A stretch of 64,000 bases of DNA from Streptomyces albireticuli (GCF_021228125.1 NZ_JAJQQS010000002.1:124001-188000); one strand, 5' to 3'. Shown: positions 1 through 64,000, counted from the stretch's first letter. The notes: generated by a model from the sequence alone, not told the origin. Numbers and translations are program-made.

Positions 1-88
1 CCAGCATGAAAGCCGTGTCGTCGGCCTTCTTCTTGCCTGCCAGGAAGGCGTCGGCTTGCTTTGCGGCTGCTCCGATGTCCGTGGTCAT
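1..88 (-). CDS. Partial hypothetical protein, cut by left window edge
   Basis: A minus-strand reading frame starts with ATG at 88 and runs off the left edge without a stop. The visible N-terminus is MTTDIGAAAKQADAFLAGKK followed by more charged residues. There is no Shine-Dalgarno sequence, but TAGCGT lies 7 bases upstream of the ATG, so a leaderless transcript is possible. It lies downstream of the HTH/DUF6879 genes on the same strand, where streptomycetes often carry another small accessory gene. I do not recognise the family and only 29 residues are visible, so this is a weak call. Confidence 0.4.
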   Translation of the reverse strand, partial: MTTDIGAAAKQADAFLAGKKKADDTAFML

Positions 89-150
89 GGCGAAGACGCT
101 AGGAACCCGAGGAGGGTAACTGCCAGAAAGTTGCACGCGGTTGCAGAGAT

Positions 151-999
151 TCAGGCTAGGGAGTCGAGGGCCTTGGTGATGTGGGCCCGAGCCTGTGCGC
201 CGTGGACGGCGATTTGTGACAGTTCCGCGAAGGCTTTGAGGTACGTACCGACCTCCCCGGGTGCCGCCACGTTGATCTCGGCCGTCAGCGTCTCGACGGC
301 CACCAGCCCCTCGTCGAAGGCGTAGAACGCTTCCAGGGGCCAGATCCTCCGGCGAGCCCTGAAGGGGATCACCCCGAGTGAGACGTTCGCCTGTGCCATG
401 ACCGAGAGAAGGTAGCCGAGCTGACCGGCCATGGCCTCGTCGTCGCACACGCGGTAGTAGAGGACTGCTTCCTCTACGAGCAGGGCGAACCGGTGGTCGC
501 CTTCACGCACGACCCGCGAACGGTCGAGGCGTGCCTTCACCGCAGCCTCGACGTCATCGGGAGTCTGCTGAAACTCCGTGATGGAGCGGAGGAGGCCGGT
601 GGCGTACTCGGCTGTCTGGAGCATCCCCGGTATGAGATTCGAGGCGTACACGCGGAAGTGCCGGGTTCGCTGATAGAGCGGCGTCGTCTTCTGGTGAACG
701 CGGCGCATCCCGTCGCGGTGGATCTGCTTCCACTGGACGTACATCGACTCGGCGGTCCGGGACGCGGCGATCAGGTCGGCCGCTTGTTCCTCGGCTCCGC
801 AGGCCGCGCACCATGACCTGATGTCGTCATCGGAGGGCAGGGTCCTGCCCCGGGCGATGCGCGACGACTTCGACTTGTGCCAGCCGCACCGGGCGGCCAG
901 CTCGTGTCCTGTGAGCCCTGCGTCTCTCCTGATCTCGTCCAGGCGGGACGCGATGGCAGCCCGTGCCGCTTGGGCGCTGGAGAAGGGGGACGAAGACAT
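151..999 (-). CDS. XRE-type HTH regulator with DUF5753 domain
   Basis: A 282-residue protein of the very common Streptomyces family with an N-terminal helix-turn-helix (about residues 15-70, containing GLTGHELAARCGW) and a C-terminal DUF5753 ligand/partner domain (about 95-270, containing the typical LIPGMLQTAEYA and a VLYYRV segment). Family members are DNA-binding regulators, many paired with small DUF397 or DUF6879 partners in an antitoxin-like arrangement. ATG at 999 is chosen because the HTH follows directly; it has no strong ribosome site, and the gene lies 22 bp after the DUF6879 stop, which suggests coupled expression. The regulated target is unknown. Confidence 0.88.
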   Translation of the reverse strand: MSSSPFSSAQAARAAIASRLDEIRRDAGLTGHELAARCGWHKSKSSRIARGRTLPSDDDIRSWCAACGAEEQAADLIAASRTAESMYVQWKQIHRDGMRRVHQKTTPLYQRTRHFRVYASNLIPGMLQTAEYATGLLRSITEFQQTPDDVEAAVKARLDRSRVVREGDHRFALLVEEAVLYYRVCDDEAMAGQLGYLLSVMAQANVSLGVIPFRARRRIWPLEAFYAFDEGLVAVETLTAEINVAAPGEVGTYLKAFAELSQIAVHGAQARAHITKALDSLA

Positions 1000-1021
1000 G
1001 AGCTGACCGACCCGGCCCGCG

Positions 1022-1546
1022 TCAGACCGTGTACTTCTCGTGAGGGATGGCGCGCTCCCACACTGCTTCGAAGGCTGACGCGCAGAGCCTCGCCGTCGCG
1101 GCGTCCTCCGTCTGGTCCGTCTGCACCCATCGGCCGTTGCCGTCGAAGATGTTGAACTGCACCACTCGACCGTCGAAGAGCCAGAAGTCATTGCCGGGGA
1201 GTGCGAGGTCCGACGCCTGCCGCCTCGGCAGCCAACGGATGTCCTCACCGGCCGCGACGTTGGTGAACGTCCCGGAGTGCTCGAAGCGGATGTAGTCGCT
1301 GACGGGCTCCGACACGACGCGGGCACGGCGCATGGTCACGCCCTTGCCCGTGACCTCCTGCACCAGGTCCAGCCAGGGCCGCCACCAGGACTCGCGATCT
1401 GCCGGATTGAGGCGGTGCCCCTTCTTCCAGGCCGCGAAGCCCTCGATCTCGTTCTCCACCCCGTACGCGTCGCGCATCTCCAGATGCACTGCCGAGCGCT
1501 CTACGGACCGCAACAGGTCGGCAAAGCTATTCAAGCTCTGCGACAT
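1022..1546 (-). CDS. DUF6879 family protein
   Basis: A 174-residue protein rich in Trp, Arg and Glu, with segments such as WWRPWLDLV and VSDYIRFEHS that I associate with the DUF6879 family found next to HTH-DUF5753 regulators. The ATG at 1546 has GGGAGG six bases upstream; a TTG one codon earlier is less likely. The start lies inside the end of the preceding small gene (20-nt overlap), and the regulator follows after 22 bp, so the three genes form one transcript. The biochemical role is unknown. Codon use is visibly less G+C-rich than in the genes beyond 2 kb. Confidence 0.8.
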   Translation of the reverse strand: MSQSLNSFADLLRSVERSAVHLEMRDAYGVENEIEGFAAWKKGHRLNPADRESWWRPWLDLVQEVTGKGVTMRRARVVSEPVSDYIRFEHSGTFTNVAAGEDIRWLPRRQASDLALPGNDFWLFDGRVVQFNIFDGNGRWVQTDQTEDAATARLCASAFEAVWERAIPHEKYTV

Positions 1547-1760
1547 CAAGAGCCTCCCTAAGAAGCTGGACCATCCGCTTCGGTACCCGGATCACTGCCT
1601 CGTGGTCGGGCTGCGAGACGTCCGCCGCGCAGGCCCTCCGCGTCTGGTCGTCCGCCTCCCAGCCCTGGAGCAGGAGATCCTTCGTGCTCTCGTCGACCCA
1701 GACGGCCGGGGAGCCATGATCTCCTGACTCCGGATCTTTCCCGACGAACCGTAGTGCCAT
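1527..1760 (-). CDS. Small hypothetical protein upstream of DUF6879
   Basis: A 77-residue soluble acidic protein starting MALRFVGKDPESGDHGSPAV. The ATG at 1760 has a near-perfect ribosome site, GGAGGT, five bases upstream, which sets the start against longer in-frame alternatives. Its 3' end overlaps the DUF6879 gene by 20 nt, so it is probably the first gene of the accessory operon. It has no transmembrane segment and no recognised domain. Small proteins like this commonly precede DUF6879/HTH pairs in streptomycetes, so I infer a third partner of that module. Confidence 0.72.
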   Translation of the reverse strand: MALRFVGKDPESGDHGSPAVWVDESTKDLLLQGWEADDQTRRACAADVSQPDHEAVIRVPKRMVQLLREALDVAELE

Positions 1761-2009
1761 AACTACCTCCGTTGTCGAGCCAGCAGCGATCGGTTGCATG
1801 ACCCTCGTACTCACCCGGCCTGCCGTCAAGAGGGCGTGCGACCGTCGTGAAGACTTGCAGGGGTGCTCACGGAGAAATGCCGAGCAGGACTCTCTTGAGG
1901 TGAGTATCTGTGCAGGTCACGGCCCTTCTGGCAGTCGGGCCGGACAGCGGGCGCAGTCCTGCTCTGTGCTGTTGTGCGATCTTGTTTTCGGAGGCCTCCG
2001 ATCCCGTGA

Positions 2010-3380
2010 CTACGGGCGCCAGCGCACGCGGTGCTCGGACCAGAAGTCCCACGTGGTGAGCATTGCCTCCCAGCCGTCCGGGAACTTCACCGTCACCCCC
2101 AGCCGCACCGGATCCGTCGAAGGATGCTCGTCCAGCAGTTCCTCGACGCCCGCCCGGCACACCACCACGCACGCGTGCCGGTGCCGCGAGGCCAGGACGC
2201 ACAGGCGGCCCGTCTCCAGGTGGAAGGCCGTCGCGTCCGGGCGGCCGGAGAGGGGGTGGAGGACCACCGTGACGTCGAACTCCCGGCCCTGGAGGCGGTT
2301 GGCCGTGTCGACCGTGACGCCGTCCACGCCGAGCTCGGTCAGGGCCGCCCGTACGGCCGCCGCCTGGTCGCGGTGGGCCGTGCCCACGGCGATCCGGTCG
2401 GCCGTGAGCGGCACCGGATCGGGGGACAGCTCACTCGTCGCCGCGCCGCCGCGGTCCAGCATCCGGCGGACGACCAGGGCCACCGCCCGTACCGCCTCCG
2501 GGTCCGTGCGCGGCGTCCTGCGCGCGGGCAGTTCCAGCAGGCCCCAGCCCGACGCGGCCGCCTCGTCCAGCACCCGGTCCGGGCCCGAGCCGTCGGACGG
2601 CACGCCGAAGGCCAGACGGCGGTCGCCGTGGCCCGTGCCGCTGCGGAACGGGGTGTACGGGTAGAAGGCCGCCGACACCAGCGGCGCGGCGGACGCCGGC
2701 AGCCGCCAGGAGACCGGCAGCCGGTGCTGCGGCAGGCCCGGGTTGTGCGCGAGCAGGGTGCTGACCGCGCTCGCCGACGGGTCGTACGACAGGCCGGCCC
2801 ACTGCGCCGCGCCGTCGGGCCCCACCACGCTGAACGGGTCGAGCTGCCCCGGGTCGCCCACGAACAGCGCCCGCTCGAACAGCCCCGCCACGGCCAGCAG
2901 GGCGTCCGACCGCATCTGGTACGCCTCGTCGACGATCGCGTGCCCCCACGGCTCCGCGACCTTGGTGTGCGCCCACTTCGCCGCCGTGGAGACCACGACG
3001 TCGAGCCCCGCGAGGTCCGCGGCCTTCGTGGACGTGACCACCGACGGCAGCGCGTCCAGCGCCCGGTCGTACGGGCGCGCCTCGCTGCTGTGCAGCCGGC
3101 CCACCGGCAGCTCCGGGTCCTTCGCGGCCAGCCGCAGCACCAGGTCGTCGACCTGGGCGTTGGTCTGCGCGACGACCATCAGCGGGCGGCCCGCGGCGGC
3201 CAGCTCGCGCGCGGCCCGGACCACGAGCGTCGACTTGCCGGCGCCCGGCGGTGAGTCGACGACGACGCCGCGATGCGGGCCGCGCAGGGTGTCGCGGAGG
3301 ATCGCGTCCGTCGCGGCGGCGGCCGCGGCGGACGGGTCGAAGGCGTCGGAGGCGCGGGTGCCCGCCGCCCGGACGATCAC
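2010..3380 (-). CDS. Superfamily 1 DNA/RNA helicase (Upf1/Dna2-like AAA ATPase)
   Basis: A 456-residue P-loop protein with a compact SF1 core. Walker A is PPGAGKST (residues 44-51), a Q-T-N segment follows at 72-74, Walker B is DEAYQM (151-156), motif III is VGDPGQLDPF, and the C-terminal half carries TANRLQGREFD and an ASRHRHACVV motif V/VI region. This order fits SF1 helicases of the Upf1/Dna2 type, with no obvious accessory domains. The start is GTG at 3380. It is the last gene of a minus-strand cassette, 61 bp after the 535-residue unknown, with a RecB/Cas4-type nuclease upstream. Helicase plus nuclease suggests DNA processing (repair or defence); the substrate is unknown. Confidence 0.85.
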   Translation of the reverse strand: MIVRAAGTRASDAFDPSAAAAAATDAILRDTLRGPHRGVVVDSPPGAGKSTLVVRAARELAAAGRPLMVVAQTNAQVDDLVLRLAAKDPELPVGRLHSSEARPYDRALDALPSVVTSTKAADLAGLDVVVSTAAKWAHTKVAEPWGHAIVDEAYQMRSDALLAVAGLFERALFVGDPGQLDPFSVVGPDGAAQWAGLSYDPSASAVSTLLAHNPGLPQHRLPVSWRLPASAAPLVSAAFYPYTPFRSGTGHGDRRLAFGVPSDGSGPDRVLDEAAASGWGLLELPARRTPRTDPEAVRAVALVVRRMLDRGGAATSELSPDPVPLTADRIAVGTAHRDQAAAVRAALTELGVDGVTVDTANRLQGREFDVTVVLHPLSGRPDATAFHLETGRLCVLASRHRHACVVVCRAGVEELLDEHPSTDPVRLGVTVKFPDGWEAMLTTWDFWSEHRVRWRP

Positions 3381-3441
3381 GGCCGCACCCCGTACGGGCG
3401 TGCCTCGCTCGGGCGTACGGCGGGAGCCGCTCCGGTCGTGT

Positions 3442-5049
3442 TCACAGCAGGTCCTCCGCGGTCAGCGGGTCGGGGGCGTCGGCGGCCTCGCCCGGCGGGC
3501 CGCCGTGGGTCCAGGGCGTCCGCTCGGGATCGGGCAGCTCGGGGCCGCCGCGCGGCGCGTGCTCGAAGAGCGTCCAGCAGACGCGGTCGCCCTTCTCCGG
3601 CACGGACCCCTCGTCGGGCACCTTGCCACGCCCCATGCCGCCCGTCAGGCGGACCGTCAGCGCGCCGCCGCCGTCCGGGGCGTGGCCGACGAACTCCGCC
3701 GTCTGCGCCCTGCCGTCCGGCAGCACCCGGTGCACCTTCACGCCTTCCGTCAGCAGCGGGCCGTCGTCCGTGAGCACCGTCACCAGCGGGCGTGGGCGCG
3801 GCACCTTCGCCTCCGAGTACTCCATCACCACCTCGGTGACCTCCCCCGCGAACGCCTCGCCCGCCAGCCTCCGGCCCGCCATGACCAGCGGGTCGTCCAG
3901 CGCCTCCTGCGCCTCCAGCCGGGCGTGCGCCGTCTCCCGCGCCGCGAGCTTGCGGGCCGCGGTCACCGCGTCGTCCCGCCGGGGCTGCGGCGGCTCACCG
4001 GCCGCCACCCGGTCCCGGTGCGAGGTGTACGACCAGCGGTCGCGCTTCCACCGCTCGGCCACCCGCTCGCCCTCCGGGAGCGCGCGCAGCAGGTCGACGC
4101 CCTGCCACACGGCGTCCCACGTCGGGCGGAGCTGTGACTCCAGGAGGGCGCGGATCTCCCGCTCGGCGCGGTGCAGCGGGGCCTGCGCGGCTTGCGCGGC
4201 TTGCGCGGCCTGCGCGGCCTCCGGGGCGGCCGCGGCCTCCGCACGGGCGCGGTCGTAGCGCGCCGTCGCCGGGGCCAGCCGCCTGTTGTCGAACACCGGG
4301 TCCGTGGCCGGGCCGGCGGGCGGGCACAGCAGCAGGCCCTCCGCGTCGCGCGCCAGCTCCGCGCGGAGGGCCGCCTCCGCGCCCGTCGTCCCCGGCGGGG
4401 GCGCGAGCCAGCCGAGCAGCGCCCCCAGGTGCTGGTCCTCCACGCCGCTCTGGCCCGTCGCCCAGTGGCGGGCGAGCACCTGCGTCATCGGCAGCAGCAG
4501 CGACGAACCGGGCAGCCGGGCACGCTCCCCGAAGTGCGTCAGCCAGCGGCCCAGCAGCGGGACGCGCGGCGGCGCCGGGTACGGGCTGTCGGGGTCCTGC
4601 TCGGCCGTCCGCCGGAAGCGCATGGACCGCCCGAGCAGCCGGACGTACTCCACGCCCGCCGCGCTCGGCACCAGCAACTGCGGGGCGTCGGCGCACAGCT
4701 CGACCTCGACCGGGACCTTCTTGCCCGTCTCCGGGTCGGTCTCCTTCCGCTGCTCCCGCTCGACGTCGTCGGCGAACCCCTCGACGTACGGCAGCACGGC
4801 GTCGGCCAGCTCCGCGAGGAACGCGAACCGCAGGTCCCGGTCGCGGGGCTGCGGCACGACCAGCAGCAGCGGGGCGTCCCGCTCCGTACCGACCATCGCC
4901 CCCAGCGGGGCACCGGCCTCACCGGCGGTGGTCAGCGGCACGAAGACCATCGGGCGCTCGGCCAGATGCCGGTGGCGCACGGTCGCCAGGGGGCGCGCCC
5001 GGCCTTCCCGGACGGCCTCCATCCGGGCGAGTGCGGTGATCAGGGACAC
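3442..5049 (-). CDS. Conserved hypothetical protein of helicase/nuclease cassette
   Basis: A 535-residue protein I cannot assign to a family. It has no P-loop, no signal peptide and no membrane segment. The N-terminal half is a hydrophobic-core globular region. Near residue 285 is a short AAQ tripeptide repeat, then a charged, probably helical stretch to about 420, a possible small beta-rich domain (about 420-505) and an acidic Pro-rich tail. The start is GTG at 5049, overlapping the nuclease gene's stop by 10 nt, which indicates translational coupling. Its invariable companions here are a nuclease and a helicase, so it may be the scaffold or specificity subunit of that complex; that is inference from position only. 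Confidence 0.75.
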   Translation of the reverse strand: MSLITALARMEAVREGRARPLATVRHRHLAERPMVFVPLTTAGEAGAPLGAMVGTERDAPLLLVVPQPRDRDLRFAFLAELADAVLPYVEGFADDVEREQRKETDPETGKKVPVEVELCADAPQLLVPSAAGVEYVRLLGRSMRFRRTAEQDPDSPYPAPPRVPLLGRWLTHFGERARLPGSSLLLPMTQVLARHWATGQSGVEDQHLGALLGWLAPPPGTTGAEAALRAELARDAEGLLLCPPAGPATDPVFDNRRLAPATARYDRARAEAAAAPEAAQAAQAAQAAQAPLHRAEREIRALLESQLRPTWDAVWQGVDLLRALPEGERVAERWKRDRWSYTSHRDRVAAGEPPQPRRDDAVTAARKLAARETAHARLEAQEALDDPLVMAGRRLAGEAFAGEVTEVVMEYSEAKVPRPRPLVTVLTDDGPLLTEGVKVHRVLPDGRAQTAEFVGHAPDGGGALTVRLTGGMGRGKVPDEGSVPEKGDRVCWTLFEHAPRGGPELPDPERTPWTHGGPPGEAADAPDPLTAEDLL

Positions 5050-6755
5050 GGGCTCTCCTCCTCGGCCGCCCCCGCGGTCGTCCGGACCCGGCTCCCGGAC
5101 GCGGACAGTACTTCCAGCGCCTCCGCGCGCAGGGCCGCCGCGCGGCGCAGGGCGGCGACGGCGGGATCCGCCGGATCGCCCTCCTCGCCCCGGGCGGCGG
5201 CGAGCACCGCCCCCACCGTGGCCAGGCCGCCCAGCTCACCGCGGACCCCGCGGCCCAGCGTCTCCACCGCGTCCGCGGCTCGCGACCGGGCCCGGCAGTG
5301 GAAGGCCAGCTCGCACGCGGCGAGGCAGTCCGGGGCGTACGCCGCCGGGGCCGCCTCGACCGCGGCCGCCAGCTCCGCCGCGGGCCGGGTCGCCGTCCGG
5401 CCGTCGTCGGCGAGGCGAAGGTCGAAGGTGGTGCCCTCGGGCAGGGCGGCGGCGATGTCCTCGACGCGCGTCAGCCGGGCGAGCTGCCGCCGGGTCGTGG
5501 CGATCTGCTTGCGCACGTCGACGAGCTCGGCGTCGGGAAGATTGGAGAAGTCCTTGGGACAGACGAGCAGCACCCGCTCCCGCACGGACGCTCCGGCCGC
5601 GCGGCCGACCCGGGAAGCGCCGTCGGCCGGCGGAGCGACCGGGGCCTCCGCCACGGGGCCGCCGTCGGAAGCGGGTGGCAGGGGTGCGGCAGCAGCGCCT
5701 TCGTCTTGCGGGGTGTGGGCCGGGGCCGCCGTGGTGCCGGTCGGGGGAGTGTCGTCGGCGCCCTGTGCGGCTTCCGCTGTGCGGCCGGTGTCCGGAGTGG
5801 GTGGCAGGTGTGCGGCATCGCCTTCGTCGTGCGGGGCGTGGGCCGGGAGCGCCCTGGTACCGGCTGGGGGAGTGTCGTCGGCGCCCTGTGCGGCTTCCGC
5901 TGTGCGGCCGGTGTCCGGAGTGGGTGGCAGGTGTGCGGCATCGCCTTCGTCGTACGCCCCTCGGGTCGGCGGCACCGTCCCGTCGGCGGGCGGTGACGGG
6001 TGAGTGTCGCCCCCGGGAGTGCCCGGCGAGGCCGTCTCGCCGTCCCCCGGGCCCCCGCCCATCCGAGCCGCCACCCCCTCCAGGGCGAGCGCGTACACCG
6101 CCGCCTGCCGGGCCGCCGCGCCGACCTTGCCCGGGTCCGCCGCGCCGTCGATCATCGGGAAGGACTTGATCTCCACGATCGTCCAGTCGCCGTCCGGGTG
6201 GACGACGATCGCGTCCGGCTCCAGATAGGCGGGGGTGCCCGCGACCTCCAGGGCCAGCAGGGGGTGGTCCAGGACCGTCCACCGTCCGGCGGCCGTGGCC
6301 TCGCGCAGGGCCAGGGCCGTGCGGGCCGTGCGGCCCTCGGGGCCGGCCGCCGACAGGTCGGGGGTGAGGGGCGGGAACGCGGGGCCGGGCGCGGGGGAGT
6401 CGTCGCGCAGCCGGTCGTGGAGCAGGCGGACCAGGGCCTCGCCGCCGTCCGCCTTGACCCGTGCCTCGAAGACGTTGCCCCGCGCTATGGCGAACTGCGA
6501 CTGCCCGTGCGTGGCCGGGGCGCCGAGGGCGCGGGCCAGCGCGCCCTTGTCCACCCCGGCGCCGTCGAGCAGGACCCGACGGCGGCAGCCGGGGTTGGCG
6601 GCCAGGGCCGCCAGGGCGCGCGCGTCGAGCGGACGCGGCGCCGCGGCGGGGCCGCGCAGTTCAGCGAGCCGCTGCCGCAGCGTCGTCGGCGAGGCTGTCG
6701 CCGGCCTCGTCGCGGGACTGCTGTCGGGGGATGTGCTCTCGGGGAATGTGGTCAC
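5040..6755 (-). CDS. RecB/Cas4-type PD-(D/E)XK nuclease with probable Fe-S cluster
   Basis: Predicted 571 residues from GTG at 6755 (VTTFPES...). RecB-family nuclease motifs occur in the right order: GNVFEAR (93-99), D181 in LEPDAIVV, E195-I-K197 in IVEIKSF, and Q217-AAV-Y221, the QxxxY motif. Four cysteines match the Cas4/AddB iron-sulfur plan: C57 before the nuclease core, and C477, C481, C487 (C-x3-C-x5-C) near the C-terminus. Between core and cysteine cluster sits a low-complexity insertion of about 160 residues containing a tandem repeat. The gene overlaps the end of the PAP2-type gene by 95 nt and the next gene by 10 nt. A DNA end-processing enzyme is likely; the start is uncertain. Confidence 0.8.
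   Translation of the reverse strand: MTTFPESTSPDSSPATRPATASPTTLRQRLAELRGPAAAPRPLDARALAALAANPGCRRRVLLDGAGVDKGALARALGAPATHGQSQFAIARGNVFEARVKADGGEALVRLLHDRLRDDSPAPGPAFPPLTPDLSAAGPEGRTARTALALREATAAGRWTVLDHPLLALEVAGTPAYLEPDAIVVHPDGDWTIVEIKSFPMIDGAADPGKVGAAARQAAVYALALEGVAARMGGGPGDGETASPGTPGGDTHPSPPADGTVPPTRGAYDEGDAAHLPPTPDTGRTAEAAQGADDTPPAGTRALPAHAPHDEGDAAHLPPTPDTGRTAEAAQGADDTPPTGTTAAPAHTPQDEGAAAAPLPPASDGGPVAEAPVAPPADGASRVGRAAGASVRERVLLVCPKDFSNLPDAELVDVRKQIATTRRQLARLTRVEDIAAALPEGTTFDLRLADDGRTATRPAAELAAAVEAAPAAYAPDCLAACELAFHCRARSRAADAVETLGRGVRGELGGLATVGAVLAAARGEEGDPADPAVAALRRAAALRAEALEVLSASGSRVRTTAGAAEEESPCP
5646..5955. repeat. 123-bp tandem repeat inside the nuclease gene
   Basis: About two and a half copies of a 123-bp (41-codon) unit lie in tandem. 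The block at 5761 recurs nearly identically at 5884, and a diverged copy precedes it. It encodes a Pro/Thr/Asp/Gly-rich linker (for example HLPPTPDTGRTAEAAQGADD, twice). The unit keeps frame, so copy number can change without inactivating the protein. Confidence 0.85.
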
Positions 6756-7662
6756 CGGTGCCCGCCTCGCGAGATGTCTCCGGCGCCCCCGGCCGGCCGG
6801 CTCCGGCCCCGGAACCGGAGACCGCCGCCCGGGAAGGCGCTGTACCCGCCGAAGTCTCGCATCCGGCACCGACATTCGCGGAAGTCCCGGCCGTTTCCTG
6901 ACGCGAGGCGGCGGAGAAACGTTCCCGTACGCGGTCGACCAGGCGCAGCGCCGGCTTGGCCAGCAGCAGCCCGACGCCCATGACGGCGGCGCCGGCCACG
7001 GCGTCCAGGAAGTAGTGGTTGGCGGTGCCCATCACTATCAGCGTGATCGCCGCCGGGTAGACCACGCCGGCGATCTTCGCCCAGGTCGTGCGCCCGTAGC
7101 GCCACATCACGACGCCGCACCACAGGGCCCAGCCGACGTGCAGGCTCGGCATCGCGGCGTACTGGTTGGTCATGCCGCCGAGGCCGCGCGGGGCGCTGGC
7201 GTCGCCGCCCCACCAGCCGTAGGAGCCGTACTGGGCCATCGTGTCGACGAATCCGTACGAGGCGTCCAGCAGCCGGGGCGGGCAGGTGGGCAGCAGGGTG
7301 AAGCCGATGAGGCCGATGAGGGTGGAGATCATCAGCCAGCTGCGCAGGAAGCGGTAGTCGCGCGGGCGCCGCCGGAAGGCCCACACGAGGATCGCGGGCG
7401 TCAGGATGTAGTGCAGGGAGGCGTAGGCGAAGTCGGCGGGTATGCCGAGGGACGCGTGCTCCGTGAACAGCCGGTTGAGCGGGTGTTCGAAATTTATTCG
7501 GAAGGTCTTCTCGAGGTCGAGGATCGCCAGACCGTGGTCGATCGCCGGCTGGACATTGCCGCGGACCAGCAGTCGGCCCGCCGAGTACACCGCGTACACC
7601 ACGGCTATCAGCGGCAGCTCGGTCCACCAGCGCGGCCGCTTCCCCAGTGGTGTGCGGTACAT
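6661..7662 (-). CDS. PAP2-superfamily membrane phosphatase/phosphotransferase
   Basis: A polytopic membrane protein (about six segments) of the PAP2_3/inositol-phosphotransferase type. The phosphatase signature is spread over CPPRLL, AAMPSLHVGWA and ANHYFLDAV, giving the Arg, the catalytic PSLH His and the H-x3-D His/Asp. Such enzymes act on lipid phosphates or transfer phosphoinositol head groups at the membrane. ATG at 7662 (MYRTPLGKRPRWW) is chosen because GGAGAG lies seven bases upstream; ATGs at 7677 and 7704 are alternatives without a ribosome site. The C-terminal 80 residues are low-complexity, and their DNA also carries the start of the downstream nuclease gene in another frame. Confidence 0.85.
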   Translation of the reverse strand: MYRTPLGKRPRWWTELPLIAVVYAVYSAGRLLVRGNVQPAIDHGLAILDLEKTFRINFEHPLNRLFTEHASLGIPADFAYASLHYILTPAILVWAFRRRPRDYRFLRSWLMISTLIGLIGFTLLPTCPPRLLDASYGFVDTMAQYGSYGWWGGDASAPRGLGGMTNQYAAMPSLHVGWALWCGVVMWRYGRTTWAKIAGVVYPAAITLIVMGTANHYFLDAVAGAAVMGVGLLLAKPALRLVDRVRERFSAASRQETAGTSANVGAGCETSAGTAPSRAAVSGSGAGAGRPGAPETSREAGTGDHIPREHIPRQQSRDEAGDSLADDAAAAAR

Positions 7663-7976
7663 CCGGACGCTCTCCATGTGTTCAGGCGGCCAATAAGCGC
7701 GCATGCAACCGTACGGTGTACGCCACATCGCGCGCACACCGCCCCGCGGCTTACCGGAAACCCCGAGTTCCCCTGCCGTTCCGCCCTGGTCACGATGCGT
7801 GAGGGCCGGAGGGGGCGGGTCAGGAGGGGAGACGCCCGGATTGACCTGCGGGTTGCCTGTGACAGGTGTGAGCGATGATGGAAAAGCGAACAGATCGTCG
7901 CCGCCGGTGCCTTGCCGGTCCGGATGGCGATCTGTAGTGAAAATCACCGAAATCTTCTGAAGGGTCTGGGTCCTCC
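7663..7976. other. Divergent intergenic region, no gene seen
   Basis: About 314 bp separate the minus-strand PAP2-type gene from the plus-strand histidine phosphatase. It should contain both promoters. Possible N-terminal extensions of the PAP2 gene (to 7704 or beyond) fall here. I see no convincing operator, small gene or RNA. Confidence 0.5.
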
Positions 7977-8579
7977 ATGGCTTCGACGACCTCGCGCATC
8001 CTGCTGGCCCGGCACGGACAGACGGAGTGGTCGCTCTCCGGCAAGCACACCGGCCGCACCGACATCCCCCTCCTGGACGAGGGCCGCCGCGGCGCCAAGC
8101 TGCTCGGCGAGCGCCTGCACCGCGCCCCCTGGGACGGGCTGCGGGACGCCGAGGTCCGTACGAGCCCGCTGGTGCGCGCCAAGGAGACCTGCGAGCTGGC
8201 CGGCTTCGGCGACCGGGCGACCGACTGGGACGCCCTGATGGAGTGGGACTACGGCGCGTACGAGGGCAGGACCCCGGCCGAGATCAAGGCGGACCGCCCC
8301 GACTGGCTCATCTGGCGCGACGGCGTCCCCGAGGGCGAGACCCTGGCCGAGGTCGCGGCCCGCGCGGACCAGGTCGTGGAATGGGCCCGCTCGGCCGACC
8401 GCGACGTGCTGATCTTCGCCCACGGCCACATCCTGCGCACGATCGGCGCCCGCTGGCTCGGCCTGGACATCTCCTTCGCCTCCCGGATCCGCCTCGACCC
8501 CACGTCGCTGTCGATCCTCGGCTGGGCCTACGGCGCGCCCGCCATCGAGCGCTGGAACGACACCGGCCACCTCGCCTGA
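7977..8579 (+). CDS. Histidine phosphatase family protein
   Basis: A 200-residue cytoplasmic enzyme of the phosphoglycerate-mutase-like histidine phosphatase superfamily. The catalytic RHG is at residues 12-14 ([10 protein letters not shown]), the acid region is [12 protein letters not shown], and the second catalytic His is in FAHGHILR. Length and motifs fit small-molecule phosphatases (phosphosugar or cobalamin-pathway-like), but not a specific substrate. It is transcribed alone, divergently from the PAP2-type gene, and ends 29 bp before the convergent HTH/TPR regulator. The ATG at 7977 has only a distant GAAGGG. Confidence 0.92.
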
Positions 8580-8608
8580 TCACGGCCCGAGGGGGTCGCG
8601 GCGGTGCC

Positions 8609-10039
8609 TCAGACGGCGACCGCGGCCCCTTCGTGCCGCTCCAGGAACGACGCGACCACCGGGTCCGCGCGGTGGCGGCGCAGCAGCCGGGCCGTCGCCG
8701 CCAGCATCGTGCGGACCCGCGTCGACCGGACGTCCTCCAGCAGGTCCAGGGCGCGCCCGCCCTCGACCGCCGCCGCGTCGGGCGCCCCGCCGCGCGCCAG
8801 GTCGCCCGCGAGCTGGGTGGTGAACAGCGCCGTGTTCCGGGCGAAGTGCGGGTCCTGGAGGTCCACCGCGCGCCGGGCGTGCTCCGCCGCGCGGGCCCAC
8901 TCGCCCAGCGCCGACCAGCACTGCGCCTCCAGCCCCTCCAGCTCGGCCGGGCCGAAGAACGACATCCACTCCGGGTCGGCCGGGCCCGGCCCCCGCTCGA
9001 AGAGGTCGCGGGCCCGCAGCAGCGCCGCCTCGCACGCCACCCGGTCGCCGAGCCCGGCCCAGCCGCCCGCCTCGCGCAGGGTCAGCAGCGACATCAGCCG
9101 GGGCGACGGCAGCCTGCGGGCCGCCCGCTGCGCCGCCTGCGCCGCTCGTACGGACTCCCGGGGCCGCCCGGCGTCCCGGGCGAGGAAGGCGGTGTTGCAG
9201 AAGGCGTGCGCCTCCAGCGCCGCGTCACCGGCCACCCGCGCCGTGGCCAGCGCCTCCGCGTAGTGCGAGCGGGCGTCGGAGAACCGGCCCGAGTCATGGG
9301 CCAGCCAGCCGACGGACAGGGAGAGCTCGCCCGCGCCCGTGTACAGCCGGTCCGCGACCGACTGCCGGCGGGTGTCCGCGTCGAGCAGCTCGTAGGCCAC
9401 GCGCAGCGGGCGGGCGGCGCGCCGGTAGATGCCGTCCGCGCCGTGGCGGTCGTCGAGCAGGCGGATCCGGCGTACGGCCTGTTCCACGGCGACGGCCTCG
9501 GCCTCCCCGGCGCGGCGCCGGTCGCGGGCGGCCGGGGGGGCGGGGGCGGCCCACGCGGTGCCGAACGAGGCGCCCAGCGAGGCACCCAGTGAGGCGGTGG
9601 CCACCGCGGCCGTGCCGCCGGTCATGAACGCGCGACGCAACACGTCGCTCTCCTTGCTCTCCTTGTGACGGTCGGGACTGTGGGCGGAGCCGCCGGCGGT
9701 CCCGTCGGCCGTACCGCCGGCGGGGCCGCCGGAGGGCCCTGCCGGTGACGCGTCGGCGTTCTCCCGCGCCCCCCGACCGCGTACCACGTCTCGTGGAACG
9801 AAACCCATGTCCGCCGGTTCGCGACCGGGGAACATATGCCTGAACACCCGCTCGTAGGCGTAATTGGGGCAGCGGATCTCCCCCGACTCGACCCGCCCGA
9901 TGTAGCGCGCGTCGCACGAGACCTGCTCGCCGATCTCGCGGGCCGCCCGCCGGACGGCCGCCGCGAACTCGCCCGGCGACCGGGCCCCGCGCAGCTGCCG
10001 GAAGGCCGTGTTCGGGTGGTGCGCTTGGGACGACGCCAT
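8609..10039 (-). CDS. HTH/TPR regulator with internal twin-arginine-like segment
   Basis: A 476-residue protein with an N-terminal XRE-like DNA-binding domain (about residues 15-70, CDARYIGRVESGEIRCP), a Gly/Ala-rich linker, then RRAFMTGG (135-142) followed by a 24-residue Ala/Gly/Ser hydrophobic stretch ending AWA-AP. From about 190 to the end is a tetratricopeptide-type helical array (DARSHYAEALATARVAGD and similar units). This architecture occurs in Streptomyces regulators related to NsdA-type negative regulators of development; the target is unknown. The ATG at 10039 has GGGAGAGGG upstream. Confidence 0.82.
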   Translation of the reverse strand: MASSQAHHPNTAFRQLRGARSPGEFAAAVRRAAREIGEQVSCDARYIGRVESGEIRCPNYAYERVFRHMFPGREPADMGFVPRDVVRGRGARENADASPAGPSGGPAGGTADGTAGGSAHSPDRHKESKESDVLRRAFMTGGTAAVATASLGASLGASFGTAWAAPAPPAARDRRRAGEAEAVAVEQAVRRIRLLDDRHGADGIYRRAARPLRVAYELLDADTRRQSVADRLYTGAGELSLSVGWLAHDSGRFSDARSHYAEALATARVAGDAALEAHAFCNTAFLARDAGRPRESVRAAQAAQRAARRLPSPRLMSLLTLREAGGWAGLGDRVACEAALLRARDLFERGPGPADPEWMSFFGPAELEGLEAQCWSALGEWARAAEHARRAVDLQDPHFARNTALFTTQLAGDLARGGAPDAAAVEGGRALDLLEDVRSTRVRTMLAATARLLRRHRADPVVASFLERHEGAAVAV

Positions 10040-10332
10040 GGCCGGACCCTCTCCCTGGCGAGCGCGCGCCCCGCGCGGTGGGCGCGTGGCGTGCGGCTGT
10101 GCTGGAGCCTCTGTGCCGCCTGTCGGCTGCCGTAGCGGCGGAGAAGACCGTACCGGCTGACGGGGTCCCACTACACCCTGTTTAGCTACAAACGGGATAT
10201 CTCACCCGTGATCCGCCATGAACTGCCATCCTTTGTGACGGCATGGCACCGTAGCCGTTGACGCCCGCGGGCGTTGAACTCCTTGGAGCGCGCTCGACGC
10301 GGAGTGGCACGGCGGAGGAGGGGTTTCCCTTG
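10040..10332. other. Divergent intergenic region, no gene seen
   Basis: About 293 bp between the HTH/TPR regulator and the plus-strand hypothetical gene. It is relatively A/T-rich around 10170-10240, as expected for divergent promoters. An imperfect inverted repeat (CCCTGTTT...AAACGGG, about 10174-10194) is a possible operator. No small gene is evident. Confidence 0.4.
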
Positions 10333-10782
10333 GTGGAGGCCGGAGTGGACATCAGCAGCTCGCGGACGACGGCCCTGCACCAGCCGCGTCAGGACCACAG
10401 CCCGTCCCCCCGCGTCCCCCAGGTCACCCTGGACGCGGGCCCGTGCGACCTCGTCACCGTCCCCGCCCGGCAGGGCCTGGAGGCCGTCGACATCCTGCGG
10501 CTGCGCGACGGCGTCGGCCCCGTGCTCCACGACGGCGAGTGCGACACCCTCGGCTTCCTCGTGCCGCCCGGCACGGCCGACGCCTGGGACGTCCCGGGCA
10601 GCGCCTGCACCCAGACCTTCGGCCAGGGCGAGCAGCCGGGCCTCGAAGAGCCGCCGATCATGGGCACGGGGTGGCTGGTCGCGCCGGAGGCGGCGTTCTC
10701 GGAGGCGACGGATCCGGCGGTGCTCCGCGCCGCGCTGGGCGAGGCCGCGCGGACCATCGAGGCCGTGGACCGCTGTCGATAG
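10333..10782 (+). CDS. Conserved hypothetical protein
   Basis: Predicted 149 residues from GTG at 10333 (VEAGVDISSSRTTALHQPRQ). GGAGGAGGGG lies about nine bases upstream, which decides this start over an ATG 25 codons earlier. It looks like a small soluble globular protein: an N-terminal basic segment, then a region with LVTVPARQGLEAVDILRL and GECDTLGFLVPPGTADAWD that I recognise only as conserved in streptomycetes. No catalytic motif, signal peptide or membrane segment is seen. It is followed by a tandem repeat and then the methyltransferase gene. Confidence 0.72.
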   Translation: MEAGVDISSSRTTALHQPRQDHSPSPRVPQVTLDAGPCDLVTVPARQGLEAVDILRLRDGVGPVLHDGECDTLGFLVPPGTADAWDVPGSACTQTFGQGEQPGLEEPPIMGTGWLVAPEAAFSEATDPAVLRAALGEAARTIEAVDRCR

Positions 10783-10869
10783 GGACTCCCCGGCCAGAGT
10801 CTCCCCGGACTATAGGCTCTCCCGGCCAGAGTCTCCCCGGGCCATAGGTTCTCCCGGCCAGGGGCTCCC
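10779..10869. repeat. 32-bp intergenic tandem repeat
   Basis: Two nearly identical 32-bp units (10792-10823 and 10824-10855; each begins GGCCAGAGTCTCCCCGG and contains ATAGG) are flanked by partial copies on both sides (about 10779-10791 and 10856-10869). It fills the short gap between the hypothetical gene and the methyltransferase gene. Confidence 0.85.
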
Positions 10870-10913
10870 GGCCGCGTTCCGCCCGCCCGGCCGTGCCGGG
10901 CGATACTTGCCAT

Positions 10914-11783
10914 GTGGCTAAAGGCAAGCAGAAGCAAGGGCGTGGACGCGCCGTCGAGGCGGCGTCCGAGCAGGTCGAGGGCGGTGTCGCCGAGCTGCGG
11001 CCCGACCGCGACCGCCCCCGTGGCTTCACGCTGCTGATCGACGGCGCCCCGCAGTCCCACGTGGACCTCGACGACCCCGCCTACCTCGACTTCGCCTATC
11101 AGCGGCGCCTCGGCCACATCGCCGACCTCGTCGCCCCGCCCGGCAAGCCCGTCCAGGCCCTGCACCTGGGCGGCGGGGCCTTCACCCTCGCCCGTTACGT
11201 CGCCGCCACCCGGCCCCGCTCCACCCAGCAGATCGTGGAGATCGACGCCCCGCTCGTCCGGTTCGTCCGCCGCGAGCTCCCCCTGGACGCCGGCTGGCGG
11301 ATCCGGGTGCGCGGCGGCGACGCCCGGGAAGGGCTCGCCAAGGTGCCCGACGGCTGGGCCGACCTGATCATCGCCGACGTCTTCGCCGGTGCCCGCACCC
11401 CCGCCCACCTCACCAGCGTCGAATTCGCCGGCGAGGTGCGGCGCGCGCTGCGCCCGGGCGGCTTCTACGCGGCGAACCTCGCCGACGGCCCGCCCCTCGC
11501 CTACGTCAAGGCGCAGATCGCGACCGTACGGACCGTCTTTCCCGAACTGTGCCTGACCGCCGACCCCGCCGTGCTGCGCGGCCGCCGCTTCGGCAACGCC
11601 GTGCTGCTCGCCTCCGACCGCGAGCTGCCGGTCGCCGAGCTGACCCGGCGCGCCGCCACCGACCCGAACCAGGGCAGGGTCGAACACGGGCGCGCCCTCG
11701 ACGACTTCACCGGCGGCGCGGCGCCCGTCACCGACGCCTCCGCCCGCCCCTCGCCGGCCCCGCCGCCGTCCGTCTTCGAGTGA
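10914..11783 (+). CDS. Spermidine-synthase-like methyltransferase-fold protein
   Basis: A 289-residue protein with a Rossmann methyltransferase-type core. LHLGGGAFTLARYVA (motif I), IVEIDAPLVRF (acidic residue after beta-2), RGGDAREGL and LIIADVFAGARTP follow the order in spermidine synthases. Bacterial relatives are annotated as fused-MFS/spermidine synthase-like proteins, but no transporter is fused here. A lysine/glutamine-rich N-terminus precedes the core and a Pro/Ser tail follows. The GTG at 10914 is preferred; it lacks a ribosome site, but GATACT lies seven bases upstream, so the mRNA may be leaderless. Whether it makes polyamines or methylates something cannot be read from sequence. 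Confidence 0.82.
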   Translation: MAKGKQKQGRGRAVEAASEQVEGGVAELRPDRDRPRGFTLLIDGAPQSHVDLDDPAYLDFAYQRRLGHIADLVAPPGKPVQALHLGGGAFTLARYVAATRPRSTQQIVEIDAPLVRFVRRELPLDAGWRIRVRGGDAREGLAKVPDGWADLIIADVFAGARTPAHLTSVEFAGEVRRALRPGGFYAANLADGPPLAYVKAQIATVRTVFPELCLTADPAVLRGRRFGNAVLLASDRELPVAELTRRAATDPNQGRVEHGRALDDFTGGAAPVTDASARPSPAPPPSVFE

Positions 11784-11805
11784 GGCCCGGGCGGCCCCGG
11801 CCCGC

Positions 11806-13194
11806 TCAGAACGGCGGCAGCTGGCCCGTCCGGGCGACCCGCTCGTACCAGCGGGCGCTGGACTTGGGCGTACGGACCTGGGTGGCGTAGTCGACGTACA
11901 CCGCGCCGAAGCGCTTGCCGTAGCCGTACGACCATTCGAAGTTGTCCAGCAGCGACCAGAGGAAGTAACCGCACACGTCCACGCCGTCGCCGATCGCCCG
12001 GTGCACCGCGTCGAGATGGGCGTGCAGATAGGCGATGCGCTCCGGGTCGTGCACCGCGCCCTCGCCGTCCGGCTTGTCGTCGTACGCCGCGCCGTTCTCG
12101 GTGACCATCAGCGGCAGCCCGGGGGCCTCCCGGGCGAACCGCGTCAGCAGGTCGTACAGGCCGGTGGGATCGACCGACCAGTCCATCGCGGTCCGCTTGC
12201 CGGGCGGGCGGTGGAAGGTGACGCCCCCGGCGCCGGGCCACGGCGAGGGCTCGCCCGCCGGTGGGCCGGCCGCGCCCGGTGCCTGGCCGGAGACCAGGAA
12301 CGGGGCGTAGTAGTTGACGCCCAGTGAGTCCAGGGGGTGGTGGACGGCCGCCGCGTCGCCGCCGTGGACGAAGGACCAGTCCGTGATCCCCGCCGTGTCG
12401 GCGATCAGGTCCGCCGGGTACTCCCCGTGCAGCATGGGCCCGGTGAAGATCCGGGTGGCCAGGGCGTCGACCCGGCGCCGCGCGTCGAGGTCGGGCGGGG
12501 AGTCGGTGAGGGCGCGCACCGCACCGGGGTTGAGGGTGACGGAGACGGCCGCCCGGGAGGGCAGCGCGGCGCGCAGCGCCTGGGCGCCGAGTCCGTGCGC
12601 GAGGTTGAGGTGGTGGGCGGCGCGCAGGGCCGCCACGTCGTCGGTCCGGCCCGGCGCGTGCACCCCGGAGCCGTAGCCGAGGAAGGCGCTGCACCAGGGC
12701 TCGTTGAGGGTCGTCCACAGCTCCACCCGGTCCCCGAGCGCCTCCGCGACCAGGTGCGCGTAGTCCGCGAAGCGGTGCGCGGTGCCGCGCTCCGGCCAGC
12801 CGCCCGCCGACTCCAGCTCCTGGGGCAGATCCCAGTGGTAGAGGGTCAGCACCGGCCGGATGCCGTGGGCGAGGAGGTCGTCGACGAGCGCGCGGTAGAA
12901 GTCCAGGCCCGCCTGGCAGGCCGGGCCGCGCCCGCCGGGCTGGACCCGGGGCCAGGAGACGGAGAAGCGGTACGCGCCCAGCCCCAGGTCCGCCATCAGG
13001 CGCACGTCCTCGGCGCGGCGGTGGTAGTGGTCGGTGGCGACGTCCCCGGTGTCGCCGCCGAGGACCTTGCCGGGGGTGTGGGAGAAGGTGTCCCAGATGG
13101 AGGGGGTGCGGCCGTCCTGCTGTGCCGCTCCCTCGATCTGGTACGCGGCGGTGGCGGCGCCCCAGAGGAAGCCGGGCGGGAAGTTCACGGTCAT
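11806..13194 (-). CDS. GH1 beta-glucosidase
   Basis: A 462-residue glycoside hydrolase family 1 enzyme. The N-terminal [16 protein letters not shown] signature is followed by the acid/base E165 in TLNEPW and the nucleophile E366 in VTENGA, both conserved. There is no signal peptide, so it hydrolyses imported beta-glycosides (cellobiose-like) in the cytoplasm. It is the last gene of a binding protein-permease-permease operon, 43 bp after the second permease, which supports intracellular cleavage of the imported oligosaccharide. ATG at 13194 has GAGAG upstream. It ends 22 bp from the convergent methyltransferase-like gene with no visible terminator. Confidence 0.95.
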
Positions 13195-13237
13195 GGATGC
13201 GCTCTCGGTGTGGGGGAGGAGAGGGACGGGAAAGGGG

Positions 13238-14170
13238 TCAGCCCTTGACGGCGCCCTGCATGATGCCGCCGACGATCTGTCTGCCGAAGAGGGTGAAGGC
13301 GAGCAGCAGCGGCAGGGTGCCGAGCAGCGCACCGGCCATGATCACGGCCTGGTCGGGCACATAGCCCCGGCCGAGGCCGGTGAGGGCGACCTGGACGGTC
13401 GGGTTCTCCTGGGTCAGCGCGATGATCGGCCAGAAGAAGTCGTTCCACGCCTGGACGAAGGAGAGCATCCCCAGCACGGCCATGGCCGGCCGGGCCACCG
13501 GGAACACCACGTGCCACAGCACGCGCAGGCTGCTCGCCCCGTCGACGCGGGCCGCCTCGATCAGCTCGGTGGGCAGCGCCTCCACCAGGTACTGACGCAT
13601 GAAGAACACGCCGAAGGCGCTGACGAGCGTGGGCAGCACCACCGACTGGAGCTCGTTCGTCCACCGCAGCTCGGCGACGACCATGAAGAGGGGGACGACG
13701 CTCAGCTGGGGCGGCACCATCATCGTGCCGACCGTCGTCAGCAGCAGGACGTTCCGGAACCGGAACCGGAGCTTGGCGAAGGCGAAGCCCGCGGTCGTCG
13801 AGAAGAGGACGGTGCCGAGCGCGACCGCCCCGGCCACCAGCACCGTGTTGAACAGCGCCAGGCCCATATGGGCCTCGCCCCAGGCCGTGCCCAGGTTGGT
13901 CAGCAGCCGGTCGCCGAAGCGGAAGGGCGGCGGGGTCCGGGCGAGCCGGGCGTTGTCCCGGGACGCGGTGACCGCCGTCCAGACCAGCGGGAACAGCGAG
14001 CCGGCGGTGAACAGGACCAGCACCGCGTAGGTGACCGGCCCGGCGCGCAACTGCCTGCCCGCGCCCCCGCTCCTGCCCTTCGCCGGGCCTTTCGATCCGG
14101 CCCTCCCCTTCGCGGGCTCCCTCGGCGGGCCCTTCGCCCGGCCGGCGGGCCGTCCGGTCGTCGTCGTCAC
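13238..14170 (-). CDS. Sugar ABC transporter permease (MalG-type)
   Basis: A 310-residue inner-membrane permease of the CUT1 sugar importer family. A basic, Gly/Lys/Arg-rich N-terminal tail of about 45 residues precedes six membrane segments. The EAA loop that docks the ATPase is clear: [20 protein letters not shown]. No ATPase gene is in the operon; Streptomyces CUT1 importers usually share the general ATPase MsiK. The start is GTG at 14170, nine bases from the stop of the upstream permease gene. Confidence 0.93.
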
Positions 14171-14179
14171 ATCAGCCCC

Positions 14180-15172
14180 TCACCGGGTCTTCCGCAGTCC
14201 TCGCGCGATCAGCAGATTGACCGCGCCGATCAGCAGCAGGATCAGGAACATCGTCCAGGCGACGGCGGAGGCGCGCCCGAGGTGGAAGTTGAACCACCCC
14301 TGCTCGTAGAGGTAGAGCCCCAGCGTCTGGAACTGGTGCGACGCCCCGCCCTTCTGCCCGCCCGCCCCGCCGAACAGCAGCGGCTCCCCGAAGAGCTGGG
14401 TCGCCCCGATCGTCGAGACGATCACCGTGAAGAGGATGGTCGGCCGCAGCGCCGGCACCGTGACGTACCGGAACTGCTGCGCGCGCGACGCCCCGTCCAG
14501 CGCGGCCGACTCGTACAGCTCGTCCGGCACGGCCTGCATCGCGGCCAGGTAGATCAGCGCGTTGTAGCCCGTCCACCGCCAGATCACGATCGAGGAGACC
14601 GCGATCTGCGAGGACCAGGCGGAGCTCTGCCAGTCCACCGGGCCGACGCCCACCGCGCCCAGTGCCCAGTTGACCATCCCGTAGTCGCGCCCGTAGAGCA
14701 GTACGAAGACCAGCGTCGCCGCCGCGACCGAGGTGGCGTACGGCGTCAGCAGCGCGACCCGCCAGAAGGACGCCGCGCGCAGCCGGTAGTGCAGCAGATG
14801 GGCGAGCCCCAGCGCCATCAGCAGCTGGGGGACGGTGGACAGGACACCGATGGTGAAGGTGTTGCGCAGGGCGTTCCAGAAGAAGTCGTCCCCCAGCAGC
14901 CGGGCGTAGTTGTGCAGCCCCACCCACTCCAGCTGGTCCGGGGCGTAAAGCTCCACCCGGTGCAGCGAGGCCCAGCCCGTGTAGAGCAGGGGGAAGACGC
15001 CGAACGCCGAGAAGAAGAGGAAGAAGGGGGCGACGAAGGCGTACGGGCTGAAGCGGACGTCCCAGCGGTAGAGGCGGCTGCGCCAGGGGCGCGGCCCGCC
15101 GCGCCGTGGCCGGTCGAGGTCCTCGGGCGGCGGCGCCGGGCGGTCGCCCACCGCCTCGGTCGCGGCCGTCAT
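14180..15172 (-). CDS. Sugar ABC transporter permease (MalF-type)
   Basis: A 330-residue CUT1 permease with a cytoplasmic basic N-terminus, six predicted membrane segments and the EAA motif ELYESAALDGASRAQQFRYV. It forms the transmembrane heterodimer with the downstream MalG-type permease. The ATG at 15172 overlaps the stop of the substrate-binding protein gene by four bases (ATGA), typical translational coupling. Confidence 0.93.
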   Translation of the reverse strand: MTAATEAVGDRPAPPPEDLDRPRRGGPRPWRSRLYRWDVRFSPYAFVAPFFLFFSAFGVFPLLYTGWASLHRVELYAPDQLEWVGLHNYARLLGDDFFWNALRNTFTIGVLSTVPQLLMALGLAHLLHYRLRAASFWRVALLTPYATSVAAATLVFVLLYGRDYGMVNWALGAVGVGPVDWQSSAWSSQIAVSSIVIWRWTGYNALIYLAAMQAVPDELYESAALDGASRAQQFRYVTVPALRPTILFTVIVSTIGATQLFGEPLLFGGAGGQKGGASHQFQTLGLYLYEQGWFNFHLGRASAVAWTMFLILLLIGAVNLLIARGLRKTR

Positions 15173-16503
15173 TCGTCCACCGCGTTGTGGATCTCCTTCT
15201 GCGCCGCCTTCCAGGCCGCCGCGGGGGACCGGCCCTGCTGCTCCACCTGAGGGATCCCCACATCGGTGAAGGCGGTGCCGATCTGCTGCTCCCGGGGGCC
15301 GATCACCAGCCGGGGGACCGACCGGGCCGCCGCCGAGAAGATCCGCCCGGTGGGCGCGTCGCCGAAGTACGGGTTCCGCGCGTCCTTCACCTGCGGCATG
15401 GCGTACGAGGCCGGGGTGGAGGGGATGCTCGCCTGCCGGTCGAAGAGCCTGGCCTGCTGTTCCGGCGCCGTCAGCCAGACCGCGAGCGCGATCGCCGCCT
15501 TCCGGTGCCGGGCCGCCTTCGGCACGGTGACGAAGGAGCCGCCCCAGTTGGCGGGCCGGGGCGCGGGGGCGATGTCCCACTTGTCCTCGGCCGCCGGGCC
15601 GGCCTTCTCCTTGATGTAGCCGAGCATCCAGGGCGGGCAGGCGACGGTGGCGAAGCGGCCGTTGGCGTACGCCTGGTCCCAGGGCTTCTCGAACTGCTTG
15701 AGGCGGGCGGTCAGACCCTCGCGCGCGGCCCGCACCGCGAGGTTCCAGGACTCCCGGACCGCGGGGCTCGTCCGGTACACCCGCCGGCCCCGGCGGTCGT
15801 AGTAGCGCTCGGCGTAGCCGTGGATCGCGGCGTTGTAGATCCCGGCCGCCGAGTCCGTGAAGACCGTGCCCGCCGGCGCGCGCTTCTTGTAGGCCCGGCC
15901 GGTCTCCAGGTACTTCCGCCAGTCGCCGGCCCAGAGCCGGCCGACGCCCTCCCGGTCCGTGGGCAGCCCGGCCTTGGCGAAGAGGTCCTTGCGGTAGCAG
16001 ACGGCGATCGGCCCGATGTCCGTGCCGAGGCCGATCGTCCGGCCGTCCGGCGCGGTCGCCTGCGCCCACTTCCAGTCCAGCCAGGTGTCCGCGCGGACGC
16101 CCTCGGCCCGGGAGAGGTCCACGAAGCGGTCGGCCTGGGTGGTGGCGACGTCGTGGATGTTGCCGACCTCGACGGCCTGGATGTCGGACAGGCCGCCGCC
16201 GGCCGCGAGGTGGGTCAGCAGCTGGGGGTAGTAGGCGTCGTTCCGCTCGATCACGCTCTCCTTGATCGTGATGTCGGGGTGCAGCCGCTCGTACTCCTCG
16301 TAGAGCCCGGCCTGCTTGTAACCGAAGACGCCGAAGGTGCCGATGGTGACGGTGGTCCTCCGGGCGCCGCCGCCGGGTCCCTCGCCCGCGCTGCCGAGGC
16401 CGCCGTCGTCCCGGGCGCAGGCCCCGGACAGCCCCACGCCGAGCGCCGCGACGGCGGCGACGGCCGCCATCCGGCGCGGGGGCGTGCGGGAGCGTCGGCG
16501 CAT
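15169..16503 (-). CDS. Sugar ABC transporter substrate-binding lipoprotein
   Basis: A 444-residue extracellular binding protein. The N-terminus has an Arg-rich stretch, a hydrophobic segment and Cys29 in LSGACARDD, an imperfect lipobox (Ser at -3), so lipid attachment is likely but not certain. The mature part has the family-1 solute-binding pattern (TVTIGTFGVFGYKQAGLYEE, GLGTDIGPIAVCYRKDLFAK). The ATG at 16503 has AGGAGA seven bases upstream; longer in-frame extensions are ignored. It is the first gene of the importer/beta-glucosidase operon. No LacI-type regulator gene is adjacent. Confidence 0.92.
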   Translation of the reverse strand: MRRRSRTPPRRMAAVAAVAALGVGLSGACARDDGGLGSAGEGPGGGARRTTVTIGTFGVFGYKQAGLYEEYERLHPDITIKESVIERNDAYYPQLLTHLAAGGGLSDIQAVEVGNIHDVATTQADRFVDLSRAEGVRADTWLDWKWAQATAPDGRTIGLGTDIGPIAVCYRKDLFAKAGLPTDREGVGRLWAGDWRKYLETGRAYKKRAPAGTVFTDSAAGIYNAAIHGYAERYYDRRGRRVYRTSPAVRESWNLAVRAAREGLTARLKQFEKPWDQAYANGRFATVACPPWMLGYIKEKAGPAAEDKWDIAPAPRPANWGGSFVTVPKAARHRKAAIALAVWLTAPEQQARLFDRQASIPSTPASYAMPQVKDARNPYFGDAPTGRIFSAAARSVPRLVIGPREQQIGTAFTDVGIPQVEQQGRSPAAAWKAAQKEIHNAVDE

Positions 16504-16839
16504 GGGGTGTCTCCTGGTGCCTCGGCGTACGGACTCGTGGGCTCGGAGTGAAGCGGTGGGCCTTCGCCGGGCGTGCCGCCCGTCCGGCGGAACACGGCGT
16601 ACGGCGGACGGAGCACATAGGAGACGGGGACCGGGCGGTGCCGGGGACGGGGAGGGAGGGAGCCCCGGGCCGATGTGATGAAGAGTCGTCGGATCCCGGC
16701 GGAGAGTCAAGGAAGCCCTGGCGCGTCGCGCGATGCCACCCGCGCGCCGCGAAATATGACGCGGGTCACACGCGCCTCGCGCCGCCCGCACGGCTCACGC
16801 GCGGGCACCCGCCTCCCCCACATGGGGGCCGCACATGAC
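16504..16839. other. Promoter region of sugar importer operon
   Basis: About 340 bp between the binding-protein gene and the tRNA terminator. It must carry the importer promoter. I searched by eye for a CebR-type 14-bp palindrome (TGGGAGCGCTCCCA) and did not find one. No small gene is convincing. Confidence 0.45.
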
Positions 16840-16875
16840 GAAGGCCCCGGTCCGCTTCCGCGGACCGGGGCCTTC
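16840..16875 (-). terminator. Terminator downstream of tRNA-His
   Basis: A perfect 16-bp inverted repeat (16840-16855 and 16860-16875) with a 4-base loop starts six bases past the tRNA 3' end. It has no U-run, as usual in Streptomyces, and could work in both directions. Confidence 0.85.
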
Positions 16876-16881
16876 GATCAG

Positions 16882-16955
16882 GGTGAGTAACGGGACTTGA
16901 ACCCGCGACATCCTGGACCACAACCAGGTGCTCTGCCAGCTGAGCTATACCCACC
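16882..16955 (-). tRNA. tRNA-His (anticodon GTG)
   Basis: The minus strand folds as a full cloverleaf. The acceptor is GTGGGTA with TACTCAC, the D-arm region is TAGCTCAGCTGGCAGAGC, the anticodon loop is TTGTGGT (anticodon GTG at 16919-16921), and the T-arm is CGGGTTCAAGTCCCG. The base before the acceptor is G and the discriminator is C, the extra G-1:C73 pair diagnostic of tRNA-His. CCA is not encoded. It lies upstream of the sugar importer and downstream of orn on the same strand. Confidence 0.97.
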
Positions 16956-17012
16956 ATGTCGGCTGGTGTGTTTCCCACCGGCCGAGAAAAAGTGTACAGG
17001 GTTTTCAGGGGT

Positions 17013-17048
17013 GCTCGCTCCCAGGTAACCCGCGTCCTGGGAGCGAGC
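17013..17048 (-). terminator. Terminator downstream of orn
   Basis: A 13-bp perfect stem (17013-17025 with 17036-17048, GCTCGCTCCCAGG) and a 10-base loop, eight bases after the orn stop. Confidence 0.8.
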
Positions 17049-17055
17049 TGCGTCA

Positions 17056-17661
17056 CTACGCCTGAACGGGCAGGACGTGCTTGGCCGCGATGGCCTTCGC
17101 CGCGTCCGAATCCGGGCCGGGCTGCGGCACGAAGATCGCCTCGCGGTAGTAGCGGAGCTCGGCGATCGACTCGCGGATGTCGGCGAGCGCCCGGTGGTTG
17201 CCGCTCTTCTTGGGACTGTTGAAGTAGGCCCGCGGATACCAGCGGCGGGCCAGCTCCTTCACCGACGACACATCGACGATCCGGTAGTGCAGATGGCTCT
17301 CCAGCGCCGGCATGTCCCGCGTGAGGAAACCGCGGTCGGTGCCGACCGAGTTTCCGCACAGCGGGGCCTTGCCCGGCTCCGGGACGTGCTCACGGACGTA
17401 CGCCAGGACCTGGGCCTCCGCGTCCTCCAGCGTCGTGCCCTTGTCCAGCTCCGCGAGCAGCCCGGAGGCCGTGTGCATCTGGCGCACCACCTCGGGCATG
17501 GTGACGAGGGCCTCGGCGGGCGGGCGGACGACGATGTCCACACCGTCGCCGAGGATGTTCAGCTCAGAGTCGGTGACCAGTGCGGCCACCTCGATGAGCG
17601 CGTCGTCCGACAGCGAGAGCCCGGTCATCTCGCAGTCGATCCACACCATGCGATCGTTCAT
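17056..17661 (-). CDS. orn: Oligoribonuclease
   Basis: A 201-residue DEDDh 3'-5' exonuclease that degrades two- to five-nucleotide RNA to monomers. The signature is intact: WIDCEMTGL (D, E), [11 protein letters not shown] (D) and the HRALADI motif (H, D) after [10 protein letters not shown]. The length matches bacterial Orn. The ATG at 17661 ([11 protein letters not shown]) is chosen; the gene lies five bases after the adpA stop, so at least part of its translation is coupled. The adpA-orn pair is a known Streptomyces arrangement (ornA), and loss of the enzyme affects growth and development there. Confidence 0.96.
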
Positions 17662-17666
17662 GCGTC

Positions 17667-19049
17667 TCACCCTACGGGGCGTTCTCGCTGGCCGGGCAGG
17701 CGTGGGCTGTAGAGGTCGGAGTCCGGCTTGCCCGGGTCCGGCCCGCCGGGAGTGTTCCCGGCGTGTCCGCCCCCGTGCCCGCCGGGTCCGCCACCGTGGC
17801 CGGCCGGATGCCCGCCGTGTCCGCCGTGCCCGGTATGGGGCGGCGGTGCGGACATGGCGGCTCCGGTGACGGCGTGCGCGGTGGTGGCCAGGGCCGCCCT
17901 GCGCAGCCCCAGCACCGAGGGCTCCCCGCTCCGCTGCTCCACCGGGTCCGGCCGGTCGAACCGGTCGTGGCGCTCGGTCCGGTCCGTACGGTCCGGCCGC
18001 TCACCCCGCTCCGGCCGCTCGGCCGAGCCGTTCTGCGGCCGGCGCGCGCGGTACGCGGCCCGGTAGGCGGCCGGGGAGGACCCCAGCTGCCTGCGGAAGT
18101 GGCCGCGCAACGCCACCGGCGAGCGGAAGCCGCAGCGCCCGGCGACCTCGTCCACGGAATAGTCCGAGGTCTCCAGGAGCCGCTGTGCCTGGAGCACCCG
18201 CTGGGTGATCAGCCACTGCAGCGGCGCGCTGCCGGTGAGCGAACGGAACCGCCGGTCGAAGGTGCGACGGCTCATATAGGCACGGGCCGCCAGGGTCTCC
18301 ACGTCGAACTGCTCGTGGAGGTGCTCCAGCGCCCAGGCGACGACCTCGGCGAGCGGGTCGGCACCGATCTCCTCCGGTAAAGACCTGTCGAGGTAGCGCT
18401 CCTGTCCGCCGCTTCGGCGTGGCGGCACGACGAGCCGGCGGGCCAGGGCCCCCGCGGCGTCGGCGCCGTGGTCGGTGCGGACGATGTGCAGGCACAGGTC
18501 GATGCCTGCCGCGGTGCCCGCGGACGTCAGTACGTCACCGTCGTCGACGAAGAGCTCCCGCGGGTCCACATGGACCGACGGATAGCGCTTGGCGAGCGTC
18601 GGCGCGTACATCCAATGGGTGGTGGCGGGCCTGCCGTCGAGCAGCCCCGCGGCGGCCAGTACGAAGGCACCGGTGCACAGGCCCACGATGCGGGCGCCCT
18701 CCTCGTGGGCGCGGCGCAGCGCGTCGAGTGCGGCGGTCGGTGGCGGCTGGGTGATCGACCGCCAGGCCGGTACGACGACGGTGCCGGCCCTGGAGAGTGC
18801 CTCCAGGCCGTACGGTGCGGTCAATTCCAGGCCGCCGGTTGTTCGCAATGGCACATCTTCGCCCGCGCACACCAGCAAGCGGTAGCGGGGGACTCCAGCG
18901 TCCTGTCGGTCGATACCGAACACTGAGAGCGGAATGGAGCTTTCGAAGATGGGGCCGCCGCTGAAAAGCAGCACAGCGACGATCTCCCGGCGGCGGCGTC
19001 CGGAGAGCTTGCGCGTGGTCTCCGGTACGGTCGTGGAGTCCTGGCTCAT
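17667..19049 (-). CDS. adpA: AdpA, AraC-family master regulator of development
   Basis: A 460-residue pleiotropic activator of morphological differentiation and secondary metabolism. A DJ-1/PfpI-like dimerisation domain spans about 22-200 ([35 protein letters not shown]) and an AraC-type double HTH about 235-330 ([36 protein letters not shown]). Leu224 between the domains is a TTA codon (18378-18380), making translation dependent on the bldA tRNA as in other streptomycetes. The protein is about 55 residues longer than the roughly 400-residue orthologues I know, because of a Gly/His-rich tail (about 405-440). It is followed by orn five bases downstream. Confidence 0.97.
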
Positions 19050-19417
19050 GGCGCTAAGCCCCCCTCGGCGGTCGAGTCCTCTCGGTCCTGCACGTTTCCC
19101 CTCGGTCCTGAACGGTTCCCCCGCCGGTCATGGCCAAGATCGAATCTACTGCGTCGCATGGAGTCGCGGTGACCAGTTCACCACCCGGCTCTATGTCGAC
19201 ATGACAACTTGGCGCGAAGCGTTCGATCACGAAGCGTTGCACTTGCAGGGCTCGGTGAAAAGTACGCCTCTCGCCCATGCCCAATCCCCGTAGGGTGCAA
19301 CCGCCCCCGGTGGTCCTTTCCTTGCTGGTCGACCGGCTGTTGGGGGCCGCTCAGGCCAAGGTGAGGGGTTCGGCCTGAAGTTGGCTGAAAACCAACGGGT
19401 CCATACGTACGAAGGCG
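19050..19417 (-). promoter_or_regulatory. adpA upstream regulatory region
   Basis: About 370 bp of non-coding DNA upstream of adpA; long regulatory regions are typical for this gene. Visible elements are the inverted repeat GGTGACCAGTTCACC (19168-19182), TGGCGCGAAG (19210-19219), which matches the AdpA consensus TGGCSNGWWY at nine of ten positions and suggests autoregulation, and GTTGG-N7-CCAAC (19380-19396). Transcription start sites cannot be placed with confidence. Confidence 0.5.
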
Positions 19418-19774
19418 TCATTCACCGGACGTACTACCGGGCGTATCGCCCGGTCCGGAGGCACCCTGATGGCGTCCGCCGCGGTGCGCGCCGCCGCCCG
19501 TGCGGCCGTGCCGGCCCCGGTGCGGAACGCTTTGCTCCGCAGACAGCCGAGCGGCGGTGCGCTCGGACTGGCGCAGGAGGGCCCGGCAGGCGCAGGTGAG
19601 GGCGACCAGGCCGGCGGCCGTGCCCGCCGCGCCGCCGAAGGACTGACCGCACATCAGCAGGACGACGGGGACGAGGGCGCAGCTGAACGCCGCCCAGCGG
19701 ACCACATCGCTCACCGGATCGGGGGAGTCTGCCCCGGTGTCGTCGGCGCGGTGGTGATCACGGGTTCCGGGCAC
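19418..19774 (-). CDS. Small membrane protein upstream of adpA
   Basis: Predicted 118 residues from GTG at 19774 (VPGTRDHHRADDTGADSPDP), with AGGGAG about eight bases upstream. The middle forms two close hydrophobic segments (residues about 28-62, WAAFSCALVPVVLLMCG and AAGTAAGLVALTCACRALL), followed by a basic His/Arg/Gly tail. The pattern resembles a small conserved hypothetical protein I recall next to adpA in streptomycetes. Function is unknown. It is upstream of adpA on the same strand but separated by the long regulatory region. Confidence 0.68.
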   Translation of the reverse strand: MPGTRDHHRADDTGADSPDPVSDVVRWAAFSCALVPVVLLMCGQSFGGAAGTAAGLVALTCACRALLRQSERTAARLSAEQSVPHRGRHGRTGGGAHRGGRHQGASGPGDTPGSTSGE

Positions 19775-20260
19775 GGAGCGGCTCCCTGCTGACGGCGGCT
19801 GACGGTGGTACAACGCCCGGCCCGCCGCCCGGGTCACTGCGGGAGGGGCATCGGGGGGACGCGGCGGCGGGCCGGAGGGGGCCTTGCCCGGGCCGCGCCC
19901 GGGTCGGGCCGGGGTCGCGCCCGGGCCGCCGCGGGGCCTCGCCGAGGGCGCGGCCCCGGCGCCCGGACGGGTGCCGGGACGGTACGGGTGGGACGCTCCG
20001 GGCCATTGCGCTACGGCCCGGGCTCGTGCATGCTCCGGGGAACGCCCCGGCGGCTCCGCCGTGCCCGGCGGGCCCTGGGCAGGCGATGAGTGTCGCCGTA
20101 CCCTTATGGGTAAGTGCTTGAAAAGATGAATCCCGGACGGATTTCCCGTCCTTGATCCACCCGGGCGGCGTCCCTCCGACCTCGCCCGACAGCCCCTGAC
20201 AACTCCAACCAGCCCACCGCCCTTCCCCTCCGCACGAGGACTTCCTTCGCCGAGACACCG
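19775..20260. other. Divergent intergenic region, no gene seen
   Basis: Nearly 490 bp between the small membrane protein gene and the universal stress gene. Reading frames here are G+C-rich artefacts with Pro/Arg/Gly-only composition. The stretch around 20100-20130 (CTTATGGGTAAGTGCTTGAAAAGATGAA) is unusually A/T-rich and is the likeliest promoter for the stress gene. Confidence 0.45.
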
Positions 20261-20782
20261 ATGGCCGGTCACGAATTCTCCGAACCCGCGGACCGCAAGC
20301 GGGTCGCCGATCACGCGGCGCACCCCGAAGCGGCGGAAGAAACACGCCATTCCTGCGATCCGGCGTTCCAGCACGGTGTCGTGGTGGGCTTCGACGGCTC
20401 CACCTCGAGCGAGCGAGCGCTTGCGTATGCAATCGGGATGGCCCGGCGCTCCGGCTCGGGGCTGATCATCGTCCATGTGGCCAACCGGCTGCCGACGACC
20501 GTGTGGGCGGGCTGTGAGCCACCGGTCTTCGTGGACGTCCCCGACCACCGCACCGAGGTCCTGGGCCTGGAACTGGCCTGCGCGGACCACCTGTCGGAGG
20601 TGCCGTGGATCCTCGTCGAGCGCGGTGGGGACATCTGCCATGAACTGGAGGAAGTCGGGCGGGAGTATTCGGCGGACGCCATCGTCGTCGGCTCCACGCA
20701 CGGCCTGGTCGGCCGGATCTTCGGCTCGGTGGCGGGGCGGCTGGCGCGGCGCGCCCAGCGGCCCGTCGTGGTCATCCCGTAG
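20261..20782 (+). CDS. Universal stress protein family
   Basis: A 173-residue single-domain Usp. After a charged 35-residue lead comes GVVVGFDGSTSSERALAYAI (first strand, Asp and helix), then IIVHVANRL, and the C-terminal nucleotide-loop region VGSTHGLVGRIFGSVAGRL ending in RPVVVIP. The loop is shorter than the classical G-2x-G-9x-G(S/T) ATP-binding motif, so ATP binding is uncertain. Such proteins are cytoplasmic stress-response factors. It stands alone, divergent from the adpA side. The ATG at 20261 has no close ribosome site. Confidence 0.9.
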   Translation: MAGHEFSEPADRKRVADHAAHPEAAEETRHSCDPAFQHGVVVGFDGSTSSERALAYAIGMARRSGSGLIIVHVANRLPTTVWAGCEPPVFVDVPDHRTEVLGLELACADHLSEVPWILVERGGDICHELEEVGREYSADAIVVGSTHGLVGRIFGSVAGRLARRAQRPVVVIP

Positions 20783-21029
20783 CCGGTCCGGCGCCTCGGC
20801 CCCGGCACCTCGTGCGGGTGATGCCCGCGCGTGCCGTCCTTGACGGCCGCCGGACGCGCCGCGGCACGCACCCGCTGGACATTCCCGTGGAATCTACCCG
20901 CGCGTAGAAGGTGGGGAGCGCCCCGGTGACGGGTAGGTACCGCTCGGACGACGTGCTGCCGGACGGGAGGTGACGGTTCCCGGAACCGGCGGCATCACCG
21001 CCGGCGGGAGGGCGACGCCGGCAAGGGGA
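20783..21029. other. Intergenic region between usp and glmS
   Basis: The convergent gap between the plus-strand usp gene and minus-strand glmS is about 400 bp. Apart from the hairpin at 21030-21073 it contains G+C-rich short inverted repeats and no plausible gene. Confidence 0.4.
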
Positions 21030-21073
21030 ACAGCCCTCCCCGCGCGCCGGGTGGTACGCGTGGGGAGGGCTGT
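21030..21073 (-). terminator. Terminator downstream of glmS
   Basis: A 12-bp perfect stem (ACAGCCCTCCCC at 21030-21041 with its complement at 21062-21073) and a 20-base loop, about 110 bp past the glmS stop. It sits between convergent genes and may serve both. Confidence 0.75.
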
Positions 21074-21182
21074 CCTGTACGGACCCGCCGCAGACAGGTT
21101 GAGCGGGTCCGGGTCTTGAGGGCCCCTCATGGGGGCCGTGCGGCGCCGGGCGGACCGAAGCCGGGCCCGGCGGCGGCCGGTC

Positions 21183-23003
21183 CTACTCGACCGTGACGGA
21201 CTTCGCCAGGTTGCGCGGCTTGTCGATGTCGCGGCCCATGGCCTTGGCCGTGTGGTAGGCGAAGAGCTGGAGCGGGATGCCCATCAGGATGGCGTCGAGC
21301 TCGTGCTCGTTCTTCGGCACCACGATCGTGTGGTCGGCCTTCTCCTGCACCTGGTGCGCGACGGCGAGGATGCGGCCGCTGCGGGCCTTGATCTCCTCCA
21401 GCGCGGCGCGGTTCTTCTCCAGCAGCTCGTCGTCCGGGACGATCGCCACGGTCGGCATGGCCGGCTCGATGAGCGCCAGCGGGCCGTGCTTGAGCTCGGA
21501 GGCGGGGTAGGCCTCGGCGTGGATGTACGAGACCTCCTTGAGCTTCAGCGAGGCCTCGCGGGCCACCGGGTAACCGCGCACGCGGCCGATGAACAGCATC
21601 GACTTGGCGTCGGCGTACTCCGCGGCCAGCTTCTCGATCTCGCCCTCGTTCGCCAGGATCTCGGAGATCTGCGCGGGCAGCTTGCGCAGGCCCTCGATGA
21701 TCCGCTTGCCGTCGGCGACGGACAGGTCACGGGTGCGGCCCAGGTGCAGGGCGAGCAGGCCGAAGGAGACCACCATGTTGGTGAAGCACTTGGTGGAGAC
21801 GACGCAGACCTCGGGGCCGGCGTGCACGTAGATGCCGCCGTCGGTCTCGCGGGCGATCGCGGAGCCGACCACGTTCACCAGACCGAGGACGCGGGCGCCC
21901 TTGCGCTTGAGCTCCTGGACGGCGGCGAGCACGTCGTAGGTCTCACCGGACTGGGAGACCGCGATGTAAAGGGTGTCGGGGTCCACGACCGGGTTGCGGT
22001 AGCGGAACTCGGAGGCCGGCTCGGCGTCGGCGGGGATCCGGGCGAGCTCCTCGATCATCTGCGCGCCGATCTGGCCCGCGTGGTACGAGGTGCCGCAGCC
22101 CAGAATCTTCACCCGGCGCACGGCGCGGGCGTCACGGGCGTCGAGGTTCAGGCCGCCCAGGTGCACGGTGGAGAAGCGGTCGTCGATCCGGCCGCGCAGG
22201 GCGCGGTCCACCGCGTCGGCCTGCTCGTAGATCTCCTTGTGCATGTACGTGTCGTGGCCGCCCATGTCGTACGACTCGGCCTCCCACTCCACGGTGGTCG
22301 GCTGGGCCGAGGTGCGGGAGCCCTCGGTGGTGTACGTGCGGTAGTCGTCGGCCTTGAGGGTGGCCATCTCGCCGTCGTCGAGGGTGACGACCTGGCGGGT
22401 GTGGCTGACCAGGGCGGCGACGTCGGAGGAGACGAACATCTCCTTCTCGCCTATGCCCAGGACGACGGGCGAGCCGTTGCGGGCCACGACGATGCGGTCC
22501 GGGAAGTCGGCGTGCAGCACGGCGATGCCGTAGGTGCCCTCGATGTGGCGGACCGCCTCGCGGACCTTCTCCTCCAGGGTCTCGGCCTGGGAGCGGCCCA
22601 CGAGGTGCGCGAGGACCTCGGTGTCCGTGTCGGAGAGGAAGGTGACGCCCTCGGCGGTCAGCCGGGCGCGCAGCTCGGAGGCGTTGTCGATGATGCCGTT
22701 GTGGACGACGGCGACCTTCTCGTCGTTGTCCATGTGCGGGTGGGCGTTGACGTCGTTCGGGGCGCCGTGGGTGGCCCAGCGGGTGTGCGCGATGCCGGTG
22801 GTGCCCGCGAAGCGCTTGGGGAGGCGGGCCTCCAGCTCGCGGACGCGGCCCTTGGCCTTGGCGGTCTTCAGGCCGCCGGCCTTGCCGCCGGCGTGCAGGG
22901 CGATACCGGCGGAGTCGTAGCCGCGGTACTCCAGGCGCTGGAGGCCCTCCAGCAGCAGCGGCGCGACATCGCGCTTACCGATATATCCGACGATTCCGCA
23001 CAT
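21183..23003 (-). CDS. glmS: Glutamine--fructose-6-phosphate aminotransferase (isomerizing)
   Basis: A 606-residue cytoplasmic enzyme making glucosamine-6-phosphate for cell-wall precursors. It has an N-terminal class-II glutamine amidotransferase domain with the essential Cys2 (MCGIVGYIG) and RLEYRGYDSAGIA, and C-terminal tandem SIS sugar-isomerase domains (GCGTSYHAGQIG, SQSGETYDVLA, LKHGPLALIEP), ending in the typical AKSVTVE. The ATG at 23003 has GGGAGGG seven bases upstream. Streptomycetes carry two glmS copies; by its position near adpA this corresponds to the copy I recall as glmS2. Confidence 0.96.
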   Translation of the reverse strand: MCGIVGYIGKRDVAPLLLEGLQRLEYRGYDSAGIALHAGGKAGGLKTAKAKGRVRELEARLPKRFAGTTGIAHTRWATHGAPNDVNAHPHMDNDEKVAVVHNGIIDNASELRARLTAEGVTFLSDTDTEVLAHLVGRSQAETLEEKVREAVRHIEGTYGIAVLHADFPDRIVVARNGSPVVLGIGEKEMFVSSDVAALVSHTRQVVTLDDGEMATLKADDYRTYTTEGSRTSAQPTTVEWEAESYDMGGHDTYMHKEIYEQADAVDRALRGRIDDRFSTVHLGGLNLDARDARAVRRVKILGCGTSYHAGQIGAQMIEELARIPADAEPASEFRYRNPVVDPDTLYIAVSQSGETYDVLAAVQELKRKGARVLGLVNVVGSAIARETDGGIYVHAGPEVCVVSTKCFTNMVVSFGLLALHLGRTRDLSVADGKRIIEGLRKLPAQISEILANEGEIEKLAAEYADAKSMLFIGRVRGYPVAREASLKLKEVSYIHAEAYPASELKHGPLALIEPAMPTVAIVPDDELLEKNRAALEEIKARSGRILAVAHQVQEKADHTIVVPKNEHELDAILMGIPLQLFAYHTAKAMGRDIDKPRNLAKSVTVE

Positions 23004-23063
23004 GGTGTTGACCCTCCCAGGCAAACGATCAGTGATGCTCGGCAGCGGCAGGAGCCGCCGTTC

Positions 23064-23324
23064 TCAGCCGTAGACGATGCGGCGCAGCTGCCGCAGCGAG
23101 AGCTCCGGCGGAGCCACCGCGCGGTGCGGCAGCTCTGCCGCGATCCGCTCGAAGATCTCCGCGTTGTGCAGGCCGCCCGACTGGAGCTCGCGGTGCCGGC
23201 GGCGCACAAAGGTCTCGGTCGTCTCGTCGAAGTACGCCAGGACGTCCAGGACCACCCGGGCGGCCTCGCCGCGCTGAAGCGGCGTGCTGCGCACCAGGTG
23301 GTCCACCAGGTCGTCATGGGTCAT
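23064..23324 (-). CDS. Small conserved hypothetical protein
   Basis: An 86-residue, mostly helical charged protein (MTHDDLVDHLVR start; VLDVLAYFDETTETFVRRRH in the middle; PELSLRQLRRIVYG end). I recognise the sequence as conserved upstream of glmS in streptomycetes but know no function. The ATG at 23324 is preferred because the upstream in-frame ATG (23405) would make a 20-bp palindrome coding; TTGCGA and CAATAT spaced 17 bp lie between palindrome and ATG as a possible promoter. The longer 113-residue form cannot be excluded. Confidence 0.75.
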   Translation of the reverse strand: MTHDDLVDHLVRSTPLQRGEAARVVLDVLAYFDETTETFVRRRHRELQSGGLHNAEIFERIAAELPHRAVAPPELSLRQLRRIVYG

Positions 23325-23378
23325 ACGGCGTTCGAGCACCCGTTGATATTGATGGGTAACGGGGTCATTCGCAAGAAT

Positions 23379-23398
23379 CCTGCCCGATATCGGGCAGG
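23379..23398. promoter_or_regulatory. Perfect 20-bp palindrome, candidate operator
   Basis: CCTGCCCGATATCGGGCAGG is a perfect palindrome with no loop. It lies in the gap between the DUF4429 gene and the small conserved gene upstream of glmS. The absence of a loop favours a dimeric repressor site over a terminator. Confidence 0.5.
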
Positions 23399-23425
23399 GA
23401 TCCATGAAAACGGAGGGATGAGTGA

Positions 23426-24337
23426 CTAGAAACGCTTCAAAACGGCTTGTTTCGCCGCACTGAACTCCTCCTCGGTGAGCACACCGGCATGACGCAGGTC
23501 ACCCAGCTCGCGCAGCCGGCGCAGCAGGGCGTCATGATCGGCGTCCTGGTTCCCGGCGGCCGGGGCGGCCGCCGCCCCCCGCTCCCCGCCCGGGGCGAGC
23601 GCCGGTACGGCCGTCTCCGCGACCGGGGCCACCGGCGCGTACGGATGCGGCATCCGGACCGTGACCGCCGCCGCGGCCAGCGCCATCAGCGGGTCCTTCT
23701 TGAAGCCGAAGAGCTCCACGGCGTACGGATCGTGCTTCGGCGACAGCTTGGGCTGCGCCCCCGTCACCGTGAACCGCAGATAGCCGTTCTCCAGCCCGGA
23801 GGACGGCAGCCACTCCACGGAGGCGATCTGCGAGAGCGGCAGCACCTGCGGCCCCGCCGAGCTCTTGCTCTCCTCCGTCGTCCAGTTCCACTCCAGGCGG
23901 ACCCGCTCCCCGTCGAAGGCCACCGTGCCGTCCCCCGCGCCCACCGACAGCGGCACCCCCGGGCCCGGCAGCAGATAGCGGTCCGTGGAGCCCGTCGGCA
24001 CCTGCTCCAGCAGCAGGGCGTTGCGGACCTCGTCCACGAAGTACTCCGCGACGCCCGACCGGTCGGACTCCACCGCCAGCTGGTACGGGTCCGCCGCGTC
24101 CGCCAGCCGCCCCCGGGTGACCTGCGACAGCGGATCGGCCCCGTCACGCAGCCGCAGCCGCAGCCGCCCGCTCTTGCGGCCCGGTTCGAAGGCGATGCCC
24201 GCCACCGCCACCAGCGGCACGGCCAGCTCCCCGACCGTCTGCCGCATCACGTGCACGCCCCGCTCCCGGCCCGGCACGATGCGTATCGTGTCGCCGTCGA
24301 ACGTCCACATGCCGTCCTTCTGAAGGATCTCAGCCAT
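23426..24337 (-). CDS. DUF4429/SHOCT domain protein
   Basis: A 303-residue soluble protein with two DUF4429-like beta-rich halves (about residues 5-110 and 125-225; MWTFDGDTIRIVPGRERG and TVAFDGERVRLEWNW show the repeated pattern), a Pro/Ala linker, and a C-terminal SHOCT helical motif (DHDALLRRLRELGDLRHAGV ... EEEFSAAKQAVL). SHOCT segments are thought to mediate oligomerisation. The cellular role is unknown. The ATG at 24337 has no good ribosome site; no better start is near. Confidence 0.85.
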   Translation of the reverse strand: MAEILQKDGMWTFDGDTIRIVPGRERGVHVMRQTVGELAVPLVAVAGIAFEPGRKSGRLRLRLRDGADPLSQVTRGRLADAADPYQLAVESDRSGVAEYFVDEVRNALLLEQVPTGSTDRYLLPGPGVPLSVGAGDGTVAFDGERVRLEWNWTTEESKSSAGPQVLPLSQIASVEWLPSSGLENGYLRFTVTGAQPKLSPKHDPYAVELFGFKKDPLMALAAAAVTVRMPHPYAPVAPVAETAVPALAPGGERGAAAAPAAGNQDADHDALLRRLRELGDLRHAGVLTEEEFSAAKQAVLKRF

Positions 24338-24539
24338 GGGGGGAATTCTCGCAGGCGGGAGCCCCGCCGAGAGGGGTGCGGCGCGCCTCGCCCCGACCCC
24401 GCCGCGCGGTGCGGAGGCTTGACGCGGAGCGGGGCGGGCGGTAGCCAAGTGGTCGTCCGCGCGCGTGTTTTCCACCGAGCCCCCCGAGTCCTCCTCCGCC
24501 CGAGAGACCTCCTCCGAGCAGCTCGCCGAAGGGACCCTC

Positions 24540-26174
24540 GTGAGACGACGTTCCCGCACGGCCCGCGTGACCCGCCCGCCGCGCCTGCTGTCCGCCCTGC
24601 TGCTGGTCGCCGCCGCCCTCGCCGGCACCGCGCAGGCCCGCGCGGCCGACGGCGCCCCCGGCCCCGCCACGCCCGTCCCGCTCACCCACGTCATCCCGGC
24701 GCCCGCGTCCGTACACCCCGGCGGCGACCCCTACGAGATCACCGCACGCACCCGTATCCGGGTGCCCCACGACGCACCCGAGGCACGCCGGATCGCCGGG
24801 CGGCTCGCGGCGCTGCTGCGCCCCTCCACCGGCTATCCGCTGCCCGTCACCTCCACCGGCGGCCCCGGCGGAGGTGACGGCATCCGGCTGCTCCTCGGCG
24901 ACCCGGACCCGGCCCTCGGGGCCGAGGGCTACCGCCTCACGGTGACCCGCCGCTCCGTGACGCTCAGCGCCCGCGAGCCCGCCGGGCTCTTCCACGGCGT
25001 GCAGACCCTCCGTCAGCTGCTGCCCCCGCGCGTGGAGCGCGACCACAGGCAGCCCGGCCCCTGGACCGTCTCCGGCGGCACCGTCACCGACGTGCCGCGC
25101 TACGCCCACCGGGGCGCCATGCTCGACGTCGCCCGCCACTTCTTCCCGGTCGACGAGGTGAAGCGCACCGTCGACCAGCTCGCGCTCTACAAGATGAACA
25201 CGCTCCACCTGCACCTCTCCGACGACCAGGGCTGGCGGCTCGCCGTCGACTCCTGGCCCCGGCTGGCCACGTACGGCGGCAGCACCCAGGTGGGCGGCGG
25301 CCCCGGGGGCTTCTACGACAAGGACGACTACCGCGAGATCGTCCGGTACGCCGCGAGCCGCCACGTCACGGTCGTGCCCGAGATCGACATGCCCGGCCAC
25401 ACGAACGCGGCGCTCGCCTCGTACGCCCGGCTGAACTGCGACGGCGTCGCCCCACCCCTCTATACGGGCACGTCCGTCGGCTTCAGCTCGCTGTGCGTGG
25501 GCAAGCCGGACACGGACGAGTTCGTGGACGACGTCCTCGGCGAGCTGGCGGAACTGACGCCCGGGCCCACCCTGCACATCGGCGGCGACGAGGCGCACTC
25601 CACCGGTCACGCCGACTACGCGGCCTTCATGGAGAAGGCGCAGCGGGCCGTCGCGCGGCACGGCAAGCGGGTGGCCGGCTGGCACCAGCTGGCCGGGGCC
25701 CGGCCGGCGCCCGGCGCGCTCCTCCAGTACTGGGGCTACGACCGCACCGGCGCCGCCGAGCGCGCGCAGGTCGTGGCCGCGGTGCGGGCGGGCGCCGGGC
25801 TGGTCCTCTCGCCCGCGGACCGGGCCTACCTCGACATGAAGTACACCAAGGACACCCCACTGGGCCTGGAATGGGCCGGCCTGGTCGAGGTGCGGCGGTC
25901 CTACGACTGGGACCCGGGGAGCTATCTGCCGGGCGTCCCGGAGAGCGCCGTCGCGGGGGTGGAGGCGCCGCTGTGGACGGAGACGGTCTCGACCCGGGCG
26001 CAGCGCGAGTATCTGACCTTTCCGCGGCTGCCGGGGGTCGCGGAGCTGGGGTGGTCGCCGCGCTCCACGCATGGGTGGGGCGGGTATCGGGTGCGGCTCG
26101 CGGCTCAGGGGCCGCGGTGGGAGGCGATGGGGGTTTCTTATTACCGGTCGCCGCAGGTGCCGTGGGTGGGGTGA
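24540..26174 (+). CDS. Secreted GH20 beta-N-acetylhexosaminidase
   Basis: Predicted 544 residues from GTG at 24540 (GAAGGGA six bases upstream). A signal peptide with a basic N-region and hydrophobic core ends near ARA-ADG (about residue 36). Then come a GH20b-type domain and the catalytic TIM barrel with NTLHLHLSDDQGWRL, VPEIDMPGH and the catalytic Asp-Glu pair in GGDEAH (about 349-350). It removes terminal N-acetylglucosamine from chitin or glycan oligomers outside the cell, supplying amino sugars. It is monocistronic and converges on acdH through a repeat-type terminator. Confidence 0.94.
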   Translation: MRRRSRTARVTRPPRLLSALLLVAAALAGTAQARAADGAPGPATPVPLTHVIPAPASVHPGGDPYEITARTRIRVPHDAPEARRIAGRLAALLRPSTGYPLPVTSTGGPGGGDGIRLLLGDPDPALGAEGYRLTVTRRSVTLSAREPAGLFHGVQTLRQLLPPRVERDHRQPGPWTVSGGTVTDVPRYAHRGAMLDVARHFFPVDEVKRTVDQLALYKMNTLHLHLSDDQGWRLAVDSWPRLATYGGSTQVGGGPGGFYDKDDYREIVRYAASRHVTVVPEIDMPGHTNAALASYARLNCDGVAPPLYTGTSVGFSSLCVGKPDTDEFVDDVLGELAELTPGPTLHIGGDEAHSTGHADYAAFMEKAQRAVARHGKRVAGWHQLAGARPAPGALLQYWGYDRTGAAERAQVVAAVRAGAGLVLSPADRAYLDMKYTKDTPLGLEWAGLVEVRRSYDWDPGSYLPGVPESAVAGVEAPLWTETVSTRAQREYLTFPRLPGVAELGWSPRSTHGWGGYRVRLAAQGPRWEAMGVSYYRSPQVPWVG

Positions 26175-26204
26175 GGGTTTTTCCCCTACCCGCCCCTTCC
26201 CGAA

Positions 26205-26314
26205 TGTCCTCAGGCGTCGGACGGGCTGGTGTGGGTGGTGTCCTCGGGCGCCGGACGGGCTGGTGTGGGTGGTGTCCTCAAGCGCCGGACGGGCTGGATT
26301 TTCCGGCGCTTGAG
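26205..26314. repeat. 34-bp tandem repeats ending in a terminator hairpin
   Basis: Two 34-bp units (26205-26238, 26239-26272; consensus TGTCCTCAGGCGCCGGACGG then GCTGGTGTGGGTGG) are followed by a third start at 26273 that folds with an inverted copy (CTCAAGCGCCGG 26278-26289 with 26303-26314). It lies between the convergent hexosaminidase and acdH genes and resembles the element at 41 kb. The hairpin likely terminates both genes. Confidence 0.85.
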
Positions 26315-26326
26315 GGCCCGTAAGGG

Positions 26327-27493
26327 CTAGCTCGCGAAGCCCAGTTCCCGGGCGATCAGCATGCGCTGCACCTCGCTCGTGCCCTCGCCGATCTCCAGGA
26401 TCTTGGAGTCGCGCCACATCCGGGCCACCGGGTACTCGTTCATGAAGCCGTAGCCGCCGTGGATCTGGGTTGCCTCGCGGGCGTTGTCGACCGCGACCGT
26501 CGAGGAGTAGAGCTTGGCGATCGCCGCCTGCTTCTTGAAGGGCTCGTCGCGCACCAGCCGGGACGCGGCGTCGCGCCAGGAGACGCGGGCGGTGTGGGCC
26601 TTCATCTCCATGTCGGCCAGCTTGAACTGGATCGCCTGGTTGTCGCCGATCGGCCGGCCGAACGCCCGGCGGGTCCGCGCGTACGCCACGGACTCGTCGA
26701 CGCAGCCCTGGGCGAGGCCGGTGGCCAGGGCCGAGATCGCGATCCGGCCCTCGTCCAGGATCTGGAGGAACTGCGCGTACCCGCGGCCCTGCTCGCCCAG
26801 CAGGTTGGCGGCCGGCACCCGGACTTCGGAGAAGCTCAGCTCACGGGTGTCCGAGGCGTTCCAGCCGACCTTGGAGTAGGGGGCCGCGACGGTGAAGCCG
26901 GGCGTGCCGGAGGGCACGATGATCGTGGAGATCAGCGGCTTGCCGTCGGCGGTGCGGCCGGTGACGGCGGTGACCGTGACCAGGCCCGTGATGTCCGTGC
27001 CGGAGTTGGTGATGAAGCACTTGGTGCCGTTGATCACCCATTCGCCCGTGGCCTCGTCCAGCCGGGCGGTGGTGCGGGTGCCGCCCGCGTCCGAGCCGCA
27101 CTCCGGCTCGGTCAGGCCGAAGGCGCCCAGCGTCTCGCCGGAGCATAGCGCGGGCAGCCACTGCCGCTTCTGCTCCTCCGTGCCGAAGCGGAAGACCGGC
27201 ATGGCGCCGAGGGAGACGCCCGCCTCCAGGGTGATCGCGACGGAGGAGTCCACCCGGGCGAGCTCCTCCAGGGCGAGGCCGAGGGCGAGGTAGTCGCCGC
27301 CCATGCCGCCGTACTCCTCGGGGAAGGGCAGTCCGAAGAGGCCCATCCGGCCCATCTCCCGCACGATCTCGTACGGGAACTCGTGGCGCTCGTAGTACTC
27401 GCCGATCTTCGGTGCGACCACGTCGTGGGCGAACTCCTCCACCGTGCGGCGGAGCTCCTCGTGCTCTGGGGTCAGTCGGTGGTCCAGCGACAT
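26327..27493 (-). CDS. acdH: Acyl-CoA dehydrogenase (branched-chain/short-chain type)
   Basis: A 388-residue flavoenzyme oxidising acyl-CoA to enoyl-CoA. The FAD/substrate signatures are present (GLTEPECGSDAGGTRTTA, ARTRRAFGRPIGDNQ, QIHGGYGFMNEYP). The catalytic Glu is E370 in IGEGTSEV, the usual short/medium-chain position; the alternative position before R250 is Gly. It closes the operon with HMG-CoA lyase and acyl-CoA carboxylase, matching the locus I know as acdH, involved in branched-chain amino-acid catabolism. It starts three bases after the lyase stop. Confidence 0.94.
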   Translation of the reverse strand: MSLDHRLTPEHEELRRTVEEFAHDVVAPKIGEYYERHEFPYEIVREMGRMGLFGLPFPEEYGGMGGDYLALGLALEELARVDSSVAITLEAGVSLGAMPVFRFGTEEQKRQWLPALCSGETLGAFGLTEPECGSDAGGTRTTARLDEATGEWVINGTKCFITNSGTDITGLVTVTAVTGRTADGKPLISTIIVPSGTPGFTVAAPYSKVGWNASDTRELSFSEVRVPAANLLGEQGRGYAQFLQILDEGRIAISALATGLAQGCVDESVAYARTRRAFGRPIGDNQAIQFKLADMEMKAHTARVSWRDAASRLVRDEPFKKQAAIAKLYSSTVAVDNAREATQIHGGYGFMNEYPVARMWRDSKILEIGEGTSEVQRMLIARELGFAS

Positions 27494-27496
27494 GGC

Positions 27497-28435
27497 TCAG
27501 TTCTCCTGGGGGGCGAGGGCACGCACGGTGCGGGACGGGCTGGGGCGGCCGAGCCGGTCGGCCATCCACACGCTGGTGGCGGTGAGCAGGCGGAGGTCGA
27601 CGCCGGTGTCGATGCCGAGGCCGTCGAGCATCCACACCAGGTCCTCGGTGGCGAGGTTGCCCGTGGCGCTCTTCGCGTACGGGCAGCCGCCGAGGCCGCC
27701 CGCGGAGGCGTCGACGGTGGTCACGCCGTGCCGGAGCGCGGCGAGGGTGTTGGCCAGGGCCTGGCCGTACGTGTCGTGGAAGTGCACGGCCAGCCGGGCG
27801 GTGGGCACGCCGGCCGTGCCGAGCGCGGTGAGCAGGGCGCCGACGTGGCCGGGTGTGGCGACGCCGATGGTGTCGCCGAGGCTGAGCTCGTCGCAGCCGA
27901 GGTCCATGAGGCGGCGGGCGACCCGTACGACGCCCTCGACGGGGACGGGGCCCTCCCAGGGGTCGCCGAAGCACATGGAGAGATAGCCGCGCACACCGGC
28001 GCCGGCCTCCTTCGCCCTGGCCACGACCGGGGCGAACATGTCCAGCGACTGGTCGACCGTGCGGTTGAGGTTGGCCTTGGCGAAGGACTCCGTCGCGCTG
28101 CCGAAGACCGCGACCTCCCGGGCGCCCAGGGCCAGGGCGCGGTCCAGGCCGCGCTCGTTGGGCACCAGGACCGGGAGGCGGGCGGCGACGCCGTCGAGCA
28201 TCGGGAACAGCCGCTCGGCGTCGGCGAGCTGCGGCACCCACTTCGGGTGCACGAAGCTCGTCGCCTCGACGGTGCCGAGGCCGGCGGCGGCGAGCCGGCG
28301 GATGAACTCCGCCTTCACCTCCACCGGTACGACCGTCTTCTCGTTCTGGAGGCCGTCGCGCGGGCCGACCTCGTGGATCCGGACGCGGTCCGGGAGGCCG
28401 GGGTCCGGTACGGGCATCGGCAGTCCGTCGATCAT
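27497..28435 (-). CDS. Hydroxymethylglutaryl-CoA lyase
   Basis: A 312-residue TIM-barrel enzyme cleaving HMG-CoA to acetyl-CoA and acetoacetate, the last step of leucine degradation. Diagnostic segments are IHEVGPRDGLQNEK, VEATSFVHPKWVPQ, HFHDTYGQALAN, and SAGGLGGCPYAKSATGNLA with the catalytic Cys. The ATG at 28435 overlaps the carboxylase alpha stop by four bases (ATGA), so the two are translationally coupled. Confidence 0.95.
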   Translation of the reverse strand: MIDGLPMPVPDPGLPDRVRIHEVGPRDGLQNEKTVVPVEVKAEFIRRLAAAGLGTVEATSFVHPKWVPQLADAERLFPMLDGVAARLPVLVPNERGLDRALALGAREVAVFGSATESFAKANLNRTVDQSLDMFAPVVARAKEAGAGVRGYLSMCFGDPWEGPVPVEGVVRVARRLMDLGCDELSLGDTIGVATPGHVGALLTALGTAGVPTARLAVHFHDTYGQALANTLAALRHGVTTVDASAGGLGGCPYAKSATGNLATEDLVWMLDGLGIDTGVDLRLLTATSVWMADRLGRPSPSRTVRALAPQEN

Positions 28436-30579
28436 GATTCCTCCCGCGGGGTGACGACGGCCAGGACCTGGTCCATGGCGACCGTGGTGCCGGCGGTGAC
28501 GTCCAGCTCGGTGACGGTGCCGTCGTGCGGGGCGGAGATGACGTGCTCCATCTTCATCGCCTCGACGACGAGGAGGCTCTGACCGGCGGCCACGGTGTCA
28601 CCGACGGCGGCCTTGACGACGGTGACGGTGCCGGGCATGGGGGCGGTGAGCGCCCCGGCGTGCGCGGCGCCGGACCCGCCCAGGGCCTCGACGGGGTCGT
28701 GGTCCTGGAGGTGCCAGGCGTCACCGTCCCGCCCGAGCCAGGTGCCGGCCGGGCCACGGGCGTGGGTGAAGGTGTGGGTGAGGCCGTTCAGCTCGATGGT
28801 GAGCGTGGTGGGCGTGAGCCGCACGATTCGCGCGGGGGCGGGGTTCTCCCCGGGCGCCGGGGCGGGAGAGCCCGTGCCGAGGCCGGGGGACGTGCCCGTG
28901 CCGGGCCCGGCGGGCGTGCCCGCAGCTAGCCCGGCGCCGGGTTCCCCGGATCCCTCCGGGGCCGCGAGCCCCTCCGGCAGGGCGACCTCCATGCGGGACC
29001 CCGTCCCGCGCACCCGTACCGTCACCGGGTCCTGACCCGGCGCCCGTACGTGGTGGAGGGTCCACGCGGGCTCGCCGCCCAGGCGCCAGCCCGTCGGGAC
29101 GGAGAAGGGGTCCACCCAGGCGCCCGGCCCCTCGGAGGAGGCCACCGGCGCCAGTCCCGCCTGCCGGAGCAGGCCCGCCGCCGCGTACACCTCGGCCGGG
29201 ACGGACGTCCGCACCAGCGACGCCGCGTCACGGTCGACGAGCCCCGTGTCCAGGGCGCCGGAGACGACGGACGGGTGCGCCAGCAGCCGCCGCAGGAAGC
29301 CCACGTTGGTGTCGACGCCCAGGACGACCGTCTCCGCCAGCGCCGCCCGCAGCCTGCGCAGCGCGGTCGGGCGGTCCGGGCCGTAGGCGATGACCTTGGC
29401 GAGCATCGGGTCGTAGGCCGTGCCGACCTCGGTGCCTTCCGAGAGGCCCGAGTCGACGCGGACGCCGTCGCCCGCGGGCTCGCCCAGCAGCCGCACCGCG
29501 CCCGCCGACGGCAGGAAGTCGACCCGCTCACCGGTCACCCGGGCCGTCTCCGCGCAGACGCGCGCCTCAACGGCGTGCCCGGTGAGGGTGACGTCCTCCT
29601 GAGCGAGGCCCAGCCGCCCGCCGGCGGCGACCCGCAGCTGCCACTCGACCAGGTCCAGGCCGGTGACGAGCTCCGTCACGGGGTGCTCCACCTGGAGGCG
29701 GGTGTTCATCTCCATGAAGTAGTACGCGGAGGGGTCCTCGCCGGGGACGATGAACTCGACCGTGCCCGCGCCCGTGTAGCCGCAGGAGCGCGCCGCCTGC
29801 GCGGCGGCCTCGCCCATCGCGGCGCGGGTGGCCTCGTCCAGGAGGACGCTGGGCGCCTCCTCGACGATCTTCTGGTGGCGGCGCTGGAGCGAGCACTCGC
29901 GCTCGCCGAGGTGGAGGACGCCGCCGTGCCCGTCGGCCAGCACCTGGATCTCGATGTGGCGCGGCCGGTCGATCCAGCGCTCCACGAGCAGGGTGTCGTC
30001 GCCGAAGGAGCCGCGCGCCTCCCGCCGGGCGGCGGCGATCTCCTCGCCCAGCAGGGCCTCGTCCCGGACCAGCCGCATGCCCTTGCCGCCGCCGCCCGCC
30101 GAGGGCTTGAGCAGGACGGGCATGCCGATCTCCCGGGCGGCGGCGGTGAGCTGGGCGTCCGTCAGCCCGCTGCCCGAGGAGCCGGGCACGACGGGCACGC
30201 CCGCCGCGCGCACCGTCTCCTTGGCGCGGATCTTGTCACCCATCAGCTCGATCGCCCCGGCGGGCGGGCCGATGAAGACGAGCCCGGCGGCCTCGCAGGC
30301 GCGGGCGAAGGCGGCGTTCTCGGCGAGGAAGCCGTAGCCGGGGTGCACGGCCCGCGCGCCCGTGCGGGCGGCGGCGCCGAGGAGGCGCTCCACCGACAGA
30401 TAGCTCTCGGCCGCGGCCGCCGGGCCGATCCGGACGGCGGTGTCGGCCTCCCGGACGTGCCGGGCGTCCGCGTCGGCGTCGCTGAAGACGGCGACCGAAC
30501 GGATGCCGAGCTTCCGGAGCGTACGGATCACCCGGACGGCGATCTCGCCGCGGTTGGCGACCAGGACGGTGTCGAACAC
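28432..30579 (-). CDS. Acyl-CoA carboxylase alpha subunit (biotin carboxylase + BCCP)
   Basis: About 715 residues. The N-terminal biotin carboxylase domain (VFDTVLVANRGEIAVRVIRT start; KPSAGGGGKGMRLV ATP grasp; EMNTRLQVEHPVTE) is followed by a linker and a C-terminal biotin carrier domain with the biotinylated Lys in VVEAMKMEHV. Operon context (HMG-CoA lyase, acyl-CoA dehydrogenase, carboxyltransferase) points to methylcrotonyl-CoA carboxylase. GTG at 30579 is preferred because GGGGG lies nine bases upstream; the ATG at 30588 has the G-run directly against it. A Gly/Pro-rich stretch sits around residues 545-590. Confidence 0.94.
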   Translation of the reverse strand: MFDTVLVANRGEIAVRVIRTLRKLGIRSVAVFSDADADARHVREADTAVRIGPAAAAESYLSVERLLGAAARTGARAVHPGYGFLAENAAFARACEAAGLVFIGPPAGAIELMGDKIRAKETVRAAGVPVVPGSSGSGLTDAQLTAAAREIGMPVLLKPSAGGGGKGMRLVRDEALLGEEIAAARREARGSFGDDTLLVERWIDRPRHIEIQVLADGHGGVLHLGERECSLQRRHQKIVEEAPSVLLDEATRAAMGEAAAQAARSCGYTGAGTVEFIVPGEDPSAYYFMEMNTRLQVEHPVTELVTGLDLVEWQLRVAAGGRLGLAQEDVTLTGHAVEARVCAETARVTGERVDFLPSAGAVRLLGEPAGDGVRVDSGLSEGTEVGTAYDPMLAKVIAYGPDRPTALRRLRAALAETVVLGVDTNVGFLRRLLAHPSVVSGALDTGLVDRDAASLVRTSVPAEVYAAAGLLRQAGLAPVASSEGPGAWVDPFSVPTGWRLGGEPAWTLHHVRAPGQDPVTVRVRGTGSRMEVALPEGLAAPEGSGEPGAGLAAGTPAGPGTGTSPGLGTGSPAPAPGENPAPARIVRLTPTTLTIELNGLTHTFTHARGPAGTWLGRDGDAWHLQDHDPVEALGGSGAAHAGALTAPMPGTVTVVKAAVGDTVAAGQSLLVVEAMKMEHVISAPHDGTVTELDVTAGTTVAMDQVLAVVTPREES

Positions 30580-30592
30580 TGTGTGCATCCCC

Positions 30593-32224
30593 CTACATCC
30601 GGAAGACGCCGTAGCCGGGCGCCATGGGGTCCTTGGCGGGCAGCGGCGCGTTCGCGCACGCCGTAAGGGCGAGACCGAGCACGGTCCGGGTCTCCAGCGG
30701 GTCGATGACCCCGTCGTCCCACAGCCGCGCGGTGGCGTAATAGGCGCTGCCCTGCGTCTCGTACTGCTCCCGGATCGGGGCGCGGAAGGCGTCCTCCTCC
30801 TCGGCGGCCCACTTCTCGCCGCGCGCCTCCAGCTGGTCCCGCTTGACGGTCGCGAGCACCGAGGCGGCCTGCTCGCCGCCCATCACCGAGATCTTGGCGT
30901 TGGGCCACATCCACAGGAAGCGCGGCGAATAGGCGCGCCCGCACATCGAGTAGTTGCCCGCGCCGTAGGAGCCGCCGACGACGACCGTGAGCTTGGGGAC
31001 GCGGGTGCAGGCCACCGCCGTCACCATCTTGGCGCCGTGCTTGGCGATGCCGCCCGCCTCGTACTGCCGGCCGACCATGAAGCCGGAGATGTTCTGGAGG
31101 AAGAGCAAGGGGATGCCGCGCTGGTCGCACAGCTCGATGAAGTGCGCGCCCTTCTGGGCGGACTCGGCGAAGAGGATGCCGTTGTTGGCGACGATGCCGA
31201 CCGGGTGGCCGTGGATCCGGGCGAAGCCCGTCACCAGGGTCTGCCCGAACTCGGCCTTGAACTCGGCGAACCGCGAGCCGTCCACCAGGCGCGCGATGAT
31301 CTCCCGCGCGTCGTAGGGCGTGCGGGGGTCGACGGGCACCGCGCCGTAGAGCCCCGCGGGGTCGACGGCGGGCTCCTCCACCGGCTCCACCGGCCAGGGC
31401 GGCGCGGCCCGCCCGGGGAGCGTCGAGACGATGGTGCGGACGATCCGCAGGGCGTGCGCGTCGTCCTCGGCGAGGTGGTCGGTGACGCCGGAGACCTTGG
31501 AGTGGACCTCGCCGCCGCCCAGCTCCTCCGCCGTGACGACCTCGCCGGTGGCGGCCTTCACCAGCGGCGGGCCGCCCAGGAAGATGGTGCCCTGGTTCCG
31601 CACGATCACGGCCTCGTCGCTCATCGCCGGGACGTAGGCGCCGCCGGCCGTGCAGGAGCCGAGCACCGCGGCGATCTGCGGGATGCCCGCGCCGGACATC
31701 CGGGCCTGGTTGTAGAAGATCCGGCCGAAGTGCTCGCGGTCGGGGAAGACCTCGTCCTGCATCGGCAGGAAGGCGCCGCCGGAGTCCACCAGATACAGGC
31801 AGGGCAGCCGGTTCTCCAGGGCCACCTCCTGCGCGCGCAGGTGCTTCTTCACGGTCATCGGGTAGTACGTGCCGCCCTTGACCGTGGCGTCGTTGGCGAC
31901 GATCACCGTCTCGCGGCCGGAGACCCGCCCGATCCCGGCGATCACCCCGGCGGCCGGCGCGGCGCCGCCGTACATCCCCTCGGCCGCCAGGGGGGCCAGC
32001 TCCAGGAACGGCGAGCCCGGGTCCAGCAGGGCGTCCACCCGGTCGCGCGGCAGCAGTTTGCCGCGCGCGGTGTGCTTCTCCCGGGCCCTCTCGCCCCCGC
32101 CCAGCCGGGCCGCGGCGAGCCGCTCCCGCAGCCCCGCGGACAGCTCGCGGTGAGCGGCCTCGTTGGCCCGCCAGGCGTCGGACGCCGGATCGGCGGCGCT
32201 CCCCAGCGCCGGTGCCTGCTGCAT
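30593..32224 (-). CDS. Acyl-CoA carboxyltransferase beta subunit (methylcrotonyl-CoA type)
   Basis: A 543-residue carboxyltransferase with two crotonase-like halves. The oxyanion-hole glycine segments are [14 protein letters not shown] in the first half and [20 protein letters not shown] in the second. The length and [14 protein letters not shown] segment match MCC beta/AccD1 proteins. ATG at 32224 ([13 protein letters not shown]) has GGGAG nine bases upstream; a 13-codon longer frame would run through the operator region. First gene of the leucine-degradation operon, reading away from the TetR gene. Confidence 0.94.
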
Positions 32225-32245
32225 GTACTCGAGCTCCCTTGCTCG

Positions 32246-32290
32246 GTTAATGAGCGTTAACACATTTCCTTCAGGTTAACGACCACTAAC
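32246..32290. promoter_or_regulatory. Two direct copies of a 16-bp operator
   Basis: GTTAATGAGCGTTAAC (32246-32261) and GTTAACGACCACTAAC (32275-32290) share GTTAA-N-GA-N-C-N3-TAAC, each with GTTA/TAAC dyad ends. The spacing is 29 bp. They fill the divergent gap between the carboxylase operon and the TetR gene, and the second overlaps the TetR -35. Binding by the adjacent TetR protein is inferred. Confidence 0.75.
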
Positions 32291-32312
32291 GCCGCTGTCT
32301 AGAATTACTTTC
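32276..32312 (+). promoter_or_regulatory. Promoter of tetR gene, probably leaderless
   Basis: TTAACG (32276-32281) and the consensus Streptomyces -10 TAGAAT (32300-32305) are 18 bp apart. The GTG start at 32313 begins seven bases after the -10, so transcription would start at or next to the start codon. No ribosome site is present, which agrees. Confidence 0.7.
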
Positions 32313-32939
32313 GTGACTGACGTAGCGACCCGCACCTCGACCGCCGCCCCCACCCGCCGGGAGCGGATCCTCCAGGAGGCCGCGCGGCTCTTCGCCGAGC
32401 GCGGTTTCCACGGCGTGGGCGTGGACGAGATAGGAGCGGCGGTCGGCATCAGCGGCCCCGGCCTCTACCGCCACTTCGCCGGCAAGGATGCGATGCTCTC
32501 GGAGCTCCTGGTGGGCATCAGCGAGCGGCTCCTCGCGGGCGGCCGGGAGCGGGTGGCGGCGGCCACCGGCGGGGGCGGCGGCCCGGCGGCCGTGCTGGAC
32601 TCGCTCGTCGACGGGCACATCGACTTCGCCCTCGACGACCGCGCCCTGATCACCCTCCACGACCGCGAGCTGGGCCAGCTGAGGGACACCGACCGCAAGC
32701 TGGTGCGCTCCCTCCAGCGCCAGTACGTCGAGCTCTGGGTCGAGGTCGTGCGCGCCCTGCACCCCGGCGCGGGCGAGGCGGAGGCCCGGGCCGCCGTCCA
32801 CGCCGTCTTCGGGCTGCTCAACTCCACCCCGCACCTCGGCCGCCCCGGCGCCCTCCCGGGCCGCGACGCCACCGCCGCCCTGCTGCGCAGGCTGGCGCTG
32901 GGGGCGCTCGCGAGCCTCACCGGAGGCGCGGAGGAGTGA
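32313..32939 (+). CDS. TetR-family regulator of the acyl-CoA/leucine operon
   Basis: A 208-residue repressor-type protein. The N-terminal TetR HTH spans residues about 15-60 (RRERILQEAARLFAERGFHG, then IGAAVGISGPGLYRHFAGK), followed by a ligand-binding helical domain with no specific signature. The GTG at 32313 begins directly after a consensus -10. Position, divergence and the two 16-bp operators in the shared promoter suggest it represses the carboxylase operon and itself, with an acyl-CoA as likely effector (inference). Confidence 0.93.
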   Translation: MTDVATRTSTAAPTRRERILQEAARLFAERGFHGVGVDEIGAAVGISGPGLYRHFAGKDAMLSELLVGISERLLAGGRERVAAATGGGGGPAAVLDSLVDGHIDFALDDRALITLHDRELGQLRDTDRKLVRSLQRQYVELWVEVVRALHPGAGEAEARAAVHAVFGLLNSTPHLGRPGALPGRDATAALLRRLALGALASLTGGAEE

Positions 32940-32997
32940 CCTGCCGGTGATCCGCGCACTCTGGACAGCCGACATGACCCCCGGGTAACTTGCCGCC

Positions 32998-33011
32998 TGA
33001 GCGAGCGCTTA
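32998..33011. promoter_or_regulatory. 14-bp dyad upstream of second acyl-CoA dehydrogenase
   Basis: TGAGCGAGCGCTTA fits the dyad TNAGCG-NN-CGCTNA and lies 38 bp before the ATG of the acyl-CoA dehydrogenase at 33049. It is placed where a TetR-type repressor would act. It is not similar to the GTTAA-type operators 700 bp away. Confidence 0.4.
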
Positions 33012-33048
33012 GACATGTCCGGACGGGCATGCGCGACGAGGGGGCAGG

Positions 33049-34206
33049 ATGCGTCGGACCGTGTACAACGAGGACCACGAGGCGTTCCGGGAGACCATCC
33101 GCGACTTCATCGCCGCGGAGGTCGTGCCCGTCTACGACGAGTGGCGCGAGGCCGGCGCCGCGCCCCGCGACTTCTACAAGAAGCTCGGCGAGCTCGGCGT
33201 CTTCGGCATCGAGGTGCCCGAGGAGTACGGCGGCGCCGGCGAGAGCAGCTTCAAGTTCCAGGCCGTCGTCGCCGAGGAGTGCGCCCGCGCGGGCGTCAGC
33301 TTCGGCGGCAGCAGCGTCCACACCGCCCTCTGCCTGCCCTACCTCCTCACGTACGGCACCGAGGAGCAGAAGCGACGCTGGCTGCCCGCCTTCGTCTCCG
33401 GCGACATGATGACCGCCATCGCCATGACCGAGCCCGGCACCGGCTCCGACCTGGCCGGCATGAAGACCACCGCCAAGCTCTCCGAGGACGGCACGCACTA
33501 CGTCCTCAACGGCGCCAAGACCTTCATCACCGGCGGCGTCCACGCCGACCGCGTCCTGGTCTGCGCCCGCACCGCGCCGCCCACCCCCGAGGACCGCCGC
33601 TCCGGCATCTCCATCCTGGTCGTCGACACCACCTCCGAGGGCTACGCCGTCGGCCGCAAGCTGGAGAAGCTCGGCCTGCACTCCTCGGACACCGCCGAAC
33701 TCTCCTTCACCGACGTCAAGGTGCCCGTCGGGGACCTCCTCGGCGAGGAGGGCAAGGCGTTCGGCTACCTCGGCCACAACCTCCCGCAGGAGCGCCTCTA
33801 CATCGCCGTCGGCGCGTACGCCCAGTCGGCCGCGGCCGTCGAGTTCGCCAAGGCGTACTGCCGGGACCGCACCGTCTTCGGGCAGTCCGTCGCCGCCTTC
33901 CAGAACACCAAGTTCGTCCTCGCCGACTGCAAGGCCGAGGTCGACGCGATGCAGGCGGTCGTCGACCGCGCCCTGGAGGCCCACGACGCGGGCGAGCTGT
34001 CCGCCGCCGACGCCGCCTCCGCCAAGCTCTTCACCACCGAGCGGGCCGCCGTCGTCATCGACAAGTGCCTCCAGCTGCACGGCGGTTACGGCTATATGAT
34101 GGAATATCCGATAGCCCGCCTCTACGCGGACACCCGCGTCAGCCGCATCTACGGCGGCACCAGCGAGGTCATGCGCTCCATCATCGCCAAGTCGATGGGC
34201 CTGTAG
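33049..34206 (+). CDS. Acyl-CoA dehydrogenase (long-chain/isovaleryl type)
   Basis: A 385-residue flavoenzyme with the standard fold signatures (AMTEPGTGSDLAGMKTTA, CRDRTVFGQSVAAFQ, QLHGGYGYMMEYP). The residue that is the catalytic Glu in medium-chain enzymes is Gly here (IYGGT, G369), while Glu precedes the conserved Arg in LPQERL (E248), the position used by long-chain and isovaleryl-CoA dehydrogenases. The ATG at 33049 follows GAGGGGGCAGG. TesB follows ten bases after the stop, so the two are an operon. Confidence 0.93.
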   Translation: MRRTVYNEDHEAFRETIRDFIAAEVVPVYDEWREAGAAPRDFYKKLGELGVFGIEVPEEYGGAGESSFKFQAVVAEECARAGVSFGGSSVHTALCLPYLLTYGTEEQKRRWLPAFVSGDMMTAIAMTEPGTGSDLAGMKTTAKLSEDGTHYVLNGAKTFITGGVHADRVLVCARTAPPTPEDRRSGISILVVDTTSEGYAVGRKLEKLGLHSSDTAELSFTDVKVPVGDLLGEEGKAFGYLGHNLPQERLYIAVGAYAQSAAAVEFAKAYCRDRTVFGQSVAAFQNTKFVLADCKAEVDAMQAVVDRALEAHDAGELSAADAASAKLFTTERAAVVIDKCLQLHGGYGYMMEYPIARLYADTRVSRIYGGTSEVMRSIIAKSMGL

Positions 34207-34216
34207 ACGGCGCGCG

Positions 34217-35104
34217 ATGAACGAATCCCTCCAGGACCTGCTCGACCTCCTCGACCTCGAACGGATCGAGCGGGACATCTTCCGCGGCACCAGCCGCCCC
34301 TCCGTCGTGCCGCGCGTCTTCGGCGGCCAGGTCGCCGCCCAGGCCCTGGTCGCCGCCGGCCGCACCGTCCCCGCGGAGCGGCTGCCGCACTCGCTGCACG
34401 CCTACTTCCTGCGCCCCGGCGACCCCGGCGCGCCCATCGTCTACACCGTCGACCGGATCCGCGACGGACGCTCCTTCACCACCCGCCGGGTGGTGGCCGT
34501 CCAGCACGGGCAGCCGATCTTCCACCTCTCCGCGTCCTTCCAGGCGTACGAGGAGGGGATGGAGCACCAGGAGCCGATGCCGTCGGCGCCGGACCCGCTC
34601 TCGCTGCCCACCGCCGCCGAGATGCTGCCCCGCCACGCCCACCGCTTCGTCGACCCGGAGGTCGCGCAACGGCTGTCGGACGCGCGGGCCGCCGTCGACC
34701 TGCGCTACGCCGACGAGCCCCCGTTCGCCAGCGTGGGGGAGCCCCGCGAGCCCAAGTCGCAGGTGTGGTTCCGGACCAACGGCAAACTGGCGGACGACCC
34801 GCTGCTGCACGTCTGCCTGGTCACCTACGTCTCCGACATGACGCTCCTGGACTCCGTGCTGCTCGCCCACGGGCGTGGCGGCTGGACGGTCGGCGACGTC
34901 GTCGGCGCGAGCCTGGACCACGCGATGTGGTTCCACCGGCCGTTCCGCGCCGACGAGTGGCTGCTGTACGACCAGGAGAGCCCCACCTCGCAGGGTGGCC
35001 GGGGCCTCGCCAGGGGCCGGATCTTCACCGAGGGCGGGCAGCTGGCCGTCTCCGTCATCCAGGAGGGAGTGATCCGGGTGCCGCGCCCCCGGGAGGGCTC
35101 CTGA
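34217..35104 (+). CDS. Acyl-CoA thioesterase II (TesB family)
   Basis: A 295-residue double-hotdog thioesterase hydrolysing acyl-CoA. Characteristic segments are RVFGGQVAAQALVAA near the N-terminus, the catalytic Asp in GASLDHAMWFHRPF, the Ser/Thr region DQESPTSQGGRGLARGRIF, and the catalytic Gln in VSVIQEG. The length equals TesB. It begins ten bases after the acyl-CoA dehydrogenase stop, suggesting a joint role in acyl-CoA turnover. Confidence 0.94.
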   Translation: MNESLQDLLDLLDLERIERDIFRGTSRPSVVPRVFGGQVAAQALVAAGRTVPAERLPHSLHAYFLRPGDPGAPIVYTVDRIRDGRSFTTRRVVAVQHGQPIFHLSASFQAYEEGMEHQEPMPSAPDPLSLPTAAEMLPRHAHRFVDPEVAQRLSDARAAVDLRYADEPPFASVGEPREPKSQVWFRTNGKLADDPLLHVCLVTYVSDMTLLDSVLLAHGRGGWTVGDVVGASLDHAMWFHRPFRADEWLLYDQESPTSQGGRGLARGRIFTEGGQLAVSVIQEGVIRVPRPREGS

Positions 35105-35190
35105 CCGGCCGTCTCGCACCCCCGCGCCCGCCATCTCCCCGGTAGGATCGGCGGGTTGTCGCACGGGGCGGCGGGGGAGAGGGGCACACG

Positions 35191-35430
35191 ATGGGCGGCA
35201 CGACTACCGGAAGGCCGATAGCGGGGGCCTTCCGGGCCCTGCTCCTCGTCGGCGGCGTGCTGCTGATCGCCGCCGCGATCGTCCTGGGATTCTTCCTGCA
35301 CGGCCGGATCCTCGACATGGTCGGCACCGCCCGGCTGGTGAGCGGCCTCGCCCTGCGCACAGGTGAATTCGCCGTGCTCTCGGCCGGCGCGTGGTGCGCG
35401 GTCCGGGGCTGGAACGGGCGGATGGACTGA
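35191..35430 (+). CDS. Small membrane protein
   Basis: A 79-residue protein with two hydrophobic segments (FRALLLVGGVLLIAAAIVLG, about residues 14-34, and SGLALRTGEFAVLSAGAWCA, about 51-70). The ATG at 35191 follows GGGGGAGAGG. No family is recognised. It lies 86 bp after tesB on the same strand and converges on the phosphatase-like gene through a hairpin. Confidence 0.65.
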   Translation: MGGTTTGRPIAGAFRALLLVGGVLLIAAAIVLGFFLHGRILDMVGTARLVSGLALRTGEFAVLSAGAWCAVRGWNGRMD

Positions 35431-35466
35431 GCCGGATGGACTGAGGCGGAGGGACCGAGGCGGCCT

Positions 35467-35493
35467 CGGGCGGAGGGGAAGCCCCTCCGCCCG
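35467..35493. terminator. Bidirectional terminator between convergent genes
   Basis: A 12-bp perfect stem (CGGGCGGAGGGG, 35467-35478, with 35482-35493) and a 3-base loop, between the small membrane protein and the phosphatase-like gene stops. Confidence 0.75.
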
Positions 35494-35499
35494 GCCCGG

Positions 35500-36303
35500 C
35501 TACGCCCTGAGACCCGCCGCCTCCAGCAGGTACGCCGTCATCGGCTCGTAGTACCGCGGGTCGACGACGTGGTCGTCCATCGGCACCGCCACCTGGAGCG
35601 TGCCCTCCGCCTCCGCGAGGAACAGCGCCGGGTCGTTGCAGTCCGCGTAGCCGACGGCGTCGATGCCGCGCTGGGCCGCGCAGCCCGCCCAGCCGTGGTC
35701 GGCGACGACCAGCTCCGGTAGCGGGCGGCCCTCCCGCAGCAGCCCGTCGAGGATCGCGGTCATCGGGTGCGGCGAATGGGTGTGCCAGAGCGTCGCCCCG
35801 CCCTCGTACACCGCGACGTCCGCGAACTGCACGACGCAGCCGTCGTCCGCCAGCAGCCCGCCCGGGATCCGGACGACCTCGCAGCCCGCCGCGCGCAGCG
35901 CGTCGGCCGTCAGCCGGTGCACGTCCAGCAGCGCGCCCGGGTGGCCCGTGGCGAACAGCACCCGCCGCCGGCCCTCCGCCGCCTTGCGCAGGACGTTCGC
36001 CATCCGGTCCAGCGCGTCGACGGTCAGCTCCGGGTCGATGGTGTCCTGCCCGGCCCGGTGGTCGAGGTCGTCGCTCACCCCGCAGCGCTCCGCCATCACC
36101 GCCAGCACGTCCTGCTCGTCCGTCCAGCGGTCGCCCAGCTCCAGGCCCAGCCAGTACCGGCGGTCGCCGTTCGCGAGCCGGCGGTAGTGATCGAGGTTGT
36201 TCTCCCGGGGGGTCGCCACGTCCCCCGCGATACGGGTCCGGACGAGGTGGTCGATCAGTTCGGCGCGACTGGGTGCGTGGCTGGGTATCGGCATGCGGCT
36301 CAT
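35500..36303 (-). CDS. Phosphatase-like protein of unknown substrate
   Basis: A 267-residue soluble protein. I recall close homologues annotated simply as phosphatase in streptomycetes, but I see no classical phosphatase signature. Notable segments are [34 protein letters not shown] and [20 protein letters not shown], with several His/Asp residues that could bind metal. The ATG at 36303 has GGGGGAGA four bases upstream, deciding against an ATG 13 codons earlier. It is divergent from the agmatinase gene. Confidence 0.75.
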
Positions 36304-36473
36304 TGTCTCCCCCGAGAGCGCTTCGCTGGACGTCGTGTCCATATGGCGGGGCCGGACTCACGGATACGTACATGTGCGGAATCCGCCGCCCTGCCTACCC
36401 TCGGGTACGTCCAGCAAGGCCGACGCCGCGTTGGTACGACCGTAACGCGTCCGTGATTTCGAGAGGCTTCCGC

Positions 36474-37454
36474 ATGACCCCCCAGAACGGCTCCGCCCCC
36501 CGTGAACCGCGCGGCCCGGTCGACTCCTCCCGCATCCCGCGCTACGCCGGCCCCGCCACCTTCGCCCGCCTGCCGCGCCTGGACGAGGTCGGCACGACGG
36601 ACGTCGCCGTCGTCGGCGTGCCGTTCGACACCGGTGTCTCCTACCGCCCCGGCGCCCGCTTCGGCGGCAACGCCATCCGCGAGGCCTCGCGCCTGCTGCG
36701 CCCGTACAACCCGGCCCAGGACGCCTCGCCCTTCGCCCTCGCGCAGGTCGCGGACGCCGGTGACATCGCCGCCAACCCGTTCAACATCGACGAGGCCGTC
36801 GAGACGATCGAGGCCGCGGCCGACGACCTCCTCGGCACCGGCGCCCGCATGATGACCCTCGGCGGCGACCACACCATCGCCCTGCCGCTGCTGCGCTCGG
36901 TCGCCAAGAAGCACGGCCCCGTCGCCCTGCTGCACTTCGACGCGCACCTGGACACCTGGGACACCTACTTCGGCGCCGAGTACACCCACGGCACGCCGTT
37001 CCGCCGGGCCGTCGAGGAGGGCATCCTCGACACCGAGGCGCTCTCCCACGTCGGCACGCGCGGCCCGCTGTACGGCAAGAAGGACCTCACCGACGACGAG
37101 AAGATGGGCTTCGGCATCGTCACCTCGGCCGATGTGATGCGCCGTGGCGTCGACGAGATCGCCGACCAGCTGCGCCGGCGCGTCGGCGACCGCCCGCTGT
37201 ACATCTCCATCGACATCGACGTCCTGGACCCGGCCCACGCGCCCGGCACCGGCACCCCGGAGGCGGGCGGCCTGACCTCCCGCGAGCTGCTGGAGATCAT
37301 CCGCGGCCTGTCCTCCTGCAACCTGGTCTCCGCCGACCTGGTCGAGGTCGCCCCGGCCTACGACCACGCCGAGATCACGTCCGTGGCGGCCTCGCACGCG
37401 GCGTACGAGCTGACGACGATCATGTCGCGGCAGATCGCGGCGTCGCGCGGCTGA
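36474..37454 (+). CDS. speB: Agmatinase-family ureohydrolase
   Basis: A 326-residue binuclear manganese enzyme of the arginase/agmatinase family, hydrolysing agmatine or another guanidino compound to urea and an amine. Metal ligands are visible in [27 protein letters not shown] and [19 protein letters not shown]. The ATG at 36474 has GAGAGG seven bases upstream; the longer frame starts inside the opposite gene. Guanidinobutyrase or guanidinase activity cannot be separated from agmatinase by motif alone. Confidence 0.9.
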
Positions 37455-37462
37455 CGTCCCGG

Positions 37463-37495
37463 ACCCTCCGGCCCTTCCGAAGGGCCGGGGAGGGT
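37463..37495 (+). terminator. Terminator downstream of speB
   Basis: Inverted repeat: ACCCTCC pairs with GGAGGGT around an inner GGCCCT/AGGGCC stem (37463-37495, two-base bulge), eight bases after the stop. Confidence 0.7.
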
Positions 37496-37601
37496 GCCGG
37501 TTCGTTCCGGCGGCCCGGGACACCACGCGCGGCGGACACGGTTCCGGCCCGCGCGTCAAAGGCACGTCAGGCCCGGGCCGCCGGGCGACAAGGCCCCGTA
37601 A

Positions 37602-37624
37602 GGACACGGAAACACACCGTGTCC
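37602..37624 (+). promoter_or_regulatory. Hairpin in kdpB leader
   Basis: GGACACGG-AAACACA-CCGTGTCC is a perfect 8-bp stem with an A/C-rich 7-base loop, 46 bp before the GTG of kdpB and followed by GGGTGATCACCC (37638-37649). The A-rich loop stands out in this G+C-rich DNA, so a regulatory RNA structure is possible; it matches no riboswitch I recognise. Confidence 0.4.
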
Positions 37625-37670
37625 GAACGGTTGGCTGGGGTGATCACCCACCTCCGTCGAAGGCCACGCC

Positions 37671-39824
37671 GTGCCCCTGCACCTGCTCCCCGACCAGGAC
37701 GTCACCCCGCCGCGCCCGGCCGCCCCGCCCCCGCCCGGCCGGGGCCGGCGGCGCCACCGCCAGGTGGCCGGCGGCGCGCTCGACCCCAAGCTGCTGATCG
37801 CCTCCCTCCCGGACGCGGTCCGCAAGCTGCGCCCCCGGGTGATGGTCAGGAACCCGGTGATGTTCGTCGTCGAGGTGGGCGCCGTGCTCACCACGCTCTC
37901 CGCGCTGCTCGCCCCCTCCGTCTTCGCCTGGCTGATCGGCGCCTGGCTCTGGCTCACCGTGGTCTTCGCCAACCTCGCCGAGGCCGTCGCCGAGGGCCGC
38001 GGCAAGGCACAGGCGGAGTCGCTGCGCCGGACCCGCTCCGGCACCGTCGCCCGCCGGCTGCGGCGCTGGCGGGTCGGCATGGACCGGCGCGACTGGGAGG
38101 AGGAGCGGGTCCCCGCCTCCGAGCTCTCCCCGCAGGACTTCGTGGTCGTCGCGGCCGGTGAGACGATCCCCGGCGACGGGGAGGTCGTCGACGGTGTGGC
38201 GTCCGTCGACGAGTCCGCCGTCACCGGCGAGTCCGCGCCCGTCATCCGCGAGGCGGGCGGCGACCGCTCCGGTGTGACGGGCGGGACGAAGGTGCTCTCC
38301 GACGGCATCGTCGTCCGGGTCACCTCCCGCCCCGGCCACACCTTCCTCGACCGCATGATCGCCCTGGTCGAGGGCACCACCCGGCAGAAGACCCCCAACG
38401 AGCTGGCCCTGAACATCCTGCTCGCCTGCCTCACCGTGATCTTCATCCTCGCCGTGGTCTCGCTCCAGCCCATGGCCGCCTGGGCCGGCGCCCCGCAGAC
38501 GATCACCGTGCTGGTCGCCCTGCTGGTGACGCTGATCCCCACCACGATCGGCGCCCTGCTCTCCGCCATCGGCATCGCCGGCATGGACCGGCTCGTCCAG
38601 CGCAACGTCCTCGCCCTGTCCGGCCGGGCCGTCGAGGCCGCCGGCGACGTCAACACCCTGCTCCTCGACAAGACCGGCACCATCACCCTCGGCAACCGGC
38701 AGGCCACCTCCTTCGTGCCCGTCCAGGGCGTGCCGCACGACCTCCTGGCCGACGCCGCCCAGCTCGCCTCCCTCGCCGACGAGACCCCCGAGGGCCGCTC
38801 GATCGTCGGCCTCGCCCGCCGCCACGGCATCGACCACGACGCCACCGACTTCGCCCACGGCCGCTTCGTCCCGTTCTCCGCGCAGACCCGGATGAGCGGT
38901 GCCGACTTCGCGTACGAGGGCGACTTCCTCCGCATCCGCAAGGGCGCGGGCGCCGCCGTCACCACCTGGGTCAACCGGCGCGGCGGCCGGGTCCCCGCCG
39001 AGGCCGGCTGGATCGTCGACTCCATCGCCGCCGGCGGCGGCACCCCGCTGCTCGTCGCCGTCGAGGACCGGGACGGCGCCCGCGTCCTGGGCGCCGTCCA
39101 CCTCAAGGACATCGTCAAGCCCGGCATCGCGGAGCGCTTCGCCGAGCTGCGCGGCATGGGCATCAGGACCGTCATGGTCACCGGCGACAACCCGCTGACG
39201 GCCAAGGCCATCGCCGCCGAGGCCGGCGTCGACGACTACCTCGCCGAGGCCACCCCCGAACACAAGCTGGCCCGGATCCGCGAGGAGCAGGCGGGCGGCA
39301 ACCTCGTCGCCATGACCGGCGACGGCACCAACGACGCCCCCGCGCTCGCCCAGGCCGACGTCGGCGTCGCCATGAACTCAGGCACCTCGGCCGCCAAGGA
39401 GGCCGGGAACATGGTCGACCTGGACTCCGACCCCACCAAGCTCATCCAGATCGTCGAGGTCGGCAAGCAGCTCCTGATCACCCGTGGCGCGCTCACCACC
39501 TTCTCCATCTGCAACGACGTCGCCAAGTACTTCGCGATCGTCCCCGCGATGTTCGGCGGCGTGGCCGGCTACGAGGGCCTGGAGAAGCTCAACGTCATGG
39601 GCCTGCACAGCTCCACCTCGGCCATCGCCTCCGCGATCATCTTCAACGCCCTCGTCATCGTCGCCCTGATCCCGCTCGCCCTGCGCGGCGTCCGCTACGC
39701 CCCCGCCGGGGCGCACGCGCTGCTGCGGCGCAACCTCGGCGTGTACGGGCTGGGCGGGCTCGTCGCGCCGTTCGCCGGCATCAAGCTCATCGACCTGCTG
39801 ATCCAGTACCTCCCCGGGATCTGA
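37671..39824 (+). CDS. kdpB: KdpB, P-type ATPase subunit of K+ transport, orphan
   Basis: A 717-residue catalytic subunit of the KdpFABC potassium pump. P-type features: TGES (185-188), [11 protein letters not shown] with phosphorylated Asp333, [18 protein letters not shown]. KdpB-specific stretches are [20 protein letters not shown] and [18 protein letters not shown] 35-residue Pro/Arg-rich N-terminal extension precedes the usual start. KdpA (channel) and KdpC should flank it but neither is present here: agmatinase lies upstream and a phytase-like gene downstream. Alone it would not be expected to pump K+. The GTG at 37671 has GAAGG eight bases upstream. Confidence 0.93.
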
Positions 39825-39983
39825 CGCGGCCGGGCCGGGCCGGACCGGGACGGGCGGCGCGCGGGCCCGCACCGGAAGTTCCCGCGGGCGTCCCCGTGAC
39901 GCCGCCGGAAGTCTTCCCGGCCCCGTCACCGGCCCCCTACCGTCGGCCCCAGCCGGACCAGGGCCGTACCGGGAGGGGTTATC

Positions 39984-41030
39984 GTGCGCATCCGACCCAC
40001 GCTCGCCACCGTCACCGCCGTCGCGCTGCTGGCGGCCGCCCAGGCGCCCGGCCCGGCCGCCGCGGCGCCGCCCTCGCGGGCCTGCTCCCCGCACGTCCGG
40101 ATCGACGGCTACGGCGACGGCCTCGACAAGACCGCGTTCGACGGCTCCTACGTGGGCAACCTCTCCGCCCTCGCCGCCGACACCGACGGCACGGTCGCCG
40201 CCCTCTCCGACCGCTCCCGGCTCTTCGCCCTGGACGTCCGGCGGGGACCCACCGCCGCCCGGCCCGTACGTGCCCGGGCGCTCGCCGACGAGCGGGGCGG
40301 CGCGGTCGACGCCGAGGCCCTCGCCGTCGACCGCGACGGCACCCGGCTGGTCGCCTCCGAGACCGAGCCGTCCGTCCGCCGGTACGCCCGCGACGGGACC
40401 CTCCTCGGGCGGCTGCCCGTCCCCGGCGCGCTGCGGCCCGCCCCGGCGGGCCGGGCCCTGCCCAACCAGACCTTCGAGGGCCTCACCCTCCGGCCCGGCG
40501 GCCGGAGTCTCCTCGCCGCGATGGAGGGTCCGCTGGCAGGTGACGGGCGGACGGTCCGGTTCCAGACCTGGGAACGCTCCCGTACGGGCCCGGGCGCCCC
40601 GGAATTCCGGCTCGGCCGGCAGTACGGCTATCCGGTCGACCCCGGCCTCGGCGTCTCCGAGGTCACGGAGGCGGGGGACGGCCGGCTGCTCGTCCTGGAG
40701 CGCGGGTTCACCCCCGGGACGGGGAACACGGTACGGCTCTACGTCGCGGACGCGCGCGGCGCGAGCGACACCTCCGGCGTCGAGACGCTCCCCGGCGGCC
40801 CCGGCACCCGGCCGGTCCGCAAGCGGCTGCTGGCCGACCTGGGGGAGTGCCCGTCCCTGGGCGCCCCGGCGAAGCAGCCGCAGACGAATCCGCTGCTGGA
40901 CAACATCGAGGGACTCGCGGTCCTGGGCCGGGCCCGGGGCGGGCGCCTGCGCCTGCTCCTCGTCAGCGACGACAACGAGAGCGTCCGCCAGACGACGCGG
41001 CTGTACGCGCTGACGGCGCGGTTGCCGTGA
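39984..41030 (+). CDS. Secreted esterase-like/phytase-like beta-propeller protein
   Basis: A 348-residue exported protein with a signal peptide (basic start, Ala-rich core, cleavage near PAAAA-APPS, about residue 28). The mature part matches the 'esterase-like activity of phytase' family (PF13449), seen in [57 protein letters not shown] and [10 protein letters not shown]. These are calcium-dependent propeller proteins of mostly unproven substrate. The GTG at 39984 has GGGAGGGG seven bases upstream. Confidence 0.88.
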
Positions 41031-41075
41031 CGTCCGGGGCCCGGCCCTCGCGGTTCCGCGGCCACCGCTGCGCGG

Positions 41076-41277
41076 GGCTTTGTCCCCTACCCGCCCCTTC
41101 CCGCTGCATCCGATGTGCGGCTCCGCCGCGTGGCGGGGGCGAGCCCCCGGGCCCCCTTCCGCGCTGACGCGTGGTGTCCTCAAGCGCCGGACGGGCTGAT
41201 TTTCAGCCCGTCCGGCGCTTGAGGACCGGGGTCCGGGGCGGAGCCCCGGTTCGGGAAGGGGCGGGGCTGGGGAAGAA
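41076..41277. repeat. Compound inverted-repeat element of about 200 bp
   Basis: A nested palindromic element. The outer arms are CCCCTACCCGCCCCTTCCCG (left, about 41084-41103) and CGGGAAGGGGCGGGGCTGGGG-like sequence (right, from about 41252); middle arms are G/C runs; the core is a 24-bp perfect stem (41176-41199 with 41203-41226). The same outer and core sequences occur at 26.18-26.31 kb. No reading frame is present. Confidence 0.8.
41176..41226 (+). terminator. Strong hairpin inside repeat element
   Basis: A perfect 24-bp stem with TTT loop, core sequence CTCAAGCGCCGGACGGGCTGA. It lies 146 bp past the phytase-like gene and before the ABC exporter, so it can insulate the two. Confidence 0.7.
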
Positions 41278-41373
41278 TCCCCACGGTCACCGCCGCCGCA
41301 ATGTTGCCGCGGGATGAAATCCGCAGCCCACGGCGTTGGGCCGTCCGTGGCAGAGGACAGCGGGAGGTCTCGG

Positions 41374-44300
41374 GTGGCGGCGACGGAAGCCGGTGAACCG
41401 GCGGCGACGGAAGTCGGAGAAGGCTGGGCCAGGCGGCTCGCACGGTACTGCTGGCGATACCGCCGCACCGTGCTGCTCGCCCTCGGCTCCTCGCTGGGCG
41501 GCATGGCCGTCATGGCCCTCGTCCCGCTCATACCCAAGCTGATCATCGACGACGTCATAGGCGCCGGCGACCGCCCGCTCGCCCCCTGGGCGACGCTCCT
41601 CGTCGTCGCCGCGGTCGTCGTCTACGGCCTGACCTACCTCCGCCGCTACTACGGCGGCCGCCTCGCCCTCGACGTCCAGCACGACATGCGGACCGAGATG
41701 TACGCCTCGATCGCCCGCCTCGACGGCCGACGCCAGGACGACCTCTCCACCGGCCAGGTCGTCGGCCGGGGCACCAGCGACCTCCAGCTGGTGCAGAGCC
41801 TCCTCTTCATGCTGCCGATGATGATCGGCAACATCCTGCTGTTCGTGATCTCACTGGTCGTCATGGTGAGCCTCTCGCCGCTGCTCACGGTCATCGCGCT
41901 CGCCGTGGCACCCGCCCTGTGGTTCCTCGCCCAGCGCAGCCGCACCAAGCTCTTCCCCGCCACCTGGTACGCCCAGGGGCAGGCGGCGGCCGTCGCGGGC
42001 GTCGTCGACGGAGCCGTCACCGGCGTCCGCGTCGTCAAGGGCTTCGGCCAGGAGGAGCAGGAGGCCGGAAAGCTCCGCGAGGTGAGCCGCCGTCTCTTCG
42101 CGGGCCGGCTGCGCACGGTCCGCCTCAACTCCCGCTACACCCCCGCACTCCAGGCCGTGCCCTCCCTCGGCCAGGTCGCCATGCTGGCGGTCGGCGGCTG
42201 GATGGCCACGCGCGGGCAGATCACGCTCGGCACCTTCGTCGCCTTCTCCACCTATCTGGCACAGCTCGTCGGCCCGGTGCGGATGCTCACCATGATGCTG
42301 ACCGTCGGTCAGCAGGCCCGGGCCGGCGTCGAGCGGGTCTTCGAGCTGATCGACACCGAGCCGGTCGTCGAGGAGCGGCCGGGCGCCCACGCGCTGCCCG
42401 ACGACGCGCCCGCCACCGTCGAGTTCGACGACGTCACCTTCGGCTACGACCCCGAGCGGCCGGTCCTCGACGGCTTCTCGCTGCGCATCGAGCCCGGTGA
42501 GACCGTCGCGGTCGTCGGCGCGTCCGGCAGCGGCAAGTCGACGGTCGCGCTGCTCCTGCCGCGCTTCTACGACACCACCGGCGGCGCCGTCAGAGTCGGC
42601 GGGCACGACGTCCGCGACCTGACGCTGCCCTCGCTGCGGGCCGCGATCGGGCTGGTGCCCGAGGACAGCTTCCTGTTCTCCGCGAGCATCGCCGACAACA
42701 TCGCCTACGGGCACCCGGAGGCCACCGCCGAGCAGATCCAGGCCGCCGCCCGGGCCGCCCAGGCCGACGGCTTCATTTCCAGGCTGCCCGACAGGTACGA
42801 CACCGAGGTCGGCGAGCAGGGCCTCTCCCTCTCCGGCGGCCAGCGCCAGCGCATCGCGCTCGCCCGCGCCATCCTCACCGACCCCCGGCTGCTGCTCCTC
42901 GACGACGCGACCTCCGCGGTCGACGCCCGGGTGGAGCACGAGATCCACGAGACGCTGCGCGCCGTCACCGCGGACCGCACGACGCTGCTCATCGCCCACC
43001 GGGCCTCGACACTGGCCCTGGCCGACCGGATCGCCGTCCTCGACAACGGGCGGCTGGCCGACCTCGGCACGGCGGAGGAGCTGGAGGAGCGCAGCGAGCT
43101 CTACCGCAGACTGCTGACCGACCCGGAGGAGCTGGCCGGGGTCCGCAAGGACCCCGCGGGCCGGGCGCTCGCGGGCGGCCCCGGCGGCGGGACCGCGCTC
43201 ACCGGGACCCTCGTCGCGGAGCCGCTGGAGGAGACCGGGGTCCCGGACGACGCCCCCGCGTCCGCGCCGCGCCCCCGCAAGCGGGCCGTCGTCGACGGCG
43301 TCACCCCGTCCCTGTGGGTCCGTACCGGGGACGGCGCGCCCGCCGACCTCGCCGGGATGCCGGCCTCGCCCGAGCTGCTCGCCAAGGTGGCCGCGCTGCC
43401 GCCCGCGGCCGACACCCCCGACGTCGACGAGGAGCGCGCCGCCCGGCCCGAGAAGGAGTTCGGGCTGCGGCAGCTGCTGCGCGGCTTCGGCGGGCCGCTG
43501 GCCCTGAGCCTGCTGCTGGTGGCCGTGGACGCGGTCGCCGGTCTGCTGCTGCCGGTCCTCATCCGGCACGGCATCGACCAGGGCGTCCAGCGCCTGGCGC
43601 TCGGCGCGGTGTGGGTGGCCTCCGGCCTCGCCCTGCTGGTCGTGGTCGGCCAGTGGGCCGCGCAGGTCGCGGAGACCCGGCTCACCGGCCGCACCGGCGA
43701 GCGCGTGCTCTACGCCCTCCGGGTGAAGATCTTCGCCCAGCTCCAGCGGCTGGGCCTCGACTACTACGAGCGCGAGCTCACCGGCAAGATCATGACCCGG
43801 ATGACGACGGACGTGGACGCCCTGTCCACGTTCCTCCAGACCGGGCTCGTCACCGCCGTCGTCTCCGTCCTCACCTTCTTCGGCATACTCGTCGCCCTGC
43901 TGGTCATCGACGTGGGCCTGGCCCTCGTCGTCTTCGCGACCCTGCCGCTGCTGGTGATCGGCACCGTCGTCTTCCGCCGGCAGAGCGTCAAGGCGTACGA
44001 GCTCGCCCGCGAGCGCGTCGGCCTCGTCAACGCCGACCTCCAGGAGAGCGTCGCCGGTCTCCGCATCGTGCAGGCGTTCCGCCGCGAGGCGGCCGACGGG
44101 CGGCGGTTCGCCGAGCGCAGCGACGCCTACCGGCGGGCGCGGGTGCGCGGCCAGTGGCTCATCTCGGTCTACTTCCCGTTCGTGCAGCTGCTGTCGTCCG
44201 TGGCCGCCGCGGCGGTGCTGATCGTCGGTGCGAACCGGGTGGGCGCCGGCACCCTGACGGCGGGCGCCCTGGTGGCGTACCTGCTCTACATCGACCTGTT

Positions 44301-45180
44301 CTTCGCGCCCGTCCAGCAGCTCTCGCAGGTCTTCGACGGCTACCAGCAGGCGACGGTCTCGCTCGGCCGGATCCGTGAACTGCTGCGGGAGACGACGACC
44401 ACCCCGCCGGCGACGCGGCCGCGCGCGGTGACGGAGCTCCGCGGCGCGGTGACCTTCGAGGACGTCCACTTCCACTACGGCGACGGCGAGCGGGCCCTCG
44501 CGGGCATCGACCTCGGCGTCCCGGCCGGGCAGACCGTGGCCTTCGTCGGCGAGACGGGCGCGGGGAAGTCCACGCTGGTCAAGCTGGTGGCACGGTTCTA
44601 CGACCCGACGTCGGGCACCGTCCGCGTCGACGGGCACGACCTGCGCGAGCTGGACGCCACGGCCTACCGGCACCGGCTGGGCGTCGTCCCGCAGGAGCCC
44701 TACCTCTTCCCCGGCACGGTCCGCGACGCCATCGCCTACGGGCGGCCGGACGCCTCCGACGCCGAGGTCGAGGCCGCGGCGCGGGCGGTCGGCGCGCACG
44801 ACATGATCGCCACGCTCGACGGCGGCTATCTGCACACCGTGGCCGAGCGCGGCCGCAACCTCTCCGCCGGGCAGCGGCAGTTGATCGCGCTGGCCCGCGC
44901 CGAGCTGGTCGACCCGGACGTCCTGCTGCTCGACGAGGCCACGGCGGCCCTGGACCTGGCCACGGAGGCGCTGGTCAACCAGGCCACCGAGAAGCTGGCG
45001 GGCCGGCGCACCACGCTGGTCGTCGCGCACCGGCTGACCACCGCCGCCCGCGCGGACCGTGTCGTGGTCCTCGACCGCGGCCGGGTGGTGGAGGACGGCA
45101 CGCACGACGAACTGCTGGCGCTGGACGGGCGGTACGCCGTGCTGTGGCGGACGTTCACGGGCGAGGCGGTCGCCGCGTAG
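41374..45180 (+). CDS. Fused four-domain ABC exporter
   Basis: Predicted 1268 residues from GTG at 41374, with GGGAGG six bases upstream (an ATG 20 codons earlier lacks one). Layout is membrane domain, ATPase, linker, membrane domain, ATPase: two type-IV exporter halves in one chain. ATPase 1 has GASGSGKST (about 381), LSGGQ and LLLLDDATSAVD, where the catalytic Glu is Asp. ATPase 2 has GETGAGKST (about 1058), LSAGQ in place of LSGGQ, and LLLDEATAALD. The defects pair up as one degenerate and one competent ATP site, as in heterodimeric multidrug exporters. Substrate unknown. Confidence 0.94.
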   Translation: MAATEAGEPAATEVGEGWARRLARYCWRYRRTVLLALGSSLGGMAVMALVPLIPKLIIDDVIGAGDRPLAPWATLLVVAAVVVYGLTYLRRYYGGRLALDVQHDMRTEMYASIARLDGRRQDDLSTGQVVGRGTSDLQLVQSLLFMLPMMIGNILLFVISLVVMVSLSPLLTVIALAVAPALWFLAQRSRTKLFPATWYAQGQAAAVAGVVDGAVTGVRVVKGFGQEEQEAGKLREVSRRLFAGRLRTVRLNSRYTPALQAVPSLGQVAMLAVGGWMATRGQITLGTFVAFSTYLAQLVGPVRMLTMMLTVGQQARAGVERVFELIDTEPVVEERPGAHALPDDAPATVEFDDVTFGYDPERPVLDGFSLRIEPGETVAVVGASGSGKSTVALLLPRFYDTTGGAVRVGGHDVRDLTLPSLRAAIGLVPEDSFLFSASIADNIAYGHPEATAEQIQAAARAAQADGFISRLPDRYDTEVGEQGLSLSGGQRQRIALARAILTDPRLLLLDDATSAVDARVEHEIHETLRAVTADRTTLLIAHRASTLALADRIAVLDNGRLADLGTAEELEERSELYRRLLTDPEELAGVRKDPAGRALAGGPGGGTALTGTLVAEPLEETGVPDDAPASAPRPRKRAVVDGVTPSLWVRTGDGAPADLAGMPASPELLAKVAALPPAADTPDVDEERAARPEKEFGLRQLLRGFGGPLALSLLLVAVDAVAGLLLPVLIRHGIDQGVQRLALGAVWVASGLALLVVVGQWAAQVAETRLTGRTGERVLYALRVKIFAQLQRLGLDYYERELTGKIMTRMTTDVDALSTFLQTGLVTAVVSVLTFFGILVALLVIDVGLALVVFATLPLLVIGTVVFRRQSVKAYELARERVGLVNADLQESVAGLRIVQAFRREAADGRRFAERSDAYRRARVRGQWLISVYFPFVQLLSSVAAAAVLIVGANRVGAGTLTAGALVAYLLYIDLFFAPVQQLSQVFDGYQQATVSLGRIRELLRETTTTPPATRPRAVTELRGAVTFEDVHFHYGDGERALAGIDLGVPAGQTVAFVGETGAGKSTLVKLVARFYDPTSGTVRVDGHDLRELDATAYRHRLGVVPQEPYLFPGTVRDAIAYGRPDASDAEVEAAARAVGAHDMIATLDGGYLHTVAERGRNLSAGQRQLIALARAELVDPDVLLLDEATAALDLATEALVNQATEKLAGRRTTLVVAHRLTTAARADRVVVLDRGRVVEDGTHDELLALDGRYAVLWRTFTGEAVAA

Positions 45181-45206
45181 CCGGCGGCGCCGGCCCTCCA
45201 CGCGAC

Positions 45207-45286
45207 GGACCAGGAGCACGACGGACCGTGAGCACGACGGGCCGGGAGCACCACAGGCCAGGAGCACGACAGACCAGGAGAAAGAG
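45207..45286. repeat. Five 16-bp tandem repeats after ABC exporter gene
   Basis: Five consecutive 16-bp units (45207, 45223, 45239, 45255, 45271), consensus GGACCAGGAGCACGAC with substitutions accumulating in the third and fifth. They lie between the exporter stop and its terminator. Confidence 0.88.
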
Positions 45287-45320
45287 ACCAGCCGACCGGT
45301 ATTCGACCGGTCGGCTGGTC
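45286..45320 (+). terminator. Terminator of the ABC exporter gene
   Basis: A 15-bp perfect stem (GACCAGCCGACCGGT, 45286-45300, with 45306-45320) and loop ATTCG. Confidence 0.82.
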
Positions 45321-45403
45321 AGTTGATACGCCTGAGGGTCTGGTGCAGCCGATGTCGCCCCCGGTAGGTTCACGGCGAACTGTGTGAACCCAGGGGAGGG
45401 CGA

Positions 45404-46834
45404 ATGCGCAAGGCGCTCAGAGGGCTGCTGGCGCTGGCGGTGCTCACGGGCACCGTCGGTGTCGGCGGTGCCACGGCGGGGACGGCGGCCGCGGCCACCG
45501 AGCAGGACATCAAGGAACGCGTCCTCGCGATCCCGGGGATGAGCTTCGTGGAGGAGAAGCCCTACGAGGGCTACCGCTACCTCGTCCTCACCTACGACCA
45601 GCCGGTCGACCACCGGAACCCGGCCAAGGGGACCTTCAAGCAGCGCTTCACGCTGCTGAACAAGTCCACCGACCGGCCGACGGTCTTCTTCACCTCCGGC
45701 TACAACGTCAGCACCAACCCCAGCCGCAGCGAGCCCACCCGGATCGTCGACGGCAACCAGGTGTCGATGGAGTACCGCTTCTTCACCCCGTCCCGGCCCC
45801 AGCCCGCCGACTGGTCGAAGCTGGACATCTGGCAGGCCGCCAGCGACCAGCACCGCCTCTACCAGGCGCTCAAGCCCGTCTACAACAAGAACTGGCTGGC
45901 CACCGGCGGCAGCAAGGGCGGTATGACGGCGACGTATTACCGCCGCTTCTACCCGGACGACATGAACGGCACCGTCGCCTACGTCGCGCCCAACGACGTG
46001 AACAACAACGAGGACTCGGCCTACGACAAGTTCTTCGCGAACGTCGGCGACCAGGCCTGCCGCACCCAGCTCAACTCCGTGCAGAAGCAGGCGCTCGTCC
46101 GCCGTGACGAGATCGTCGACCGCTACCAGAAGTGGGCCGACGCCAACGGCAAGACCTTCAAGGTCGTCGGCAGCGCCGACAAGGCGTACGAGAACGTCGT
46201 GATGGACCTGGTCTGGGCGTTCTGGCAGTACCACCTCCAGAGCGAGTGCGCGACCGTGCCCGCGACCAGCGCCTCCACGGACGAGCTCTACAAGTTCATC
46301 GACACCATCTCGGGCTTCGACGGCTACACCGACCAGGGCCTGGAGCGGTTCACGCCGTACTACTACCAGGCGGGCACCGAGCTCGGCGCGCCGAGCTTCA
46401 AGACCCCGCACCTGAAGGGCCTGCTGCGCTACCCCGGGATCTACAGCCCGCGCAACTACGTGGCGCGTGACATCCCGATGAAGTTCAAGCCCAGGGCGAT
46501 GGCCGACATCGACCGCTGGGTGCGCAACGACAGCGAGCGGATGCTCTTCGTCTACGGGCAGAACGACCCGTGGAGCGGCGAGCCGTTCAACCTCGGCCGG
46601 AACGCGGCCGCGCGGGACGACTACCGCTTCTACGCCCCCGGCGGCAACCACGGCGCGAACATCTCCCAGCTCGTCGCCGACGACCGGGCCAAGGCCACGG
46701 CCGAGGTCCTGGAGTGGGCCGGCGTCGCGCCCGCGGCCGTCCGCAAGGACGCCACGCACGCCAAGCCGCTTGCTCCGTTCGACGCGAAGCTCGACCGTCC
46801 GGTCGTCGACCGGCAGAACAGCCTCCGTCCGTAA
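45404..46834 (+). CDS. Secreted S37 (PS-10) family serine peptidase
   Basis: A 476-residue exported peptidase. A signal peptide ends around TAAAA-TEQ (residues 30-32). The alpha/beta-hydrolase catalytic Ser170 lies in ATGGSKGGMTATYY; Asp is likely in VYGQNDPWSG and His in GGNHGANIS. The sequence matches the Streptomyces PS-10/S37 tripeptidyl aminopeptidase family, which trims tripeptides from extracellular substrates. The ATG at 45404 has GGGGAGGG five bases upstream. It is monocistronic. Confidence 0.92.
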   Translation: MRKALRGLLALAVLTGTVGVGGATAGTAAAATEQDIKERVLAIPGMSFVEEKPYEGYRYLVLTYDQPVDHRNPAKGTFKQRFTLLNKSTDRPTVFFTSGYNVSTNPSRSEPTRIVDGNQVSMEYRFFTPSRPQPADWSKLDIWQAASDQHRLYQALKPVYNKNWLATGGSKGGMTATYYRRFYPDDMNGTVAYVAPNDVNNNEDSAYDKFFANVGDQACRTQLNSVQKQALVRRDEIVDRYQKWADANGKTFKVVGSADKAYENVVMDLVWAFWQYHLQSECATVPATSASTDELYKFIDTISGFDGYTDQGLERFTPYYYQAGTELGAPSFKTPHLKGLLRYPGIYSPRNYVARDIPMKFKPRAMADIDRWVRNDSERMLFVYGQNDPWSGEPFNLGRNAAARDDYRFYAPGGNHGANISQLVADDRAKATAEVLEWAGVAPAAVRKDATHAKPLAPFDAKLDRPVVDRQNSLRP

Positions 46835-46906
46835 GGACAACGGAGCGGCCAGGACGGCCGTAAGGCCGAAGGGCTCCCTCCGAGTCCGTGAGGCGGGCCC
46901 CTGAGT

Positions 46907-47551
46907 TCACACCAGGCGGCGGGCGCACCCGACGGGTGTCCCGCCGCCGACGTGTACGTACAGGTCGGTCGAGGCCGGGCACTCGGGCCGCGCGCCGACC
47001 TCGCGCGTCACCCGGTACTCCGGCGCGTGCCGGCCCGAGCCGTCGCAGGCGGTCTCCTTCACCACGCCCCGCCGCTCGGTGTACACGCAGTCTCCGGTCA
47101 CCGTCACCGGGCCGCCGCCCCGCCCCGGGTCGCCGGGGTGCGGCGCCTGGAGGTTGCGCATGCAGGCGTAGCCCTCCGGAGCGCTGTCCTCCTCCGAGGT
47201 GCCCCGGTCGACCGCGGTGATGTGCAGCACGAAGTCCGTGGCGGCCGGGCAGCGGGGACCGTCGGCCCGCGGGCCGTTGAAGCGGGCCAGGACCCGGGCG
47301 ACGGCCCGCTCGCTCGCGCACGAGACCTCGGTGAAGGCGGCCCCTCCGCCGCCCGCGCAGGCGCTCCGGCCCAGGAACGTGGCCCCGGGCCGCGGCTGCC
47401 CGGGCCAGGGCGGCACCGAGGCCGCCACGGCCCTCCGGTCGTCCCCGGCCGCCCGGACCGGCATCTGGCAGCCGGCCAGCGGGACCGCCACCGCCGGTGC
47501 CGCGAACAGGACGAGCGCGAGCAGCGCGGCCCGCCGCACCCGATGGCGCAT
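46907..47551 (-). CDS. Cys-rich lipoprotein of unknown function
   Basis: A 214-residue protein with a lipoprotein signal peptide: basic MRHRVRR, a hydrophobic stretch and lipobox PLAGC with Cys28. The mature part contains eight or more cysteines in a double-repeat pattern (SEVSC-type segments, CPAATDFVLHITAVDRGT and CPASTDLYVHVGGGTPVGC are alike), suggesting two related disulfide-bonded domains. The ATG at 47551 has GGGGGGAC upstream. It is convergent with the S37 peptidase gene. Streptomycetes have several such proteins; the role is unknown. Confidence 0.8.
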   Translation of the reverse strand: MRHRVRRAALLALVLFAAPAVAVPLAGCQMPVRAAGDDRRAVAASVPPWPGQPRPGATFLGRSACAGGGGAAFTEVSCASERAVARVLARFNGPRADGPRCPAATDFVLHITAVDRGTSEEDSAPEGYACMRNLQAPHPGDPGRGGGPVTVTGDCVYTERRGVVKETACDGSGRHAPEYRVTREVGARPECPASTDLYVHVGGGTPVGCARRLV

Positions 47552-47945
47552 GTGTCCCCCCGTTCCCGCCGTCCCCGCGCGTCCTGCCCCGTACCCCGGC
47601 GACTCCCCCCGGTCCGTGCCGCCCCGTGCGCTTCAGCCTGACTCTCCGGGCCCGGCGCACGCCAGACGTGCGGGGCGCGCCGGGGCGGCCGGGACGGGCG
47701 GAACGGGGTGTGTGCGGGGCGTGCCGACGGGTCCGTACGCCGGGACGCGCCCCGGTACCCGGGGAGCCGCCACCGGCGCTGTGGAAGGGGGCGCGCCGGC
47801 GGCGGTGCGCTGTCGACCGCGGGCGGCGGAGAGGGAGGCCGGCGACGCGGCCGGGGGCGCGCGCCGACACCGTCCGGCGGCCGTTCGACAACAGCACGCG
47901 TCTTGGACGGGCGGCGCCCCGGAGCGGTTCCGCGCGGGGCGGGCG
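47552..47945. other. Intergenic region, no gene seen
   Basis: About 394 bp of very G+C-rich DNA between the TetR gene and the lipoprotein gene, both on the minus strand. Open frames are composition artefacts (Arg/Pro/Gly only). It presumably holds the lipoprotein promoter. Confidence 0.45.
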
Positions 47946-48569
47946 TCAGCCGTGCGCGCGCCGCTTGATGACGAGCCGGGCGGGCAGCCGCCGGGTCAGC
48001 AGACGGGCGCGCGGCGCCAGCCGCCGGGCCATCGCGAACACCGAGTCCGTACGCGAGCGGTCGGCGTCCAGGACCGTGAAGAGGTTGACGCCGAGGTAGA
48101 AGGTGATGGCCGCGTTGGCCAGGTCGCGCGGCGGGGTCAGCCGGGCCAGCGGGGTGCCGCCGATCACCCGCTCCAGGGTCTCCTCGACGAAGGCGATCCA
48201 CGGCTCGGCCCGCACCCGGATCTGCTCCCGCAGATCCGGCTTGGCCACGGCGGCGGCCACCAGCTCGGCGAAGAGCGTGAGGTGCCCGGCCTCGATGTCG
48301 TGGCGGTAGATCCGGGTGGCGGCCTCGGTGAGGTCCTCCAGGGTCCGGCAGCCGGCGACGGCGTCGGCGAGCACCGCCATCCGCTCGGCGGAGGACCGGT
48401 CCAGGGCGGCGAACAGCAGCGGGTCGACCCCGCCGAAATGGTAGAAGACCAGGGCGGAATTGACCCCGGCCTCCTTGGCGATCGTCCGCGCGCTGGACTT
48501 GGCGTACCCCTGGGTCCGCAGGACGGTCTCCGCCGCGCCGATCAGCCGTTCCTTGGTGTCCACCGTCAT
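47946..48569 (-). CDS. TetR-family transcriptional regulator
   Basis: A 207-residue regulator with an N-terminal TetR HTH (TKERLIGAAETVLRTQGYAK, then IAKEAGVNSALVFYHFGG) and a C-terminal TetR_C-type helical domain (FAELVAAAVAKPDLREQIRV) that usually binds a small ligand. The ATG at 48569 follows AAGGAAC. It lies 72 bp after the sugar-isomerase-like gene on the same strand, so it could be co-transcribed with, and regulate, the adjacent sugar cluster; a role in exporter control is equally possible. Confidence 0.92.
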   Translation of the reverse strand: MTVDTKERLIGAAETVLRTQGYAKSSARTIAKEAGVNSALVFYHFGGVDPLLFAALDRSSAERMAVLADAVAGCRTLEDLTEAATRIYRHDIEAGHLTLFAELVAAAVAKPDLREQIRVRAEPWIAFVEETLERVIGGTPLARLTPPRDLANAAITFYLGVNLFTVLDADRSRTDSVFAMARRLAPRARLLTRRLPARLVIKRRAHG

Positions 48570-48641
48570 GTGTGCAGCCCTCTCGCCCTGTCGATCATAC
48601 GGTTCGGGCCGCCGCCGGGCCCGGGGCGAGGGACGGCGGGC

Positions 48642-49445
48642 TCAGGACGCCCGGGCGCCGTCGACGAGGCCCAGCAGGTACTCCCGGCCGGGCCCCGCCA
48701 GCTGCTGGAACTCCGCCGCCTGCGGGTACCAGCGCTTCTCGTACTCCCAGCACAGCCAGCCGTCCCAGCCCGCGCGGCCGAGCACCCGCGCGCAGTCGGG
48801 CAGCGGCAGCACCCCCGACCCCAGCGGCAGCGGCGCGGTGTCCTCCGCCGAGGCTACGTCCTTCACCTGGACGTAGCCCAGGTGCGGGGAGAGCGGCGGG
48901 AAGCTCAGCGCCGGCGTCTCGCCGCCGAGCCAGGTGTGCAGGACGTCCCAGAGCGCTCCGACGTTCGGGTGCCCGACCGGGCCCAGGATCCGCGCCACGT
49001 CCCGGGCCCGGCGGTGCGAGTCGTGGGTCTCCAGCAGGACGTGGACGCCCAGGTCGGCGGCGAGCGGCGCGACGGCCCCCAGCCGCCGCGCGGCGGTCGC
49101 GTCGGCCTCCGCCGCCGGCCTGTCCCCGCCGCCGGGGAACACCCGGGCGTACCGCGCGCCCAGGTCGCCGGCGAGCCGGACCAGCGCGGACAGCTCCCCG
49201 AGCACCGCCTCGTCCGGCCCGGGCGAGGCGACCCGGACGTACCCGGCCACCGCCAGGATCCCGACGCCCGCCCCGGCGAACTCCGCGGCGGCCGCCGCCC
49301 GCTCGCGCGGGCCCGAGCCCGGGTGCACCGGTTCCTCCGGGTGCGCGCGCAGCTCGACGCCGTCGTAGCCGTGCGCGCGGGCGAGCCGCGCCACGTCGGG
49401 GAGGGGCAGACCGGGGACACCGAGGGTGGAGAAAGCCAGTTTCAT
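48642..49445 (-). CDS. Sugar phosphate isomerase/epimerase (xylose-isomerase-like TIM barrel) 1
   Basis: A 267-residue AP-endonuclease-2-type TIM barrel (MKLAFSTLGVPGLPLPDVAR start). Probable metal ligands are Glu in VLLETHDSH, Asp/His in GALWDVLHTW, His/Lys region in GYVQVKD, and Glu in WLCWEYEKRW. Family members isomerise or epimerise sugars, keto-sugars and inositol derivatives. The ATG at 49445 has no clear ribosome site. It is divergent (64 bp) from the Gfo/Idh-DUF993-isomerase operon, with which it likely shares a pathway. Confidence 0.88.
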   Translation of the reverse strand: MKLAFSTLGVPGLPLPDVARLARAHGYDGVELRAHPEEPVHPGSGPRERAAAAAEFAGAGVGILAVAGYVRVASPGPDEAVLGELSALVRLAGDLGARYARVFPGGGDRPAAEADATAARRLGAVAPLAADLGVHVLLETHDSHRRARDVARILGPVGHPNVGALWDVLHTWLGGETPALSFPPLSPHLGYVQVKDVASAEDTAPLPLGSGVLPLPDCARVLGRAGWDGWLCWEYEKRWYPQAAEFQQLAGPGREYLLGLVDGARAS

Positions 49446-49509
49446 GGGGACCGGGTTCCCCGGGTGCGGGCGGGAAATGCTCCTTGTACGGCAGAAGGGG
49501 GTCCCAGGG

Positions 49510-50667
49510 ATGACCGGCACCGACACCAGAACCTTGCGGATCGCCATGAACGGCGTCACCGGCCGCATGGGCCACCACCAGCACCTCGTCCGCTCCGTCC
49601 TGGCCCTCCGGGAGCAGGGCGGCCTCGACCTCGGCGACGGCACCCGGCTGTGGCCGGAGCCCCTGCTCGTGGGGCGGGACGCGGGCCGCCTCCGCGCGCT
49701 CGCCGGGCGGTACGGCCTGGAGCACTGGACGACCGACCTCGACGGCGCCCTCTCCGACCCGGCCGTCGGCGTCTACTTCGACGCCCAGATCACCTCCGCC
49801 CGCGAGGCCGCGCTCCGTAAGGCCATCGCCGCGGGCAAGCACGTCTACTGCGAGAAGCCCACCGCCCTCGACGCCGGCGGCGCCGTCGACCTCTACCACC
49901 GCGCCCGCGCGGCCGGCGTCCGGCACGGCGTCGTCCAGGACAAGCTCTTCCTCCCGGGCGTCCGCAAGCTCAAGCGGCTCGTCGACGGCGGCTTCTTCGG
50001 CCGGATCCTCTCCGTCCGGGGCGAGTTCGGCTACTGGGTCTTCGAGGGCGACCAGCAGCCCGCCCAGCGGCCGTCGTGGAACTACCGCGGGGAGGACGAC
50101 GGCATCACCTCCGACATGTTCCCGCACTGGGAATACGTCCTGAGCGAGCTCTTCGGCCCCATAAGGTCCGTCCAGGCGCACACGGCCACCCACATCCCAC
50201 GCCGCTGGGACGAGCACGGGAAGCCCTACGAGGCCCGGGCCGACGACGCGGTCTACGCCGTCCTGGAGCTGGAGAGCGGCGCCGTCGCCCAGCTCAACTC
50301 CTCCTGGGCGGTGCGCGTCCACCGCGACGAGCTGCTGGAGTTCCAGGTCGACGGCACGGAGGGCTCGGCCGTCGCCGGGCTCCGGCACTGCCGGGTCCAG
50401 CACCGCTCGGTCACCCCCCGGCCGGTCTGGAACCCCGACGAGCCGGCGGCCGGCGACTTCCGCGCGCAATGGCAGGAGGTCCCCGACAACGAGCCGTTCG
50501 AGAACGCCTTCAAGGCGCAGTGGGAGCTCTTCCTGCGCCATGTGGCGCTCGGCGGGCCCTGGCGGCACGACCTCCTCGCGGGCGCCCGGGGCGTCCGGCT
50601 CGCCCTGCTGGCCCGGAGGTCCGCCAGGGAGGGCCGCAGGCTGCCGCTGCGGGTGACCGGACCGTGA
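49510..50667 (+). CDS. Gfo/Idh/MocA-family oxidoreductase
   Basis: A 385-residue NAD(P)-dependent sugar/polyol dehydrogenase. The N-terminal Rossmann fold shows IAMNGVTGRMGHHQ (G-x2-G-x2-G-like loop), followed by YCEKPTALDAGG with the conserved EKP lysine, and DMFPHW giving the D-x3-H catalytic pattern. The ATG at 49510 lies nine bases after AAGGGGG. Its stop overlaps the DUF993 gene's start (GTGA), so the three-gene operon is translationally coupled. The substrate is probably a cyclitol or 3-keto-type sugar (inference from neighbours). Confidence 0.9.
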   Translation: MTGTDTRTLRIAMNGVTGRMGHHQHLVRSVLALREQGGLDLGDGTRLWPEPLLVGRDAGRLRALAGRYGLEHWTTDLDGALSDPAVGVYFDAQITSAREAALRKAIAAGKHVYCEKPTALDAGGAVDLYHRARAAGVRHGVVQDKLFLPGVRKLKRLVDGGFFGRILSVRGEFGYWVFEGDQQPAQRPSWNYRGEDDGITSDMFPHWEYVLSELFGPIRSVQAHTATHIPRRWDEHGKPYEARADDAVYAVLELESGAVAQLNSSWAVRVHRDELLEFQVDGTEGSAVAGLRHCRVQHRSVTPRPVWNPDEPAAGDFRAQWQEVPDNEPFENAFKAQWELFLRHVALGGPWRHDLLAGARGVRLALLARRSAREGRRLPLRVTGP

Positions 50668-51821
50668 TCCGGCTGCCCGACGCCTCCGGGGCCCTGCGCC
50701 GGTACGAACCCCGCTGCCTGCCCCTGGAGCTCAGCGCCCAGGGCACACCGCCCACCTCCCGCAGGATCCTCGCCGCCGCCCACGTCGTCGCCGACCCCTT
50801 CGGCAACACCACGCCCTACGGCCCCGCCGCACTCGACTGGGAGGCCACCCTGGCCTTCCGCCGCCACCTGTGGGCGCACGGCCTGGGGGTGGCCGAGGCC
50901 ATGGACACCGCGCAGCGCGGCGCGGGCCTGGACTGGCCCGCCGCCGCCCGGCTGATCCGCCGCTCGGCCGCCGAGGCGCGGGCCGTCGGCGGCCGGGTCG
51001 TCTGCGGGGCCGGCACGGACCAGCTCACGCCCCCGTACGGCACCCTGGCGGACGTCACCGCCGCCTACGAGGAGCAGCTCGCCCTGGTCGACGGGGAGGG
51101 CGCGCAGGCCGTCCTCCTGGCCTCCCGGGCGCTCGCGGCCGTCGCCACCGGACCCGACGACTACCGCGCGGTCTACGGACAGCTGCTGCGGCAGACGGAC
51201 CGGCCCGTCGTCCTGCACTGGCTCGGCCCCATGTTCGACCCCGCCCTGGAGGGCTACTGGGGGAGCCGCGACCCGGACGCCGCCATGGAGACCTTCCTCG
51301 GGATCGTCGCGGACCACCCGGCGGAGGTCCACGGCGTGAAGGTCTCGCTCCTGGACAAGGACCGCGAGCGGGCCCTGCGCCGGCGCCTGCCCGCCGGAGT
51401 GCGCTGCTACACCGGCGACGACTTCCACTACCCGGAGCTGATCGAGGGCGACGCGCACGGCCACAGCGACGCCCTGCTCGGCGTCTTCGACCCGCTGGGA
51501 CCGCTCGCCGCCCACGCCGCGCGGCTGCTCGACGCGGGCGACCGGCACGGCTTCCGGGCCCTCCTGGACCCCACCGTGGCCCTCGCCCGGCACCTCTTCG
51601 AGCCGCCCACCCACTGCTACCGCACGGGTGTCGTGCTGCTGGCCTGGCTCGCCGGGCACCAGCGGCACTTCACGATGGCCGGCGGGCAGCACTCCGCGCG
51701 CACCCTGCCGCACCTGGCGCGGGCCTACGAACTGGCCGACGGCCTCGGCCTGTTCCCGGACCCGCCGCTCGCCCAGGACCGGATGGCCCGGCTGCTCGCC
51801 GTGCACGGGGTGGACCGGTGA
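50664..51821 (+). CDS. DUF993 protein, putative DHDPS-like class I aldolase
   Basis: A 385-residue protein of the DUF993 family (ILAAAHVVADPF, GLGVAEAMDTAQRGAGLDWP, FHYPELIEGDAHGHSDALLG are typical). The fold is probably a TIM barrel like dihydrodipicolinate synthase; K226 in HGVKVSLLDK sits where those enzymes have their Schiff-base lysine. That would make it an aldolase or lyase acting after the oxidoreductase. GTG at 50664 overlaps the upstream stop, and its own stop overlaps the next GTG. No experimental function is known to me. Confidence 0.85.
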   Translation: MIRLPDASGALRRYEPRCLPLELSAQGTPPTSRRILAAAHVVADPFGNTTPYGPAALDWEATLAFRRHLWAHGLGVAEAMDTAQRGAGLDWPAAARLIRRSAAEARAVGGRVVCGAGTDQLTPPYGTLADVTAAYEEQLALVDGEGAQAVLLASRALAAVATGPDDYRAVYGQLLRQTDRPVVLHWLGPMFDPALEGYWGSRDPDAAMETFLGIVADHPAEVHGVKVSLLDKDRERALRRRLPAGVRCYTGDDFHYPELIEGDAHGHSDALLGVFDPLGPLAAHAARLLDAGDRHGFRALLDPTVALARHLFEPPTHCYRTGVVLLAWLAGHQRHFTMAGGQHSARTLPHLARAYELADGLGLFPDPPLAQDRMARLLAVHGVDR

Positions 51822-52720
51822 GCGGCGGCGCCCGGGCGCTCCCCGACCCGCGGTTCAGCCTCAACCAGCGGACCCTGCGGCAGTGGACCCTCCCCGAGCT
51901 GGCCGCCGGCTGCGCGGCGGCCGGGGTGCGCCATGTGGGGCTCTGGCGCGGGCCCGTGCGGGAGTACGGGCCCGCGGCCGCCGCCCGGCTCGTGCGCGGC
52001 GCCGGACTGGCCGTCAGCAGCCTCTGCCGGGGCGGCTTCCTGACCGCCGCCGACCCCGAGCGCCGACGGGCCGCGCTCGCCGACAACCGGGCCGCCGTGG
52101 CGGAGGCCGCCGAGCTCGGCACCCGCACGCTCGTCCTCGTGCCCGGCGGCCTGCCGGAGGGCGACCGTGACCTCGCCGCGGCCCGTGAGCGGGTCGCCGA
52201 CGCGCTGGCCGAACTCGGGCCCTACGCGGCCGGGCACGGCGTGCGGCTCGCCGTCGAGCCGCTGCACCCGATGTACGCCTCCGACCGCTCGGTCGTCTCC
52301 ACCCTCCGGCAGGCCCTCGACCTCGCGGAGCGCTTCCCCGCCGGCCAGGTGGGCGTCGTGGTGGACACCTACCACCTGTGGTGGGACGACACGGTGGCCG
52401 GACAGCTCGTACGGGCCGGGGAGGGCGGCCGGATCGCCGCCTTCCAGCTCGCCGACTGGGTCACCCCGCTGCCCGAAGGGGTGCTCCTGGGCCGGGGGCA
52501 GCTCGGCGACGGCTGCGTGGACCTGCGGTGGTTCCGCGAACGGGTCGACGCGGCGGGCTACCGGGGGCCCGTCGAGACCGAGATCTTCAGCCCCGCGCTC
52601 TGGGCGCGGGACGGCGCCGAGGCGCTCGCGGAGGTCCTGGACCGCTACCGGCGGTACGCCACCGGGATACCCGCGGTAAGCGAACCACCTCCGATCCCAC
52701 CATCGGTAACGGAAAGATAA
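51818..52720 (+). CDS. Sugar phosphate isomerase/epimerase (xylose-isomerase-like TIM barrel) 2
   Basis: A 300-residue TIM barrel related to, but distinct from, the divergent isomerase gene. Likely metal site residues are Glu in LAVEPLHPMYA, Asp/His in VVVDTYHLWW, Gln instead of the usual His in AAFQLADWV, and Glu in VETEIFSP. GTG at 51818 overlaps the DUF993 stop. It ends the operon; a terminator follows about 110 bp later. Confidence 0.88.
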   Translation: MSGGARALPDPRFSLNQRTLRQWTLPELAAGCAAAGVRHVGLWRGPVREYGPAAAARLVRGAGLAVSSLCRGGFLTAADPERRRAALADNRAAVAEAAELGTRTLVLVPGGLPEGDRDLAAARERVADALAELGPYAAGHGVRLAVEPLHPMYASDRSVVSTLRQALDLAERFPAGQVGVVVDTYHLWWDDTVAGQLVRAGEGGRIAAFQLADWVTPLPEGVLLGRGQLGDGCVDLRWFRERVDAAGYRGPVETEIFSPALWARDGAEALAEVLDRYRRYATGIPAVSEPPPIPPSVTER

Positions 52721-52829
52721 CTCTTTGAATGCGGCGCAACCCTTTGCCGGGATGACGGGTCGTACTGGGCATCGGGCTTCCTGGGGAGGGATCCGGGGGG
52801 ATTCGGAGGAAGCCGGTTTTGGGGGGTAC

Positions 52830-52863
52830 CCGAGGGGCCCGGTCGCAGGACCGGGCCCCTCGG
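52830..52863 (+). terminator. Terminator after sugar operon
   Basis: A 15-bp perfect stem (CCGAGGGGCCCGGTC, 52830-52844, with 52849-52863), 4-base loop, followed by CCTTTCG. Confidence 0.85.
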
Positions 52864-52942
52864 CCTTTCGCTCTCTCTCCCGTGGTCCCCGTGTTCTCCA
52901 CAGGCCCGAACTCCTGTCGGACTCCGGCGGTACCGTCGGGGC

Positions 52943-55150
52943 ATGGCACAGATGGCGGTGGTCGAAGGGGTCCTGGAGCGGATCACCTATGCCAGCGAGG
53001 AGAGCGGCTACACCGTGGCCCGCGTCGACACCGGGCGCGGCGGCGGCGATCTCCTCACGGTCGTCGGCTCCCTGCTCGGCGCGCAGCCGGGCGAGTCCCT
53101 GCGGATGGAGGGCCGCTGGGGCTCCCACCCGCAGTACGGCCGCCAGTTCACCGTGGAGAACTACACGACGCTCCTGCCCGCGACGATCCAGGGCATCCGC
53201 CGCTATCTCGGCTCGGGCCTGATCAAGGGCATCGGCCCTCGCATCGCCGACCGCATCACCGAGCACTTCGGCACGGACACCCTGGACGTCATCGAGCGCG
53301 AGCCGAAGCGCCTGATCGAGGTGCCCGGACTCGGCCCCAAGCGGACGAAGATGATCGGCGCCGCCTGGGAGGAGCAGAAGGCCATCAAGGAGGTCATGGT
53401 CTTCCTCCAGGGCGTCGGCGTCTCCACCTCCATCGCCGTCCGCATCTACAAGAAGTACGGCGACGCCTCCATCTCCGTCACCCGCAACCAGCCCTACCGG
53501 CTGGCCGCCGACGTCTGGGGCATCGGCTTCCTCACCGCCGACCGCATCGCCCAGGCCGTCGGCATCCCGCACGACAGCCCCGACCGCGTCAAGGCCGGTC
53601 TGCAGTACGCCCTTTCCCAGTCCACCGACCAGGGGCACTGCTTCCTCCCCGAGGAGCGGCTGATCGCCGACGCGGTGAAGCTCCTCCAGGTCGACACCGG
53701 CCTCGTCATCGACTGCCTCGCCGAACTGGCCGCCGAGGAGGAGGGCGTGGTCCGCGAGACCGTGCCCGGCCCGGACGGCGGGGAGCCCGTCACCGCCGTC
53801 TATCTGGTCCCCTTCCACCGGGCCGAGATCTCCCTCGCCGCCCAGCTGGGCCGGCTGCTGCGGGCCGGGGAGGACCGGCTCGCGGCCTTCCAGGACGTCC
53901 CGTGGGACAAGGCGCTGGCCTGGCTCGCCGGCCGGACGGGCGCCGAGCTGGCCCCCGAGCAGCGCGAGGCGGTGCGGCTGGCGCTCTCCAGCAAGGTCGC
54001 CGTGCTCACCGGCGGCCCCGGCTGCGGCAAGTCCTTCACGGTGCGGTCCGTCGTCGAACTGGCCCGCGCCAAAAAGGCCAAGGTCGTGCTGGCCGCGCCC
54101 ACCGGCCGGGCCGCCAAGCGGCTCGCCGAGCTCACCGGCGCCGAGGCGTCCACCGTCCACCGGCTTCTGGAGCTCAAGCCCGGCGGCGACGCCGCCTACG
54201 ACAAGGACCGGCCGCTGGACGCCGATCTGGTGGTGGTCGACGAGGCGTCCATGCTCGATCTCCTGCTGGCCAACAAGCTCGTCAAGGCCGTCCCGCCCGG
54301 GGCCCATCTGCTGCTCGTCGGCGACGTCGACCAGCTGCCGTCCGTCGGCGCCGGAGAGGTCCTGCGCGACCTCCTCGCCCCCGGCAGCCCCGTTCCGGCC
54401 GTGCGCCTCACCCGGATCTTCCGGCAGGCGCAGGAGTCCGGGGTGGTGACCAATGCACACCGCATCAACTCCGGTACACCGCCCCTCACCCAAGGGATGA
54501 CGGATTTCTTCTTCTTCGTCGAGGAGGACACGGAGGAGGCGGGCCGCCTGACCGTGGACGTGGCGGCGCGCCGGATCCCCGCGAAGTTCGGCCTCGACCC
54601 GCGCCGCGACATCCAGGTGCTGGCCCCCATGCACCGCGGCCCGGCCGGCGCGGGCACCCTCAACGGCCTGCTCCAGCAGGCCATCACCCCCGCCCGGCCC
54701 GATCTGCCGGAGCGGCGCTTCGGCGGCCGAGTCTTCCGCGTCGGCGACAAGGTCACCCAGATCCGCAACAACTACGAGAAGGGCGAGAACGGCGTCTTCA
54801 ACGGCACGGTGGGCGTGGTCACCGCCCTGGACACGGTGGAACAGCGGCTGACCGTCCGCACCGACGAGGACGAGGAGGTCGGCTACGACTTCGACGAACT
54901 CGACGAGCTGGCCCACGCGTACGCCGTGACCATCCACCGCTCGCAGGGCAGCGAGTACCCCGCCGTGGTGATCCCTGTCACCACCGGCGCCTGGATGATG
55001 CTTCAGCGCAATCTCCTCTATACCGCAGCGACTCGGGCAAAACGGCTCGTAGTGCTCGTAGGGTCCCGTAAGGCTCTGGGGCAGGCGGTGCGCACGGTGT
55101 CCGCGGGGCGGCGCTGCACGGCTCTGGACCACCGGCTCGCGGGAGGCTGA
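52943..55150 (+). CDS. recD2: RecD2-type ATP-dependent DNA helicase
   Basis: A 735-residue SF1B helicase. The N-terminal OB-like region (EGVLERITYASEESGYTVAR) and helix-hairpin-helix segments (IKGIGPRIADRITEHFG, VPGLGPKRTKMIG) are typical of RecD2. The motor has Walker A GGPGCGKSFT (about 358), APTGRAAKRLAELTG, VVDEASMLDL, VGDVDQLPSVG, and motif VI in TIHRSQGSEYPAVVIPV and YTAATRAKRLVVLVG. No recB/recC neighbours exist, fitting the stand-alone RecD2 class, a 5'-3' repair helicase. The ATG at 52943 is the first of two possible (also 52952). Confidence 0.94.
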   Translation: MAQMAVVEGVLERITYASEESGYTVARVDTGRGGGDLLTVVGSLLGAQPGESLRMEGRWGSHPQYGRQFTVENYTTLLPATIQGIRRYLGSGLIKGIGPRIADRITEHFGTDTLDVIEREPKRLIEVPGLGPKRTKMIGAAWEEQKAIKEVMVFLQGVGVSTSIAVRIYKKYGDASISVTRNQPYRLAADVWGIGFLTADRIAQAVGIPHDSPDRVKAGLQYALSQSTDQGHCFLPEERLIADAVKLLQVDTGLVIDCLAELAAEEEGVVRETVPGPDGGEPVTAVYLVPFHRAEISLAAQLGRLLRAGEDRLAAFQDVPWDKALAWLAGRTGAELAPEQREAVRLALSSKVAVLTGGPGCGKSFTVRSVVELARAKKAKVVLAAPTGRAAKRLAELTGAEASTVHRLLELKPGGDAAYDKDRPLDADLVVVDEASMLDLLLANKLVKAVPPGAHLLLVGDVDQLPSVGAGEVLRDLLAPGSPVPAVRLTRIFRQAQESGVVTNAHRINSGTPPLTQGMTDFFFFVEEDTEEAGRLTVDVAARRIPAKFGLDPRRDIQVLAPMHRGPAGAGTLNGLLQQAITPARPDLPERRFGGRVFRVGDKVTQIRNNYEKGENGVFNGTVGVVTALDTVEQRLTVRTDEDEEVGYDFDELDELAHAYAVTIHRSQGSEYPAVVIPVTTGAWMMLQRNLLYTAATRAKRLVVLVGSRKALGQAVRTVSAGRRCTALDHRLAGG

Positions 55151-55249
55151 GGGGGCGTCTCCCGGGGTCCTTCCCCGGGGCGCCCGGAGGTGGGATTCGT
55201 CTCTAGACGGTTTACCAACCGGGGCGAACGGGGCAGTATGGCCAGGCTG

Positions 55250-55268
55250 GGCGGCACTGAGTGCCGCC
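55250..55268 (+). terminator. Hairpin in the recD2-citA gap
   Basis: GGCGGCAC-TGA-GTGCCGCC followed by TTTAG: an 8-bp stem with a 3-base loop and short T-run, 100 bp after recD2 and 108 bp before citA. Either the recD2 terminator or a leader attenuator for citA. Confidence 0.6.
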
Positions 55269-55375
55269 TTTAGGCCCTATGGCCGACCCCGAGTGCACGT
55301 GCATCGTCCAAATGGGGGAAGGTAGGGGTAGTCAGGGCACCTCGAAGAAGAGGCACAACGTCGGTGAGGGATGAC

Positions 55376-56662
55376 GTGAGCGACAACTCTGTAGTACTGC
55401 GGTACGGGGACGGCGAATACACCTACCCGGTGGTCGACAGCACCGTCGGCGACAAGGGCTTCGATATCGGCAAGCTCCGCGCCCAGACCGGTCTGGTGAC
55501 CCTGGACTCCGGGTACGGCAACACCGCCGCGTACAAGTCCGCGATCACCTACCTCGATGGTGAGCAGGGCATCCTGCGCTACCGGGGTTACCCGATCGAG
55601 CAGCTCGCCGAGCGCAGCACGTTCCTGGAGACGGCGTTCCTGCTGATCAACGGTGAGCTTCCGAGCGCCGACGAGCTGGCGGCGTTCCAGGGTGAGATCA
55701 CCCAGCACACGCTGCTGCACGAGGACGTCAAGCGCTTCTACGACGGCTTCCCGCGCGACGCCCACCCGATGGCCATGCTGTCGTCCGTGGTCAGCGCGCT
55801 GTCGACGTTCTACCAGGACAGCCACAACCCGTTCGACGAGCAGCAGCGTCACCTCTCCACGATCCGGCTGCTCGCCAAGCTGCCGACGATCGCCGCGTAC
55901 GCCTACAAGAAGTCGGTCGGCCACCCGGTGGTCTACCCGCGCAACGACCTGGGCTACGTCGAGAACTTCCTGCGCATGACCTTCTCGGTGCCCGCCGCCG
56001 AGTTCGACCTGGACCCGGTCGTCGTCAGCGCCCTCGACAAGCTGCTGATCCTGCACGCGGACCACGAGCAGAACTGTTCGACCTCCACCGTGCGTCTGGT
56101 CGGCTCCTCGCAGGCGAACATGTTCGCCTCGATCTCCGCCGGCATCAGCGCCCTGTGGGGCCCGCTGCACGGTGGCGCCAACCAGTCGGTCCTGGAGATG
56201 CTGGAAGGCATCAAGGCCAACGGCGGCGACGTCGACGCCTTCATCCGCAAGGTGAAGAACAAGGAGGACGGCGTCCGCCTGATGGGCTTCGGCCACCGGG
56301 TGTACAAGTCCTTCGACCCGCGCGCGAAGATCATCAAGGCTGCCGCGCACGACGTCCTCTCGGCGCTCGGCAAGTCCGACGAGCTGCTGGACATCGCGCT
56401 CAAGCTGGAGGAGCACGCGCTCTCCGACGACTACTTCGTCTCGCGCAACCTCTACCCGAACGTGGACTTCTACACCGGTCTGATCTACCGGGCGATGGGC
56501 TTCCCCACCGAGATGTTCACCGTGCTCTTCGCGCTCGGCCGGCTCCCCGGCTGGATCGCCCAGTGGCACGAGATGATCAAGGAGCCGGGTTCCCGTATCG
56601 GCCGCCCGCGCCAGATCTACACCGGCGTCGTCGAGCGCGACCTCCCGCTCACCCGCGGCTGA
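55376..56662 (+). CDS. citA: Citrate synthase
   Basis: A 428-residue type-II citrate synthase condensing acetyl-CoA and oxaloacetate, entry enzyme of the TCA cycle. Catalytic segments are ILHADHEQN (His), the signature GFGHRVYKSFDPR (His) and VDFYTGLIY (Asp). The start is GTG at 55376 (VSDNSVVLRYGDGEYTYPV), matching Streptomyces CitA as I know it; a GTG four codons earlier is possible. A leader of about 225 bp precedes it. Confidence 0.96.
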   Translation: MSDNSVVLRYGDGEYTYPVVDSTVGDKGFDIGKLRAQTGLVTLDSGYGNTAAYKSAITYLDGEQGILRYRGYPIEQLAERSTFLETAFLLINGELPSADELAAFQGEITQHTLLHEDVKRFYDGFPRDAHPMAMLSSVVSALSTFYQDSHNPFDEQQRHLSTIRLLAKLPTIAAYAYKKSVGHPVVYPRNDLGYVENFLRMTFSVPAAEFDLDPVVVSALDKLLILHADHEQNCSTSTVRLVGSSQANMFASISAGISALWGPLHGGANQSVLEMLEGIKANGGDVDAFIRKVKNKEDGVRLMGFGHRVYKSFDPRAKIIKAAAHDVLSALGKSDELLDIALKLEEHALSDDYFVSRNLYPNVDFYTGLIYRAMGFPTEMFTVLFALGRLPGWIAQWHEMIKEPGSRIGRPRQIYTGVVERDLPLTRG

Positions 56663-56744
56663 GACGTGCCCGCGCGCGGCTGAGCCGCCCGTAGCGCAGG
56701 AAAACAGCGCAGAAGAGACAGCGCACGAAGAGACAGCGCAGAGA

Positions 56745-56791
56745 AAAGCGCCCCGCTGCCGATCCCCCCACGGGTCGGAGCGGGGCGCTTT
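56745..56791. terminator. Bidirectional terminator between citA and copA
   Basis: AAAGCGCCCCGCT (56745-56757) pairs perfectly with 56779-56791, with an inner nested stem. It carries A/T ends on both sides, so it suits both convergent genes. Confidence 0.85.
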
Positions 56792-57081
56792 CCTTACCCC
56801 GGAACGGATTCCCCCCACGGGATCCGGCCGGGAGCCGCGGTGCGCGGTGCCGACGCGATCTGCCGGGACGCGTACGTACGGGAGGGCCGCTCAAAGCTCC
56901 CCGGGTACGTGCCCCGGCCACGCGTGGCCGGTACCGTCCCCCAAGACGATCCAGCACTGCCCGGTTAGACCCACGACCCCCCTCAATGGTTACCTCCCAA
57001 AGGCTGTGATCTAGGTCTCCTGCCATAAGGGACGTACAAGGGCAAGGGGTGAATGTGTGGGTGTTGTGTCTCTTTTGTGGG
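56792..57081. other. Convergent intergenic region, no gene seen
   Basis: About 290 bp between the citA terminator and the copA stop. It repeats the string CCCCCCACGGG seen inside the terminator (near 56764 and 56810) and is otherwise featureless by eye. Confidence 0.4.
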
Positions 57082-59340
57082 CTACGTGAAGGTTCGTAGC
57101 CGAAGGCTGTTGGACACCACGAACACCGACGAGAAGGCCATCGCCGCTCCCGCGATCATGGGATTGAGCAGGCCCGCCGCCGCAAGGGGCAATGCGGCCA
57201 CGTTGTAGCCGAAGGCCCAGAAGAGGTTCCCCTTGATGGTGGCGAGCGTACGGCGGGCCAGCCGGATGGCGTCCGCCGCCACCCGCAGGTCGCCCCGGAC
57301 GAGCGTGAGGTCGCCCGCCTCGATGGCCGCGTCCGTGCCCGTGCCCATGGCCAGCCCCAGATCGGCCGTGGCCAGGGCGGCCGCGTCGTTGACGCCGTCG
57401 CCGACCATCGCGACCGTACGGCCCTCGCCCCGCAGCCGCTCGATCACCGCCACCTTGTCCTCCGGCAGCACCTCGGCGATCACCTCGTCGATCCCCACCT
57501 CGCGGGCCACCGACTCGGCCACGGCACGGTTGTCCCCGGTCAGCAGCACCGGCCGGAGGCCCAGGGCGCGCAGCTCCGCGACGGCTCGCGCGCTGGAGTC
57601 CTTGACGGTGTCGGCGACGGCGAGGACACCGCGTGCCTCCTTGTCCCAGGCCACCGCCACCGCCGTCCGCCCCTCGGCCCCGGCGGCGGCCAGGGCCTCA
57701 GCCAGGGCCGCCGGCAGCGGGGCGCCCGCCGCGTCCAGCAGCGCCTCCCGGCCCACCAGGACCTCACGCCCCTCGACCAGGCCCCGCACGCCCAGCCCGG
57801 GCACGCTCTCGAAGTGCTCCACGGCCGGCAGTCCACCGGCCCGCTCCTCGGCGCCGGCCGCCACGGCCCGCGCCACCGGGTGCTCGGAGGCGTGCTCCAC
57901 CGCCCCCGCGAACCGCAGCAGGTCGCGCTCCGCCACGCCTGGCGCGGTGACCACGTCCCGCAGGCCCATCCGGCCGGTCGTCACCGTCCCGGTCTTGTCC
58001 AGGACGACGGTGTCCACCCGCCGGGTGGACTCCAGCACCTCCGGCCCCTTGATGAGGATGCCGAGCTGGGCGCCCCGGCCCGTACCGACCATGAGGGCCG
58101 TCGGGGTGGCGAGGCCCAGTGCGCACGGGCAGGCGATGATCAGCACGGCCACGGCGGCCGTGAACGCGGCCGTCGCGTCACCCGTGGCCAGCAGCCAGCC
58201 GGCCAGCGTGCCCAGGGCGATCACCAGCACCACGGGCACGAACACGGCTGAGATCCGGTCGGCGAGCCGCTGGACCTCGGCCTTGCCGTTCTGCGCGTCC
58301 TCCACCAGCCGGGCCATCCGCGCGAGCTGCGTATCCGCGCCCACCCGGGTGGCCTCGACCACCAGGCGACCCGCCGCGTTCACCGTCGCACCGGCCACGG
58401 CGTCGCCCACGGCGACCTCCACCGGGGCCGACTCGCCGGTCAGCATCGAGGCGTCCACCGCGGAGGCGCCCTCGGTGACCACGCCGTCCGTAGCGATCTT
58501 CTCCCCGGGCCGCACGACGAAGCGGTCGCCGACGGCCAGCCGGGAGACCGGCACCCGCTCCTCGCGCCCGCCGCGCAGCACGGCCACGTCCTTGGCGCCC
58601 AGCTCCAGCAGCGCCCGCAGCGCGGCCCCCGCCTTCCGCTTGGACCGCGCCTCCAGCCAGCGCCCGGCGAGGATGAACGTCGTCACCCCGGCCGCGGCCT
58701 CCAGATAGATCGCGGACGACCCGTCCGTGCGCGAGACGGTGAACTCGAAGGAGTGCCGCATGTGCGGCATCCCCGCCGTCCCGAGGAACAGCGCCCACAG
58801 CGACCAGCCGAGGGCCGCGAGGGTGCCGATCGAGACCAGGGTGTCCATCGTGGCGGCGCCGTGCCGGGCGTTGGTCCACGCCGCCCGGTGGAAGGGCAGC
58901 GCGCCCCAGACCACGACGGGCGCGGCCAGGGTCAGCGACAGCCACTGCCAGTTGTCGAACTGGAGCGCGGGGACCATCGACATCAGCACCACGGGGACCG
59001 ACAGGGCCAGCGACACCAGGAGCCGCTGCCGCAGCCCCCGGGCCTCGCCGTCGCCCGGCCCGGCCCCGGCCTCGGGGCCGGGCTCGGGCTCCGGGGCCCG
59101 GGGCACCTCCGCGGTGTACCCCGTTCTCTCCACGGTCGCGATGAGATCGGCGACCGCCACCCCCTCGCCGAAGGCGATCCGCGCCTTCTCCGTGGCGAAG
59201 TTGACGGTGGCTTCGACGCCGTCCATCCGGTTGAGCTTCTTCTCGACGCGGGCGGCGCACGAGGCGCAGGTCATGCCGCCGACGGCGAGCTCGACCTCGG
59301 CCCGGGGCGGGGCCGTCCGGTGGGGGGTCGTGCTGTTCAT
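57082..59340 (-). CDS. copA: Copper-exporting P1B-type ATPase
   Basis: A 752-residue Cu(I) exporter. An N-terminal metal-binding domain holds GMTCASC (C25, C28). Eight membrane segments include the transport motif [13 protein letters not shown] (about residue 403). The actuator has TGES, and the ATPase has DKTGTVTTG (about 449), the SEHP nucleotide motif and [16 protein letters not shown]. It acts in copper detoxification with the CopZ chaperone encoded 41 bp upstream in the same operon, behind a CsoR-type operator. Confidence 0.96.
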
Positions 59341-59381
59341 GGCGTGTTCCCGGGGGTGGGGTGGGGGGTTGTGGCTGTGTG

Positions 59382-59597
59382 TCAGGCGCGGCCGACGAGC
59401 TCGTAACCCGCCTCGTCGACGGCGGCGCGCACGGCCTCGTCGTCCAGCGGGGCCGTGGCGGTGACGGTGACCTCGCCGGTGGTGGCGACGGCCTTCACGG
59501 CGGTGACGCCGTCGAGCGCGGAGAGCTCCTCGGTGACGGCCGACTCGCAGTGGCCGCAGGTCATGCCGGTGACCTTGTAGACGGTGGTGGCGCTCAT
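59382..59597 (-). CDS. copZ: Copper chaperone, CopZ/HMA-domain protein
   Basis: A 71-residue single heavy-metal-associated domain ([20 protein letters not shown]) with the Cu(I)-binding GMTCGHC. It delivers copper to CopA. ATG at 59597 has GAGGAGA six bases upstream and corrects a much longer frame running into mmsA. First gene of the copZ-copA operon. Confidence 0.95.
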
Positions 59598-59660
59598 GGG
59601 GGTCTCCTCGCTGGATCGGTACTCAGTACTCGTACACGTCGTACAACAGTGAGAACACCT

Positions 59661-59675
59661 TACCCCCAGGGGGTA
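59661..59675 (-). promoter_or_regulatory. CsoR-type copper operator
   Basis: TACCCCCAGGGGGTA is a near-perfect dyad matching the actinobacterial CsoR operator pattern. It lies 64 bp upstream of copZ, where the repressor would block the copZ-copA promoter until Cu(I) binds. No csoR gene is in the window. Confidence 0.8.
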
Positions 59676-59735
59676 TTCCCTTGGGAAGGGTTTCCCGTTT
59701 CTCCGAGGGGCCGGCGAGGGCTCCCGGGAACGGGG

Positions 59736-59768
59736 GAACCCCCGTGGGCCGAGGGCCCACGGGGGTTC
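59736..59768 (-). terminator. Terminator of the iol operon after mmsA
   Basis: A 15-bp perfect stem (GAACCCCCGTGGGCC, 59736-59750, with 59754-59768) and GAG loop, 34 bp past the mmsA stop. Confidence 0.85.
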
Positions 59769-59802
59769 GTCGTCCGTACGCGGTGGTACCGCCCGGCCGG
59801 GG

Positions 59803-61296
59803 TCAGCGGTGGCTGGGGAAGCCCAGGTCGACCGAACTCTCCGCCGGGTCCGGCCAGCGGGTCGTGACGACCTTGCCCCGGGTGTAGAAGTGCACGCCGT
59901 CGTTGCCGTAGATGTGGTGGGCGCCGAAGAGGGAGTCCTTCCAGCCGCCGAAGGAGTGGTAGCCCACGGGCACCGGGATGGGGACGTTGACGCCCACCAT
60001 GCCCGCCTCGACCTCCAGCTGGAAGCGGCGGGCCGCGCCGCCGTCACGGGTGAAGATCGCGGTGCCGTTGCCCCACGGCGAGCCGTTGATCAGGGCCAGC
60101 CCCTCCTCGTAGGTCTCCGCGCGCAGCACGCACAGCACCGGTCCGAAGATCTCGTCGCGGTAGGCGTCCGCGTCGGTGGGCACCTTGTCGAGCAGGGACA
60201 GGCCGATCCAGTGGCCGTTCTCGTACCCCTCCACCGTGTGGCCGGTGCCGTCGAGGACGACCTCCGCGCCCTGGGCGGCGGCGCCCGCCACATAGGACGC
60301 GACCTTGTCGCGGTGCGCCTTGGTGATGAGGGGGCCCATCTCGGACGCGGGGTCGTCGCCCGGGCCGATCCTGATCTTCCCGGCGCGGTCGCGGATCTTG
60401 GCGACCAGCTCGTCCCCGGTGTCACCCACCGCGACGACCGCCGAGACCGCCATGCAGCGCTCGCCGGCCGAGCCGTACGCCGCCGAGACGGCGGCGTCCG
60501 CCGCGGCGTCGAGGTCGGCGTCGGGCAGGACCAGCATGTGGTTCTTGGCGCCGCCCAGGGCCTGCACCCGCTTCCCGTTCGCCGTGCCGGTGGTGAAGAT
60601 GTGACGGGCGATCGGGGTGGAGCCGACGAAGCTCACGGCCGCGACGTCCGGGTGTTCCAGGAGGCGGTCGACGGCCGTCCGGTCACCGTTGACGATGTTG
60701 AGCACACCGTCCGGCAGACCCGCCTCGGCGGCCAGCTCGGCGAGCCGGAACGCGGCCGACGGGTCCTTCTCGCTCGGCTTCAGTACAAAGGTGTTGCCGC
60801 AGGCGACGGCCAGCGGGAACATCCACATCGGCACCATGGCCGGGAAGTTGAAGGGCGTGATGCCCGCGACCACCCCGAGCGGCTGCCGGATCGCGGCCAC
60901 GTCCACCCCGCCCGACACCTGGGTGGACAGCTCGCCCTTGAGCTGGGTGGTGATCCCGCAGGCCAGCTCGACGATCTCCAGACCGCGGGCGACCTCGCCG
61001 AGGGCGTCGGCGTGCACCTTGCCGTGCTCGGCGGTGATCAGCCGGGCCAGTTCGTCGCGGTGCGCGTCGAGCAGGGCGCGGTAGCGGAACAGCACGGCCG
61101 TGCGGGCCGCCAGCGAGGAGCCGCCCCAGGTCGCGAACGCGGCCTTGGCCGCGGCGACGGCGGCGTCCACCTCGTCGGCCGAGGCGAACGCGACACGGGT
61201 GGTCTCCACCCCCGTCGCCGGGTCGGTCACCGGCCCGTACGTGCCGGAGGCGCCCTCGACGGCCTTGCCGCCGATCCAGTGGTTGACGGTCTTCAT
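59803..61296 (-). CDS. mmsA: Methylmalonate-semialdehyde dehydrogenase (CoA-acylating)
   Basis: A 497-residue aldehyde dehydrogenase converting malonate or methylmalonate semialdehyde to acetyl- or propionyl-CoA, the last step of inositol (and valine) catabolism. The N-terminus NHWIGGKAVEG, ITPFNFPAMVPMWMFPLA, ALGGAKNHM and the catalytic Cys281 in GSAGERCMAVS are characteristic of MmsA/IolA. The ATG at 61296 has GAGAGAGG seven bases upstream, 19 bp after iolD. Confidence 0.95.
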   Translation of the reverse strand: MKTVNHWIGGKAVEGASGTYGPVTDPATGVETTRVAFASADEVDAAVAAAKAAFATWGGSSLAARTAVLFRYRALLDAHRDELARLITAEHGKVHADALGEVARGLEIVELACGITTQLKGELSTQVSGGVDVAAIRQPLGVVAGITPFNFPAMVPMWMFPLAVACGNTFVLKPSEKDPSAAFRLAELAAEAGLPDGVLNIVNGDRTAVDRLLEHPDVAAVSFVGSTPIARHIFTTGTANGKRVQALGGAKNHMLVLPDADLDAAADAAVSAAYGSAGERCMAVSAVVAVGDTGDELVAKIRDRAGKIRIGPGDDPASEMGPLITKAHRDKVASYVAGAAAQGAEVVLDGTGHTVEGYENGHWIGLSLLDKVPTDADAYRDEIFGPVLCVLRAETYEEGLALINGSPWGNGTAIFTRDGGAARRFQLEVEAGMVGVNVPIPVPVGYHSFGGWKDSLFGAHHIYGNDGVHFYTRGKVVTTRWPDPAESSVDLGFPSHR

Positions 61297-61315
61297 GCTG
61301 CGGCCTCTCTCACAT

Positions 61316-63211
61316 TCAAAGGTACCGGCGGCGGGCCGACGCGCGGCGCTCGTACTCCTCCCGGGCCCGAAGGGCCGCCGGGCGGGTCGCGGCCTGGGCG
61401 ACAGGCACATCCCACCACGCCTGGGCGGGAGGCGCGCCCGGCACTGTGTCGGCTGTTCCGGTCTCCACATAGACACATGTGGGGCGTTCGGCGGCGCGCG
61501 CCTCGGCGAGCGCCTCGCGCAGCGCGCCGACCGTGCGCGGCCGGAGCACGGCCATCCCCAGGGACGCGGCGTTGGCCCCCAGGTCGACCGGCAGCGGCCC
61601 GCCCGTGTACGTGCCGTCCGCCGCCCGGAACCGGTAGGCCGTGCCGAAGCGCTCGGCGCCCACCTGCTCCGAGAGGCCGCCGATGGAGGCGTAGCCGTGG
61701 TTCTGGACCAGCACCACCTTGATCGGGATGCCCTCCTGCACGGCCGTGACCAGCTCCGTCGGCATCATCAGATATGTGCCGTCCCCGACCAGCGCCCACA
61801 CCGGCCGCTCCGGCGCGGCCAGCCGCACGCCGATCGCGGCGGGGATCTCGTAACCCATGCAGGAGTAGCCGTACTCCAGGTGGTACTGGCGGCGGGAGCG
61901 GGACCGCCACAGCTTGTGCAGATCGCCGGGGAGCGAGCCGGCCGCGTTGACGATCACGTCCTCGTCGCCGACGACGGAGTCCAGCGCGCCGAGCACCTGG
62001 GCCTGGGTGGGCCGCGCGTCCGCGTCCCGCCAGGAGTACGCCCGCTGGACGGCCGCCTCCCACTCGGCCTTGCCCGCCGCGTACTCCCGTTCGTAGGCCG
62101 CCGGGACCCGGTGCCCGGCCAGCCCCTCGGCCAGGGCGGCGAGGCCCGCCCGGGCGTCGGCGACGACCGCGAGCCCCGCCATCTTGTGGGCGTCCGCGGC
62201 GGCGATGTTGAGGTTCACGAAGCGGACGCCCGGGGCGGCGAACAGGGTCCCGGACGCCGTCGTGAAGTCGGTGTAGCGGGTGCCGACGCCGAGCACGAGA
62301 TCGGCGTCGCGGGCGAGCGCGTCGGCGACGGCGGTGCCGGTGTGGCCGAGCCCGCCGACGTCCGACGGGTGGGCGTGGTGCAGCGACCCCTTGCCGGCCT
62401 GGGTGGACGCGACCGGGACGCCCGTGGCGTCGGCCAGCGCCCGCAGCGCGTCCTCGGCCCCGCTGTGGGCCACCCCGCCGCCCGCGACGACCAGTGGCCG
62501 CCGGGCCGCCCGTATCGCCCGTACCGCCTCCGCGAGCGCGTCGGCGGCGGGCGCCGGGCGGCGGACGTGCCAGACGCGGTCGGCGAAGAACTCCTCCGGC
62601 CAGTTGTACGCCTCGGCCTGCACGTCCTGCGGCAGTGCCAGGGTGACGGCACCGGTCTCGACCGGGTCGGCCAGCACCCGCATCGCCTGGAGGGCGGCCG
62701 GGATCAGCGCCTCGGGCCGGGTGATCCGGTCGAAGTACCGGGACACCGGCCGCAGGCAGTCGTTGACGGAGACGTCGCCCGCGCCGGGGTGTTCGAGCTG
62801 CTGGAGCACCGGGTCGGCGGGCCGGGTGGCGAAGGTGTCGCCGGGCAGCAGCAGGACGGGCAGCCGGTTGATCGTGGCGAGGGCCGCGCCGGTGACGAGG
62901 TTGGTGGCGCCGGGGCCGATCGAGGTGGTGACGGCGTGGGCGGAGAGCCGGTCGCTCTGCCGGGCGTAGCCGACGGCGGCGTGCACCATGGCCTGTTCGT
63001 TGCGGCCCTGGAGGAACGGCAGCGCGCCCTCGGCCTCCAGGAGGGCCTGGCCGACGCCCGCCACGTTGCCGTGGCCGAAGATGCCCCAGCAGGCGGTGAC
63101 CAGGCGCTGCCGCCGGCCGTCGCGCTCGGTGTGCTGGTGGGCGAGGAACTCCACCAGGGCCTGGGCCGTGGTGAGCCGGCGGCCCGGCCGCCGGGAGTGC
63201 GGAACGGTCAT
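61316..63211 (-). CDS. iolD: 3D-(3,5/4)-trihydroxycyclohexane-1,2-dione hydrolase
   Basis: A 631-residue thiamine-diphosphate enzyme opening the inositol-derived ring to 5-deoxyglucuronate. ThDP-fold evidence is ACWGIFGHGNVAGVGQAL and QGRNEQAMVHAAVGYARQ (with the conserved Glu) in the N-terminal domain, and the GDGTYLMMPTELVTAVQEG ... VLVQNHGYASIGG cofactor motif in the C-terminal domain. The ATG at 63211 overlaps the iolB stop by four bases (ATGA). Confidence 0.95.
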   Translation of the reverse strand: MTVPHSRRPGRRLTTAQALVEFLAHQHTERDGRRQRLVTACWGIFGHGNVAGVGQALLEAEGALPFLQGRNEQAMVHAAVGYARQSDRLSAHAVTTSIGPGATNLVTGAALATINRLPVLLLPGDTFATRPADPVLQQLEHPGAGDVSVNDCLRPVSRYFDRITRPEALIPAALQAMRVLADPVETGAVTLALPQDVQAEAYNWPEEFFADRVWHVRRPAPAADALAEAVRAIRAARRPLVVAGGGVAHSGAEDALRALADATGVPVASTQAGKGSLHHAHPSDVGGLGHTGTAVADALARDADLVLGVGTRYTDFTTASGTLFAAPGVRFVNLNIAAADAHKMAGLAVVADARAGLAALAEGLAGHRVPAAYEREYAAGKAEWEAAVQRAYSWRDADARPTQAQVLGALDSVVGDEDVIVNAAGSLPGDLHKLWRSRSRRQYHLEYGYSCMGYEIPAAIGVRLAAPERPVWALVGDGTYLMMPTELVTAVQEGIPIKVVLVQNHGYASIGGLSEQVGAERFGTAYRFRAADGTYTGGPLPVDLGANAASLGMAVLRPRTVGALREALAEARAAERPTCVYVETGTADTVPGAPPAQAWWDVPVAQAATRPAALRAREEYERRASARRRYL

Positions 63212-64000
63212 GTCATCTCCCCGGGCGCGAGGTAGAACGGCAGCCGCGGGTCGAGCGGCTGCTCCGGCCAGGTGGCGCGGATCCAGGCGTGGTCGGGGTG
63301 ATCGCGGATCAGCCACTCCCGCTCGGGGCCGGGCCCCGCCATCACGTTGAGGTAGTACATGTCGTGTCCGGGCGCGGCGATCGACGGGCCGTGCCAGCCG
63401 TCCGGGATCAGCACCGCGTCGCCGTCGCGGACCTCCGCGAGGACGTCCGTGCCGCCGCGCCGGGACGGGGTGACGCGGTGGTAGCCGAGGCCCGCGTCGC
63501 CGTCGATCTCGAAGTAGTAGATCTCCTCCAGCTCGGACTCCTGGCCGGCCCGGTGCTCGTCGTGCTTGTGCGGCGGGTACGACGACCAGTTGCCGCCCGG
63601 GGTGACGACCTCGACCGCGATCAGCCGGTCGCACTCGAAGGCGCCCGCCGCGGCGAAGTTGTTGACCTGGCGAGAGCAGGAGCCGGTGCCGCGCAGCTCC
63701 ACGGGGACGGCCTCGGCCGGCCCGTAGCGGGCGGGCAGCCGGCGCTCGCAGCGCGCCCCGGCCAGCGCGAACCGCCCGCCCGTCCGGGACCCGAGGGTCA
63801 CATGGGCGCTCCGGGGGACGTAGGCGAAGTCGGTGACCCCGGCGAAGACGCTTTTCCTGCCCTCCAGTTCGAAGGGCCGCCCGTCCACGGTCACCGCGCA
63901 GCCGCCGGCCAGCGGCAGCACGATCCACTCGCTGTCGCCCGAGGTGAAGGTGTGTGTGGAGCCGGGCGCGAGGACCAGGACGCGCAGCGAGGAGTACTCC
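63208..64000 (-). CDS. iolB: 5-deoxy-glucuronate isomerase, N-terminus beyond window
   Basis: The frame stays open to the right edge. It begins EYSSLRVLVLAPGSTHTF at the edge, so 264 codons including the stop are visible and about 10-35 N-terminal residues are missing. The double-cupin sheet and metal ligands of IolB are visible in SYPPHKHDEH, ELEEIYYFEIDGD and IPDGWHGPSIAAPGHDMYYL. It follows the ring-opening product of IolD in the pathway and is coupled to iolD by a 4-base overlap. Confidence 0.93.
   Translation of the reverse strand, partial: EYSSLRVLVLAPGSTHTFTSGDSEWIVLPLAGGCAVTVDGRPFELEGRKSVFAGVTDFAYVPRSAHVTLGSRTGGRFALAGARCERRLPARYGPAEAVPVELRGTGSCSRQVNNFAAAGAFECDRLIAVEVVTPGGNWSSYPPHKHDEHRAGQESELEEIYYFEIDGDAGLGYHRVTPSRRGGTDVLAEVRDGDAVLIPDGWHGPSIAAPGHDMYYLNVMAGPGPEREWLIRDHPDHAWIRATWPEQPLDPRLPFYLAPGEMT

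What the first reader, a model, noticed from the sequence alone, without database searches (positions are those of the whole stretch)
2010..6755. Three-gene helicase / unknown / Cas4-like nuclease cassette
Seen: three same-strand genes, with 10-nt overlap between nuclease and unknown and 61 bp between unknown and helicase. They encode an SF1 helicase, a 535-residue protein with no recognisable domain, and a PD-(D/E)XK nuclease with QxxxY and a four-Cys pattern. Known: helicase plus Fe-S RecB-fold nuclease is the logic of AddAB, Dna2, Cas4 and several anti-phage systems. Inference: an uncharacterised end-processing, repair or defence complex whose middle protein is the unknown partner. The HTH/DUF6879 accessory module next to it is compatible with a variable locus, but the genes have normal chromosomal composition, so a conserved housekeeping repair role is equally plausible.
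Basis: partly seen in the sequence, partly recalled or inferred. Interest (0 to 1): 0.7.

Follow-up and report, generated by a model that had tools for sequence, protein, structure and literature searches.

The report
Three-piece Dna2-like DNA helicase-nuclease
Three neighbouring genes, almost always kept together in Streptomyces and found in several other bacterial phyla, look like one DNA-unwinding and DNA-cutting machine split over three proteins; it has not been described in the libraries or papers searched, and relatives of it sit in anti-virus gene islands or beside Mre11-Rad50-type break sensors.

Summary
In detail: three same-strand genes at the stated coordinates, with the stated 10-nt overlap, 61-nt gap, helicase motifs, QxxxY and four Cys. 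It is not chance. In 85 loci with room, nuclease and unknown gene are adjacent in 85 and unknown and helicase in 81, mostly overlapping. All three proteins occur in the same 16 of 296 actinobacterial genomes. The unknown protein matches no Pfam, NCBIfam or PADLOC family. Its C-terminal half is a stalk plus beta-barrel that aligns with the segment just before the helicase core in single-chain RecB-nuclease/helicase proteins, the segment the stand-alone helicase lacks. Best reading: a three-subunit, Dna2-like end-processing complex, collinear with Dna2. In Streptomyces the copy is core (236/247 genomes, fixed position), so the DUF6879/HTH module is unrelated. Elsewhere the trio lies in defence islands in four phyla. 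Accessory Streptomyces and Nocardia copies carry a fourth gene, often SbcC-SbcD, sometimes Wadjet: a bacterial Mre11-Rad50-Dna2-like layout. Core copy: probably DNA-end repair. Accessory copies: probably defence. Activity is untested; the barrel assignment is moderate evidence.

The parts
5040..6755 (-). NUC: PD-(D/E)XK nuclease of the RecB/Cas4/Dna2 type with predicted Fe-S cluster (Cys57...Cys477-x3-Cys481-x5-Cys487)
   Evidence: catalytic and Cys residues conserved in 95-96 of 96 relatives; AF2 model of a relative matches Cas4 SSO0001, MGME1, Dna2, RecE, AdnA, RecB in PDB
6585..6587 (-). NUC Cys57, N-terminal Fe-S ligand
   Evidence: invariant 96/96
6165..6215 (-). NUC catalytic block D181 ... 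E195-x-K197
6093..6107 (-). NUC Q217-x3-Y221
   Evidence: invariant 96/96
5295..5327 (-). NUC Cys477, Cys481, Cys487, C-terminal Fe-S ligands
   Evidence: invariant 96/96
5586..6047 (-). low-complexity Pro/Ala-rich insert in NUC, with 123-bp tandem repeat at 5673-5953; not conserved
3442..5049 (-). MID: 535-aa protein of no known family; N-terminal alpha/beta domain, long helices, C-terminal beta-barrel
3571..3969 (-). MID residues about 361-493: stalk helix plus beta-barrel, proposed helicase domain 1B
   Evidence: AF2; Foldseek best hit Upf1, Dna2 also listed; hhalign to the segment before the helicase core of RecB nuclease-helicase fusions, 0/200 shuffles as high
3493..3516 (-). MID C-terminal tail motif PWTHGGPP (WLTH in lineage B)
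2010..3380 (-). HEL: SF1B (Upf1/Dna2-type) helicase core, domains 1A and 2A only
   Evidence: best PDB sequence match DNA2 E=1.5e-14; aligns from its N-terminus with the 1A-2A part of fusion proteins
3228..3254 (-). HEL Walker A (SPPGAGKST)
2916..2930 (-). HEL motif II DEAYQ

Best explanation
The three genes encode one ATP-driven DNA helicase-nuclease laid out like eukaryotic Dna2 but split over three chains in the same order: a RecB/Cas4-type Fe-S nuclease (NUC), a bridging protein that carries the stalk and beta-barrel 1B (MID), and the 1A-2A motor (HEL). Proposed action: HEL, completed in trans by the 1B barrel of MID, loads on a single strand at a DNA end or break, translocates 5'-3' and feeds the strand to NUC, which cuts it; the N-terminal domain of MID docks NUC to the motor. 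In Streptomyces this is a core DNA-end-processing enzyme. Elsewhere the same machine is deployed against invading DNA, in defence islands, or behind an SbcC-SbcD (Mre11-Rad50) end sensor plus a fourth protein. Shown here: co-inheritance, synteny, conserved active-site and Fe-S residues, fold class of NUC, helicase class of HEL, contexts. Supported but not proven: MID carries 1B. Inferred: physical complex, 5'-3' polarity, DNA as substrate, biological role.
For: NUC-MID adjacency 85/85, MID-HEL 81/85, overlapping in 75 and 55 loci, typically by 4 or 10 nt. Same 16 of 296 actinobacterial genomes for NUC and MID; HEL orthologues (>=226 bits, next best 88) in those 16 plus one with a MID-HEL pair. 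Where the operon is broken (Micromonosporaceae) HEL is kept elsewhere. Three Streptomyces without MID also lack NUC. HEL best PDB relative is DNA2; NUC model resembles Cas4, MGME1, Dna2 and AdnA. In single-chain RecB-nuclease/RNase_H_2/helicase proteins NUC, MID C-terminus and HEL align in order to 135-337, 596-748 and 792-1168; MID score 38.7 against at most 27.3 in 200 column shuffles, 17.1 reversed, 17.8 for an unrelated profile. AF2 of MID: helices then barrel; Foldseek best hit Upf1. NUC, MID and HEL trees split the same two lineages.
Against: No biochemistry or complex model. The MID-1B link is moderate: hhalign pairwise E 0.0019 and probability 14%, seen only with the broad alignment and not with the narrow one (score 18.9); Foldseek E 0.013 with generic barrels (flavohaemoglobin, V-ATPase, EF-Tu) close behind. 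The NUC model is of a relative, from 9 sequences, best hit E 1.2e-3. One divergent MID-HEL pair lacks a detectable NUC, and one accessory subtype has lost the catalytic E and K, so nuclease action is not always needed.
Confidence: 0.6

Rival explanations
1. Housekeeping repair only: the trio is a RecBCD/AdnAB-like or lesion-processing enzyme everywhere, and its presence in defence islands is incidental hitch-hiking.
For: 236 of 247 Streptomyces carry it at a fixed place beside PAP2, histidine-phosphatase and regulator genes with no defence genes noticed; lineage C copies sit among ordinary genes such as cysteine synthase and murI (read by eye).
Against: Five lineage-B loci from four phyla have known or candidate defence genes next door; accessory Streptomyces copies adjoin Wadjet; 11 of 247 Streptomyces lack it.
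Confidence: 0.3
2. Dedicated defence system in all lineages, including the core Streptomyces copy, as a constitutive anti-phage or anti-plasmid nuclease.
For: Defence-island and Wadjet contexts; patchy presence outside Streptomycetaceae (4 other genera of 192).
Against: Near-universal, syntenic, vertically inherited core copy in Streptomyces is unusual for a defence system.
Confidence: 0.25
3. MID is an independent enzyme or adaptor with a generic barrel; the trio works together but MID is not the missing 1B domain of HEL.
For: Foldseek lists many unrelated barrels; narrow MID profile does not find the fusion proteins; the N-terminal half has no relative found.
Against: Broad profile, shuffle test and exact collinear position before the 1A domain; HEL lacks any 1B of its own.
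Confidence: 0.3
4. The complex acts on RNA, like Upf1, not on DNA.
For: HEL belongs to the Upf1/Dna2/IGHMBP2 class that includes RNA helicases; neighbouring Schlafen-type genes in two loci.
Against: Best relative is DNA2; NUC is of the DNA exonuclease class; SbcC-SbcD and Wadjet partners act on DNA.
Confidence: 0.07

Closest known systems
Eukaryotic Dna2 nuclease-helicase (PDB 5ean)
   Same: RecB/Cas4-type Fe-S nuclease with one N-terminal and three C-terminal Cys, stalk-barrel 1B, SF1B 1A-2A motor, same linear order; HEL's best PDB sequence match, NUC's fifth structural match
   Different: three separate chains; MID has an extra N-terminal domain with no known relative; MID-1B similarity is weak
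TM0106-type single-chain RecB nuclease / RNase_H_2 / AAA_11-AAA_12 helicase proteins of Actinobacteria
   Same: all three trio profiles align to them in order; their helicases are the closest non-orthologous relatives of HEL
   Different: single chain; carry an RNase_H_2 domain with no counterpart found in MID; very low similarity of NUC and MID
AdnAB / AddAB / RecBCD
   Same: helicase plus RecB-family nuclease acting on DNA ends; AddB shares the Fe-S nuclease layout; AdnA, RecB and AddB among NUC structural matches
   Different: UvrD-type SF1A motors fused to the nuclease; trio motor is SF1B and separate
Archaeal Mre11-Rad50-HerA-NurA operon (PMC12977600)
   Same: Mre11-Rad50 genes next to a motor and a nuclease thought to process ends or foreign DNA; same logic as accessory SbcC-SbcD-CC-NUC-MID-HEL loci
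   Different: HerA hexameric translocase and NurA nuclease are unrelated to HEL and NUC
UvrD-Cas4 fusions and other Cas4-like helicase pairs (PMC5704561)
   Same: Cas4-like nuclease with SF1 helicase linked to defence
   Different: UvrD-type motor in one chain; the words Streptomyces and actinobacteria do not occur in that paper's text

Membership tests
Dna2 | SF1B helicase core of the Dna2/Upf1 group | tested here: met
   HEL profile: DNA2 best PDB match E=1.5e-14, then SMUBP-2, Upf1
Dna2 | RecB/Cas4-type nuclease with four-Cys Fe-S site | tested here: met
   D, E-x-K, QxxxY and four Cys conserved in 95-96 of 96; Foldseek to Cas4, MGME1, Dna2; cluster itself not shown
Dna2 | stalk-barrel domain 1B before 1A | tested here: inconclusive
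   on MID, not HEL; shuffle test positive, structural match weak
Dna2 | one polypeptide with nuclease and helicase | tested here: not met
   three separate genes in all loci; no fusion seen among the loci examined
AddAB/AdnAB/RecBCD | UvrD-type (SF1A) motor fused to RecB nuclease | tested here: not met
   HEL is AAA_11/AAA_12 type; nuclease on a separate chain
Cas4 | match to Cas_Cas4/PDDEXK_1 models or CRISPR context | tested here: not met
   NUC hits no Pfam model above gathering score; no cas genes noticed in the contexts read; resemblance is structural only
TM0106-type nuclease-helicase | single chain with RNase_H_2 domain | tested here: not met
   no RNase_H_2 hit in MID or NUC
Known PADLOC defence systems | full-length match of a signature protein | tested here: not met
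   NUC and MID no hit; HEL only partial helicase-domain hits to MkoA/MkoC/Hhe and others

The most novel reading that the evidence does not exclude
Actinobacteria have a bacterial counterpart of the eukaryotic Mre11-Rad50 plus Dna2 end-resection pathway: SbcC-SbcD senses an end, a new fourth protein (CC) hands it to a three-subunit Dna2, and mobile copies of this six-gene set are an anti-phage or anti-plasmid system that cooperates with Wadjet, while the core trio in Streptomyces processes the organism's own DNA ends.
Probability: 0.3. Interest if true: 0.88.

Novelty: new variant of a known kind. Interest (0 to 1): 0.72.

Why it matters
Dna2-type enzymes are usually discussed as single-chain proteins, best known from eukaryotes (from general knowledge); a three-subunit bacterial version with the 1B domain on a separate chain would show how such motors assemble and give a genetically tractable model in Streptomyces. 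If the accessory copies work as proposed, a new defence system uses Mre11-Rad50 and Dna2 logic, linking DNA-end resection with immunity. It would also name three conserved proteins that reference annotation calls hypothetical protein, hypothetical protein and AAA family ATPase.

Tried and rejected
MID as member of a known family: none in Pfam, NCBIfam, PADLOC or PDB sequences. HTH/DUF6879 as part of the locus: rejected, not conserved. Phage origin: no match to a lineage-B MID in the phage collection at protein level, no confirmed relative in viral contigs. MID N-terminal half as a degenerate RNase_H_2 domain: hhalign 19.7, not above shuffles. PDB sequence search of NUC returned only engineered repeat proteins by low-complexity match, not used. 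G145 and G116 weak MID hits: no trio genes in the flanking stretch, treated as chance. A first genome-contig query failed because the alignment was too diverse. Natural gene fusions of the three proteins were looked for and not found among the loci fetched. Paper searches found no description of the trio; the library lacks most subscription journals.

Full report
WHAT IS THERE. The minus strand of the window holds HEL 2010-3380, MID 3442-5049 and NUC 5040-6755, read in the order NUC, MID, HEL. HEL matches AAA_11, AAA_12 and Viral_helicase1 above the Pfam gathering scores; MID and NUC match nothing in Pfam, NCBIfam or PADLOC. The nuclease also carries a private low-complexity insert (residues about 237-390) with a 123-bp tandem repeat.

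MORE THAN CHANCE. In an even sample of 296 actinobacterial genomes, NUC and MID occur in the same 16 genomes and HEL orthologues in those 16 plus G281, which has a divergent MID-HEL pair. HEL scores are bimodal: 226 bits or more for orthologues, 88 or less for the rest. Fisher p is about 1e-26 by genome and about 5e-10 by genus, 5 of 192; relatedness inflates the first figure. Among fetched loci with room, NUC-MID are adjacent in 85/85 and MID-HEL in 81/85; the commonest junctions are 10-nt or 4-nt overlaps at NUC-MID and 4-nt overlaps at MID-HEL. Three of the four exceptions are Micromonosporaceae; in two of them the helicase was found elsewhere in the genome and in the Actinoplanes locus it lies about 5 kb away on the other strand. 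The fourth has a broken MID. Many of these loci are from related Streptomyces and are not independent, but the rule also holds for Nocardia, Actinomadura, Arthrobacter, Acidimicrobiia, Planctomycetales, Acidobacteriota and Gemmatimonadota.

WHAT THE PROTEINS ARE. NUC: catalytic D, E-x-K, Q and Y and the Cas4/AddB/Dna2 pattern of one N-terminal and three C-terminal Cys are conserved in 95-96 of 96 sequences. An AF2 model of the relative L058 (pLDDT 77.9) has Cas4 SSO0001, MGME1, Dna2, RecE, AdnA and RecB among its PDB matches (best E 1.2e-3, so the class is clear from the consistency of the list rather than from any single hit). HEL: the profile finds DNA2 best (E 1.5e-14), then SMUBP-2 and Upf1. 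It begins directly at domain 1A and has no 1B. MID: AF2 (pLDDT 84.6) shows an N-terminal alpha/beta domain, long helices 281-322 and 361-395 and a barrel 399-493. Foldseek's best hit among 350,542 chains is Upf1 (E 0.013), with Dna2 at rank 31, but generic barrels stand close behind.

THE SPLIT-DNA2 MODEL. The nearest non-orthologous helicases are the C-terminal parts of 1100-1300-aa proteins with PDDEXK_1, RNase_H_2 and AAA_11/AAA_12 domains. Profile-profile alignment puts NUC on their nuclease (135-337), MID 322-459 on 596-748 and HEL on 792-1168. The MID match, directly before domain 1A, scores 38.7; 200 column shuffles reach at most 27.3, the reversed profile 17.1, an unrelated profile 17.8. 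The C-terminal half alone gives 36.1, the N-terminal half 19.7. Limits: the pairwise E-value is 0.0019, and a narrow MID profile (15 sequences of lineage A only) does not find it (18.9). I therefore treat the 1B assignment as moderately supported. It explains why HEL lacks 1B, why the gene order equals the domain order of Dna2 and why the three genes are hardly ever separated.

LINEAGES AND CONTEXT. NUC, MID and HEL trees agree on two deep lineages and mostly on the subgroups (the HEL tree is a quick one). Lineage A1 is core in Streptomyces: 236/247 genomes have MID, in a conserved neighbourhood with PAP2, histidine-phosphatase, regulator and spermidine-synthase-like genes (these names were read by eye). 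The DUF6879/HTH genes do not travel with it. Lineage B sits beside defence genes: ZorA/ZorB, a PDC-S37-like helicase, HEC-05, SIR2 and PDC-S68 (L079); HEC-05 and PDC-S37 (L075); type III methyltransferase and a UvrD-PDDEXK protein (L078); SIR2-STAND and SLFN-type (L080); SLFN-type/PDC-S41 (L081). McrBC next to L081 was recognised by eye only. L077 is a lineage-B locus without such neighbours. Lineage C (freshwater Acidimicrobiia) has a fourth gene downstream, an RNase_H_2 protein in L098.

ACCESSORY COPIES. Sixteen of 247 Streptomyces carry an extra, divergent trio scoring above 600 bits with the accessory profile. All 22 accessory-type loci examined have a fourth gene, CC (about 280 aa, predicted coiled coil by eye plus a conserved LRRDEERS...RPYY block, no Pfam match), directly upstream of NUC; 12 of 22 also have intact divergent SbcC and SbcD and two more have remnants. 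Three adjoin Wadjet JetABC(D). CC also precedes the trio in Nocardia and Actinomadura but is absent from six core-only Streptomyces genomes, the window's included. In the subtype without SbcCD, six of six readable nucleases have EIK changed to LIR, so they are probably inactive, whereas the SbcCD-linked copies keep EIK.

MECHANISM AND ROLE. Best-supported mechanism: HEL with the MID barrel forms the motor, NUC cuts the strand that is fed to it. Polarity 5'-3' and DNA as substrate follow from the SF1B/Dna2 class and the partners, and are inferred. For the core Streptomyces copy I favour processing of the cell's own DNA ends (inference); for lineage B and the accessory copies, defence. The closest operon logic in the literature is archaeal Mre11-Rad50-HerA-NurA (PMC12977600). 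No description of the trio was found in the papers searched.

Noticed in passing
L061, L199, L201, L202, L203, L208: Accessory trio copies without SbcCD have a nuclease whose catalytic EIK is changed to LIR (probably dead); SbcCD-linked copies all keep EIK.
   Followed up: partly
L174 5731-8825 (G281 contig 2, 571 kb): A very divergent MID-HEL pair without detectable nuclease, between a C5 methyltransferase-like gene and a ribonucleotide-reductase-like gene on a large second contig.
   Followed up: partly
window 5673-5953: 123-bp tandem repeat (2.3 copies) encoding a Pro/Ala-rich insert in the nuclease, absent from relatives.
   Followed up: partly
window 6661-7947: A PAP2-like phosphatase ORF on the same strand overlaps the annotated start of the nuclease by about 95 nt and is a conserved neighbour in Streptomyces; the true nuclease start may be further downstream.
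   Followed up: partly
L057 5059-6753, L095 13801-15705, L098 5567-7513: In freshwater Acidimicrobiia a further RecB-like/RNase_H_2 gene directly follows or overlaps the helicase gene (RNase_H_2 confirmed for L098).
   Followed up: partly
L079 2724-9731: ZorA- and ZorB-like genes followed by a 1549-aa SF1 helicase with a MTES_1575 nuclease domain, directly upstream of the trio: possibly a Zorya variant.
   Followed up: no
G421 C1:21669 and C1:8509452; G387 C1:6766: Accessory trio copies close to chromosome ends, in G421 a matching copy near each end, which suggests terminal inverted repeats.
   Followed up: no
L122 9092-9925 and relatives: CC, a conserved family of about 280 aa upstream of the nuclease with coiled-coil-like N-terminus and no Pfam match.
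   Followed up: partly
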